From Desulfovirgula sp. (lineage in GTDB: Bacteria > Bacillota > Desulfotomaculia > Desulfotomaculales > Desulfovirgulaceae), in assembly GCA_020725525.1 (NCBI GenBank), contig DYEX01000134.1, positions 1 through 43,151 on the forward strand: 43,151 bases of DNA, in the 5' to 3' direction. The notes under the pieces were generated by a model. It did no database searches, was not told the DNA's origin, and saw only the letters and a program-made list of their open reading frames with translations. Positions 1 through 43,151 of this stretch are shown piece by piece. The first letter of the stretch is position 1. Each line of letters opens with the position of its first letter. The position numbers and the translations under genes were made by a program.

Positions 1-36
1 ATACTTCCCGATTTTCCGTGTCGTGTAGGAGTTAAG

Positions 37-140
37 GTGGCAGAGTAGTGAAGGCCACTTGAGGCGTTGAAACCAGAGAAATTTTTTCTCTATGGCATTC
101 CCCCTTTAAGTGTTGCAGAGTAGTGAAGGCCACTTGAGGC
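37..140. CRISPR. Terminal end of a CRISPR-like array (two repeats, one spacer)
   Basis: Two near-identical units lie 75 bp apart. The first (37-73, 37 nt) ends in GTTGAAAC, a common 3' end of type I/III CRISPR repeats. The second (112-140) matches its first 29 nt with one mismatch and then diverges, as terminal repeats at the leader-distal end often do. The sequence between them (74-111) would be a 38-bp spacer, and positions 1-36 would be part of the preceding spacer. No cas gene is in the window, so the rest of the array should lie to the left. With only two copies visible, an ordinary direct repeat cannot be excluded. Confidence 0.55.
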
Positions 141-352
141 CAGCCTATCGGAGGGCGTAAACTGCTTTAGCTGTCGTATCTGTCTCTATTTGACAGAAGT
201 TGATACCCAAAAAGTAACAGCGGGCAGTACCGGCATTGTAGTAACACATTGGTGGAGCGGGCGCGCCGGTCAAAACGCGACGCAGTGTACTGGTCAAGAA
301 AATTGCTAAAATAAGGCAAATTGTTGAAAATATGATAAGGAGATTTTTGAAT

Positions 353-1018
353 ATGACGACCATACTTAGAGAAGAAAAAGTATGCGCTTTATGCGGTAAG
401 ATAAGCGAACACAGTGAGATTGGCTCGACAAACGCCTTTGGGTCACCTGATTTGGATACGCGACCCCCTGAAATGAAACGTTCGACTATTGGCATGTGGA
501 TCCAGGCCTGTCCGTTCTGTGGCTATTGTGCCCCGAATATTTCTGGGATAATTGAGAGAGCTGCAGAAGTGGTACGGAGCGATTCCTACCAGCAGCAACT
601 AAACGACCCTGAATTTCCAAAACTGGCGAATGCCTTTCTATGTTTTTCTCAGCTACAGGAATTTGCCGGTAATTTTGCAGGGGCGGGCTGGGCCAGCGTT
701 TACGCTGCCTGGGTTTGTGATGATGCCGGTTTTGAAATGGCGGCGCGGAAATGCCGGCTGAGCGCGGTGAATTTATGGCAAAAGGCGAAAGAAAAGGGGC
801 AGAGGTTCGCCGAACAGGCTGGGGCAGAAGAAGCCATCCTGGTTGATTTGTTGAGACGTGCGGGTCAATTTGAATTGGCCTTGAAGATCTGCGAAGATGG
901 GCTGAAGAAAAGTCCCGAGAAAACAATCATAAATATTTTGCAGTACCAGAAGCGACTTATTAATAATGCTGACGCCGGTCGTCATACAGTTGCCGAGGCA
1001 ATAAAAGGAAAACGGTAA
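353..1018 (+). CDS. DUF2225-like zinc-ribbon protein of unknown function
   Basis: This is a 221-residue soluble protein. I chose the ATG at 353 because AAGGAG (337-342) sits 10 bp upstream; an in-frame ATG at 332 has no such site. The N-terminal third carries two CxxC-type pairs, CALCGK near residue 11 and CPFCGYC near residue 54, which probably bind one metal ion. The rest is helical and repeat-like (residues 90-210), rich in Ala, Leu and Lys, resembling TPR-type hairpins. The layout resembles DUF2225 proteins of clostridia, whose role is not known. It stands alone between a CRISPR-like array and transposon debris, so context gives no function. I am fairly sure it is a real gene and unsure of the family. 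Confidence 0.75.
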   Translation: MTTILREEKVCALCGKISEHSEIGSTNAFGSPDLDTRPPEMKRSTIGMWIQACPFCGYCAPNISGIIERAAEVVRSDSYQQQLNDPEFPKLANAFLCFSQLQEFAGNFAGAGWASVYAAWVCDDAGFEMAARKCRLSAVNLWQKAKEKGQRFAEQAGAEEAILVDLLRRAGQFELALKICEDGLKKSPEKTIINILQYQKRLINNADAGRHTVAEAIKGKR

Positions 1019-1031
1019 TACAACCCATAAC

Positions 1032-1136
1032 AAGGAGGTTCGCAGCAGCTACCAACGGGCCAGCAAATGTAGATAATACGGCGCCCGGGGCGGCAAGAAG
1101 GTCAGGCAGGGGTTTCGGGAAATGATTGCGGGAGTG
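1032..1136 (+). repeat. Diverged repeat, left copy (second copy at 43010-43151)
   Basis: Both copies begin with AAGGAGGTT, continue with GCAGCAGCTACCAAC, and end with the block CAGGCAGGGGTTTCGGGAA followed by TGATTGCGGGAGTG. The right copy has about 37 extra bases in the middle. One reading frame is conserved across the last block (peptide GFRE[M/V]IAGV) and continues here to a stop at about 1168. This suggests a remnant of a coding sequence, possibly of a mobile element. I do not recognise the protein. Confidence 0.6.
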
Positions 1137-1188
1137 GCATGGGAGGAAGCCGAAAAAGAAGGAAACGATTAACCCGGAAGAAGGTATA

Positions 1189-1644
1189 TAATACACCGTA
1201 TGCGGCGAATGGTTTCCGGAAGTATATCCAGCCGGACGCAATTTAAAGTGGGCCAGAGGGGGCGAAGACCCCCTGACCAGGGAGGTGCGACTTTTTTGCG
1301 CCTGTACCCGATGGGTCTTCAACCGGATATTGGAAGGCCGTTCCCGTGAAGAACTCAAAAAAGAAGGCCAGAAGTTATCCGGCATAAACTTCCGTTTTTG
1401 TGACGATGCCATATTAAAGGCAAGGGCCATTATTGAATCACAGAGAGAGCTGCTGGCGCTGGAAATCGAAGAAGCCGGAACGAAACTGGCTCGTGCTAAG
1501 AAGAAACCTGGCCGGGCGTAAAAAGACCCGGCCGCAGCGATAAAAACTGGTAACCTGGTAAAAATCGAGAAAGCCGAACGCACCGTACATGGCCGCAAAG
1601 CGCGGGTCAAGAAACTGAGTGATAAGCTGGATGAACTGGCTTAA
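1189..1644 (+). pseudogene. IS200/IS605 OrfB (TnpB-like) fragment, broken
   Basis: A frame running from about 1189 encodes a peptide with features of the N-terminal part of IS605-family OrfB proteins: RLFCACTRWVFNRILEG, then SREELKKEG, then a helix around AILKARAIIESQREL. It meets a stop at 1519-1521 and continues in the same frame as a basic coiled stretch (KIEKAERTVHGRKARVKKL) to a second stop at 1642-1644. The catalytic RuvC-like part and the C-terminal zinc finger are absent, and no good start or ribosome site is visible. This looks like the decayed front end of a transposase accessory gene. Identification rests on recalled family motifs only. Confidence 0.5.
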
Positions 1645-1662
1645 ATGAAATATTGACTAAGG

Positions 1663-2235
1663 TCAAAACACCTTTTTCCGGGTTAACTCCTCCTGCACGT
1701 CATTTAAAGCCTCGCCGAAACGCTGGAAGTGCACCACTTCCCGCTCCCGTAAAAAGCGCAGGGTGTCCTTGACGCCGGGGTCGTCGGTCAGCCGGATCAG
1801 GTGTTCATAGGTGGTGCGGGCCTTCTGCTCCGCCGCCATGTTTTCATGCAGGTCGGTGACCGGGTCTCCGGTGGCCTGGACGTAGGCGGCCGTCCAGGGT
1901 ACCCCGCTGGCATCCACCGGGTAGACCGCCCGGTCGTGTTCGGCAAAATAGGCCCCCAGATCTTCCCGGCGCAACTGTTCCGGGGTGGCACCCTTCAGCA
2001 AACGGTAGATCATGGTACCAACAATTTCCCAGTGGGCCAGCTCTTCGGTGCCAATGTCCGTGAGCAGGCCTTTTGCTTTATTCGTGGGCATGGTGTAGCG
2101 CTGGGTCAAGTACCTTACGGCAGCCGACAACTCACTGTCGGGGCCGCCGTACTGGGCCATCAGATACCTGGCCATGCGCAGGTCGGTCTTATAGACCTTT
2201 ACCGGATATTCCAGCTTTTTTTCGTAAATCCACAT
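1663..2235 (-). CDS. cotJC: Spore coat protein CotJC (manganese-catalase-like)
   Basis: This 190-residue protein belongs to the CotJC/manganese catalase-like ferritin fold and is deposited in the spore coat. Helices with metal-ligand residues are visible: GTEELAHWEIVGTMIYRL near residue 70, EQKARTTYEHL near 140 and REREVVHFQRFGEAL near 170. The start MWIYEKKLEYPVKV is the usual CotJC beginning. A longer frame upstream overlaps the cotJB end and is not used. It is the last gene of cotJABC, 22 bp after cotJB. In other Bacillota the operon is mother-cell expressed (SigE). The catalytic activity of the coat protein is uncertain. Confidence 0.93.
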   Translation of the reverse strand: MWIYEKKLEYPVKVYKTDLRMARYLMAQYGGPDSELSAAVRYLTQRYTMPTNKAKGLLTDIGTEELAHWEIVGTMIYRLLKGATPEQLRREDLGAYFAEHDRAVYPVDASGVPWTAAYVQATGDPVTDLHENMAAEQKARTTYEHLIRLTDDPGVKDTLRFLREREVVHFQRFGEALNDVQEELTRKKVF

Positions 2236-2257
2236 CCTCTCCAGTCCTTTCTGTGAG

Positions 2258-2515
2258 TTAAAATTGTATTTCCCAGGGCCAGGGATCTTCAATCCAGCGC
2301 CAGGGATATTCGCTGGGCGAAAAGCCATAAGATACCAGCGGGCCGTACATGCGCTCGTACTGGGCCTTCAGCTGGTTCAAACGTTCGGTAACCAGGTTGT
2401 AATCATTCAAAGGTTCCTGTTCTGTGGGATGGGTGTCCAGGTAAAGGGTTAATTCTATGGCCACGAATTCCAGAGCCATAATATCATGCAGCAATTGCAA
2501 CCGCCTCGAATCCAC
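2258..2515 (-). CDS. cotJB: Spore coat protein CotJB
   Basis: This 85-residue protein matches CotJB: an N-terminal helix (LLHDIMALEFVAIELTLYLD), a middle helix (LVTERLNQLKAQYERMYGPL) and an aromatic C-terminal tail (YPWRWIEDPWPWEIQF). It probably starts at GTG, with an AAAGGAGG-type ribosome site 8 bp upstream. It sits between cotJA and cotJC. In Bacillus the three CotJ proteins depend on each other for assembly into the inner coat. No enzymatic activity is known for CotJB. Confidence 0.92.
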   Translation of the reverse strand: MDSRRLQLLHDIMALEFVAIELTLYLDTHPTEQEPLNDYNLVTERLNQLKAQYERMYGPLVSYGFSPSEYPWRWIEDPWPWEIQF

Positions 2516-2548
2516 TTATTTTCCTCCTTTCCAGAGGGGAGTCACATT

Positions 2549-2758
2549 TTAATAGGGGTAGGGGCTGTAAAGTTCAGGGAAAAGGGTGCCTTTTTCCAGA
2601 GCCTCGGCCGGGCTGTATGTTCTGCCGTAACGCTGGGGGGGTACATAGGCCTGGGCCAGCCGGAGTGGAGGGTAAAAGGCAGTGGTATGGGCAGCCGGGG
2701 TAGCGTCTGCGGCGGCCGCTTTTATTTCCTGCTCCGGCGTTTTTTCGGGTGTGGTCAT
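2549..2758 (-). CDS. cotJA: Spore coat associated protein CotJA
   Basis: This 69-residue protein is the first of the cotJABC operon. After a polar, Ala-rich N-terminus it has the CotJA-type Pro/Tyr-rich segment (PPLRLAQAYVPPQRYG) and the conserved ending GTLFPELYSPYPY. The ATG is preceded by GAGGAGG. In Bacillus, CotJA brings CotJC into the coat. A candidate SigE promoter lies about 50 bp upstream. Confidence 0.88.
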   Translation of the reverse strand: MTTPEKTPEQEIKAAAADATPAAHTTAFYPPLRLAQAYVPPQRYGRTYSPAEALEKGTLFPELYSPYPY

Positions 2759-2805
2759 TCCAGTAAGCCTCCTCTAAGTGGTATGAAAAGAAATTTCTTA
2801 CAAAT

Positions 2806-2833
2806 ACAATATGTTAGGCCAGCATATAATGAC
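2806..2833 (-). promoter_or_regulatory. Candidate SigE-type promoter of cotJABC
   Basis: Read on the minus strand, a GTCATTAT (-35-like) is followed 12 bp later by CATATTGT, which fits the SigE -10 pattern CATAnnnT. The position, about 50 bp before cotJA, and the known SigE control of cotJ support it. The spacing is slightly short, so it remains tentative. Confidence 0.35.
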
Positions 2834-2891
2834 ACCGCAAAAAGTGTAATCCTTGAGTTTTCTGCCCAAATGATGAGTTGCTGACTAAAAA

Positions 2892-2918
2892 CCCCCGGCG
2901 GGTGGCGCCGGGGGCTTC
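2892..2918. terminator. Strong GC hairpin, possible bidirectional terminator
   Basis: A perfect 9-bp stem, CCCCCGGCG / CGCCGGGGG with loop GGTGG, is flanked by AAAA on the left and CTTCTTT on the right. It lies between two divergent transcription units, so it does not end an obvious gene in the window. The rest of 2759-3130 (372 bp) holds only this hairpin, the cotJ promoter region and the cwlD leader. Confidence 0.5.
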
Positions 2919-3125
2919 TTTCATTCCGCAATGCTGGCCAGTTTTTAGGCCGGCTTTTTCTTTTTCTCTTCGGGCCGGTGAGGGCGTACAGGACCACCTT
3001 TTGGGCCGTGGATGCTTTATTTGTCAGAAACTAGATCCTCCGGAGGCTTATAAATTTTATAGGGATTGTAAACCTTAAGTGACAGCCGGCGATATTACCG
3101 GGCCGATACTGGTTGCTGAGGTGGG

Positions 3126-3167
3126 AATCCGTGTTGCACCCTGCGCAATCCGTGTTGCACCCTGCGC
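3126..3167 (+). repeat. 21-bp perfect tandem duplication at the cwlD start
   Basis: A 21-bp unit (3126-3146) is repeated exactly at 3147-3167. Each unit contains the start-like GTGTTGCACC, and the duplication adds seven codons (SVLHPAQ / SVLHPAH) to the N-terminus of CwlD. It keeps the reading frame. Confidence 0.9.
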
Positions 3168-3874
3168 ACAGAAGTTTTACCTGCTTAATGATCATTGCCG
3201 TCATTTTATGTCTGGTTTATCCGGTGCCGGTTCCAGCAGCAGCGGTTCCCTCCAGTTCCATCCTGGCCGGGCGTGTGATCGTGATTGATCCCGGTCATGG
3301 TGGGGACGACCCCGGGACGGTGGGATGTCACGGTATTGTAGAAAAGGATGTGGCCATGGAGATCAGCCGGCGGGTGGCGGATGTTTTCCGGCAGGCCGGA
3401 GCCCGGGTGGTGCTGACCAGGGAGGGGGACCGGGAACCGGCGGGTCCCGGGGGAAGCGGCGGGGAAAAGATTGAAGCACACGATCTGGCCCGCCGGATGG
3501 AGCTGGCCAATAAATGCGGTGCTCATCTTTTCCTGAGCATCCATTTAAATCATTTTCCCGAGCCCGATGAATACGGGGCACAGGTTTTTTACCAGACCGG
3601 TTCCCAGGAAAGCCGTAAACTGGCCGAAGCCATTCAGGCGGAGCTGAACAAGAACCTGGTTGATTCAGGGCGCCAGGCTTTGGCCGGGGACTTTTATGTC
3701 TGCCGCAACTCCCGCATGCCGGCGGTTATAGTGGAAGTGGGGTTTTTAAGCCACGAAGAGGAATCCCGGCAGCTAACCGATCCCGCCTATCAGGAGCGGG
3801 CTGCCCGGGCCATCCTCCGGGGTGTGGTCAATTACTTCCAGGGCAAAAAGGGGGAGGTGAAACAGCATGGTTAA
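3131..3874 (+). CDS. cwlD: N-acetylmuramoyl-L-alanine amidase CwlD
   Basis: This is an Amidase_3 zinc enzyme that removes the peptide from muramic acid during spore cortex synthesis, a step in making muramic-delta-lactam. After a hydrophobic export segment (about residues 19-40) come the catalytic motifs: VIDPGHGG (first zinc His), a Glu in IVEKDVAMEI, LSIHLNH (second His) and AVIVEVGFLSH (catalytic Glu). I chose GTG 3131 because GAGGTGGG lies 5 bp upstream, giving 247 residues. TTG 3113 and ATG 3188 are alternatives in the same frame. The stop overlaps the next gene, so the two are probably co-transcribed. The role in cortex is inferred from the family and the spore-gene neighbourhood. Confidence 0.88.
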   Translation: MLHPAQSVLHPAHRSFTCLMIIAVILCLVYPVPVPAAAVPSSSILAGRVIVIDPGHGGDDPGTVGCHGIVEKDVAMEISRRVADVFRQAGARVVLTREGDREPAGPGGSGGEKIEAHDLARRMELANKCGAHLFLSIHLNHFPEPDEYGAQVFYQTGSQESRKLAEAIQAELNKNLVDSGRQALAGDFYVCRNSRMPAVIVEVGFLSHEEESRQLTDPAYQERAARAILRGVVNYFQGKKGEVKQHG

Positions 3875-4853
3875 CATTACCCGCCTCGTAACTTTCTTGC
3901 TCGTTTTAAGCCTGGCCGCCGGTCCCGCTGCCGCAGGCAGCAGTATGCCGGTGACCGGGGGGCTTTCCAGTCAACCGGTACAAAATATTGATTACTCACC
4001 TTTAAAAAAACAGATGGAAAAATTTGTACAGGGGAAAAAGTCCACCTTTGCCGTATACTTCGAGGATCTGGCCTCCGGCACCAGTTTCGGCATTAATGCA
4101 GGCAAGCCAATGGTGGCGGCCAGCACGGTCAAGCTGCCCATGGCCCTGTATATAAACCATCTGGTGGTACAGGGTAAAATGCACTGGTACGACCGGGTGA
4201 GTTACCGCAAGGCTACGGATTACGAAGACGGTTCTGGAGTGCTGCGTTACGAAGCCAGGGACGGAGATACCTACTCCCTGCGCCTGCTGGCCAATCTCGC
4301 CATCACCATCAGCGATAACGTGGCCTTTCGCATGCTGGCCAGGCATGTGGGCCGGCCAAATTTTATTGCTTATATGAAGCAACTGGGTGGGCGCACCGTC
4401 TATCCAGGAGGTAAAAATTTAACCACCGCCCGGGATCTGGCCACCTATGTCAGGGCCACCCTGGATTTTGCCCGGCGCCATCCGCAGGAGGGCCTGCGCC
4501 TGCTGGACGATCTGGCCCACCCGTCTTTTCATACCGGCTTACCGGGGTTGCTTCCGCACCAGGTCATGGTGGCCCATAAGGAAGGGGACCTGGAGGGGAT
4601 AGCCAACGACTGCGGGGTGGTCTTTGGCCGCCGGCCTTACATCCTGGTGGTTCTGTCCAGTGGTGTGAGGGATACCCGGCAGGGTTTTGCCGACATCGCC
4701 CGCTTAAGCAGGATGGCTTACGATTTTCAGGAATCTCTCCCGGCGGCTGAAATATTCCCGGTATACCAGTCACCGGTAAATGTTTCAGTAAAACCGCTCC
4801 CACCGGCACGGTGCCGCGTTGTCCAAAGCGAACGACTTGCGAAGCGCTGGTAA
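3867..4853 (+). CDS. Beta-lactamase-fold serine hydrolase (class A-like), exported
   Basis: This 328-residue protein has a signal peptide (about residues 1-23) and the active-site motifs of the class A beta-lactamase/PBP superfamily: STVK at 86-89, SDN at 149-151, and KEG at 238-240 in place of the usual K[T/S]G. Proteins of this type in sporulating clostridia are often annotated as beta-lactamase-related hydrolases; substrates may be cell-wall peptides rather than drugs. It overlaps cwlD by 8 bp and has a GGGAGGTGAAAC ribosome site. The last 25 or so residues (from about 304, after PVYQSP) are encoded by a palindromic repeat inserted at 4777, so the native C-terminus has been replaced. True beta-lactamase activity is unproven. 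Confidence 0.8.
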   Translation: MVNITRLVTFLLVLSLAAGPAAAGSSMPVTGGLSSQPVQNIDYSPLKKQMEKFVQGKKSTFAVYFEDLASGTSFGINAGKPMVAASTVKLPMALYINHLVVQGKMHWYDRVSYRKATDYEDGSGVLRYEARDGDTYSLRLLANLAITISDNVAFRMLARHVGRPNFIAYMKQLGGRTVYPGGKNLTTARDLATYVRATLDFARRHPQEGLRLLDDLAHPSFHTGLPGLLPHQVMVAHKEGDLEGIANDCGVVFGRRPYILVVLSSGVRDTRQGFADIARLSRMAYDFQESLPAAEIFPVYQSPVNVSVKPLPPARCRVVQSERLAKRW

Positions 4854-5087
4854 CGGCACCCGGCGAAGCGAGGGTAACCGGACTGCGGCGCGAAACCAGC
4901 GGCACCGAAATGTAACTAAGAAAAAGGTGGCTTACTGAAACGGTAAAAAGATGACAGTAAAGTGCAACTGCCATGCCGCATTTGCAGCGCCGCCAGTCCG
5001 GTCCGAAGCGAGCCGCGGTGCCGTCAGCGCGGAGCACTGGAGTGAGCGTGGACAACGCGGCACCGTAGCGGGGTCATTGAACATTTA
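4777..5087. repeat. Palindromic MITE-like repeat, copy A
   Basis: The element begins TAAATGTTTCAGTAAAACCG and ends TAGCGGGGTCATTGAACATTTA, which are inverted versions of each other. The inner arms also pair over long stretches: GGTGCCGCGTTGTCC at about 4812-4826 with GGACAACGCGGCACC at about 5050-5064, and ACCGGACTG with CAGTCCGGT further in. TCACCG flanks both sides (4770-4775 and 5091-5096), perhaps a target duplication. It encodes nothing recognisable. It shares 18 identical bases (4888-4905) with copy C, and its ends resemble those of copy B. Confidence 0.75.
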
Positions 5088-5121
5088 CAATCACCGAAAT
5101 AAGGGTAAGGAGGTTTATCTA

Positions 5122-6291
5122 ATGTTTGCCCGGAAAATCCTCAGTACATTGTTGATTTGTTTATTTACCCTGGCCTGTGCCTTACCGGCCTGGGCGGTGA
5201 AAGAGAAGGAGGAGGGCACCAGCGGCGGGCTGGACACTACCGCCGAATCCGCGGTGCTCATGGAAGCCCATACGGGCAAGGTTTTATGGGCCAAAAATCC
5301 CGGTAAGAAATTACCCATGGCCAGTGTAACCAAAATCATGACCCTCCTTCTGGCTGTGGAAGCGGTGGAACAGGGCAAGGTCGGCCTGAAGGACCGGGTG
5401 GTGGCCAGTGAAAACGCCTGGGAGATGGGTGGCTCTCAGATTTACCTTGAGCCCGGCGAAGAATTCAGTTTCGAAGAAATGCTTATTGCCGTGGCCGTGG
5501 GATCGGCCAATGATGCCAGCGTGGCCGTGGCCGAGCACATCCTGGGGAGCGAAGAAGCCTTTGTGGAGGCCATGAACCGGCGGGCCAGGCAACTGGGCTT
5601 AAGGCACACCCACTTTGTCAATTGCACCGGCCTGCCGGCCAGGGACCATTACACTTCGGCTTACGATATGGCGGTTATTTTGCGGGAATGTTTGAAGTAC
5701 CCCCTTTTCCGCCGCATCTCGTCCATTTACGAATATGATTTGCGGGGCGGGAAGTTCAAGCTGTGGAATACCAACAAGCTGCTCAAGTGGTATGAGGGAG
5801 TGGATGCGGGCAAAACGGGCTGGACCAACGAGGCCAAATACTGCCTGGCTTCTTCGGCAGAACGGGATGGCCTGCGGTTGATTGTGGTAGTCCTGGGCAC
5901 GCCCGAACCAAAAAGCCATTTCCGGGAGTCCATCAAGCTGTACAAGTATGGCTTTGCCCGCTACAAGGCAGTAAACATCTACCCGGAGGGTGCTAAAGTA
6001 AAAGCCCTGCCTGTGAGCAAGGGAGAGGTGGACAAGCTTGATGTGGTGACTGCAGAGGGGGTTACCGTGGTGGCACCCAAAGGGGAAGACCGGGGATTCA
6101 AAACCCACCTGGAACTGCCCTCCTACGTAACCGCTCCCGTGACCAGGGGGCAGCAGCTTGGCTGCTGTGTGGTGAAAAAGGACGGGCAGGAAGTGCTGCG
6201 GGTGCCTCTGGTGGCCCGGTACGAAGTTAAAAAGGCCGGCTTGCTGCAGCAGATCAAAAAGGTCTTCACCCGCCTGCACGGCGTTCGCTAA
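5122..6291 (+). CDS. dacF: D-alanyl-D-alanine carboxypeptidase DacF (PBP5-like)
   Basis: This is a low-molecular-weight penicillin-binding protein (peptidase S11) of 389 residues that trims the terminal D-Ala from peptidoglycan stem peptides and so limits cross-linking. A signal peptide ends near LPAWA (residue 25). The active-site motifs are SVTK (68-71), SAN (128-130) and KTG (231-233). The PBP5-type C-terminal domain (about 285-370) and an amphipathic, basic tail that would hold the protein on the membrane follow. The start is ATG 5122, with AAGGAGG 9 bp upstream. The frame stays open further upstream, but only through the palindromic repeat. Its position directly before spoIIAA is the classical dacF-spoIIA arrangement and supports the name. 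Confidence 0.92.
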   Translation: MFARKILSTLLICLFTLACALPAWAVKEKEEGTSGGLDTTAESAVLMEAHTGKVLWAKNPGKKLPMASVTKIMTLLLAVEAVEQGKVGLKDRVVASENAWEMGGSQIYLEPGEEFSFEEMLIAVAVGSANDASVAVAEHILGSEEAFVEAMNRRARQLGLRHTHFVNCTGLPARDHYTSAYDMAVILRECLKYPLFRRISSIYEYDLRGGKFKLWNTNKLLKWYEGVDAGKTGWTNEAKYCLASSAERDGLRLIVVVLGTPEPKSHFRESIKLYKYGFARYKAVNIYPEGAKVKALPVSKGEVDKLDVVTAEGVTVVAPKGEDRGFKTHLELPSYVTAPVTRGQQLGCCVVKKDGQEVLRVPLVARYEVKKAGLLQQIKKVFTRLHGVR

Positions 6292-6294
6292 AAC

Positions 6295-6321
6295 AAGGTG
6301 CCCCGGGACAAGGGGCACCTT
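6295..6321 (+). terminator. Terminator after dacF
   Basis: A 10-bp stem AAGGTGCCCC / GGGGCACCTT with a 7-nt loop starts 4 bp after the dacF stop. The trailing T-run is short (TTAAAGTTTG), so termination may be incomplete, leaving some read-through into spoIIA. Confidence 0.65.
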
Positions 6322-6360
6322 AAAGTTTGCATTTCGACAGAATATATGGTAACATTTAGC

Positions 6361-6386
6361 AGGAGAATCCCTCCCCTCCGTAGAAG
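6361..6386 (+). promoter_or_regulatory. Candidate SigH promoter of spoIIAA-spoIIAB-sigF
   Basis: GCAGGAGAA (-35-like, with AGGA at 6361) and GTAGAAG (-10-like, 6380-6386) are 11 bp apart and fit the SigH pattern RnAGGAwww ... RnnGAAT with one weak position. The spoIIA operon is SigH-dependent in Bacillus subtilis. A transcript from here would carry the palindrome at 6430-6518 in its leader. Confidence 0.5.
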
Positions 6387-6429
6387 TTCTAAAACTGAAA
6401 CCGTAAAAATTCGCGAAAACCCGTTTGTT

Positions 6430-6518
6430 GATACCGTTACAAAACCAATGGTGCGGGCGGCCGTCGTTGTACCTTACCAGTGAGTGCTGGGCCGCCCAGG
6501 TGGTTATGCTACAGTATC
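6430..6518. repeat. Palindromic repeat, small copy D, in the spoIIA leader
   Basis: GATACCGTTACAAAACCA on the left pairs imperfectly with TGGTTATGCTACAGTATC on the right, and GGGCGGCC pairs with GGGCCGCCC inside. The middle contains GTGAGTGCTGGG, also present in copy B (from about 8270). It ends about 8 bp before the spoIIAA ribosome site region, so it could fold in the mRNA leader. Confidence 0.6.
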
Positions 6519-6540
6519 TAAAACGCGGCAGAGGTGATCT

Positions 6541-6882
6541 ATGGTGGAACTGGATCTGGAAATCAGACAGGATACCCTGTTTGTCCGGTTGGAAGGGGAG
6601 CTGGACCTGGGAGTAGCCGACTTCCTGCGCAATACTCTGGAAGGATCTTTAAACAAAAACCCGGTCCGTCACCTGGTGCTTAATTTAAGCCGGGTCTCTT
6701 ATATTGACAGCTCCTGTCTGGGTGTTATCCTTGGCCGCTACAAGCGCCTGGCCCGGGAAGGGGGCAGGGTCTCCCTGGTGGGATTGCAGCCCCATGTGCG
6801 GCGTATTTGTGAGCTTTCGGGGCTGTTGCGGATCATGGGTGAGTATACCACGGAAGAGGAAGCTGTGGCCAAAGCCGGGTGA
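6541..6882 (+). CDS. spoIIAA: Anti-sigma F factor antagonist SpoIIAA
   Basis: This 113-residue STAS-domain protein controls forespore SigF. When unphosphorylated it binds SpoIIAB and frees SigF; SpoIIAB inactivates it by phosphorylating a serine. The conserved segment YIDSSCLGVILGRY places that serine at residue 58, as in Bacillus subtilis. Length is normal. The ATG follows an AGAGGTGATCT ribosome site. It is the first gene of spoIIAA-spoIIAB-sigF, 12 bp before spoIIAB. Confidence 0.96.
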   Translation: MVELDLEIRQDTLFVRLEGELDLGVADFLRNTLEGSLNKNPVRHLVLNLSRVSYIDSSCLGVILGRYKRLAREGGRVSLVGLQPHVRRICELSGLLRIMGEYTTEEEAVAKAG

Positions 6883-6894
6883 GGGGGGATTACT

Positions 6895-7347
6895 ATGAAA
6901 GTGGTTAACCAGCTAAAAATGGAGTTTTTAAGCGTACCGGAAAATGTGGCCTTTGCCCGGGTGGCCGTGGCCGCCTTTGCCTCCCAGCTGGACTTTACCA
7001 TCAACGATCTGGAGGAAATTAAAGTGGCGGTATCAGAGGCGGTGGCCAATGCCATCGTCCATGGTTATGAAAATTCCCCTACCGGTATCGTTCGGGTGAC
7101 CGTCACCCTGATGGAAACCGGAGCGGAAATCCGGGTGGAAGATAATGGTAAGGGCATTGCTGATGTAAAGAAGGCCCTGGAACCGGCTTTTTCCACCGAT
7201 CCGGAACGGATGGGACTGGGGTTTGTGTTCATCCAGTCCTTTATGGACCGCCTGCATGTTGATTCCAGCCCGGCCGGGGGAACCCGGGTTACCATGATTA
7301 AGACCATCAACCGGGGTGCAGCAGCGGCTTCCCAGGGGGGTCATTGA
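6895..7347 (+). CDS. spoIIAB: Anti-sigma F factor / serine kinase SpoIIAB
   Basis: This is a GHKL-fold protein kinase of 150 residues that holds SigF inactive and phosphorylates SpoIIAA. The ATP-binding boxes are visible: N box VSEAVANAIVHGY (about residues 45-57), G1 box VEDNGKGI (about 82-89) and G2-type MGLGFVFIQSFMD (about 106-118). The start ATG has GAGGGGG upstream. The gene lies 12 bp after spoIIAA and 12 bp before sigF, consistent with tight co-expression. Length is typical. Confidence 0.96.
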   Translation: MKVVNQLKMEFLSVPENVAFARVAVAAFASQLDFTINDLEEIKVAVSEAVANAIVHGYENSPTGIVRVTVTLMETGAEIRVEDNGKGIADVKKALEPAFSTDPERMGLGFVFIQSFMDRLHVDSSPAGGTRVTMIKTINRGAAAASQGGH

Positions 7348-7359
7348 GGTGACTGCCCC

Positions 7360-8139
7360 ATGAGTACCCGGTTAGTGGAAATGAATTTACCCCGCTTCCC
7401 CCTTTTGGGCGATGAAGAAATGCGGGAACTGCTGTGCCGCGCCCGGGCCGGGGACAGTACTGCCCGGGAAAGGCTGATTAACTGTAATTTAAAGCTGGTT
7501 TTCAATCTGGTCCGGCGCTTTCAAAACCGGGGTTACGAACTGGAAGACTTATTCCAGATTGGCTGCATTGGCCTGATGAAGGCCATCGATAAATTCGATT
7601 TAAATTACGATGTTAAGTTCTCTACTTATGCGGTACCCATGATTGTCGGGGAAATCCGGCGCTTTTTGCGGGACGACAACCCCGTTAAGGTAAGCCGGTC
7701 GGTGAAGGAAACCGCCTACCGCATCCAGCAGGCCCGGGAACGTCTTACCGGCCGGCTGGGCCGGGAGCCCTCGGTAGGGGAAGTGGCTGCAGAGCTGGGG
7801 ATCTCCCGGGAGGAAGTGGTCACCGCCATGGAAGCGGCTCAGGCCCCCACCTCCATTTATGAAACTCTCCATCAGGACGAAGGCGATCCCATTTATCTTC
7901 TTGACCAGCTCCGGGATGGAGGGGAAGGGGAGATGCCCTGGCTTGACCATATTGCAGTGAAGGAATTGCTCACGTCCCTGCCCGAAAGGGACAGAAAAAT
8001 CCTCATGTGGCGATTTTTTGAAGACAAGACCCAGGCAGATGTGGCCCGCCGGCTGGGCCTGTCGCAGGTGCAGGTCTCCCGGCTGGAGCGCCAGGCTTTA
8101 AAAAAGCTCAAGGAAATGATGCAGCCCGGGGATGGTTGA
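7360..8139 (+). CDS. sigF: RNA polymerase forespore sigma factor SigF
   Basis: This 259-residue sigma-70 family factor directs the first forespore-specific transcription. Region 2 (about residues 40-110) includes ELEDLFQIGCIGLMKAIDKF and the -10 reading segment FSTYAVPMIVGEIRRFLRDD. Region 3 is at about 115-170. Region 4 has the helix-turn-helix TQADVARRLGLSQVQVSRLE near the C-terminus. It is the third gene of spoIIA. Its stop codon lies inside the loop of the terminator hairpin, which a repeat element has invaded (8149-8311). In many relatives the spoVA operon follows directly; here about 1.5 kb of other sequence intervenes. Confidence 0.96.
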   Translation: MSTRLVEMNLPRFPLLGDEEMRELLCRARAGDSTARERLINCNLKLVFNLVRRFQNRGYELEDLFQIGCIGLMKAIDKFDLNYDVKFSTYAVPMIVGEIRRFLRDDNPVKVSRSVKETAYRIQQARERLTGRLGREPSVGEVAAELGISREEVVTAMEAAQAPTSIYETLHQDEGDPIYLLDQLRDGGEGEMPWLDHIAVKELLTSLPERDRKILMWRFFEDKTQADVARRLGLSQVQVSRLERQALKKLKEMMQPGDG

Positions 8140-8148
8140 ACCCCGGGT
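8125..8148 (+). terminator. sigF terminator stem, separated from its T-run by an insertion
   Basis: CCCGGGG (8125-8131) pairs with CCCCGGG (8141-8147), with the sigF stop in the loop. The expected T-run (TCTTTTTATT) is found only at 8321-8330, after a second copy of AACCCCGGGT (8312-8321). The original terminator was therefore probably split by the repeat element between them. Confidence 0.7.
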
Positions 8149-8311
8149 AACTGTTCAATAAAACCGCTACCACCGGCAGTGGACCCAGCACTCACTGGAA
8201 ATACCAGGTCTTCGTAAAACCAAAGGTACCAATTGAACCTGAAATATCAGGAGCAGAGCCATATTGTGGTGAGTGCTGGGCGGCACCATAACGGGATCAC
8301 TGAACATTTAT
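8149..8311. repeat. Palindromic MITE-like repeat, copy B, with 10-bp flanking duplication
   Basis: The element starts AACTGTTCAATAAAACCGCT and ends ATAACGGGATCACTGAACAT plus TTAT; these are inverted versions of each other. Inside, CCAGCACTCAC (8185-8195) pairs with GTGAGTGCTGG (about 8270-8280). AACCCCGGGT flanks it on both sides (8139-8148 and 8312-8321), which looks like a target-site duplication. It codes for nothing recognisable, so a transposase would have to act in trans. Confidence 0.8.
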
Positions 8312-8423
8312 AACCCCGGGTCTTTTTATTGTTTCTTAATTGTTTCTTAACCGCATAAAACCCCCTTTTAACGTAGATAATAGCCTTAGCTGTTAAAAAA
8401 GTTTATCAAAGGGGGATGACTTT

Positions 8424-8618
8424 ATGCATATTAAGGTTTCGGAATTAGTCGGTGAATCACCCAACGGGTGGAAGGCCGCCGTCCAGGCGGCCGTGGACGA
8501 AGCCTCCAAAACCATCAGCGACATCGTTGGTGTGGAGGTGGTAAACCTGACCGCCAATGTAGCAAACGGCCGGGTAACCGAGTATAAGGCCAATGTAAAG
8601 ATTGCCCACCGGGGCTAG
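8424..8618 (+). CDS. Dodecin-like small protein
   Basis: This 64-residue protein has the dodecin beta-alpha-beta-beta layout: MHIKVSELVGESPNGW, an Ala-rich helix (AAVQAAVDEASKTI), then two strands ending YKANVKIAHRG. Dodecins form hollow 12-mers that store flavin or, in some bacteria, other small ligands. The flavin-stacking tryptophan expected near residue 36 (RWFEV-type motif) is replaced by VGVEV, so flavin binding is doubtful. The ATG is preceded by AAAGGGGGATGA. It lies alone between the inserted repeat and the toxin-antitoxin pair. The family call is good; the ligand is unknown. Confidence 0.8.
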   Translation: MHIKVSELVGESPNGWKAAVQAAVDEASKTISDIVGVEVVNLTANVANGRVTEYKANVKIAHRG

Positions 8619-8716
8619 CGGCAATAAACAAGGAAAATCAGCCTTTTCCGTGTTGCCCGGAAGGGGCACCTTGCAAACTCAATCCAGAACAGTCCAGCCG
8701 GAAACCCAGAGCCGGA

Positions 8717-8760
8717 AAAACCAGGCCCGCCTGTGGAAGAGCAGGCGGGTCTTTGGTTTT
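8717..8760 (+). terminator. Terminator between the dodecin-like gene and the antitoxin gene
   Basis: CCCGCCTG (8726-8733) pairs with CAGGCGGG (8742-8749), extended by AAACCA / TGGTTT on the outside and followed by TTTGGTTTT. It lies about 100 bp after the dodecin stop and insulates the toxin-antitoxin genes. Confidence 0.7.
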
Positions 8761-8876
8761 CCCCGGGGATAGGGGTGGGAAAAATGAAAATTTGAACGCG
8801 AATTCAAGCCTGTTGTCGGGCAGGGCCAATCCTGTTAAACTAAAAACAAGACCATAACGCAGAGGAAGGTGCGGAG

Positions 8877-9131
8877 ATGAAAGAAAGGGAGGAACTGCTG
8901 CGGCGCATTACCGTCAACCCTGCTATTTTTCAAGGGAAACCCATCATCCGGGGCATGCGCATCAAAGTGGAGAACGTGCTGGCTCTCCTGGAGCAGGGTG
9001 CGACGGCGCAGGATATCCTGGAGGACTATCCTGAACTGGAGCCGGACGACATCAGGGCCTGTATTGCTTACGCCAGGCACCTGGTGGCCAATGAGGATTT
9101 GAGCGCTGTCCGCGTGGAGGCAACTCAATGA
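8877..9131 (+). CDS. DUF433 family antitoxin
   Basis: This 84-residue protein matches DUF433 (VapB45-like). Its core NPAIFQGKPIIRGMRIKV is followed by a winged-helix-like segment (NVLALLEQGATAQDILEDYP) and a C-terminal helix (DDIRACIAYARHLV). Such proteins bind DNA and neutralise the PIN-like partner. The ATG follows GAGGAAGGTGCGGAG. Its stop overlaps the start of the next gene by 4 bp (ATGA), the usual arrangement of antitoxin and toxin. Autoregulation is expected from the family, but I see no clear operator. Confidence 0.87.
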   Translation: MKEREELLRRITVNPAIFQGKPIIRGMRIKVENVLALLEQGATAQDILEDYPELEPDDIRACIAYARHLVANEDLSAVRVEATQ

Positions 9132-9487
9132 AGTTTCTTGTTGACGTTTGCGCTGGCAGTAAGCTGGCCGGTTGGCTCCGTGAAATGGGCCATGACGTGG
9201 CGGAAGTGAAGAGCGTGAACTGCCGCATGGCCGACGATGAGGTTATGGCGTGGGGAGCAAGAGAGTGGCGGGTTATAATCACGCTGGACAAAGATTTCGG
9301 GCAACTGGCTGTGGCCACCGGCACGGCACGCGCCAGCATCGTTCGTTTGCCTGACATTCCTTTCGAGGAAAGGAAACGGGTTCTGGCCGCGGTGCTGGCC
9401 CGGTACAAGGAGGATTTGGAAAAGGGCAGCATTATCACTGTGACCGAAAACCGTATAAGGGTGAGGAGACTTACCGCGAAAAACTGA
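9128..9487 (+). CDS. DUF5615 PIN-like toxin
   Basis: This 119-residue protein fits DUF5615 (Mut7-C/VapC45-like PIN-type nucleases). It begins KFLVDVCAGSKLAGWLREMG, with an early acidic residue (D6). It continues with MADDEVMAWG and IITLDKDFGQLA, giving the spaced Asp/Glu set expected of a metal-dependent RNase. The start overlaps the antitoxin stop. A good terminator follows within 25 bp, so the pair is a self-contained module. Target RNA is unknown. In this family the toxin is often longer-lived than its antitoxin, but nothing here proves activity. Confidence 0.85.
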   Translation: MKFLVDVCAGSKLAGWLREMGHDVAEVKSVNCRMADDEVMAWGAREWRVIITLDKDFGQLAVATGTARASIVRLPDIPFEERKRVLAAVLARYKEDLEKGSIITVTENRIRVRRLTAKN

Positions 9488-9508
9488 GTGGTCAGCTTTC
9501 TGGGAGAA

Positions 9509-9537
9509 AGCCAGGCATTACGCCCGGCTTTTTTTTA
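9509..9537 (+). terminator. Terminator after the toxin-antitoxin module
   Basis: AAGCCAGGC (9509-9517) pairs with GCCCGGCTT (9523-9531) with one mismatch, followed by eight Ts. The remaining 170 bp before spoVAC show no gene; I could not settle on a SigG promoter there. Confidence 0.8.
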
Positions 9538-9706
9538 GACCATGCGGTGAGGGTGATAAAAACGCGGCCCTGGGACAGGGGGATCTGCCGGAGTACCTGG
9601 CGTGGGCAGCTTACCCAAATAATCGCACGTTAGCCTTTCAGGACTCCCTTCCGGGCGCATAATCGTCTGGTTGGGAGGAAACCATAACAACCGGGGGTGA
9701 GACCTG

Positions 9707-10171
9707 ATGGCCGAGGTGAAAGATTCTCAACCACTTGAGATACAGAAGAAAGAATATCAAAAGATGGTCCAGGAGGTTCAACCGCGGCCTACCGTAGGCC
9801 GTAACGTTTTCTGGGCTTTTGTTGTGGGAGGGCTGATCAGCGTTTTAGGGCAATTATTTTTGAACTTTTTCCAGGCCCGGGGGCTGGCCTTGCCGGAAGC
9901 AGGAGCGGCTACGTCCACGGTGCTGGTTTTCCTGGCCGCCCTGCTCACCGGGCTGGGGGTATACGATGAGATTGCCAAAATTGCCGGTGCCGGTTCCATC
10001 GTGCCCATTACCGGCTTCGCCAATTCCATGGTTGCCCCGGCCATGGAATATCGCGGCGAGGGACTGGTTCTGGGAGTGGGGGCCAGGCTTTTTACCGTGG
10101 CCGGACCGGTGCTTGTTTTTGGCATTGTGACAGCCTGGATAGTAGCCATTTTGTACTACTTCTTCCGGTAA
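9707..10171 (+). CDS. spoVAC: Stage V sporulation protein SpoVAC
   Basis: This 154-residue membrane protein is part of the SpoVA channel that moves dipicolinic acid with calcium into the forespore and releases it at germination. After a charged N-terminus (about 30 residues) there are four or more membrane helices: FWAFVVGGLISVLGQLFLNF, a segment around VLVFLAALLTGLGVY, the conserved GAGSIVPITGFANSMVAPA loop-helix, and a C-terminal helix FGIVTAWIVAILYYFF. The start ATG follows GGGGGTGA. It is first in spoVAC-VAD-VAEb-VAF, 13 bp before spoVAD. In Bacillus the operon is SigG-dependent. Confidence 0.95.
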   Translation: MAEVKDSQPLEIQKKEYQKMVQEVQPRPTVGRNVFWAFVVGGLISVLGQLFLNFFQARGLALPEAGAATSTVLVFLAALLTGLGVYDEIAKIAGAGSIVPITGFANSMVAPAMEYRGEGLVLGVGARLFTVAGPVLVFGIVTAWIVAILYYFFR

Positions 10172-10184
10172 GGAGGTGGATCCT

Positions 10185-11198
10185 TTGCCGGCACCCAAAA
10201 AAAACGGGCTGCAGACCGTGTGGTTTCAAAACCCACCGGTAATCATTTCTACGGCCACCATTGTGGGAAGCAAAGAAGGTCAGGGGCCTTTGGGTCATAC
10301 CTTCGACAAGGTGGTGGAAGACAACTATTACGGGGAAAACACCTGGGAAAAAGCAGAGCGGCGGATGCTGAAAGAAGCCATGCAAAATGCCATCCAGCGG
10401 GCCAGCCTGCAGCCCCAGAATGTCGACTACCTGCTGGCCGGTGACCTTCTGAACCAGATCATCAGTGCTGATTTCGTCGCCAGGGATCTGGGTATTCCCT
10501 TTATCGGTCTCTACGGGGCCTGCTCCACCATGTATGAAGGCCTGGCCCTGGGGGCCATGCTCATTGACGGCGGTTTTGCCGAATATGTGCTGGTGGGGGT
10601 ATCCAGCCATTATTCCACGGCCGAAAGGCAGTACCGTTACCCGACGGAGCAGGGCACCCAGCGCCCCCTGTACGCATCCTGGACGGTAACCGGGGCAGCC
10701 GCGGCAGTACTGGCCCACCAGGGGAACGGTCCGGTGATTACCCACGCTACCATCGGCAAAGCTGTTGATTTGGGCCAGGGAGATCCCAATAATATGGGGG
10801 CGGCCATGGCTCCGGCAGCCGCCGATACCATGGCCCGTCACCTCATGGATACCCAGCGGCAGCCCGATTACTACGATCTCTTTATCACCGGCGATTTGGG
10901 AACTTACGGGCGGGAACTGGCCCTTAAACTGATGCAGCAAAAGGGTTATGACATTTCCACCCGGTTCAGTGACTGCGGGGTCCTGATTTATTCCCCCGGG
11001 CAGGACGCCCATGCGGGGGGCAGCGGCTGCGCCTGTGCGGGTGTGGTCACCTGTGGCTACCTGATGCAGGAAATTAAAGCCGGCCGCTTAAAGCGTATCC
11101 TGGGGGTGGCTACCGGGGCCCTGCTCAGCCCCTGCAGCTACCAGCAGGGAGAGACTATTCCCGGCATTGCCCATGCCGTGGTGATAGAAGGACGGTGA
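10185..11198 (+). CDS. spoVAD: Stage V sporulation protein SpoVAD
   Basis: This is the dipicolinate-binding, thiolase-fold subunit of the SpoVA channel, 337 residues from the chosen TTG. AGGAGG (10171-10176) lies 8 bp before TTG 10185; a GTG at 10176 overlaps the ribosome site and is less likely. Recognisable segments are VIISTATIVGSKEGQGPLG near the N-terminus, FIGLYGACSTMYEGLALGA with the vestigial active-site cysteine position, and a C-terminal block ATGALLSPCSYQQGETIPGI. It lies between spoVAC and spoVAEb with 1-bp spacing to the latter. Length and motifs are typical. Confidence 0.95.
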   Translation: MPAPKKNGLQTVWFQNPPVIISTATIVGSKEGQGPLGHTFDKVVEDNYYGENTWEKAERRMLKEAMQNAIQRASLQPQNVDYLLAGDLLNQIISADFVARDLGIPFIGLYGACSTMYEGLALGAMLIDGGFAEYVLVGVSSHYSTAERQYRYPTEQGTQRPLYASWTVTGAAAAVLAHQGNGPVITHATIGKAVDLGQGDPNNMGAAMAPAAADTMARHLMDTQRQPDYYDLFITGDLGTYGRELALKLMQQKGYDISTRFSDCGVLIYSPGQDAHAGGSGCACAGVVTCGYLMQEIKAGRLKRILGVATGALLSPCSYQQGETIPGIAHAVVIEGR

Positions 11199-11199
11199 T

Positions 11200-11565
11200 T
11201 TGAAAAACATGATTTTTTTAAAGGCGTTTCTCGTGGGCGGTCTGTTATGTGTGATTGCCCAGCTCCTGATGGACTTGACCAGCCATAAGGTTACCCCCGC
11301 CCACGTGCTGGTAGGTTTTGTTACTGGAGGAGTTATTTTAAGCGCCCTGGGGTTGTACCAGCCGCTGGTGAACTGGGCCGGGGCGGGGGCTACGGTGCCC
11401 TTGAGTGGTTTCGGCCACCTGCTGGCCCAGGGAGCCATCGGTGGGGTAAAACAAAAGGGAGTCCTGGGGGCCTTTTCCGGAGGGGTGGCCGCTACGGCCG
11501 CGGGCATAACTGCAGCGGTCGTTTTCGGTTACCTGGCCGCCCTGGCCTTCCGACCAAAAGGATAG
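11200..11565 (+). CDS. spoVAEb: Stage V sporulation protein SpoVAEb (SpoVAE family)
   Basis: This 121-residue membrane protein starts at TTG directly after the spoVAD stop; an ATG three codons later is possible. It has about four membrane segments. The middle segment, NWAGAGATVPLSGFGHLLAQGA, resembles the SpoVAC loop GAGSIVPITGF, showing that the two proteins are related. It is a channel subunit of the SpoVA complex. Translational coupling with spoVAD is likely from the 1-bp gap. Confidence 0.93.
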   Translation: MKNMIFLKAFLVGGLLCVIAQLLMDLTSHKVTPAHVLVGFVTGGVILSALGLYQPLVNWAGAGATVPLSGFGHLLAQGAIGGVKQKGVLGAFSGGVAATAAGITAAVVFGYLAALAFRPKG

Positions 11566-11576
11566 GAGTGAATTTC

Positions 11577-13106
11577 ATGAGCCAGCAGACGGCAGACGTG
11601 AGCCAGCAGGCAGCAGGTGCCGGCAATAAAACGCCGGTGAAAAAACGACTGGAAGAAAATACGGAATTCCTGAAAAAGGCTCTGGGAATAGGGGAAAGCT
11701 ACGATGTTATCCTGCGGGAACTGAACATTGGCGGGGTCAAGGCAGCCCTGATCTTTGTGGACGGGCTGACCAACGATCAGATTTTTACCCTTATTTTGGA
11801 GCACCTGGCGGAACTGGAACGGGAAGGGATGACCATCAATACCTTCCGCAAGCTTTTTTACCGCCACGTCCCCTTCACCGAAGTCAGCCAGGTGGAGCAC
11901 CTGGAGGACGTGGTGGAAAAGGTGCTTTCCGGCCCCCAGGCACTGCTTATTGACGGGGAAGAGAAGGCCATTATCATTGATGCCCGGATTTACCCCGTGC
12001 GCCAGCCCGAAGAGCCGGATCTGGAAAGGGTGGTGCGGGGTTCCCGGGATGGTTTTACCGAAACGCTGGTTTACAACACCGCCCTCATTCGCCGCCGTCT
12101 CAGGGACCCCAGGCTGCGCATGGAAATCCTCCAGGCGGGCAAACGGTCCAAAACCGATATAGTTATTTGCTTTTTGCAGGATGTGACCAACCCGGATCTG
12201 GTGGACAGCATCAAGGAAAAGATTAAAAACATCAACATTGACGGGCTGCCCATGGCGGAAAAAGCGGTGGAGGAATTAATTACTCCCGGCAGCTACTGGA
12301 ATCCCTTCCCCCGGGTGCGCTACACCGAGCGGCCCGACGTGGCTGCCATCCACCTGCTGGAAGGACACGTCCTGGTGCTGGTGGACACCTCTCCCAGTGT
12401 GGCCATTGTCCCCGCTACCTACTTTCATCACCTGCAGCATGCCGAGGAATACCGCCAGAGCCCGGCAGTGGGGGTATGGTTGCGGGCGGTACGCTTTGTG
12501 GGGGTGGCCGTGTCCATCTTCCTGTTACCCCTCTGGTTTTTAGCCGCCCTGCATCCCGAACTGTTACCACCGGCTTTAAAGTTCATCGGCCCCCAAAAAA
12601 TTGGAGCCGTTCCCTTGATCATACAGTTTATTATTGCCGAGTTTGCCGTTGACATGGTGCGGCTGGCCACCATCCACACACCCACGGGCCTGTCGGTGTC
12701 CATCAGCTTGATCGCCGCCCTGCTTATAGGCGATATTGCCGTTTCCGTGGGTTTATTTGCCCCCGAGGTGATTTTGTATACGGCGGTAGCCGCAACCGGA
12801 ATCTTTCTTACCCCCAGTTACGAACTTTCCCAGGCCAACCGCCTGGTGCGCCTGTTCTTGCTGGCGGCAGTGGCTGTGGCCGGCCTGCCCGGCTTTATCA
12901 TCGCCATGCTGGCAACCTTTGCCTTTCTGGTGGCTACCAGGTCCTTTGGCATCCCTTACATGTGGCCCCTCATCCCCTTTAACTGGACGGCCATGAAGAA
13001 AGTGCTGGTGCGTTCCCCTGTGCCAATAGACAACATCCGCCCCAGCATCATAAAACCCCGGGATAAATACCGGCAGGCCATACCCGAACCGTCCCGGAAA
13101 CGGTAA
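11577..13106 (+). CDS. spoVAF: SpoVAF, GerA-family spore membrane protein
   Basis: This 509-residue protein belongs to the GerA family (GerAA/SpoVAF type). The first 290 residues form the soluble domain, with ALLIDGEEKAIIIDARIYPV and the conserved GSRDGFTETLVYNTALIRRR. The last 200 carry about five membrane helices, from around VRFVGVAVSIFLLPLWFLA to the end. I chose ATG 11577 because TAGGAG sits 8 bp upstream; a GTG at 11568 overlaps that site. SpoVAF is thought to help germinant receptors signal to the SpoVA channel. It is the last gene of the operon and is followed by a terminator. No spoVAA, spoVAB or spoVAEa is present here, as is common in clostridia. Confidence 0.94.
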   Translation: MSQQTADVSQQAAGAGNKTPVKKRLEENTEFLKKALGIGESYDVILRELNIGGVKAALIFVDGLTNDQIFTLILEHLAELEREGMTINTFRKLFYRHVPFTEVSQVEHLEDVVEKVLSGPQALLIDGEEKAIIIDARIYPVRQPEEPDLERVVRGSRDGFTETLVYNTALIRRRLRDPRLRMEILQAGKRSKTDIVICFLQDVTNPDLVDSIKEKIKNINIDGLPMAEKAVEELITPGSYWNPFPRVRYTERPDVAAIHLLEGHVLVLVDTSPSVAIVPATYFHHLQHAEEYRQSPAVGVWLRAVRFVGVAVSIFLLPLWFLAALHPELLPPALKFIGPQKIGAVPLIIQFIIAEFAVDMVRLATIHTPTGLSVSISLIAALLIGDIAVSVGLFAPEVILYTAVAATGIFLTPSYELSQANRLVRLFLLAAVAVAGLPGFIIAMLATFAFLVATRSFGIPYMWPLIPFNWTAMKKVLVRSPVPIDNIRPSIIKPRDKYRQAIPEPSRKR

Positions 13107-13137
13107 GCCCCCAGCCCGGGGGCTGTTTTATTTTTTG
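13107..13137 (+). terminator. Terminator of the spoVA operon
   Basis: GCCCCC (13107-13112) pairs with GGGGGC (13118-13123), loop AGCCC, followed by TGTTTTATTTTTT. Confidence 0.85.
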
Positions 13138-13186
13138 CCCGTTGGGCCATAATAAGAATATTGCTACGCCGGAAAGGAGTGAACCC

Positions 13187-14176
13187 ATGACCCTTAAGGT
13201 AGGTATACCCAGGGCCCTGCTCTATTACTACTACTTACCTTTGTGGCGTACCTTTTTTGAAGCCCTGGGGCTGGAAGTGGTTATCTCCAGGCCAACCACC
13301 AAAACTATTTTAGAAGCCGGTTTGCAGAACTCGGGGGATGACGTCTGCCTGCCGGTACGGTTAGCCTTTGGTCACGTGCTTGATTTAAAAGACCGGGTGG
13401 ATGTGCTTTTTTTGCCCCGGCTGGTAAGTATAGCCCGGCGGGAATATATATGTCCCAAGTTCCTGGGCTTTCCCGACATGGTCCGGCACGGGATTTCAGG
13501 GCTGCCGCCCCTCATAGATCCAAACTTTAACCTTTACCGCAAGGATAGCCCTTACCCTTTCTTTGTTGCCCTGGGCCGCAACTTTACCGGTAACCGGCTC
13601 GCCATTTACCTCGCCTACCGCCGGGCCATGCACGCCCAGGCCCGCTATGTGCAGCTGTTGGAAAAAGGGCTTTTTCCGGAACAGGCACTGGCGGTACTGT
13701 ACCGGGGAGTTGCGGAAGGGCAGGAACCGGGTGGCGGTGGCCCGGCGGTGGCCGTAATCGGCCATCCGTACAATATTTACGACCCCTACATCAGCATGAA
13801 CCTCTTGAGCCGCCTCGCAAGAAGCGGGGTACGGGTTCGCAGTGCCGACAACCTCCCGGAAACCCTCGTCCGGGAACAGGCCGCCAGGCTGCCCAAGCAT
13901 CTTTTCTGGAGCCTGGGACAGCGCATGATCGGTGCTGCCTGGCACTACCTGCAGAGCCCGGATGTGGACGGCATCATCCACGTGGCTTCCTTTGCCTGTG
14001 GCCCCGATTCCCTCACCGGGGAACTGATCTCCCGGGAGGTGAGGCGCCGGGGCAAGCCCTTCCTCAACCTGACCCTGGACGAGCATTCGGCAGAAGCCGG
14101 GGTGGTGACCCGCCTGGAAGCCTTTTTGGACATGATGGAACGCCGGCAGTTTCTTCCGGCAGGGGAGAGCGTATAA
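13187..14176 (+). CDS. DUF2229-type protein, 2-hydroxyacyl-CoA dehydratase activase-related (first of two)
   Basis: This 329-residue protein resembles the DUF2229 / acyl-CoA dehydratase activase-related family. It has an N-terminal KVGIPRALLYYYYLPLW, a cysteine in DDVCLPVRLAFGH (C53), another in REYICPKFLGFP and a C-terminal VASFACGPDS, which may bind an iron-sulfur cluster. ATG 13187 has AAGGAGTG about 6 bp upstream. Its stop overlaps the start of the next related gene by 1 bp, and an activase gene follows. In some clostridia these parts are fused in one large protein of unknown role; here they are three genes. No dehydratase subunits lie nearby, so the client protein is unknown. Confidence 0.82.
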   Translation: MTLKVGIPRALLYYYYLPLWRTFFEALGLEVVISRPTTKTILEAGLQNSGDDVCLPVRLAFGHVLDLKDRVDVLFLPRLVSIARREYICPKFLGFPDMVRHGISGLPPLIDPNFNLYRKDSPYPFFVALGRNFTGNRLAIYLAYRRAMHAQARYVQLLEKGLFPEQALAVLYRGVAEGQEPGGGGPAVAVIGHPYNIYDPYISMNLLSRLARSGVRVRSADNLPETLVREQAARLPKHLFWSLGQRMIGAAWHYLQSPDVDGIIHVASFACGPDSLTGELISREVRRRGKPFLNLTLDEHSAEAGVVTRLEAFLDMMERRQFLPAGESV

Positions 14177-15258
14177 TGAAGGTCACCTTTCCTCACATGG
14201 GACATATGTGGATCTGTCTTGCGGCCATGCTGGAATACCTGGGGGTGGAGGTGGTGGTACCGCCGCCTACCAGCAAACGCACCCTGACCCTGGGAGCCAG
14301 GCATGCCCCCGAATTTGCCTGTTTACCCCTTAAATTAAACCTGGGCAATTTCATGGAGGCCAGTGAACTGGGGGCGGACACCATTCTCATGGCCGGCGGG
14401 TGCGGGCCCTGCCGCTTTGGCTACTATGCCCAGGTGGAGTACGCCATCCTGGAAGACCTGGGTTACAAATACCGCCTGGTGGTGATGGAACCTCCCCAAA
14501 GACACGTGGGGGAGCTGCTTTCCAAGATCAAATATATCACCGGCCACAGTTCCTGGTGGGAAGTGGTGCGGGGTATTCGCTTCGGGTACCAGAAGGCCCG
14601 CATGGTGGACGAGCTGGAAAGACGGGCCCATTACCTGCGTCCCCGGGAGATCCACCGGGGCAGCACCGATAAAGCGTTCAAACGTGCCCTGCGAGAAATC
14701 ATCGCCGTCAAACACCCGCGGGACTTGCCGCAAGCCGGGGAACGGGTGCGCAGGATCATGGCCGGGGTGGCCATAAGGCCCCGGCCGGTTCTGCGCGTGG
14801 GCATCGTCGGTGAAATCTTCACCCTTTTGGAGCCCTTTGCCAATTACGATCTGGAAAGGAGGCTGGGCTACCTGGGTGTCCAGGCCGACCGGTCCATTTA
14901 TTTGAGCGAGTGGATCAACGATCACCTTTTCCTGGGTCTGGTCAGAGGGCTGCGCAGCCGCAAGGAGGCCTGCCGGGCGGCGCCTCCTTACTTGAACCAT
15001 TTTGTAGGAGGCCACGGGCAGGAAACCGTCGGCAGCACGGTCATGTACGCCCGGCAGGGTTATGACGGTGTGATCCAGCTCCTGCCCTTTACCTGCATGC
15101 CCGAAATTGTGGCCCACAGCGTGCTGCCCGGGCTGAGCACCGGGCTGGGCATCCCCACGTTAACCATCACCGTGGATGAGCAGTCCGGGGAAGCGGGGCT
15201 GATGACCCGCCTGGAGGCTTTTATAGATCTGCTGGCCAGAAAAAAAGGAGTGGTATGA
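14176..15258 (+). CDS. DUF2229-type protein, activase-related (second of two)
   Basis: This 360-residue protein is a paralogue-like partner of the preceding gene. It begins MKVTFPHMGHMWICLAAMLEY and has EFACLPLKLNLGN (C49), the cysteine pair GGCGPCRFGYY (C76, C79) and a C-terminal block LPFTCMPEIVAHSVLP. These cysteines resemble the cluster-binding set of the HgdB/2-hydroxyacyl-CoA dehydratase superfamily. Start and stop overlap the neighbouring genes (TAATG and ATGATG), so the three proteins are very likely made together in fixed ratio. A radical dehydratase-like or reductase function is plausible but unproven. Confidence 0.82.
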   Translation: MKVTFPHMGHMWICLAAMLEYLGVEVVVPPPTSKRTLTLGARHAPEFACLPLKLNLGNFMEASELGADTILMAGGCGPCRFGYYAQVEYAILEDLGYKYRLVVMEPPQRHVGELLSKIKYITGHSSWWEVVRGIRFGYQKARMVDELERRAHYLRPREIHRGSTDKAFKRALREIIAVKHPRDLPQAGERVRRIMAGVAIRPRPVLRVGIVGEIFTLLEPFANYDLERRLGYLGVQADRSIYLSEWINDHLFLGLVRGLRSRKEACRAAPPYLNHFVGGHGQETVGSTVMYARQGYDGVIQLLPFTCMPEIVAHSVLPGLSTGLGIPTLTITVDEQSGEAGLMTRLEAFIDLLARKKGVV

Positions 15259-16235
15259 TGAAAGGATACCTGGGCATCGATGTTGGTTCCGTAAGCACCA
15301 ACCTGGTCTTTATGGACGAAAACGGTGAAATCAGGGAAGCCATTTACCTGCGCACCCGGGGGCAGCCCATTTTTGTTTTGCAGGAGGGATTGCGGCAGCT
15401 GGCTGAACGCCTGCCCGGGAATATCGTTATCAGTGGGGTGGGCACCACCGGCAGCGGCCGTTATCTGGCCGGGATAATTGCCGGGGCCGATGTGGTAAAA
15501 AATGAGATTACCAGCCACGCCGTGGCCGCTTCCACCCTGGTGCCGGGAGTGCAGACCATCCTGGAGATTGGGGGCCAGGACTCCAAAATCATCATCCTGC
15601 GCAATGGCGTGGTGACCGACTTTGCCATGAACACTGTTTGTGCCGCAGGCACCGGCTCTTTCCTGGACCAGCAGGCGGCCCGGTTGAATATTCCCATTGA
15701 AGAATTCGGTAAGCTGGCGCTGAAATCCACTGTTCCGGTACGTATAGCCGGCCGTTGTGCCGTTTTTGCCGAGTCGGACATGATCCATAAACAGCAGATG
15801 GGCTACAGCCTGCCCGATATCCTGGCCGGTTTGTGCGAGGCCCTGGTCCGCAATTACCTGAACAACGTCGGCAAGGGCAAGGAGATTCTCCCCCCGGTTG
15901 TCTTTCAGGGCGGGGTGGCGGCCAACGCCGGTATGCGGCGGGCCTTCGAACAGGCCCTGGGCCTGGAAGTACATGTACCCCCCCATTATAACGTGATGGG
16001 GGCGGTGGGGGCGGCCCTTTTGGCCCGGGAGAAAATGGCCGGCGGGGGAACCAGCCGGTTCCGGGGATTCGGGGTGGCCAAAACCCGGTTTAAAGCCGGA
16101 GGCTTTGAATGTGAGGGTTGCCCGAACCTGTGCGAAGTGGTGGAAATCACCCGTGAAGGCGAAGTTATTGCCCGCTGGGGGGATCGCTGCGGCCGGTGGT
16201 CCAATTCCCTGGGTTATAAAGAGAACGCCGTTTAA
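15255..16235 (+). CDS. CoA-substrate-specific enzyme activase (BadF/BadG/HgdC family ATPase)
   Basis: This 326-residue ASKHA-fold ATPase belongs to the family that injects electrons into 2-hydroxyacyl-CoA dehydratases or benzoyl-CoA reductases. Visible motifs are the phosphate loop GIDVGSVSTN (residues 7-16), GVGTTGSGR (61-69), EIGGQDSK, and the two cluster cysteines C129 (NTVCAAGTGSFLD) and C168 (AGRCAVFAESD), which would bridge one 4Fe-4S cluster between two subunits. A C-terminal extension carries extra cysteines (CEGCPNLCEV, DRCGRW), reminiscent of the long fused activases. It overlaps the upstream gene by 4 bp. The partner enzyme is probably the two DUF2229-type proteins. Confidence 0.9.
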   Translation: MMKGYLGIDVGSVSTNLVFMDENGEIREAIYLRTRGQPIFVLQEGLRQLAERLPGNIVISGVGTTGSGRYLAGIIAGADVVKNEITSHAVAASTLVPGVQTILEIGGQDSKIIILRNGVVTDFAMNTVCAAGTGSFLDQQAARLNIPIEEFGKLALKSTVPVRIAGRCAVFAESDMIHKQQMGYSLPDILAGLCEALVRNYLNNVGKGKEILPPVVFQGGVAANAGMRRAFEQALGLEVHVPPHYNVMGAVGAALLAREKMAGGGTSRFRGFGVAKTRFKAGGFECEGCPNLCEVVEITREGEVIARWGDRCGRWSNSLGYKENAV

Positions 16236-16264
16236 AAAGGGACGGTTGAAAACCCGTCCCTTTT
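16235..16264. terminator. Bidirectional terminator between convergent genes
   Basis: AAAAGGGACGG (16235-16245) pairs with CCGTCCCTTTT (16254-16264). A-runs and T-runs on the two sides let it serve both the activase gene on the plus strand and the carbohydrate-binding gene on the minus strand. Confidence 0.85.
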
Positions 16265-16269
16265 CACAG

Positions 16270-16569
16270 TTAAGCCCGCACCGTCCAGTTGTAACCGTTG
16301 TTGTTATCCCAGTTGTTGGCCGAATCTTTAAAGCAAAAAGACATTTGACTGTTCTGCATGCGCAGGGTACTTTCCCAACCCCGCAGGGTGCGGTCCATTT
16401 TAATGGTACTTACATTTTGCCAGTTTTTCGGGTCGCCAAACCCACAGTGTAAGTAAACCTGATCGGCACCACTTTTAGCCAGAAGACCGTTGTAAATAAT
16501 ATTCACTTCATTAAAACCGGCCGGCCTGACCTCTACGCCCTTTGGAGCATCGTGCCAACCCTGAATCAA
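16270..16569 (-). CDS. Small carbohydrate-binding protein (CBM25/53-like)
   Basis: This 99-residue protein is a single beta-sandwich-like domain. The pattern VNIIYNGLLAKSGADQVYLH, then KMDRTLRGWESTLRM, then MSFCFKDSANNWDNNNGYNW matches starch-binding modules of the CBM25/CBM53 type, with exposed Trp and Asn residues at the end. I chose a TTG start because AGGAGG lies 8 bp upstream on the minus strand (16578-16583); a GTG at 16578 overlaps that site. There is no signal peptide and no enzyme domain, so it probably acts inside the cell. It might bind storage glycogen in cells or spores, but this is a guess. Confidence 0.72.
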   Translation of the reverse strand: MIQGWHDAPKGVEVRPAGFNEVNIIYNGLLAKSGADQVYLHCGFGDPKNWQNVSTIKMDRTLRGWESTLRMQNSQMSFCFKDSANNWDNNNGYNWTVRA

Positions 16570-16783
16570 AATAATCACCTCCTGCCTTGTTACTTTTAAA
16601 TTTCAATATTTAGGTTTTCCCGTATCGGGACGGGTATACCCGGACATTTATTCCTTCTATGGAAGTTAACTCTTAATCATTAATTCCCGCCTTCAAGAAG
16701 GAATTGCATACACCCCGGCGAAATAATAATGGGTCTGTGCAAGCGGATACCAGCTATATTTTAAGAGAAGGAGCATAGAAGAG

Positions 16784-18148
16784 ATGAGTGAAACTAAAAT
16801 CTTACTCACGGAAAAGGAAATACCTGCTCACTGGTACAACATCCAGGCCGACATGCCCCAACTACCCCGGCCGCCTTTACATCCGGCTACCGGTAAACCA
16901 GTCGCGCCGGATGATTTAAAGGCCATTTTTCCCATGTCCCTGATTGAACAGGAAATGACCCGGGAACGCTGGGTGGAAATTCCGGAAGAAGTGCGGGAAA
17001 TTTACCGCCTCTGGCGGCCCAGCCCCCTTTACCGGGCGCGCCGCCTGGAAAAGGCCCTGGATACCCCAGCCCGCATTTTTTATAAATATGAGGGAGTCAG
17101 TCCGGCGGGGAGCCATAAGTTGAACACCGCCGTACCCCAGGCTTATTTCAACAAACAAGAGGGCATCAAAAGACTCACTACGGAAACAGGGGCGGGCCAA
17201 TGGGGTGTGGCCCTGTCCCAGGCCTGTAATTTTTTCGGCCTTGAATGTACCGTTTACATGGTAAAAGTCAGCTACTACCAGAAGCCTTACCGTCGCTCCA
17301 TGATGGAAATATTTGGAGCCAGGGTTTTTGCCAGCCCCAGTGAAGAAACTGCTGCCGGGCGGAAGATTTTAAGTGCCGAACCCGACTCTCCCGGCAGCCT
17401 GGGTATTGCCATCAGCGAAGCGGTGGAAGACGCTGCCGGCCGGGAAGATACCAACTACGCCCTGGGCAGCGTGCTCAACCATGTCCTTTTGCATCAAACG
17501 GTGATCGGGCTGGAAGCCAGGGAACAAATGGCCAAAGCCGGGTACTATCCCGATGTGGTCATTGCCTGTTGCGGCGGCGGGAGTAACTTCGGCGGGCTGG
17601 CTTTCCCCTTTGCCCATGATAAATTGGTGCGGGAAGCAAAGGTGCGCCTGGTGGCTGTAGAACCCAGTGCCTGTCCCACCCTGACCCGCGGCAAATTTGC
17701 TTACGATTACGGTGATGTGGCCGGGTTAACACCCCTTCTACCCATGTATACCCTGGGGGCGGAGTTCATCCCTCCCGGTATTCATGCCGGGGGCCTGCGC
17801 TACCACGGGGATTCTCCCCTGGTAAGCCAGCTGGTCCATGACGGCATTGTCGAGGCCCGAGCCGTGGATCAAACTGTCGTTTTTCAAAGTGCCGTTATGT
17901 TTGCCCGTTCCGAGGGTATCGTACCCGCTCCCGAATCGGCCCATGCCATTGCCTGCGCCATTGAAGAGGCTCTGGCAGCCAGGGAAGCCGGAGAGGCGAG
18001 AACCATTCTGTTCAATTTAAGCGGTCATGGTTTCCTGGATCTGCCCTCCTATGATGCCTATCTGGCAGGCAAGCTGGAGGACTACCCCCTGCCGGAAGAA
18101 GTGCTGGCCCGGTCCCTGGCCCGGCTACCCAGGGTAGATTTGGGGTAA
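16784..18148 (+). CDS. trpB2: TrpB2-type tryptophan synthase beta-like protein
   Basis: This 454-residue fold-type II PLP enzyme belongs to the TrpB2 group, longer than TrpB1, with the extended N-terminus [19 protein letters not shown]. The PLP lysine is K112 in AGSHKLN, the phosphate-binding loop is [10 protein letters not shown], and [13 protein letters not shown] is conserved. TrpB2 condenses indole with serine and often works without TrpA, or on related substrates. It is a single gene with an AGAAGGAG site, 17 kb away from the trp operon, which has its own canonical TrpB at 40860. An indole-salvage role is therefore likely, but its true substrate here is not known. Confidence 0.92.
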
Positions 18149-18218
18149 CAGTACAGTAACATACTGAGTAAACGCCTGTTAGCTGCAGAGGCGCGGCGTT
18201 GAAAAACGGGAAAACTTA

Positions 18219-18247
18219 TTGACAGTACTCAACACCCATGTTAAAAT
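18219..18247 (+). promoter_or_regulatory. SigA-type promoter of the lysA riboswitch transcript
   Basis: TTGACA (18219-18224) and TAAAAT (18242-18247) are separated by exactly 17 bp. The transcript would start near 18254, about 33 nt before the riboswitch P1 stem. Confidence 0.85.
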
Positions 18248-18286
18248 GGGACAAATTGTATACATTATGCCTCATCTCCCTTTGGA

Positions 18287-18473
18287 GGTGAGGTAGAGGT
18301 TGCGGACAGCAAGAGTACCCTGGTGGAGGAACCGGGTTCCGGAGAAACCGGGGGAAAGGGTTGCCCGCCGAAGTTCAGCCGTTGCCCGGAACGGCTGGGC
18401 TGGGCCGTCATCGAAAAGGTGCCGGACTGTCACCCGGTGGTTGCCCTGCTGCCGGGTGGAGCGCTATCTCACC
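18287..18473 (+). ncRNA. Lysine riboswitch (L-box)
   Basis: The leader of lysA shows the conserved elements of the lysine aptamer in order: GGTGAGGTAGAGG at the 5' side of P1, GCGGACAGCAAGAGTA in the core, GCCCGCCGAAG, GCTGGGCTGG, GGACTGTCACC, and GGAGCGCTATCTCACC closing P1. GGTGAGGTAG (18287-18296) pairs with CTATCTCACC (18464-18473). Lysine binding in this class usually promotes a terminator downstream. A hairpin just upstream (18271-18292) uses the same 5' P1 strand and may compete. The downstream gene makes lysine, which agrees. Confidence 0.93.
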
Positions 18474-18507
18474 AGGGGGAGAGGGCGTATTTTCGTTTGT
18501 GCTTAAT

Positions 18508-18541
18508 GACGGCCCCTCACCCGGGAAAGCCGTCTCATTTT
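18508..18541 (+). terminator. Riboswitch expression-platform terminator
   Basis: GACGGC (18508-18513) pairs with GCCGTC (18529-18534), with additional pairing inside (CCC / GGG), followed by TCATTTTATG. The CCCCTCACCC in the stem can also pair with AGGGGGAGAGGG after the aptamer, which would act as an antiterminator. Confidence 0.6.
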
Positions 18542-18601
18542 ATGTTGCCGGCACCAAAGATTTTTTTCCGGGCGTATTATATAACCGTGGGAGGTTTGAA
18601 C

Positions 18602-19945
18602 ATGAAACTACACGGCACCATGACGATTAACAGCCGGGGCCATCTGGAAATTGGTGGCTGCGACGCTGTAGACCTGGCTTCTACTTTTGGTACCCCCCTT
18701 TATGTGGTGGATGAAGAGCTTTTCCGCCAGAACTGCCGGGAGTACTACCAGGCCTTTACCGGAAAATACGGTGCCGAGGTCATCTACGCGGCCAAGACTT
18801 TGCTCACCCTGGCCATCTGCCGCCTGGTGGAGGAAGAAGGTCTGGGCATGGATGTGGTTTCCGGCGGCGAACTGTATACTGCTCTGCAGGCCAAATTCCC
18901 CATGTCCCGGGTTTATTTCCACGGGAACAATAAATCCAGGGAAGAACTGCGCCTGGCCCTGGAGGCCCGGGTGGGCCGGTTCATGGTTGACAATCTCTAC
19001 GAACTGGAAATGCTCAACCAGCTGGCCGGGGAAATGCACACCAGAGCAGGAGTAATCTTGCGTTTAACCCCCGGGATTGAGGCCCACACCCATGAGTACA
19101 TTAAAACCGGTCAGATTGACAGCAAATTCGGCCTGGTTATTGAAAACGGTCAGGCCCTGGCCGGGGTAAAACGGGCCCTGGAAATGAATCACATTATCCT
19201 TTACGGTTTGCACTGTCACATCGGTTCGCAGATTTTTGAGCTGGATTCTTACGCCCACGCAGCCGGGGTAATGATGGATTTTGCCGCGCAGGTGGCCGGA
19301 GAAACCGGCTGGGCACCGTCCGAACTGGATCTGGGGGGCGGTCTTGGCATTTACTACGCCGAAGGGGATCAGCCTCCCCCGGTGGCCGCATATGCCGATG
19401 TAATCATGCGGGCCGTGCAGGAAAAAGCCCGGGCGCACGGGTTACCCGTGCCCAGGGTTATTGTGGAACCCGGGCGTTCCATCAGCGGTCCGGCGGGCAC
19501 CACCCTCTACACCGTCGGAGCGGTAAAAGACATCCCCGGGGTGCGTAAGTATGTCGCCGTAGACGGCGGTATGGGTGACAACCCCCGCCCGGCCCTTTAC
19601 CAGTCCCGCTATGAGGCCTGCCTGGCCAACAAGGCCGCCGCACCGGCGGAAGAAGTGGTCTCCATTGCCGGTAAGTGCTGTGAATCCGGGGATATGCTGA
19701 TCTGGGATATTGCCCTGCCCAGGGTTCAACCCGGGGATATTCTGGCCGTCAGCTGTACCGGTGCCTATAACTACTCCATGTCCATGAATTATAACCGCCT
19801 GCCCCGGCCGGCCATGGTGCTGGTCAGGGACGGCTGTGCCGATATCATTGTGGAGCGGGAGACCTATGCCGATCTTTTGCGCAATGACGTGATCCCGGAA
19901 AGGTTGCGCAAGAGCCGGCGGTTAAATGTGGCTTCGGCACGCTAA
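18602..19945 (+). CDS. lysA: Diaminopimelate decarboxylase LysA
   Basis: This 447-residue PLP enzyme of the alanine racemase fold decarboxylates meso-diaminopimelate to L-lysine, the last step of lysine synthesis. The PLP lysine is K65 in IYAAKTLLTLA. Other family motifs are LRLTPGIEAHTHEYIKTG, the glycine loop DLGGGLGIYY and the catalytic-cysteine motif KCCESGDML. ATG 18602 has GGGAGG 9 bp upstream. An open frame continues upstream but runs through the riboswitch. A lysine riboswitch controls it, matching its product. A good terminator follows. Confidence 0.97.
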   Translation: MKLHGTMTINSRGHLEIGGCDAVDLASTFGTPLYVVDEELFRQNCREYYQAFTGKYGAEVIYAAKTLLTLAICRLVEEEGLGMDVVSGGELYTALQAKFPMSRVYFHGNNKSREELRLALEARVGRFMVDNLYELEMLNQLAGEMHTRAGVILRLTPGIEAHTHEYIKTGQIDSKFGLVIENGQALAGVKRALEMNHIILYGLHCHIGSQIFELDSYAHAAGVMMDFAAQVAGETGWAPSELDLGGGLGIYYAEGDQPPPVAAYADVIMRAVQEKARAHGLPVPRVIVEPGRSISGPAGTTLYTVGAVKDIPGVRKYVAVDGGMGDNPRPALYQSRYEACLANKAAAPAEEVVSIAGKCCESGDMLIWDIALPRVQPGDILAVSCTGAYNYSMSMNYNRLPRPAMVLVRDGCADIIVERETYADLLRNDVIPERLRKSRRLNVASAR

Positions 19946-19959
19946 ACCTTTCGTCCGTC

Positions 19960-19987
19960 AGCACCCCTAAAGAAGGGGTGCTTTTTT
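19960..19987 (+). terminator. Terminator after lysA
   Basis: AGCACCCC (19960-19967) pairs with GGGGTGCT (19975-19982), followed by TTTTT. Confidence 0.9.
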
Positions 19988-20109
19988 GTACTGTCGCAAA
20001 GCGGAGCTGCGAAGGAGCATTTTTGGTTACGAAGAAGGAAGATATGATATAATCAAAAGATAGTGTACCAGGATAGTGTACCACGAGGTCTAGGAGAGAG
20101 GAGCTGTCC

Positions 20110-22746
20110 ATGGATATTATTACCACCCACACCAATACGGATCTGGATGCCCTGGCCGCCATGGTGGCTGCCCAAAAGCTCTATCCCGAAGCGGTGATGG
20201 TCTTTCCAGGTAAGCTTTCCCGGAATGTAGAGGAATTTATGGCCTTGCACAAAGACGCCCTGGCCGTGTCCAGCTTACGGGATATCCAGCTGGAAAAGGT
20301 GCGGCGGGTGGTGCTGGTGGACACCAAAAACCCCAGAAGGCTGGGTAAACTGGCGGAAGTGCTCAGCCGTCCCGGGGTGGAAATACATATCTACGATCAT
20401 CATCCCTGGGCCGAAGGGGATGTGCGGGGCACTGTGGAAGTGGTGGAGACGGTGGGGGCCACCGTAACCCTGCTGGTGGAAAAAATCAGGGAACAGGATA
20501 TACCCTTAAACCCCCTGGAAGCCACTATTCTGGCCCTGGGTATTTACGGGGATACCGGTTCTTTAGTGTTTACCAGTACCACTCCCCGGGATGTGGCGGC
20601 GGTGGCCTTTCTTCTGGAAAAGGGGGCCAACCTGGGAGTGGTGGCGGAGTTTCTCGGCCGGCCCCTGACCGAGGAACAAAAGTCCCTGCTCAAATCTTTA
20701 CTGCTTTCTGCCCGCCGTCATCAGGTAAACGGAGTGAAGATCCTTTTGGCCACCGCTTCCGTAGAAGAATTTGTGGTCGGCCTGGCCCTGCTCACCCACA
20801 CCATTTCGGAGATCGAACGGCTGGATGCGGTGTTTACCGTGGTCGAAATGGAGGACCGGGTATACATTGTCGGGCGCAGCAACGTGGCTCAGGTGGATGT
20901 GGCCGAAATCCTTTCTCCCTTCGGGGGAGGCGGCCACCCGGCGGCAGCCTCGGCCACCGTTAAGGGGGCTCCCTTGAGCCTGGTGGCTGAGAAACTGATG
21001 AAAATCATCCAGCAGAAAGTACGTCCTCCCCTGACGGCGGCGGGGATTATGTCCAGCCCGGTAAAAACCGTTACCCCTGAAACAACCATCAAAGAAGCCA
21101 GCCGCATTATGATGCGCTACGGGCATACCGGTTTGCCCGTAGTGCAAAAGGACCGTCTGGTGGGAGTGATTTCCCGCCGGGATGTGGAAAAGGCCAACCT
21201 GCACGGTTTGGGGCATGCCCCGGTAAAGGGCTTCATGAGCCAGAATGTGGTCTGGGTCACTCCCGATGTTCCCGTGGCTGAAGTGCAGCAGCTGATGATT
21301 GAACACGATATCGGGCGCGTACCCGTGGTGTCAGACGGCCGCCTGGTGGGCATTGTTTCCAGAACCGATGTCTTACGTACCATGCACGGCGATTTTCCTT
21401 CCCGGTACCGGGCCATTTACTCCGGTCACGTAACTGCTGGCGGGGGAAATATTTCCGAGCTCATGCACCAGGTTCTGAGTTCAAGGGAGTGGGGAATTAT
21501 GCGCCGGGCCGGCGAAATCGCTGCCGGTCTCGGCTACCGGGTTTTTGCTGCCGGTGGGGTGGTACGGGATATTTTACTTAAAGCGAGCAACCTGGATATA
21601 GACCTGGTAGTGGAAGGGGATGGCATAAGCCTGGCAGAAGCCCTGGCCGGGGCCTACGGTGCCCAGGTTCGTGCCCACCACAAATTTGGCACAGCGGAAG
21701 TGCTCTTCCCCGATGGCTTTAAGGTAGATGTGGCCACGGCCCGGGTGGAATTCTATGAGTATCCGGCCGCCCTGCCCCGGGTAGAAAGTTCCTGCCTGCG
21801 CCATGACCTTTACCGCCGGGACTTTACCATCAACGCCATGGCCGTGGATTTAAACGGGGAACATTTCGGTAACCTGATCGATTATTTTGGTGGCCGCCAG
21901 GATTTACAGCAGGGGCTGATCCGGGTATTATATAACTTGAGTTTTATTGAAGACCCCACCCGGCTTTTGCGGGCTGTGCGCTTTGAACAGCGGTACGGGT
22001 TCAAAATTGAACCCCAGACCTTGAAGCTGGTACATGAGGCTGTGCGCCGGGAGGTTCTCGTCCGCGTTTCTCCCGAACGTTTATGGGAAGAATTAAAGCA
22101 CATCCTTACGGAAGAAAAGGCCGGAAGAATGCTGGCCCGCCTGCATCAGCTGGGCATGTGGTCCTTTGCTTTTCCCGGGGTGACTTACTGGGAAGTACAG
22201 CCGGTGCTGCATGATCTGGGGGAAGCCCTGGCACTGCTGGAAGAATGGGGTTTCACCCCGGACAATGAACGGTGGCTTTGTTATTTTATTGCTGCCCTGC
22301 ACTGGACTGATCCTGAAACCGCCCGGAATTTATGCCAGCGCTACCATCTGAACAAACGCCAGACGGAAAAAGTGCTGGTTACCCTGACCAAATGGCGTTC
22401 CGTTTTATCACAGCTATGCTACCGTGATCCGGTGCGGATGAGTGAGCTGGCCCGGGCTCTTCTGGTTTTGCCCCGGGAGGCCCACCCCCTCATCCTTACC
22501 CTTCTGGATGAGGAGTGGTTAAGGGAGCGTTTCCGGCAGCTGCTTTTACTCCTGCGGGATAGTAAACCCACCGTAGACGGAACATACATCAAAAGTCTGG
22601 GCTACCGGCCCGGTCCCATTTTCCGCAAAGCCCTGGATGCGGTCTGGCAGGCCCGGCTGGACGGCCTGGTGCAAAACAGCGACGAGGAAAAGGCGTTTGT
22701 ACAGGAATTTCTGCGCTGTCACGGGGGAGAGGATTCCCATGTTTAA
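20110..22746 (+). CDS. tRNA nucleotidyltransferase fused to DHH and CBS domains
   Basis: This 878-residue multidomain protein has four parts. Residues 1-300 are a DHH/DHHA1 phosphoesterase module, with HTNTDLDALAAM, DTGSLVFTSTTPRD and the glycine loop FGGGGHPAAAS. Residues 305-425 are two CBS domains (AGIMSSPVKTVTPETT and KGFMSQNVVWVTPDV). From about 470 is a class II nucleotidyltransferase head (GGVVRDILL, LDIDLVVEGD, RRDFTINAMAVDL) with its RNA-binding domains to about 870. Such fusions add A or CCA to tRNA 3' ends. In some bacteria A-adding and C-adding are split between two enzymes, so the exact specificity cannot be read here. It overlaps the next gene by 8 bp. Confidence 0.93.
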   Translation: MDIITTHTNTDLDALAAMVAAQKLYPEAVMVFPGKLSRNVEEFMALHKDALAVSSLRDIQLEKVRRVVLVDTKNPRRLGKLAEVLSRPGVEIHIYDHHPWAEGDVRGTVEVVETVGATVTLLVEKIREQDIPLNPLEATILALGIYGDTGSLVFTSTTPRDVAAVAFLLEKGANLGVVAEFLGRPLTEEQKSLLKSLLLSARRHQVNGVKILLATASVEEFVVGLALLTHTISEIERLDAVFTVVEMEDRVYIVGRSNVAQVDVAEILSPFGGGGHPAAASATVKGAPLSLVAEKLMKIIQQKVRPPLTAAGIMSSPVKTVTPETTIKEASRIMMRYGHTGLPVVQKDRLVGVISRRDVEKANLHGLGHAPVKGFMSQNVVWVTPDVPVAEVQQLMIEHDIGRVPVVSDGRLVGIVSRTDVLRTMHGDFPSRYRAIYSGHVTAGGGNISELMHQVLSSREWGIMRRAGEIAAGLGYRVFAAGGVVRDILLKASNLDIDLVVEGDGISLAEALAGAYGAQVRAHHKFGTAEVLFPDGFKVDVATARVEFYEYPAALPRVESSCLRHDLYRRDFTINAMAVDLNGEHFGNLIDYFGGRQDLQQGLIRVLYNLSFIEDPTRLLRAVRFEQRYGFKIEPQTLKLVHEAVRREVLVRVSPERLWEELKHILTEEKAGRMLARLHQLGMWSFAFPGVTYWEVQPVLHDLGEALALLEEWGFTPDNERWLCYFIAALHWTDPETARNLCQRYHLNKRQTEKVLVTLTKWRSVLSQLCYRDPVRMSELARALLVLPREAHPLILTLLDEEWLRERFRQLLLLLRDSKPTVDGTYIKSLGYRPGPIFRKALDAVWQARLDGLVQNSDEEKAFVQEFLRCHGGEDSHV

Positions 22747-23368
22747 CCTGCCCAGTTTATACGAAATGGGCATCATGCTGCCGGCCGTTGTTTTAGGGCT
22801 TACTTTCCACGAGCTGGCCCACGGCTGGGTGGCCGATCGCCTGGGGGATGCCACGGCCCGCTACCAGGGCCGGCTGACCTTGAACCCCCTGGCCCACGTG
22901 GATGTTATCGGTTTGATCATGCTCTTTGCCGTTGGTTTTGGCTGGGCGAAGCCGGTACCCGTCAACCCCTATAATTTCCGCGGCGATATGCGGCAGGGCA
23001 TAATGCTGGTCTCCCTGGCCGGGCCGGCCGCCAATATGTTGCTGGCAGTTGCGGGGGCGGTGGCCCTGGGCCTGGGGGCGTGGAAGCTGCCCTATGGCCA
23101 GGACATTGTTTTAAAAATTATATACATCAATGTCATCCTGGCGGTTTTTAACCTTCTACCGATCCCCCCGCTGGACGGTTCGAAAATACTGGCCGGGCTC
23201 CTGCCTGGCCGGCAGCAGTGGCTTTATACGCTGGAAAATTATGGCACCATCATCCTTTTGCTGTTATTGTTTACCGGTATTATCGGGAAGGTGCTCAGGT
23301 GGATTATTGTTCCCCTGTACCATGCCCTCATTGGTCTGGCGAAAGCGGTTGCTTTCCTGGTTTCTTAA
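22739..23368 (+). CDS. Site-2 protease family (M50) membrane metalloprotease
   Basis: This 209-residue integral membrane protein is related to site-2 proteases. The zinc motif HELAH (residues 24-28) lies in the first helix region (VVLGLTFHELAHGW), and the second metal motif is NLLPIPPLDGSK. There are about five membrane segments. It lacks a PDZ domain, as in the short YwhC/YdgK-like group found in many Bacillota. The ATG overlaps the upstream stop. A role in processing a membrane-bound regulator is possible; the substrate is unknown. It is distinct from SpoIVFB by length and context. Confidence 0.9.
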   Translation: MFNLPSLYEMGIMLPAVVLGLTFHELAHGWVADRLGDATARYQGRLTLNPLAHVDVIGLIMLFAVGFGWAKPVPVNPYNFRGDMRQGIMLVSLAGPAANMLLAVAGAVALGLGAWKLPYGQDIVLKIIYINVILAVFNLLPIPPLDGSKILAGLLPGRQQWLYTLENYGTIILLLLLFTGIIGKVLRWIIVPLYHALIGLAKAVAFLVS

Positions 23369-23402
23369 TGCAAAGCAAGATGGGAAGGGAGATACCACAC
23401 CA

Positions 23403-24386
23403 ATGTCTGCGCAAAGAATTCTAAGCGGCATGCGTCCCACAGGCCGGTTGCACATCGGCCACCTGAGCGTGCTGGAGAACTGGATTGAACTGCAAAAGGA
23501 CAACCAGTGCTTCTTTTTTGCCGCCGACTGGCACGCACTGACTACGGCTTTTGAACATACCGCCGGAATCAAAGACAATGTCCGGGAAATGGTCGCCGAC
23601 TGGCTGGCCGTAGGTCTGGACCCGGAGAAAAGCGTGATCTTCGTCCAGTCGGATGTACCCGAAACGGCAGAGTTACACCTGCTCTTTTCCATGATTATTC
23701 CCCTGGGCTGGCTGGAAAGGGTGCCCACATACAAGGATCAGGTGCAGCAGTTTAAACAAGAGGGCAGGGATATTATGACCTACGGTTTCCTGGGTTACCC
23801 GGTGTTGCAGGCTGCGGATATTTTGCTTTACCGGGCCGATGCCGTGCCCGTGGGCGAGGACCAGCTTCCCCACCTGGAACTGTGCCGGGAACTGGCCCGG
23901 CGGTTTAACCACCTTTACCGTCCCATTTTCCCGGAACCACAGGCCAGGCTGTCCCGTGTGGCCGTTCTTCCCGGCGTGGACGGCCGCAAGATGAGCAAAA
24001 GCTACGCCAATGATATAGGCTTGATGGCCGGGCTGGATGAAATCAGGGGGCGGGTAAACGCCATGATTACCGACCCGGCTCGCATCCGCAAAACCGATCC
24101 CGGCCATCCCGAGGTATGTGTGGTGCACAAGTACCACGGCATTTTTACCGGAGACCGGCTGGCTGAAATTGAGGAAGACTGCCGGGCCGGCCGGGTGGGC
24201 TGTGTAGCCTGCAAGAAATTGCTGGCCGGGTCCCTGGATGCGGTACTGTCTCCTTTGCGGGAACGGCGGCGCCAGATTGCCGGCCGACCCGGCTATGTAG
24301 AAGAGGTACTGGCCGAAGGCGCCCGCCGGGCCCGGGCAGAAGCTGCCCAAACCATGGTCATGGTGCGGGAGGCCATGCAGATTTAG
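23403..24386 (+). CDS. trpS: Tryptophanyl-tRNA synthetase TrpS
   Basis: This 327-residue class I aminoacyl-tRNA synthetase charges tRNA-Trp. The HIGH motif is in GRLHIGHLSVLENW near residue 19, and the KMSKS motif is in GRKMSKSYAN near 198. The tryptophan-pocket region DVPETAELHLLF and the DEVQHF-equivalent GEDQLPHLEL are visible. ATG 23403 begins MSAQRILSGMRPTG, the usual start; the ribosome site GGGAG is rather far away (12 bp). No T-box leader is visible upstream, and the gene appears to be read through from the M50 gene. A hairpin follows the stop. Confidence 0.96.
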   Translation: MSAQRILSGMRPTGRLHIGHLSVLENWIELQKDNQCFFFAADWHALTTAFEHTAGIKDNVREMVADWLAVGLDPEKSVIFVQSDVPETAELHLLFSMIIPLGWLERVPTYKDQVQQFKQEGRDIMTYGFLGYPVLQAADILLYRADAVPVGEDQLPHLELCRELARRFNHLYRPIFPEPQARLSRVAVLPGVDGRKMSKSYANDIGLMAGLDEIRGRVNAMITDPARIRKTDPGHPEVCVVHKYHGIFTGDRLAEIEEDCRAGRVGCVACKKLLAGSLDAVLSPLRERRRQIAGRPGYVEEVLAEGARRARAEAAQTMVMVREAMQI

Positions 24387-24395
24387 ATGCATGAT

Positions 24396-24434
24396 TTCCC
24401 CCTTTCCGGTAAACAATGTTGCCGAAAGGGGGAA
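24396..24434 (+). terminator. Hairpin after trpS that overlaps the next ribosome site
   Basis: TTCCCCCTTTCCGG pairs with CCGAAAGGGGGAA with one bulge. The right arm is also the AAAGGGGG ribosome site of the lipoprotein gene, so the structure may both weaken read-through and hide that site. The following T-run is poor. Confidence 0.5.
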
Positions 24435-24440
24435 TTTAAT

Positions 24441-25289
24441 TTGCGCAGATCACTTTTGCTTATTGTCTCTCTGCTTTTGGTTTGGGGCATGGCCGGTTGC
24501 GCCGTAGCCAGAAAACCGGCCCCGCCGGAACAACCCCGGACTGTGGTTATTCCCGAAACTACCCGGGTTTCCTTTGAGCGGGTGGATCTGGCCAGGGCGC
24601 CGGATGCGGTTAAGGATGTGGCCAAAGCCCTGGAAAACACCGATGCCAGCACCTGGGTACGGGCGGGAAATGACCTCTACCTGTTATTAAGCATGAGTCC
24701 CCGTAGCAGGGAATACAGGGCGGAAATCACCGAAATACGCCAGCGCAATCCCAGGGCCGATTTCAGCTGGCTGGATGTGCAGGTCAGATACGCCAGACTG
24801 GCTCCCGGGGAAACTGCCCCTACCGCTCCCGTTTTCACCGTTGTGCGGGTGGGCCGGTTGGACCGCCCGGTCAGCGGTGTGGCTTTTGAATTTAACCGGG
24901 AGAAGGGTCCCGGCCCTGCCCCGATGCCGCCCGCCGGGCCGCATGCAGCCGCAAAACGTGCCCCGGCAGGGGCTCCGGAAACGACCCCACAGGAAGGGGG
25001 AGAAGCAAGAATAGACGAACCCGCCCCGGGCCGGGAAACCACCAGCCCGGTAAAGGTGGTGGGCCGGGCCAGACACCCTGCCCGGGAGGTGCAGGTTCGT
25101 CTGGTTGAAGAAGGCGGCCGGATACTGGCTGAAAAAACCATCACTGTTGGCCGGGATACCTTCACCGATTTCGAAACTTCCCTCAGTTACGGTCCCCCAG
25201 CCTCGCCAAAGGAAGGCTTTGTGGAAATAGTGGCCTTCACCGGGGGTAAGGAGCAAAGCCTGGCGCGGGTACCGGTAATTCTCAAATGA
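24441..25289 (+). CDS. Lipoprotein with PrcB-like and Gmad2 domains
   Basis: This 282-residue lipoprotein starts at TTG, 8 bp after AAAGGGGG. Its signal ends in the lipobox MAGC (C20). The middle (residues 40-145) resembles the PrcB_C fold (DLYLLLSMSPRSREYRAEI, VQVRYARLAPGE). A Pro/Ala-rich linker follows (about 150-205). The C-terminal 80 residues match Gmad2, the immunoglobulin-like domain of spore germination proteins (SPVKVVGRARHPAREVQVRL, LAEKTITVGRDTFTDFETSL). Gmad2 proteins are common in spore formers, so an envelope or germination role is plausible but unproven. A terminator follows. Confidence 0.75.
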   Translation: MRRSLLLIVSLLLVWGMAGCAVARKPAPPEQPRTVVIPETTRVSFERVDLARAPDAVKDVAKALENTDASTWVRAGNDLYLLLSMSPRSREYRAEITEIRQRNPRADFSWLDVQVRYARLAPGETAPTAPVFTVVRVGRLDRPVSGVAFEFNREKGPGPAPMPPAGPHAAAKRAPAGAPETTPQEGGEARIDEPAPGRETTSPVKVVGRARHPAREVQVRLVEEGGRILAEKTITVGRDTFTDFETSLSYGPPASPKEGFVEIVAFTGGKEQSLARVPVILK

Positions 25290-25312
25290 TCACCAGGACC
25301 TGAAGCCCCATG

Positions 25313-25355
25313 ATGGCCGGGAAGTTAAGATATAATTTCCTGGCCATTTTATTTT
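25313..25355 (+). terminator. Terminator after the Gmad2 lipoprotein gene
   Basis: ATGGCCGGGAA pairs with TTTCCTGGCCAT (25313-25347) with a mismatch, followed by TTTATTTT. Confidence 0.85.
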
Positions 25356-25390
25356 GCATACACTTAAGAGCCGGCGGAAAAATATGACTG

Positions 25391-26062
25391 GTGGTGTTTG
25401 GTGTGTGGTTGTGGTTACTGGCCTTAATCCTGCTTTTCATATTATGTGTTCTGGTTTTGATGCCCCTAAATCTGGAAGTGTACTACCGCCACCGGGGACA
25501 GGATAATCACCTGTCACTGGTAATTAGTACCTGGTTTGGTGTTAAATATCATTTTCTTTCGCCTGGCCGTCGCCCAATACCTGTGCTCAGGCTGAGAGCA
25601 GGAATGAAGGGAACTCAGGATCCTGCTCCGGAAAAAGAAAAAAGAAGCCCTCCCGGCGGTCCCGTAAGAACGTATCTCCGGCTAATTACTTATTTCCGTT
25701 TGGGGAAAAGGTTCTGGCCTGCCCTGGAATTTCTTCTGCACCGCACAGAACTCCGCCGGCTCGAGTGGCGCACTCTCGTTGGCCTGCCCGACGCGGCCTA
25801 TACCGGCATGGCCGTGGGAGGGCTGTGGTCCCTTAAAGGGATGGTTCTGAGTATACTTTACCGGCTGATTAGTAAAACCTCTACTTTGCCCGAAGTGGCC
25901 GTTGTACCCCACTTTACCGGTCCATCCTTCGGCCTTTTGATTCACTGCATATTTACCATCCGGATTGGCCATATTATGGTTACCGCAATCAAAATAGCTT
26001 TGGTCTTTATCCGTGATGCTTTGTGGAAGGCCTTGCCTTTGAATAGACTCCTCAAGGGGTGA
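25391..26062 (+). CDS. ytfI: DUF2953 membrane-anchored protein (YtfI-like)
   Basis: This 223-residue protein has an N-terminal membrane helix (LWLLALILLFILCVLVLMPL), then strands typical of DUF2953 (LEVYYRHRGQDNHLSLVIS), a charged linker, and a C-terminal hydrophobic pair ending FIRDALWKALPLNRLLKG. It corresponds to Bacillus YtfI, which sits before ytfJ, as here. Function is not established, but the pairing with the sporulation gene ytfJ is conserved. GTG 25391 is the first start; no strong ribosome site is visible, so the exact start is uncertain. Confidence 0.82.
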   Translation: MVFGVWLWLLALILLFILCVLVLMPLNLEVYYRHRGQDNHLSLVISTWFGVKYHFLSPGRRPIPVLRLRAGMKGTQDPAPEKEKRSPPGGPVRTYLRLITYFRLGKRFWPALEFLLHRTELRRLEWRTLVGLPDAAYTGMAVGGLWSLKGMVLSILYRLISKTSTLPEVAVVPHFTGPSFGLLIHCIFTIRIGHIMVTAIKIALVFIRDALWKALPLNRLLKG

Positions 26063-26068
26063 AATACG

Positions 26069-26515
26069 GTGCCGGAGCATCCAATTGAAGGTTTAATGAA
26101 AACAGCCATGGAAAGTATTAAGGAAATGGTCAATGTTAACGTTGTTGTTGGAGATCCCGTGGAGACGGCCGATGGAACGGTAATCATACCCGTCTCCAGG
26201 GTTGCCTGTGGCTTTGGTGCCGGTGGCGGGGAACTGGAAGCCCAGGGCCGGCAGGGCCAGGACGGAGAGCAACTCCCGTTCTTTGGTGGGGGCAGTGGAG
26301 CAGGGGTGTCGGTACAGCCGGTGGGATTTCTGGTCGTGGGGAACGGACAGGTCCGCCTTCTGCCCGTGGACGGCAATGCCGTAATTGACCGCCTGATTGA
26401 CCTGGCCCCCCAGCTGGTTTCCCAGATACAATCCCTGTTCAAACGGGATAACCGCCAGCAGGCTATGATGTCGCCGCCACCGCCACCTCCTGGAGCGACC
26501 ATTCCGCCGATGTGA
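26069..26515 (+). CDS. ytfJ: GerW family sporulation protein YtfJ
   Basis: This 148-residue protein is a YtfJ/GerW homologue: LMKTAMESIKEMVNVNVVVG at the N-terminus, the core TVIIPVSRVACGFGAGGGEL and VSVQPVGFLVVGNGQVRLLPV. The C-terminal Pro-rich tail ends PPPPPPGATIPPM. In Bacillus it is made in the forespore and affects germination. GTG 26069 has AAGGGGTGA 8 bp upstream and lies 6 bp after the DUF2953 gene, so the two form an operon. The downstream region is taken up by a repeat. Confidence 0.93.
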   Translation: MPEHPIEGLMKTAMESIKEMVNVNVVVGDPVETADGTVIIPVSRVACGFGAGGGELEAQGRQGQDGEQLPFFGGGSGAGVSVQPVGFLVVGNGQVRLLPVDGNAVIDRLIDLAPQLVSQIQSLFKRDNRQQAMMSPPPPPPGATIPPM

Positions 26516-26529
26516 ATGAAGTAACCGGC

Positions 26530-26710
26530 ATCAGGCGGCACAGTCAGCCAGCAAAGGCACGGCGTTCCCCGGGAGAGCGATGCAGCAACGCCGGCAGCAG
26601 CACTCACTGGCAATGGTCTCTCTTTGAAGCCTGCTATAACCAAACAGGAACCGCAGGTTAATCTGGTAAAAGCTTTTTTTAGTGAGTGCTGCGCGAAACC
26701 AGCGGCACAC
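26530..26710. repeat. Palindromic MITE-like repeat, copy C
   Basis: GCAGCACTCACT (26597-26608) pairs exactly with AGTGAGTGCTGC (26681-26692). The stretch 26598-26610 is identical to 8186-8198 in copy B, and 18 bases at 26691-26708 are identical to 4888-4905 in copy A. The outer limits are not clear. It fills most of the gap between ytfJ and the oxidoreductase gene, which otherwise holds no gene. Confidence 0.65.
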
Positions 26711-26809
26711 AAGAACTGCTGAAGATTAAAGAATAGCCCCTGAGCAATGACCATTTGCCGCTCTTCGGAATATACTGGCAAAAACCAGGAAGATAAGGAG
26801 GTGCGGGAA

Positions 26810-28087
26810 ATGGTTATCGTCGTCGGCGGCGGGTGGGCGGGTTGTGCGGCAGCCTTTGCCGCGGCCCAGGCCGGTGCGCGGGTCACTTTGCTGGAAAAGA
26901 CCGATATGCTCCTGGGCACCGGCCTGGTGGGTGGGATTATGCGCAACAACGGACGGTTTACTGCCCTGGAGGAAGTATGGGCCATGGGAGCCGGCGACTT
27001 CCTGCGGCATATTGAGGGAGTGGTCAGGCACCGCTGGCTGGATTTTCCCGGACACCGCCACGCAACCCTTTACGATGTGACCAGAATTGAACCGGTGATA
27101 CGCCGGGCGCTTTTGGACATGGGTATTGATGTGCGGTTGCAGAAAAGAGTGGTGGGGGTTTTTAAAAAGGGACACATAATTACTGAGGTCTACACGGCCC
27201 AGGGGAACAATATCCCCGGGGATGTGTTTATTGATGCCACCGGCACAGCCGGCCCGATCAAAAATTGCTCCCGGTACGGTTCCGGATGTGCCATGTGTGT
27301 TCTGCGCTGCCCTGCCTTTGGACCCCGGGTAAGCCTGACGGCGAAAGCGGGGATTGAAGAAATTAAGGCCGGTGACGGCTTCCCTCATTTTGAGGCCATG
27401 AGCGGCTCCTGTAAACTGGACAAAAAATCCCTGGCTCCCTGGCTGGTGGAACGGCTGGAAAGGGAGGGCAAGGTAGTGCTGCCCCTGCCCGCACACCTTC
27501 AGAAGCGCGAATTGCTCGACAAAAAGGCCTGCCAGCAGTATAACCTGGAAGAGTTTGCCCACAACCTGGTGTTGCTGGATACCGGTCACGCCAAGCTGAT
27601 GACACCCTATTTCCCCCTGGAAGTGCTGCGTACCCTGGAGGGTTTCCAGCAGGTCCGTTACGCCGACCCTTATTCCGGAGGTAAGGGTAACTCCATCCGC
27701 TTTATGGCCATTGCCCCCTGTAATGACGCCCTGCAGGTGGAAGGTGTGGAAAATCTTTTCTGTGCGGGGGAAAAAACCGGGCTGCTGGTCGGGCATACCG
27801 AAGCTATTGCCACCGGTTTCCTGGCCGGATACAATGCAGTCAGCTATCTGGCGGGCAAAGAACCGCTTGTTCTGCCGGAAGATCTGGCCACTGGAGATAT
27901 CATTGCCTGCATGCACCGGGAAATGAAAACACCCGGAGGGTTAAAGAAAAAATATACCTTCTCGGGTTCGGTTTATTTTCAGCGCATGCAGGAGCGGGGA
28001 TTGTATACCACTGATGTGCAGGCCATCCGGGAGCGGGTAGCCCGGTTGGGCTTGCTTGATATTTACAGGCAAAGGCTCTTAAAATAG
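26810..28087 (+). CDS. FAD-dependent oxidoreductase with a cysteine cluster
   Basis: This 425-residue flavoprotein begins with a dinucleotide-binding fold (VIVVGGGWAGCAAAFAAAQAG, residues 2-22, with an acidic end at LLEK). The second FAD motif is ENLFCAGEKTGLLVGHTEA (about residues 315-335). Between them is an unusual cysteine run, CSRYGSGCAMCVLRCPAFGP (about 159-178), which could bind an iron-sulfur cluster or serve as a redox thiol site. The overall architecture recalls GidA/TrmFO-like and FAD_oxidored proteins, but it is too short for GidA. ATG 26810 follows AAGGAGG. The substrate is unknown. It is not obviously linked to the spore genes on either side. Confidence 0.82.
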   Translation: MVIVVGGGWAGCAAAFAAAQAGARVTLLEKTDMLLGTGLVGGIMRNNGRFTALEEVWAMGAGDFLRHIEGVVRHRWLDFPGHRHATLYDVTRIEPVIRRALLDMGIDVRLQKRVVGVFKKGHIITEVYTAQGNNIPGDVFIDATGTAGPIKNCSRYGSGCAMCVLRCPAFGPRVSLTAKAGIEEIKAGDGFPHFEAMSGSCKLDKKSLAPWLVERLEREGKVVLPLPAHLQKRELLDKKACQQYNLEEFAHNLVLLDTGHAKLMTPYFPLEVLRTLEGFQQVRYADPYSGGKGNSIRFMAIAPCNDALQVEGVENLFCAGEKTGLLVGHTEAIATGFLAGYNAVSYLAGKEPLVLPEDLATGDIIACMHREMKTPGGLKKKYTFSGSVYFQRMQERGLYTTDVQAIRERVARLGLLDIYRQRLLK

Positions 28088-28193
28088 CAATATCCATTAG
28101 AGGAAACATTAACCTGGCCGGTTCTATTTCTCTGTTTTCCCTCATAAAACTGAAAATATAAAAGACCTCTGGTCTTTTGGGGGGTGGTAGAGG

Positions 28194-28784
28194 GTGGTCA
28201 ATTATGTCTGGCTGGGAATGATTGTCTTTGGCATTCTGGTGGCCGGAGCCAACGGACAGGTAGAGGTGGTGACCAAAGCGGCCCTGGAAGGGGCGGATAA
28301 AGCGGTCAAAACCTCTTTAAATCTTATTGCCATTATCACCTTCTGGCTGGGCATTATGAAGCTGGCCGAGGCTGCCGGGCTGGTGCGCGCCCTGGCCCGT
28401 CTGGTCAGGCCCATTACCCGGTTCCTTTTTCCCGATGTTCCGGCCAACCATCCGGCCATGGGGGCCATCATTATGAACCTGAGTGCCAACATTCTGGGGC
28501 TCGGCAATGCCGCGACCCCCATGGGTTTGATTGCCATGCAGGAGTTGCAAAAGTTAAACCGGGACGACCCCAAAGCGGCCACCACGGCCATGTGTACCTT
28601 TCTGGCCTTGAATACCTCCTGCATCACCCTTATTCCTACCACCATCATCGGTATCCGGGTGATGTACGGTTCTACCGATCCTACAGCCATTGTGGGGACA
28701 ACCATCTTTGCCACCGCCTGCGGAATGACCGTGGCCGTAATTGTAGACCGGATGCTGCGCATTTTCCATGGCCGCCAGGGGTGA
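28194..28784 (+). CDS. spmA: Spore maturation protein SpmA
   Basis: This 196-residue membrane protein of the nucleoside-recognition (Gate) domain family is needed for full dehydration of the spore core. Conserved features are FWLGIMKLAEAAGLVRALARLV, the Asn-rich MNLSANILGLGNAATPMGL, and LNTSCITLIPTTIIGIRV. There are four or five membrane helices. The start is GTG 28194. In Bacillus and most relatives spmB follows directly; here it lies about 4 kb further on, beyond three unrelated genes. Confidence 0.95.
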   Translation: MVNYVWLGMIVFGILVAGANGQVEVVTKAALEGADKAVKTSLNLIAIITFWLGIMKLAEAAGLVRALARLVRPITRFLFPDVPANHPAMGAIIMNLSANILGLGNAATPMGLIAMQELQKLNRDDPKAATTAMCTFLALNTSCITLIPTTIIGIRVMYGSTDPTAIVGTTIFATACGMTVAVIVDRMLRIFHGRQG

Positions 28785-28854
28785 TCTTGCCGTATGTGGG
28801 CCGATTAACGAAATTTTCCGCTGGACAATCCCGATAATAGCACGAAAATTTTTA

Positions 28855-28885
28855 GCCGGGTATGGTTGAATGCCCGGTTTTTTGT
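28855..28885 (+). terminator. Terminator in the spmA downstream gap
   Basis: CCGGG (28856-28860) pairs with CCCGG (28873-28877), followed by TTTTTTG. It marks the beginning of the inserted block. The rest of the 267-bp gap to the next gene holds no gene that I can see. Confidence 0.6.
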
Positions 28886-29051
28886 TTCCAAAATTATCAG
28901 CAAAGGAAGGAAAATCCTATTTTTTGCCGAAAGTACTCGCAAAAAACGGAGGTGCTAGCCTGGTGGTTGCCGGAACTCTTTTACATATGACCTTACTTCC
29001 CCAAGGAAATTAACATGCAGGCCAATCCTTTTTGCAAAGGAGAGAAAAACC

Positions 29052-30056
29052 ATGTTAAATCTTTCTGCCTTGCGGCACGAAAAAGAAACGCTGTATCTGA
29101 CCATCGGCAGCATAGTAGGGGGAGTTGTCTGGCTTGGCCTTGTTATTTGGTGGCTTATAGGTGTAATCTCGTCATTCGGTGTTATGCTATTTGGTACGAT
29201 TTTTTACTTAATTATTTTGACCTTTGTTTACTGGCTCACAGGACAGTATTTTAAGGCGCAGGTTTTCGGCAATGCCGTCAGGGTAAGCAAAGAGCAGTTC
29301 CCCAAAGTGGCTGAAATAGTAGAAGAAATTGCCAGGGAACTCAATTTAACTGAAGTTCCCGACGTTTTTGTTTTAAGCGGCCAGGGAGCTTTAAATGCGC
29401 TGGCCATAAGGTTTTTGTCCGGGAGATACGTCTTACTTTACGGCGAGTTAGTTGATTTAATATTAAGAAGAAGCGCTTACGAAGAACTTAAAATGATCAT
29501 CGGCCACGAACTGGCCCACCATGCCTTAGGCCACGTGAGTATTTGGAAGAACTTTTTGTTACTTCCGTCCAGATTAATTCCCTTCCTGGGGGCCGCTTAT
29601 AGCCGGGCCTGCGAGCTCAGCGCCGACCGGGCAGGTATGATCCTGGCCGGGAACAGCGAAGCCGCGGGAAGGGCCCTTCTCGCCCTGACCCTGGGGAGCG
29701 AAGCGCTGGCTGCTGCAGTTGACCCGGAAGCCTTTACCGCCCAGGAAAAATTTGTGCCTCCGGTTATGGGTTTCATTTACGAGCTCTACGCCACCCACCC
29801 CCGGATGACCAGAAGGATTATTGAATTGAAAGAGTACGAAAGGCGCCTTGCCCTAACTCCTGGCCTGGTTTCCGGTCCGGCTTATCCAACCCTGGCGGGA
29901 GCACCAGGAAAAGCTGCTTCCCAGACGTTTACCCCGCCGGTTGAGCCGTTAAAAGAGATTGCCGCCGGCAAAGAAGAGAGTTTCTGCCCGGATTGCGGTC
30001 ATGAGTTTTCTTTCGGCGACCGTTTTTGCCAGAACTGCGGCCGGAAGCGGAGTTAA
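29052..30056 (+). CDS. M48 family metalloprotease with C-terminal zinc ribbon
   Basis: This 334-residue membrane protease has two N-terminal helices (about 17-40 and 42-64), an M48 catalytic domain with HELAH at 152-156 and the downstream glutamate in SRACELSADRAG, and a C-terminal zinc ribbon FCPDCG ... FCQNCG with cysteines at 312, 315, 326 and 329. AAAGGAGAG precedes the ATG. HtpX and Ste24 relatives cut membrane or misfolded proteins; the added zinc ribbon is unusual. The next gene begins with two ribbons of the same pattern, hinting at a shared partner. Codon use looks more A/T-rich than the surrounding sporulation genes. Confidence 0.9.
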   Translation: MLNLSALRHEKETLYLTIGSIVGGVVWLGLVIWWLIGVISSFGVMLFGTIFYLIILTFVYWLTGQYFKAQVFGNAVRVSKEQFPKVAEIVEEIARELNLTEVPDVFVLSGQGALNALAIRFLSGRYVLLYGELVDLILRRSAYEELKMIIGHELAHHALGHVSIWKNFLLLPSRLIPFLGAAYSRACELSADRAGMILAGNSEAAGRALLALTLGSEALAAAVDPEAFTAQEKFVPPVMGFIYELYATHPRMTRRIIELKEYERRLALTPGLVSGPAYPTLAGAPGKAASQTFTPPVEPLKEIAAGKEESFCPDCGHEFSFGDRFCQNCGRKRS

Positions 30057-30083
30057 CCGTCTCCTGAAGAGAGGTATCAAGAG

Positions 30084-31193
30084 GTGAATAAATGTCCCCA
30101 CTGCAGTTTTGAAATTACCAGGGAAGGGGCCAGATTTTGCCCGCGGTGCGGAGGAGCACTTCTTCCAGAAGAGGCTACCGAAGCAAAGCTACCAGCAGAA
30201 GAAAAGAAAACCGGGGACGCAGCCAGGATAGGAAAAGCCTTTGGGTATTGTCCGCACTGCCAGGCTCCCTTAACCAGGCCCGGCCAGAAATTTTGCGGCC
30301 GCTGCGGGCAAAAAATCCTGCCGGAGGCGGAGACTGAAAAATCAGGCAGATCTCAAAAAGTCGTCTCTTTTCAAGAGCCACCTTTGCCTGCCCACCCTGC
30401 GGTTTTACAAGGCCGCAGGGCTTCGTGGATTATCCCCGCCCTCATAGTCATCATCCTGCTTGCAGGCGGGGGTTTTGCCTGGGGGTATTTCCAGGGTTAT
30501 TTCCTTGATGCCAGACCTCCCCAGGTCATGATTACCTCCCCGGCCGGCGACAAACAAGTTGTTCTCCTGCCGGGAAAATCAGCCCGGGAAAGCATTGAGA
30601 TTGCTGCCAGCGACAACCGCAGGTTGAAAAAGGTAGAGTTGTTTTTAAACGGCGCTCTGGTTAAGCAGTTTGAAAAGGGTGAACCTTTTGTTTATAAATG
30701 GTCAACAAAAGAGGAGGGGGAGTATACCTTTCAAGCATTTGCCTACGACAACTGCGGCAACAAAAGCAACTCCGACCCGGTGGTCATCACTGCGGCGAAG
30801 GTGGAAGTGGAACGGGTTGCGGGTGGAGTGGCTGATCTCGCCGGGGAAATAAAGAAGATAGAAATGGCTATCTACGGCCATTACGAAAACATTCCCGACA
30901 ATCTTGCTTTGGCTTACAGCTACTTTTCCACAAGATACCAGAGCAAAGTGCCTTTAGAAAACTGGGTTAAAGGCTTTCCCCATACTATTTCCGATACCGT
31001 GGACAGGGTAAAGGTTACTTATCTTTCTCCTTCCCAGGCCACGGCAGAAATTAACCTGACCTCAAAAGACAATACCGGGGAAGGGAAAATTTTAATCAGG
31101 GAATGGGCCGGAAAATGGCAACTGGTAAAGGAGTGGGGGGAGTGGAAGTTAGATGAGCCGCAGATTAAAAAAGTTGCCGAGTATTACGAATAA
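30084..31193 (+). CDS. Double zinc-ribbon, membrane-anchored Ig-like protein
   Basis: This 369-residue protein starts with two zinc ribbons: CPHC ... FCPRCG (residues 4-22) and CPHC ... FCGRCG (about 54-74). A basic linker and one membrane helix follow (IIPALIVIILLAGGGFAWGY, about 117-136). Outside there is an Ig-like domain (PPQVMITSPAGDKQVVL, KKVELFLNGALV, YTFQAFAYDNCGNKSN) and then a C-terminal alpha/beta domain (about 245-369, AIYGHYENIPDNLALAYSYF) that resembles NTF2-like modules. The cytosolic ribbons and external Ig domain suggest transmembrane sensing or scaffolding. It overlaps the next gene by 41 bp. No function can be assigned. Confidence 0.82.
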   Translation: MNKCPHCSFEITREGARFCPRCGGALLPEEATEAKLPAEEKKTGDAARIGKAFGYCPHCQAPLTRPGQKFCGRCGQKILPEAETEKSGRSQKVVSFQEPPLPAHPAVLQGRRASWIIPALIVIILLAGGGFAWGYFQGYFLDARPPQVMITSPAGDKQVVLLPGKSARESIEIAASDNRRLKKVELFLNGALVKQFEKGEPFVYKWSTKEEGEYTFQAFAYDNCGNKSNSDPVVITAAKVEVERVAGGVADLAGEIKKIEMAIYGHYENIPDNLALAYSYFSTRYQSKVPLENWVKGFPHTISDTVDRVKVTYLSPSQATAEINLTSKDNTGEGKILIREWAGKWQLVKEWGEWKLDEPQIKKVAEYYE

Positions 31194-32517
31194 GTTAATC
31201 TTTCTGGCTGTCATTATTCTCCTTCTGACAGCCCTGGTTTACTCTAAAGAAGATATTAAAGATAAGGCGCTGGCCAATTTGGTTTATGTTAAAGAAGCTT
31301 CCATCCTGCAGCATCCTCCCGCCCCAAACGTGCTTAAGGAAAACAGTAGTTTCGGCGGCAAAGAAAATCCGCTCTTGATGAAAGAAGTAGAAGAAATAAT
31401 TAACTCCCTGGAGCCGGAGGAAATGGTGGGGCAGCTCTTAGTGGTTGGTTTTAACGGGAAAGAGCCGGATTATTACATCAGCCGGATGATTAACCTAAGA
31501 CATATCGGGGGAGTTATTCTTTTTACCCGCAACATAGAAAATCCTCTTCAGGTAGCCAGGCTCACCAACCAGCTGCAAAACATGGCACAGGCTAACGGTG
31601 ATCCTCCCCTGTTTATTGCCGTTGACCAGGAGGGCGGGGAGGTAAACCGCTTTAAAACAGGACTTACAGCTTTTCCTGCTCCTTTTGAGCTGGGCAGGCT
31701 GGCTTCCCCCCGGGCAGCAGAACTGGCCGCCCGGGATGTAGCAGAAGAGCTAAAAGCCACCGGCATAAACGTAAACCTGGCCCCGGTGATTGACGTGGCT
31801 TCTGAAAAAAGCCTCATGGCCCGTCGCTCTTACGGCAACGACCCGCAACAGGTGGCTTTACTGGGGGCTGCCGCCGTTGCCGGGGCAAAAAAAGGAGGGG
31901 TAATTCCCTGCGTCAAGCACTTTCCCGGCCTGGGGCGGGTCCTTGTCGATCCTCACGAAAAACCGGCCGAAATAAAAGCTGACTTTGCCACCCTCTACCA
32001 GAATGACTGGCTTCCCTTTCGCCAGGCCATCAAAGAAAACGTGGAAATGATTATGGTCAGCCATGCCTGCTATCCGGCCCTGGATGCCCAGAACCCGGCT
32101 TCCTTATCTTTTTTCATCCAGACGGTAATTTTAAGAGAAATGCTGGGCTACCAGGGTTTAATCATCACCGATGATTTGGAAATGGGGGCCGTAAACAAGG
32201 AAAATTCCACCGGCCAACTGGCTGTCCGGGCGGTAAAGGCAGGGGCCGATCTGCTCCTGATCTGCCACACCCCGGAAAAACAAAAGGAAGCTTATGACGC
32301 TCTTTTGGCCGCCGTACGAAGAGGGGAAATAGACGAGCAGCGCTTAAAAGAATCCTTGCGGCGGATTATTGCCTTAAAGCTAAAATATAAGCTAAAGGAA
32401 AGCAGCCAGGTTGATTTAACCAGGGTAACAGCCCGGGTTAATACTCAAGCGCACCGGCAGGATGCGGCAGAAATAAGGGCGGCAATCGAAAACTCTACCT
32501 TGCCCTCCGGACGCTAA
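31153..32517 (+). CDS. Glycoside hydrolase family 3, NagZ-like beta-N-acetylhexosaminidase
   Basis: This 454-residue enzyme has an N-terminal membrane anchor or signal (residues 14-30) and a GH3 barrel. Conserved parts are FIAVDQEGGEVNRF, NVNLAPVIDV, VKHFPGLGRV with the loop VDPHEKP (the Asp-His acid/base pair of the NagZ type), MIMVSHACYP and the nucleophile in LIITDDLEMGAV. NagZ enzymes release GlcNAc from muropeptides. The second His of the usual KHFPGHG is Leu here. It is translationally coupled to the zinc-ribbon gene (41-bp overlap). It probably acts on cell-wall sugars outside the membrane. Confidence 0.9.
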   Translation: MSRRLKKLPSITNKLIFLAVIILLLTALVYSKEDIKDKALANLVYVKEASILQHPPAPNVLKENSSFGGKENPLLMKEVEEIINSLEPEEMVGQLLVVGFNGKEPDYYISRMINLRHIGGVILFTRNIENPLQVARLTNQLQNMAQANGDPPLFIAVDQEGGEVNRFKTGLTAFPAPFELGRLASPRAAELAARDVAEELKATGINVNLAPVIDVASEKSLMARRSYGNDPQQVALLGAAAVAGAKKGGVIPCVKHFPGLGRVLVDPHEKPAEIKADFATLYQNDWLPFRQAIKENVEMIMVSHACYPALDAQNPASLSFFIQTVILREMLGYQGLIITDDLEMGAVNKENSTGQLAVRAVKAGADLLLICHTPEKQKEAYDALLAAVRRGEIDEQRLKESLRRIIALKLKYKLKESSQVDLTRVTARVNTQAHRQDAAEIRAAIENSTLPSGR

Positions 32518-32553
32518 TGTCGAAAAACCTTCTATGCGTCATAAGTAAAGCTG

Positions 32554-32579
32554 GCTGACTTTGCCACCCTCTACCAGAA
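32554..32579 (+). repeat. 26-bp copy of an internal segment of the glycosidase gene
   Basis: These 26 bases are identical to 31978-32003, inside the GH3 gene (residues around ADFATLYQN). They lie just after that gene. The region 32518-32845 (328 bp) otherwise contains no gene or clear signal; the copied piece suggests a recombination scar at the right border of the inserted block. Confidence 0.8.
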
Positions 32580-32845
32580 CGGACTGGTACAAAGTGATTT
32601 ATCCCCTGTTTTAAATATGGCTGGAGCAAACTTTACACAATTAATTTATGCTGCCGGCTTACTTCCGCAAGGGTTGTCAGCAGGTTGGCTTTCTAAGGCA
32701 GTTCTATCTTGTCCACTTCTTTCATAGAACTAAAGCGAAGAGGGATAACGGAGCCTTTATTTGTAAATTAAGCAGGAACTACGCGGCAATCCTGTGTTCG
32801 TGAAGAAGCTCTTGAAATGGTGAGGACATAATCTGTTTATAAACG

Positions 32846-33391
32846 GTGGTGGGTACTTTGTACGAAATAATTACTGAAATCTCCCGCTGGGCAATCCCGC
32901 TGACTTTGCTTCTGGTACCCCTGATTGCCATGTTAAGGGGTGTTTCCGTTTTTGAAATCTTCGTGGAAGGGGCGGCGCAAGGTTTTACCACGGCCATTAA
33001 GACCATCCCCTACCTGGTGGCCATGCTGGTGGCCATCAGCATTTTCAGGGCTTCCGGGGCCATGGAGCTGATGGTCCAGACCCTGTCGCCGGTTCTGAAC
33101 CTGATCGGTTTTCCGGCTGAGGTGCTGCCCCACGCCATCATGCGCCCGCTGTCAGGCAGCGCCGCCCTGGGAATCGCCACGGATCTCATTGCCACCCACG
33201 GCCCGGACAGCTTTATCGGCCAGCTGGTTTCCACCATGCAGGGCAGCACCGACACCACCTTTTATGTGCTGACCCTCTATTTTGGTTCCGTGGGGATAAC
33301 CCGCTACCGTTATGCCGTTATCTCCGGTCTGGTTGCTGATCTCACCAGCCTGGTAGCTTCGGTGTTCATCGTTAACCAGCTGTTTCGCTAA
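32846..33391 (+). CDS. spmB: Spore maturation protein SpmB
   Basis: This 181-residue Gate-domain membrane protein is the partner of SpmA in spore core dehydration. Conserved segments are ISRWAIPLTLLLVPLIAMLRG, PYLVAMLVAISIFRASGAM, IMRPLSGSAALGIATDL, and DTTFYVLTLYFGSVGI. The start may be GTG 32846 or, more in line with other SpmB proteins, TTG 32858, preceded by GGTGGTGGG. It is separated from spmA by about 4 kb, although the two are usually adjacent or overlapping. rluB follows, which is the usual neighbour. Confidence 0.94.
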   Translation: MVGTLYEIITEISRWAIPLTLLLVPLIAMLRGVSVFEIFVEGAAQGFTTAIKTIPYLVAMLVAISIFRASGAMELMVQTLSPVLNLIGFPAEVLPHAIMRPLSGSAALGIATDLIATHGPDSFIGQLVSTMQGSTDTTFYVLTLYFGSVGITRYRYAVISGLVADLTSLVASVFIVNQLFR

Positions 33392-33555
33392 AAACATACG
33401 GTTCAGGCTGAGCGCTGGTCCCCGCTCACCCCCTGGCTTTCGCGTAAGTTGCACACCCCGGCTTGCTTCGGGCCGGCTCTGGTTCTTTCACGGATGGTTT
33501 TCACCACTGAATCTTGCAGCCCCTTTTGTGGTAAAATGCTCCTGGGGTGATGCCC

Positions 33556-34284
33556 ATGGAGCGCCTGCAGAAAGTGATGGCCCGGGCGGGGGTGGCCTCC
33601 CGGCGGCACTGCGAGGAACTGATCACTGCCGGTCTGGTTAAGGTCAACGGACAGGTGGTGACCCGGCTGGGAACCCGGGTAGATCCCCAAAAGGATACCA
33701 TCGAAGTGGCCGGCCGTCTTTTGCCCCGCCAGCAAGAAAAAAAAGTATATATTTTACTGTATAAGCCCCGGGGGTATATTACCACCGTGGCGGACCCACA
33801 GGGGAGGCCCAAGGTGATGGACCTGCTTCGGGGGGTTCACCTGCGGGTATATCCCGTGGGCCGGCTTGACTATGACAGCGAGGGCCTCCTTCTGCTCACC
33901 AATGACGGGGAGCTGGCCTTTGCCCTTACCCATCCCCGGCACCGGGTACCCAAAACCTACCGGGTGCTCGTAAAAGGTCTGCCCGACAATGACAAACTTG
34001 CCCGGATGGCCGGCGGTCTTGTGCTGGAAGATGGTCCGACAGCTCCGGCTAAAGTACGCCTGGTAGGGGAGAAAAAAGGCAATGCCCTTTTGGAAATCAC
34101 CATCCACGAGGGGCGCAAACGCCAGGTGCGGAGGATGTGCGCGCATATCGGTCATCCTGTACTTCAACTGAAAAGAATTCGCATCGGTCCCCTCACCACA
34201 AAAGGACTCAAACCCGGCCGGTATCGCTTTTTAACCCCAGAGGAAGTCAGGCAGTTACGACAGGCAGCAGGATTGGGGAAATAG
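33556..34284 (+). CDS. rluB: Ribosomal large subunit pseudouridine synthase RluB
   Basis: This 242-residue enzyme isomerises a uridine in 23S rRNA near the peptidyl-transferase centre (position 2605 in Escherichia coli numbering). An S4 RNA-binding domain (residues 2-60, ERLQKVMARAGVASRRHCEE) is followed by the RsuA/RluB catalytic domain, with the active-site aspartate in GRLDYDSEGLLLLTNDGEL and EGRKRQVRRM near the end. I prefer ATG 33556, preceded by GGGGTGA; GTG 33547 and ATG 33550 are upstream alternatives. Its position after spmB matches Bacillus and clostridia. Confidence 0.94.
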   Translation: MERLQKVMARAGVASRRHCEELITAGLVKVNGQVVTRLGTRVDPQKDTIEVAGRLLPRQQEKKVYILLYKPRGYITTVADPQGRPKVMDLLRGVHLRVYPVGRLDYDSEGLLLLTNDGELAFALTHPRHRVPKTYRVLVKGLPDNDKLARMAGGLVLEDGPTAPAKVRLVGEKKGNALLEITIHEGRKRQVRRMCAHIGHPVLQLKRIRIGPLTTKGLKPGRYRFLTPEEVRQLRQAAGLGK

Positions 34285-34426
34285 ATATTCACCGGAGCGG
34301 CGGGAAATGACCGCTCCCAGGGTAATTATGCGACAATGTCTTAACGGGCTTTATCACCAGGAAGGAATTTCCCGGTCCCCAGCGAAATAACAGGAAATGC
34401 GTATTATTTTGCTGGGGGGTGAAGTT

Positions 34427-34888
34427 TTGGCTGGATTTGGGCCCGGGGAAAACCTCGCCAGAGAGATCAAAGCTAAAGTAAGGTTGGACTTTAAAGGAGT
34501 AGGTCGACCTGGCCGTCTTTTTTTTGGCGGCAAATCCACCGATAAGGCTGCTGAAGAAGCCCGGGAGCAACAGCTGGCCTTACTGCGCTACGTACCCATA
34601 CAGGGCATACATATTGAAGACGTGGATTTAAGTTTGGACATTTATACCGTCTACGACGATGTAAACAACCAGGAGGTTGCTTATGCCCCGGTGGTTTTAC
34701 AGTTAACCGCCGATACCCTTGAGGATCTGGTTCGCTTCGTTGCCCGCGATGATTTTCGCAAAATCGAAATTATCGCCCCTCCTGCCCTATCTTTAAACAA
34801 ACATGAGGTGGAAAGATTGATGTTTCGCGTTTTCGAGGAGTTCAAAAAATACCGCCAGCATTTGGAGCGCAAGTATAACGTAAGGTGA
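34427..34888 (+). CDS. Conserved-looking protein of unknown function
   Basis: I do not recognise this 153-residue protein. The TTG at 34427 has GGGGGGTGA 4 bp upstream; an ATG at 34397 would add ten residues (MRIILLGGEV) but has a weak site. It has a Gly-rich start (GFGPGENLAREI), a basic segment with GRPGRLFFGGKS, a regular beta-type middle (IEDVDLSLDIYTVYDD, YAPVVLQLTADTLEDLVRFV) and a charged helix at the C-terminus (EVERLMFRVFEEFKKYRQHL). No signal peptide or membrane helix is seen. It lies between rluB and the hutP-like gene. A real gene is likely from codon use and the ribosome site. Confidence 0.7.
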   Translation: MAGFGPGENLAREIKAKVRLDFKGVGRPGRLFFGGKSTDKAAEEAREQQLALLRYVPIQGIHIEDVDLSLDIYTVYDDVNNQEVAYAPVVLQLTADTLEDLVRFVARDDFRKIEIIAPPALSLNKHEVERLMFRVFEEFKKYRQHLERKYNVR

Positions 34889-34996
34889 AGCTCCTGCCGG
34901 AATTAGCGGAAGTCGGCCCCTATTGTTTTTCTGTTGCGGTTATCCTATAATGTTTGTACCAACGGGGGGTTCACGGCCCGAATGGAGGTGAGCGGG

Positions 34997-35416
34997 ATGG
35001 CCCTGCCGGGAAGCAGGCAGGTGGCCCGGGTAGCCCTGACCATGGCTTTAAGTGAGGGTAGGGAACAGGAACGGGAGTTAAAGTCCCGTTTCGCCCGGGA
35101 GGGTTTTAAAACGGCTGCAGTGGATTGCGGTGGGGATTTTATCTCCTCAGTAAATAAGATTACCGAGCGGGCAGTGGTAGCTGCCAAGCGGGAAGGTGTA
35201 ATCAGGGAAGTCCACGCCGAGGAAGGGGCTGTGGCCGGAGCTACCCGGGAGGCCCTTTCCCAGATCATGTCCAAGGCCATTGGTTTAAACGTAGGGGGCA
35301 AGATAGGTATTGCCCGGCACCAGGATCATATCAGTGTGGCTGTTTTCTTTGGCGTGGGACTTCTACACCTGGACGATGTGGCGGTTGGACTGGGGCACAG
35401 GGCGGTTTCTTCATAA
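34997..35416 (+). CDS. HutP family RNA-binding antiterminator-like protein
   Basis: This 139-residue protein matches HutP, the Bacillus subtilis protein that binds UAG-containing mRNA and prevents termination in the histidine-use operon when L-histidine and a divalent metal ion are present. The conserved C-terminal half is seen: TREALSQIMSKAIGLNVGGK, IGIARHQDHISVAVFFGVGL and HLDDVAVGLGHRAV. ATG 34997 has GGAGGTGA 5 bp upstream. No hut genes are in the window; its neighbours are chorismate mutase and the trp operon. It could control a distant target, a nearby leader, or respond to another ligand. The family call is firm, the role unknown. Confidence 0.87.
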   Translation: MALPGSRQVARVALTMALSEGREQERELKSRFAREGFKTAAVDCGGDFISSVNKITERAVVAAKREGVIREVHAEEGAVAGATREALSQIMSKAIGLNVGGKIGIARHQDHISVAVFFGVGLLHLDDVAVGLGHRAVSS

Positions 35417-35530
35417 AGGTTTGCCCCTGGGTTTGAGGCCATTGCTTGCTTTTATATGAGACCCCCCAGGACGAAGCACCCGGGTTTGTCCAGGGGTGGT
35501 TCACATTCAACATTACGGGGGGATGGTAGG

Positions 35531-35908
35531 ATGGCAAAGATCTATGTACGGGGTATCCGGGGAGCAATAACGGTAGAACGGAATACGCCTGAGGATATCA
35601 TCCAGGCTACGGGTGAACTTTTGCAGGCCATCATGGACGAAAACGAATTGCAACCAGAGGACATTGCCAGCGCCTTTTTTACCGTTACTGCCGATCTTAA
35701 TGCCGAATTTCCGGCTACGGCAGCCCGGGAACTGCTGGGATGGAAATACGTACCCCTTTTATGTGCCCGGGAAATTGATGTGCCCGGGCGCCTGCCCAGG
35801 TGCATCAGGGTACTGGTCCATGTGAACACCACCCGCTCCCAGCGGGAAATCAAGCATGTTTACCTGCGTGAGGCCGTACAACTGCGTACAGATTTACTAC
35901 CCCAATGA
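35531..35908 (+). CDS. aroH: Chorismate mutase, AroH type
   Basis: This 125-residue trimeric AroH-family enzyme converts chorismate to prephenate, the first committed step to Phe and Tyr. Family features are [58 protein letters not shown] and [22 protein letters not shown] 35531 has GGGGGG about 10 bp upstream. It lies just before the trp promoter, so the two chorismate-using branches are neighbours but separately transcribed. Confidence 0.94.
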
Positions 35909-35938
35909 ACACCTTCAAAAACGCCCTGAATTGACCTC

Positions 35939-35967
35939 TTGACAAAACCACTTCTCCGTGGTAAGGT
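35939..35967 (+). promoter_or_regulatory. SigA-type promoter of the trp operon
   Basis: TTGACA (35939-35944) and TAAGGT (35962-35967) are exactly 17 bp apart. The expected start is near 35974, 20 nt before the first (G/U)AG triplet of the leader. Confidence 0.8.
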
Positions 35968-35993
35968 ACCGTTAACAGAATACCGGGCTGGTT

Positions 35994-36047
35994 GAGTCGA
36001 GTGTAGTAGAGCAGAGTTGAGGGGAGCTGCAGTTGAGACGTGGCGAG
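35994..36047 (+). promoter_or_regulatory. TRAP (MtrB)-type binding site: eleven spaced triplets
   Basis: In the trp leader, triplets start at 35994, 35999, 36004, 36009, 36014, 36019, 36024, 36030, 36035, 36040 and 36045. They read GAG, GAG, UAG, GAG, GAG, GAG, GAG, CAG, GAG, GUG, GAG, so nine of eleven are exact (G/U)AG. Spacers are 2 nt, with one of 3 nt. TRAP is an 11-subunit ring that binds eleven (G/U)AG triplets with 2-3 nt spacers when tryptophan is present. A strong terminator follows 28 nt later. mtrB is not in the window. Confidence 0.8.
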
Positions 36048-36075
36048 TCTTGATCTGGTTGGAACGGGTTGGACC

Positions 36076-36109
36076 GCCGGCGCTCAGTGGAGCGCCGGCT
36101 TTTTGTTTT
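36076..36109 (+). terminator. trp leader terminator (attenuator)
   Basis: A perfect 10-bp stem GCCGGCGCTC / GAGCGCCGGC (36076-36085 and 36090-36099) with loop AGTG is followed by TTTTTGTTTTG. It sits between the triplet array and trpE, 20 bp before the start codon. I could not identify a convincing antiterminator pairing by eye. Confidence 0.9.
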
Positions 36110-36129
36110 GTTAACAGGGGGGTTGCAGT

Positions 36130-37689
36130 TTGATTTTTCCCTCGGAAAAAGAGTATTTAAAACTGGCCTGCCATTACCGGGTGATACCGGTAACTGCCGG
36201 GTGGGAGGCAGACATGGAAACACCCATCTCCCTTTTCACCCGTTTTATTAACAAAAAGCCTTCCTTTCTTCTGGAAAGCGTGGAGGGTAATGAAAAACTG
36301 GCCCGCTATTCCTTTATTGGTTTTGACCCCTTAGCCGTTTACCGCCAGCGGGGCAGGTGGGGACAAATTCACCCTTCGGAAAACTGTTGCCGGATTTTAA
36401 CCGAAGCCTTCGAAAACGGTGAAGTAAGGCTGGTAGAAGCCCAAAAGGAAAACCTTCTGGTAGAAGGGAACCCGTTTACCGTACTGGAGCAGATTCTGCG
36501 CTGCTGGCGTGCTCCCTCTTTCCCGGGGTTCCCCCGCTTTTACGGCGGCGCCGTGGGCTACTTTGGCTACGACCTGGTACGCTGGCTGGAACGACTGCCG
36601 GAACGGACCGGAGATGACCTGGGCCTGCCCGACATGATCCTCCTCTTTACCGGCACCCTGCTCATCCTGGATCACCTGCGGCACACTTTAAGGGTGGTGG
36701 TGAATACCCTGCCCGGGCCAGACCCGCAGGCAGCATACCGGCTGGCAGTTAAGACCATTGAAGAAATTTGCCGCTTGCAGAGCCTTCCCCTGAGCGGTGA
36801 ACCGCCAGGTGGTCAGACAGAAATAGCCATGCAGCCCCCTGCTGCCGGGGTAAGCGCCGGTATAAGCGCCAACCTGACCCGGGAAGAATTTATGAACCTG
36901 GTGCAGAAGGCCAAAGCATACATACGGCAGGGAGAAATCCTCCAGGTGGTCCTTTCCCAGCGCCTGCAGGTGCCCTTTAACGGCCATCCCTTCCAGGTCT
37001 ACCGGCGGCTGCGCCGCATCAATCCCTCACCATACCTGTATTACCTTGACCTGGGTGATGTGGTAATGGCAGGCTCTTCGCCGGAGATGCTGGTACGGGT
37101 GGAGGATAAGGTAGTGGAAACAAGACCTATAGCGGGCACACGCCCCCGGGGAGATACTCCCGCTCGTGATGAAGCGCTGGCAGAAGAATTGCTGGCCGAC
37201 CCCAAGGAGCGGGCGGAACACGTGATGCTGGTGGACCTGGGGCGCAATGACCTGGGCCGGGTATGCGAGCCGGGGAGCGTAACCGTGCCCCAGTTCATGG
37301 TCGTGGAGAAATACTCCCACGTCATGCACCTGGTCTCATCGGTACGGGGCAGGCTGGCCCCCGGTCAATCGGCCTTCGATGCTTTCAAGGCCTGTTTTCC
37401 GGCCGGTACGGTTTCCGGGGCACCGAAGGTGCGGGCTATGGAAATCATCGAAGAGCTGGAGCCTCATAAAAGGGGTCCCTATGCCGGAGCAGTGGGTTAC
37501 CTGGGATTTAACGGCAACCTGGACACGGCCATCACCATCCGCACTGTGGTTTTTCACCGGGGCTACGCCCACGTGCAGGCCGGAGCAGGTATTGTGGCCG
37601 ACTCCGTGCCGGAAAAAGAATATGAAGAAACCATGAACAAAGCCCGGGCCCTCCTGCAAACCTTAGCCGCAGAGAGGAGGGATGAGTGA
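36130..37689 (+). CDS. trpE: Anthranilate synthase component I TrpE
   Basis: This 519-residue enzyme makes anthranilate from chorismate with TrpG. The feedback-binding motif LLESVEG near residue 47 is present, so inhibition by tryptophan is expected. Catalytic-domain motifs are GTRPRGDTPARDE, LVDLGRNDLGRVCEPGSV, FPAGTVSGAPKVRAMEIIEE and AGAGIVADSVPEKEYEET. The start is TTG 36130, with AGGGGGG 7 bp upstream; no ATG fits as well. It is the first gene of trpEGDCFBA, behind the leader attenuator, and its stop is 3 bp before trpG. Confidence 0.97.
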   Translation: MIFPSEKEYLKLACHYRVIPVTAGWEADMETPISLFTRFINKKPSFLLESVEGNEKLARYSFIGFDPLAVYRQRGRWGQIHPSENCCRILTEAFENGEVRLVEAQKENLLVEGNPFTVLEQILRCWRAPSFPGFPRFYGGAVGYFGYDLVRWLERLPERTGDDLGLPDMILLFTGTLLILDHLRHTLRVVVNTLPGPDPQAAYRLAVKTIEEICRLQSLPLSGEPPGGQTEIAMQPPAAGVSAGISANLTREEFMNLVQKAKAYIRQGEILQVVLSQRLQVPFNGHPFQVYRRLRRINPSPYLYYLDLGDVVMAGSSPEMLVRVEDKVVETRPIAGTRPRGDTPARDEALAEELLADPKERAEHVMLVDLGRNDLGRVCEPGSVTVPQFMVVEKYSHVMHLVSSVRGRLAPGQSAFDAFKACFPAGTVSGAPKVRAMEIIEELEPHKRGPYAGAVGYLGFNGNLDTAITIRTVVFHRGYAHVQAGAGIVADSVPEKEYEETMNKARALLQTLAAERRDE

Positions 37690-37692
37690 GGA

Positions 37693-38295
37693 ATGGCAAA
37701 TCAAGCAATCAAGCTATTAATGATTGATAACTATGACTCCTTTACCTATAACCTGGTGCAATATTTTGGGCAGCTGGGTGTAGCCGTGGAGGTCAGGCGC
37801 AATGACCGGGTTACTCTGGAAGATATCGAGCTTATGGAACCCACCCACATAGTCATTTCTCCCGGTCCCGGCAACCCCGATGGGGCAGGAATTTCCCTGG
37901 CCGTAATCAGGCACCTGGCCGGCAAAGTACCCATCCTGGGAGTTTGCCTGGGCCATCAGGCCATCGGCCGGGCTTTTGGCGGGCGCGTGGTCCAGGCCGG
38001 GCAGCTGATGCACGGCAAAACATCACCCATCCACCACGATGGGCGGACCGTTTTTGCCGGATTGCCTTCCCCTTTTGTGGCCACCCGCTATCATTCCCTG
38101 TTGGTGGAGAAAGATCACCTGCCCGAATGCCTGGAGGTTAGTGCCTGGACGGCCGGGGAAGAGATTATGGGTTTAAGGCACCGGGAGTTTACCGTCGAAG
38201 GGGTGCAGTTTCACCCGGAGTCCATCCTTACGGAATACGGGCGGGACTTACTGGCCAACTTCCTGCGCTGCCGGGGTGGCCGGTGGACTGCCTGA
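37693..38295 (+). CDS. trpG: Anthranilate synthase glutamine amidotransferase TrpG
   Basis: This 200-residue class I glutamine amidotransferase supplies ammonia to TrpE. The catalytic cysteine is C85 in [12 protein letters not shown], and the His-Glu pair is in [15 protein letters not shown]. The first motif, [15 protein letters not shown], is typical. In Bacillus the same protein may also serve folate synthesis, but its place inside the trp operon points to tryptophan here. ATG 37693 has GTGAGG upstream. Confidence 0.96.
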
Positions 38296-38332
38296 TCCGC
38301 CTACCAATTCCAGCCGAGAGGAGCCGAGAAAG

Positions 38333-39367
38333 ATGATCAAAGAAGCCATCAGCCGGATAGTGGCAGGGGAGAATTTAACTGAATCAGAAGCAGAACAGGT
38401 AATGGATGAACTCATGACCGGCCGGGCCACTCCGGCCCAGATCGCCGCTTTGCTTACCGCCCTGCGCCTGAAAGGTGAAACCATTGAGGAAATTACCGGC
38501 TTTGCCCGGGCCATGCGTCGCCATGCCACCCCCATTCAGTCCAAACAGCCTTTACTGGTGGATACCTGCGGCACCGGTGGGGACGGCGCCAGCACCTTTA
38601 ACATTTCCACCGCCGCAGCCGTGGTGCTGGCCGGGGCGGGAGTTCCGGTGGCCAAACACGGCAACCGCTCCGTGTCCAGCCGGTGCGGGTCGGCCGACGT
38701 TCTGGAAGCCCTGGGGGTAAATCTGGAGCTATCTCCTGCTGCCATAGAGGAATGCCTGGAAGAAGTGGGCATGGCCTTTCTTTTTGCCCCGGCACTGCAC
38801 GGGGCCATGAAACATGCTGCCGGGCCCCGGCGGGAAATCGGCATCCGCACGGTATTTAACATCCTCGGTCCCCTGACTAATCCTGCCGGAGCCAGGGCGC
38901 AGGTCGTAGGAGTATACAGCCCGGACCTGGTCCCTGTTATCGCACGGGTCCTCTCCCGGCTGGGGACCAGACGGGCCTTTGTGGTTCACGGTGCCGGCGG
39001 CCTGGATGAAATCTCCCTGGCCGGGCCGGCAGTGGTGGCGGAAGTGCGGGAAGGGGAGATCAGGGAATATTTTTTGGATCCGACGGATTACGGCTTTGCC
39101 CGGACTCCGGTGGAAGCACTGGCCGGAGGCAACCCGGAATACAATGCATCCCTGATCCGGGATATACTGCAGGGGGTTCCAGGACCCTGCCGGGATGCGG
39201 TGCTCCTTAACAGCGCCCTGGGCCTGGTGGCTGCCGGTAAAGCCGGGGATCTATCCACCGGGCTGGCCCTGGCCGCACAAAGCATTGACAGCGGCGCGGC
39301 TGGCAAGAAACTGGAACAGCTGGTGGCCTTCACCCGCCGTGCCGCCAGGCAGGTGGCCAGTCTTTGA
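38333..39367 (+). CDS. trpD: Anthranilate phosphoribosyltransferase TrpD
   Basis: This 344-residue enzyme transfers phosphoribose from PRPP to anthranilate. The glycine loop CGTGGDGASTFNIST (near residue 80) binds pyrophosphate, and KHGNRSVSSRCGSADVLEAL and RREIGIRTVFNILGPLTNPA are the other signatures. ATG 38333 is preceded by GAGAGGAG. Its stop overlaps the trpC start by 4 bp, so the two are translationally coupled. Confidence 0.97.
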   Translation: MIKEAISRIVAGENLTESEAEQVMDELMTGRATPAQIAALLTALRLKGETIEEITGFARAMRRHATPIQSKQPLLVDTCGTGGDGASTFNISTAAAVVLAGAGVPVAKHGNRSVSSRCGSADVLEALGVNLELSPAAIEECLEEVGMAFLFAPALHGAMKHAAGPRREIGIRTVFNILGPLTNPAGARAQVVGVYSPDLVPVIARVLSRLGTRRAFVVHGAGGLDEISLAGPAVVAEVREGEIREYFLDPTDYGFARTPVEALAGGNPEYNASLIRDILQGVPGPCRDAVLLNSALGLVAAGKAGDLSTGLALAAQSIDSGAAGKKLEQLVAFTRRAARQVASL

Positions 39368-40143
39368 TTCTGGACCGGATTATTGCCCACAAATACCGGG
39401 AAGTGCAGCAATATAAAGAGATTCGTCCCCTTTCCCGGCTGACAGGGCAGATGGAGACACTCCCTCCCACCAGAAATTTAGCCGCCTTCCTGCGGAGGCC
39501 CGGCGAGGTGAGCCTTATTGCCGAGATCAAACGGGCATCGCCCTCCAAGGGCTGGCTAAAGAAAGGGCTAAAACCGGTGGAGCTGGCTCAATCCTACCTC
39601 CGGGCCGGGGCTAAAGCCATCTCCGTCCTTACCGATAACTATTTTTTCCGTGGTCACCGGGCTTTTTTACCTCTGGTGCGCCGGGAAAGCCCGGTCCCCC
39701 TTTTGCGCAAGGACTTTATCATTGATCCCTATCAAATTTATGAAGCCCGGTGGCTGGGGGCCGACGCCATTTTACTCATTGTAGCCGTGCTTGACGACCG
39801 CCAGTTGACCGGCTTCCAAAAGCTGGCTGACGAACTGGGCCTGAGCTGTCTGGTGGAAGTACACACCGAAGAGGAACTGGTACGGGCCCTGGCCTCCGGC
39901 GCCACCTGTATCGGTATTAATAACCGGGACCTGCACACTTTTAAAACAGATCTGGCCACCACCTTCCGCCTGCGGGAGAAAATTGCCGACCCCAAAACAA
40001 TCGTGGTCAGCGAAAGCGGCATTAATTCCAGGCAGGATATGCTGGCCCTGGCCAGATACCGGGTTGATGCGGCCCTGGTGGGAGAAGCCCTGGTCAGAGC
40101 AGACAACGTAGAGCAAAAGATAAGAGAACTGCTGGGGAAGTAA
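39364..40143 (+). CDS. trpC: Indole-3-glycerol phosphate synthase TrpC
   Basis: This 259-residue TIM-barrel enzyme closes the indole ring. Motifs are LIAEIKRASPSKGWLKKG, DNYFFRGHRAFL, LLRKDFIIDPYQIYEAR, LVEVHTEEELVRAL, IGINNRDLHTFKTDL and VSESGINSRQDM. The start is TTG overlapping the trpD stop (TTGA). It is followed by 77 bp without a gene before trpF. Confidence 0.97.
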   Translation: MILDRIIAHKYREVQQYKEIRPLSRLTGQMETLPPTRNLAAFLRRPGEVSLIAEIKRASPSKGWLKKGLKPVELAQSYLRAGAKAISVLTDNYFFRGHRAFLPLVRRESPVPLLRKDFIIDPYQIYEARWLGADAILLIVAVLDDRQLTGFQKLADELGLSCLVEVHTEEELVRALASGATCIGINNRDLHTFKTDLATTFRLREKIADPKTIVVSESGINSRQDMLALARYRVDAALVGEALVRADNVEQKIRELLGK

Positions 40144-40220
40144 AGGATTTAACGACGGAAGGCATCACGACCTTCAGCCCTGCCTGCAACCAGCCTTCTG
40201 GCACTGGAGGAGAGTTCAAC

Positions 40221-40835
40221 ATGGTACGGGTGAAAATCTGCGGCATTACGAATCTGAAAGACGCCCTGGCAGCCGCGAAGGCGGGGGCAGATGCGCTCGG
40301 TTTCATCTTTGCTCCCAGCCCCCGGCGCATTACACCGGCACAGGCCCGCCTCATTTGCCGGGAATTACCGCCCTTCATCACCAGGGTAGGTGTGTTTGTC
40401 GATGCCCCGATCGAGGAGGTCCGGGCGGTGGTGGAATACTGCGGGCTGGATGCACTTCAGCTACACGGCAGCGAATCCCCGGACTGCTGCCGGGCCCTGG
40501 GCCGCAGGGTGATCAAGGCTTTCCGCGTTGGTGACGCGATTAACAGGGACGAGGTTGCTCATTTTCCCGCCGATGCCATTCTGCTGGATACGTACATTGC
40601 CGGCCAAAAGGGCGGCACCGGGTGCACCTTTGACTGGCAGCTGGCCGCCGGTTTAAAGCTATCCCGCCCCCTCATCCTCGCCGGCGGGTTAACACCGGAA
40701 AATGTCCGCCAGGCCGTAGCCACAGTCCAGCCCTACGGGGTGGACGTAAGCAGTGGAGTGGAAAAGGACGGCCATCCGGGGAAAAAGGACCCGGAAAAAA
40801 TCCGCCGCTTCATTGCCGCAGCCAAAGGCCTTTAA
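40221..40835 (+). CDS. trpF: Phosphoribosylanthranilate isomerase TrpF
   Basis: This 204-residue TIM-barrel isomerase performs the Amadori rearrangement before ring closure. The N-terminal motif VKICGITNLKDA has the catalytic cysteine (C7 position), DALGFIFAPSPRRI follows, and the catalytic aspartate is in ILLDTYIAGQKGGTG. GVDVSSGVEKDGHPGKKDPE near the C-terminus is typical. ATG 40221 has GGAGGAG upstream. Confidence 0.96.
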   Translation: MVRVKICGITNLKDALAAAKAGADALGFIFAPSPRRITPAQARLICRELPPFITRVGVFVDAPIEEVRAVVEYCGLDALQLHGSESPDCCRALGRRVIKAFRVGDAINRDEVAHFPADAILLDTYIAGQKGGTGCTFDWQLAAGLKLSRPLILAGGLTPENVRQAVATVQPYGVDVSSGVEKDGHPGKKDPEKIRRFIAAAKGL

Positions 40836-40859
40836 CTCATAACACAGGGAGGAACTTAC

Positions 40860-42050
40860 ATGTCTTTACCAGACGAACGGGGCTATTTCGGACCCTTTGG
40901 AGGCCGCTACGTGCCGGAAACTCTCATGCCGGCCCTGGAAGAATTAACCGCAGCCTACCAGAAAGCCCGCCGGGACCCGTCTTTCTGGCGGGAGCTGGAA
41001 TATTATCTCCGGCAATATGTTGGACGGCCTTCACCGCTGTACTTTGCCCGCCGTCTGAGTGAATACTGCCAGGGGGGCAGGATTTATCTCAAGCGGGAAG
41101 ACCTCAACCACACCGGTGCCCACAAGATAAATAATACCATTGGCCAGATTCTTCTGGCCCGTCGCATGGGTAAAAACCGTGTTATTGCGGAAACCGGCGC
41201 CGGCCAGCACGGAGTGGCCACGGCTACCGCTGCCGCTTTGTTCGGCATGGAATGTGCCGTTTACATGGGGGAGGAGGATATGGCCCGCCAGGCCCTGAAC
41301 GTCTTCCGCATGCGCATCCTGGGCGCTACGGTGGTTTGTGTCCAGACGGGCAGCCGTACCTTAAAAGACGCCATGAACGAGGCCATGCGAGATTGGGTGA
41401 CCACCGTGCAGACCACCCATTACCTGATCGGCTCGGTGGCCGGCCCCCATCCCTATCCCATGATGGTGCGGGATTTCCAGCGCGTGATTGGTGAGGAAAC
41501 CCGCCGGCAGGTGCAGGAGCAAACCGGGAGGCTACCCGATGCGATTGTGGCCTGCGTGGGTGGGGGAAGCAATGCCATAGGCATATTCCACCCCTTCCTG
41601 GAGGATGAAGGAGTAAAACTGGTCGGGGTAGAAGCGGCAGGGTGCGGGTTGGATACCAATAAACACGCCGCCACCCTTAACCGGGGCCGCCCGGGAGTGC
41701 TACACGGCTCGAAAAGCTACGTCTTACAGGATGAAGACGGTCAGATCAATCTGGCCCACTCCATTTCCGCCGGCCTGGATTACCCCGGCGTGGGTCCGGA
41801 ACACAGCTATTTGAAAGAAACGGGCCGGGTTACCTATACTGCCGTAACCGACGGGGAGGCTCTGGAGGCCTTTCAACTGCTCTGCCGCACCGAGGGAATC
41901 ATTCCCGCCCTGGAAAGTGCCCATGCCCTGGCCCATGCAGTGAAAATGGCAAAGGAAATGCCCAAAGACGCCATCGTGGTGGTAAACCTCTCCGGACGGG
42001 GGGATAAGGACGTGGAAACCGTCGCCCGCATCCTGGGCAAAGAGGGCTAA
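40860..42050 (+). CDS. trpB: Tryptophan synthase beta chain TrpB (TrpB1)
   Basis: This 396-residue PLP enzyme joins indole with serine. The PLP lysine is K89 in HTGAHKINN, the substrate loop [12 protein letters not shown] is intact, and the phosphate loop is [12 protein letters not shown]. It begins [16 protein letters not shown], typical of the TrpA-dependent TrpB1 class, unlike the TrpB2 at 16784. ATG 40860 has GGGAGGA upstream, 24 bp after trpF. A 133-bp gap without a recognisable gene separates it from trpA. Confidence 0.97.
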
Positions 42051-42183
42051 AAAGCCCTGCTTCCTTCACCACTTGACGAGGGACGACCGCCGCCGAAGAA
42101 TAGTGCAAAAACAGGTTTAAGTACATTAAGGAAAGGAGTAAAGCCAGGCTCCAGGAACCCTCGGGTTTTGCCTGGGAACAGTC

Positions 42184-42990
42184 ATGAAAGAAAACCGCAT
42201 CACCAAACGTTTTGCCGCTCTTGCTCTGGAGGGGAAAAAGGGTTTAATCACTTACATCACGGCCGGGGATCCGGATCTGGACAGCACCGCCCGCCTGGTA
42301 AATACCATGATTGCAGCCGGGGCCGACATGGTGGAAGTGGGTATCCCTTTTTCCGATCCGGTGGCCGACGGCCCGGTTATTCAGCAGGCTTCCGCCCGGG
42401 CGCTGGCCCGTGGCGTGAGGGTAAGGGACATCATCCGCACGTGTGCCGTGATCCGGCAGAGCACCGATGTTCCTTTGATCCTGATGACCTACTATAACCC
42501 CGTCTTTCAGTACGGGCTGGAAGATTTCGCCCGGGACGCCGTACTGGCCGGAGTGGACGGCCTGATCGTGCCCGACCTGCCCTTTGAGGAAAGTAAGGAC
42601 CTGCTGGGGTATACTGACCATTATGGGCTGGCCCTCATACCCCTGGTGGCCCCCACCACCACCGAAACCCGGCTGGCCGCCATGGCGCCGGTCGCCCGGG
42701 GGTTTGTTTACTGCGTCTCGGTTACCGGAGTAACCGGTGCCCGGGAGGAAATCAGCACCGACCTGGCGAAGTTTACGCAGAAGGTGCGACGGCACGTATC
42801 CCTGCCCTGCGCCATTGGCTTTGGCATTGCCGGGCCGGTGCAGGCGGTCCGGGTGGCACCATACTGTGATGCTATGGTGGTGGGTAGCGCCATCGTCGAC
42901 CTGGTGGCCAGGGCGGGTAACGGCGACCCCGCGCCGGCGGTGGCCTCCCTGGTAAGGGAAATAAAGTGTGCTATCGAAAAATGTGCCTGA
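42184..42990 (+). CDS. trpA: Tryptophan synthase alpha chain TrpA
   Basis: This 268-residue TIM-barrel subunit cleaves indole-3-glycerol phosphate and channels indole to TrpB. The catalytic residues are in MVEVGIPFSDPVADGP (Glu and Asp), with LMTYYNPVFQYG, GLIVPDLPFEES, VYCVSVTGVTGARE and IGFGIAGPVQA as further signatures. It is the last gene of the operon. The ribosome site is unclear (CCTGGGAACAGTC precedes the ATG), so initiation may be weak. I see no terminator after it before the window ends. Confidence 0.97.
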   Translation: MKENRITKRFAALALEGKKGLITYITAGDPDLDSTARLVNTMIAAGADMVEVGIPFSDPVADGPVIQQASARALARGVRVRDIIRTCAVIRQSTDVPLILMTYYNPVFQYGLEDFARDAVLAGVDGLIVPDLPFEESKDLLGYTDHYGLALIPLVAPTTTETRLAAMAPVARGFVYCVSVTGVTGAREEISTDLAKFTQKVRRHVSLPCAIGFGIAGPVQAVRVAPYCDAMVVGSAIVDLVARAGNGDPAPAVASLVREIKCAIEKCA

Positions 42991-43009
42991 TGTTTTAACG
43001 GTTTTGTTT

Positions 43010-43151
43010 AAGGAGGTTTGCAGCAGCTACCAACAGGCCGACAAATATTGATAAAACATAACAAAGCAGTTGCAATATACTATGGAACTCTTAACCATCA
43101 GCAAAGCGGCAAAAAATCAGGCAGGGGTTTCGGGAAGTGATTGCGGGAGTG
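43010..43151 (+). repeat. Diverged repeat, right copy, running off the window
   Basis: This copy matches 1032-1136: the same start AAGGAGGTT, GCAGCAGCTACCAAC, and the same end block CAGGCAGGGGTTTCGGGAA. About 37 bases are extra in the middle. The window stops inside it, so whether the transposon-like sequence seen after the left copy also follows here cannot be told. Confidence 0.6.

Follow-up and report, generated by a model that had tools for sequence, protein, structure and literature searches.

A predicted TRAP attenuator before the trpEGDCFBA operon of Desulfovirgula sp., and related arrays at transporter and iorAB genes in its order

Introduction

The best-described relative of the system analyzed here is the trpEDCFBA leader of Bacillus subtilis, in which 11 (G/U)AG triplets separated by spacers of 2 to 3 nt occur together with the MtrB (TRAP) protein, and in which the terminator and the antiterminator are mutually exclusive. 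The triplets are contacted by residues Glu36, Lys37, Lys56, and Arg58 of B. subtilis TRAP (PMC4027176). Here, we analyzed a stretch of 43,151 nucleotides from Desulfovirgula sp. (order Desulfotomaculales), referred to below as the window, which has a leader sharing all of these features in front of trpEGDCFBA. This leader is very probably a TRAP-controlled transcription attenuator. As such, it is ordinary within its order and of a kind already known; the wider TRAP regulon is the part that would surprise a specialist.

Results and Discussion

The trp operon and its leader

All seven genes of the operon, regarded as complete in a preliminary description of this DNA, were confirmed by NCBIfam and are encoded on the plus strand. 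They comprise trpE (anthranilate synthase component I; 36130 to 37689; TIGR00564, E = 1.3e-168), trpG (glutamine amidotransferase; 37693 to 38295; TIGR00566), trpD (38276 to 39367; TIGR01245), trpC (39364 to 40143; NF001377), trpF (40221 to 40835; NF002298), trpB (40860 to 42050; TIGR00263), and trpA (42184 to 42990; TIGR00262), with the trpG, trpC, trpF, trpB, and trpA matches above the cut-off. An AroH-type monofunctional chorismate mutase gene (TIGR01796) lies at 35456 to 35908, immediately 5' of the trp promoter, and a HutP-family gene at 34934 to 35416 (PF09021, E = 1.9e-50) is located two genes 5' of trpE. The order hutP-aroH-trpE recurs in congeners and in some other families. Elsewhere in the window, a lysine riboswitch (RF00168, 123.7 bits; 18286 to 18474) precedes a gene for a PLP-dependent decarboxylase of the diaminopimelate/ornithine/arginine family.

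A probable promoter on the plus strand (35939 to 35967), identified by eye and by script, consists of TTGACA at 35939 to 35944, a 17-nt spacer, and TAAGGT at 35962 to 35967. Its hexamers and spacing are the same in four congeners, while G003 has TATGGT; a stricter promoter scan did not list the site. As the −10 hexamer ends 26 nt before the first triplet, the transcript probably starts ~19 nt ahead of the array.

The predicted TRAP binding site occupies 35994 to 36047 of the plus strand and is supported by scoring, shuffles, a sequence model, and conservation. It consists of eleven NAG-type triplets (GAG, GAG, UAG, GAG, GAG, GAG, GAG, CAG, GAG, GUG, and GAG) with spacers of 2, 2, 2, 2, 2, 2, 3, 2, 2, and 2 nt. 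A scan of this region thus agreed with the preliminary count of 11 triplets, nine of them exact (G/U)AG, the two nonideal ones being number 8 (CAG) and number 10 (GUG). The leader region is purine rich. The array scored 17.5, compared with a mean of 5.2 and a maximum of 15.5 in dinucleotide-shuffled leaders, none of which (0 of 1,000) scored at least 17.5. Likewise, shuffling just the array plus its 10-nt flanks 1,000 times never reached the observed score. The top array score in shuffles of the whole window (n = 20) was 12.5, and the runner-up site within the window itself reached 7.0 under near-identical scoring. A sequence-only array model matched the window once, at the trp leader array (32.1 bits, E = 3.7e-9), a result that is partly circular because a slightly edited version of the window array was among the 13 sequences of the model. 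No T-box was detected in the window at Rfam gathering scores; the T-boxes of the same genome are located on other contigs, none of them at the trp operon.

Terminator and antiterminator

An intrinsic terminator identified by a terminator scan follows the array at 36076 to 36109 on the plus strand. Its stem-loop (36076 to 36099) has a 10-bp stem with nine GC pairs and a 4-nt loop, GCCGGCGCTC-AGTG-GAGCGCCGGC, and is followed by TTTTTGTTTT. Both distances given in the preliminary description hold: the 10-bp terminator begins 28 nt past the array, and trpE starts 20 nt past the T-run, with a TTG codon at 36130. A Shine-Dalgarno-like AGGGGGG of trpE is present at 36116 to 36122 on the plus strand.

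A competing antiterminator, which the preliminary description had left to computational folding, is predicted on the same strand and is conserved within the genus. Its 5' strand, UGGCGaGUCU (36041 to 36050), includes triplet 11 with the A bulged, and its 3' strand, GGACCGCCG (36071 to 36079), shares its final 4 nt with the beginning of the terminator 5' arm. When the window leader was cut before the terminator 3' arm, this helix formed with a pairing probability of ~1.0, and it was the dominant fold of such truncated leaders in six congeners. Keeping the array unpaired in the computation, to mimic the TRAP-bound state, made the antiterminator impossible. All nine pairs were kept in 54 of 54 cells in six congeners, compared with 22 to 67% when the pairing was slid. 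Four one-sided (GU-type) changes and no double compensatory change were observed in six close sequences, and the weaker pairs were the outer ones in G001 and pair 11-41 in all sequences but the window. The calculated energies were −17.1 kcal/mol for the antiterminator versus −21.9 kcal/mol for the terminator hairpin (order mean, −18 kcal/mol), and the full-length leader favored the terminator, with values of at least 0.93 in five congeners and 0.61 in G003.

Across the order, CTC was found in the terminator 5' arm or loop of 40 of 45 leaders and in the 3' arm of none of the 45. A CTC on the 5' arm makes this arm complementary to GAG triplets. In free RNA, the terminator arm was sequestered to a greater extent than with shuffled spacers (0.76 versus 0.66; p = 9e-7), and outside the genus its partner was often the spacer rather than the array. 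Order-wide pairing between arm and array exceeded that of the reverse complement (p = 0.012) but not that of a shuffled arm (p = 0.23). As this order-wide test was weak, we limit the antiterminator claim to the genus and, for the order as a whole, keep to the softer result on sequestration of the terminator arm.

By homology to B. subtilis, we infer TRAP binding, a response to tryptophan, and termination at this leader. When tryptophan is scarce, positions 36041 to 36050 of the free RNA (triplet 11 and its neighbors) would pair with 36071 to 36079, and the resulting antiterminator hairpin, by occupying four bases at the start of the terminator 5' arm, would allow read-through into trpEGDCFBA. 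When tryptophan is abundant, a tryptophan-loaded MtrB ring would wrap the 11 triplets, and with TRAP on the array, no antiterminator would form; the terminator at 36076 to 36099 would then fold and stop transcription before trpE.

For B. subtilis, a minor role of the hairpin has been argued, with TRAP affecting chiefly trpE translation or the polymerase itself, and B. subtilis TRAP is able to terminate transcription without the attenuator hairpin (PMC3913778). For the leader studied here, we regard such a mode of action as improbable, as its hairpin, GC rich and followed by a T-run, forms a strong terminator that is conserved order-wide. Moreover, the trpE start lies clear of the triplets, and the leader fold 3' of the array shows no clear array-dependent effect on sequestration of the Shine-Dalgarno sequence. 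A second effect on translation, raised in the preliminary description, therefore found no specific support, and attenuation at the terminator is the reading that we retain.

MtrB and conservation among relatives

Searching the genome for mtrB, as proposed in the preliminary description, identified one gene (G000:C24:10215-10415; E = 3.6e-39), which is an NCBIfam MtrB equivalog scoring above the cut-off and is flanked by dnaE-like and accD-like frames (names read from translations). The encoded protein aligns to B. stearothermophilus TRAP (1c9s) over nearly its whole length, and the RNA-contact positions E36, K37, K56, and R58 are identical in both, allowing for a two-residue numbering offset between the contact list and 1c9s that was worked out within this analysis.

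mtrB was present in 58 of 60 order genomes, including that of the window, and in 152 of 299 sampled genomes of the phylum. A TrpE-like match was found in 57 order genomes and was preceded by an array scoring at least 12 in 53 of these. Nearly all arrays before trpE in the order come with a terminator, terminator counts in this study being lower bounds because the scripts overlooked or wrongly placed a few stems with bulges. Aligning the leader with those of relatives, a comparison likewise suggested earlier, showed that array and terminator are kept in all five congeners and nearly order-wide; they recur before trpE while spacers and flanks vary. Neither of the two outcomes that the preliminary description named as refuting it, a genome lacking mtrB or a triplet spacing not conserved in close relatives, was thus obtained. 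Among the genomes deviating from this pattern, G010, in which no such array was found, is without trpC, its TrpE-like match probably being a paralogue, and the partial array in the trpE leader of G023 appears to be broken up after the fourth triplet and has a repeat-like insert downstream. The trp genes are present in G026 and G033, and no array was found just before trpE in either; in G033, trpB is located upstream of trpE.

In 40 genomes taken from the phylum sample, the array model matched 17 of the 20 that have mtrB and 1 of the 20 that lack it (Fisher p = 4e-7). In G012, a good trp array (10 of 11 triplets exact) was present and mtrB was not found in an assembly estimated to be 99% complete; as its congeners G037 and G045 have mtrB, an assembly gap is likely. 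Near-perfect 11-triplet arrays (score, 20.5) precede trpE in two Halanaerobiales-type MAGs (L079 and L086), and in a Bacillota MAG (L074:1451-1503), the array runs up to where the trpE match begins, as though translation were blocked.

The array, mtrB, the terminator, the competing fold, and their conservation were all established by computation, and the TRAP site that the preliminary description called notable is, on sequence evidence, genuine. It is not rare, however, given mtrB in 58 of the 60 order genomes and about half of the phylum sample. Our literature search, which covered few subscription reviews, found TRAP undescribed in these anaerobes, and an earlier clostridial mention is possible. 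TRAP control may be viewed less as a Bacillus speciality than as the apparent standard control of tryptophan synthesis in a large group of strict anaerobes.

HutP is a histidine-activated RNA-binding antiterminator and attenuation regulator that also recognizes NAG triplets, and its gene is located close to trpE in the window as well as in several relatives. HutP sites have few triplets, with spacers of ~4 nt. In contrast, the layout of 11 triplets at 2- to 3-nt spacing is of the TRAP type (PMC3913778), and a HutP match is absent in ten mtrB-positive relatives with trp arrays (G009, G013, G014, G021, G024, G027, G028, G032, G034, and G038). As HutP was not found in these array-bearing genomes, it was rejected as the reader of the array, for which it is a very unlikely candidate. 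That the array is a chance purine-rich repeat beside an ordinary terminator has a negligible probability despite the purine-rich region, as 0 of 1,000 shuffles matched it even at its own composition, and the co-occurrence with mtrB also argues against chance, which is refuted by the order-wide conservation.

TRAP arrays at transporter and iorAB genes

A survey of the 60 order genomes with the array model, in which some gene names were read from translations, pointed to a TRAP regulon extending beyond trp. Matches were found 5' of TrpP-family ECF transporters (PF17099), TrpX-like ABC binding proteins (NF041285, below cut-off), APC permeases, separate trpB and trpD operons, and pabA/pabB-like genes. 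The genome of the window has a second array (L169; G000:C68:8191-8224, minus strand) before dctPQM, with its own terminator and competing fold. This array is conserved before dctPQM in four congeners and lies directly before iorA in G003; matches 5' of iorA were also obtained in several other families. The operon of G001 reads dctP-dctQ-dctM-iorA-iorB-aryl-CoA ligase, with IorA matching TIGR03336 (E = 1.9e-252) and the ligase matching PaaK below the curated cut-off. In many other genomes, iorA-iorB follow trpP-ecfA-ecfA'-ecfT, and the ligase comes next wherever the retrieved stretch is long enough. In the genome of the window, an internal deletion has removed most of both ior genes from the corresponding operon; its scar, in L200 (minus strand, ~4766 to 5020), fuses the start of iorA to the end of iorB at a place where iorAB of the congener G001 is intact. 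Another iorAB of the window's genome, at a contig end on C95, has no visible array. At several trpP loci (L245, L254, L255, and similar), extra GAG/UAG triplets lie over the ribosome-binding site (gatgaggagagatgaagATG in L254, for instance), hinting at an additional control of translation.

Among the 27 iorA genes at least 59% identical to that of G001, 21 have an upstream array scoring at least 11; iorA of G016 has a weak array and a terminator, and two of the remaining array-less genes are at contig ends. Seven loci of the related IOR paralogue (~41 to 53% identity) were scanned and gave no array, 9 being the best score, and none of its copies adjoined a match listed in the genome-wide search with the model. 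As the stretches scanned for the two IOR groups were not of equal length, we place more weight on the genome-wide search.

As TRAP shuts genes off at high tryptophan levels, a role of the array-associated IOR in supply fits, and one in breakdown does not. The ligase family spends ATP on activating aryl acids. The closest solved relatives of DctP are 4n6d, 4pgn/4pgp, and 4nap (E, ~1e-83 to 1e-88), of which we take 4pgn/4pgp and 4nap to be Dde_0634. Dde_0634 has been reported to bind indole-3-acetate (PMC9543091, PMC9973260). Furthermore, G055 (97% complete) has neither trpE nor trpC and no trpB above the cut-off, yet it retains mtrB as well as an array in front of trpP-ecf-iorA, a pattern suggestive of a salvage of indole acids that tryptophan would repress. 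On these grounds, salvage is a likelier reading than breakdown for the array-associated iorAB.

On balance, we lean toward a Desulfotomaculum-type TRAP regulon that reaches beyond trp to TrpP-ECF, TrpX-like ABC, APC permease, and DctPQM transporters and to units of transporter, iorAB, and aryl-CoA ligase. In this regulon, the TRAP-controlled IOR would be biosynthetic, converting imported indoleacetate to tryptophan by reductive carboxylation, and the TRAP-free paralogue would be catabolic. TRAP together with IOR was undescribed in our literature search, which covered few subscription reviews. The 11-triplet array would mark genes that the cell treats as tryptophan supplying, and it splits two IORs, one apparently tryptophan repressed and the other not, which makes the direction of IOR in anaerobes directly testable.

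Comparison with known systems

Several features set the leader in the window apart from that of B. subtilis. The B. subtilis trp leader has a 5' stem-loop, for which the only ~19 nt expected before triplet 1 here are too short. Also, trpG is inside the operon in the window, unlike in B. subtilis. The B. subtilis terminator, with six AU and four GC pairs and an interrupted U-stretch, is weak alone (PMC3913778), whereas the 10-bp terminator in the window is GC rich and strong. Unlike in the TRAP/anti-TRAP circuit of B. subtilis, no convincing anti-TRAP was found here: the search for rtpA in the genome of the window gave only a weak match of 27.7 bits (32.4 with neighbors) within a 433-amino-acid frame. 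The order as a whole appears to be without anti-TRAP. The one clear anti-TRAP match, in G002 (L121), has phage-like neighbors and, as read here, resembles a zinc finger of the DnaJ type; it was not counted.

Premature termination in the leader is common to this system and to the T-box (tRNA-Trp) control of trp genes in other Firmicutes, no T-box being present here. A TRAP-controlled trp leader is likewise shared with B. halodurans, in which 19 NAG triplets and a 12-mer TRAP ring have been described (PMC3184956). Compared with those 19 triplets, the array in the window has 11, a number that would fit an 11-mer ring.
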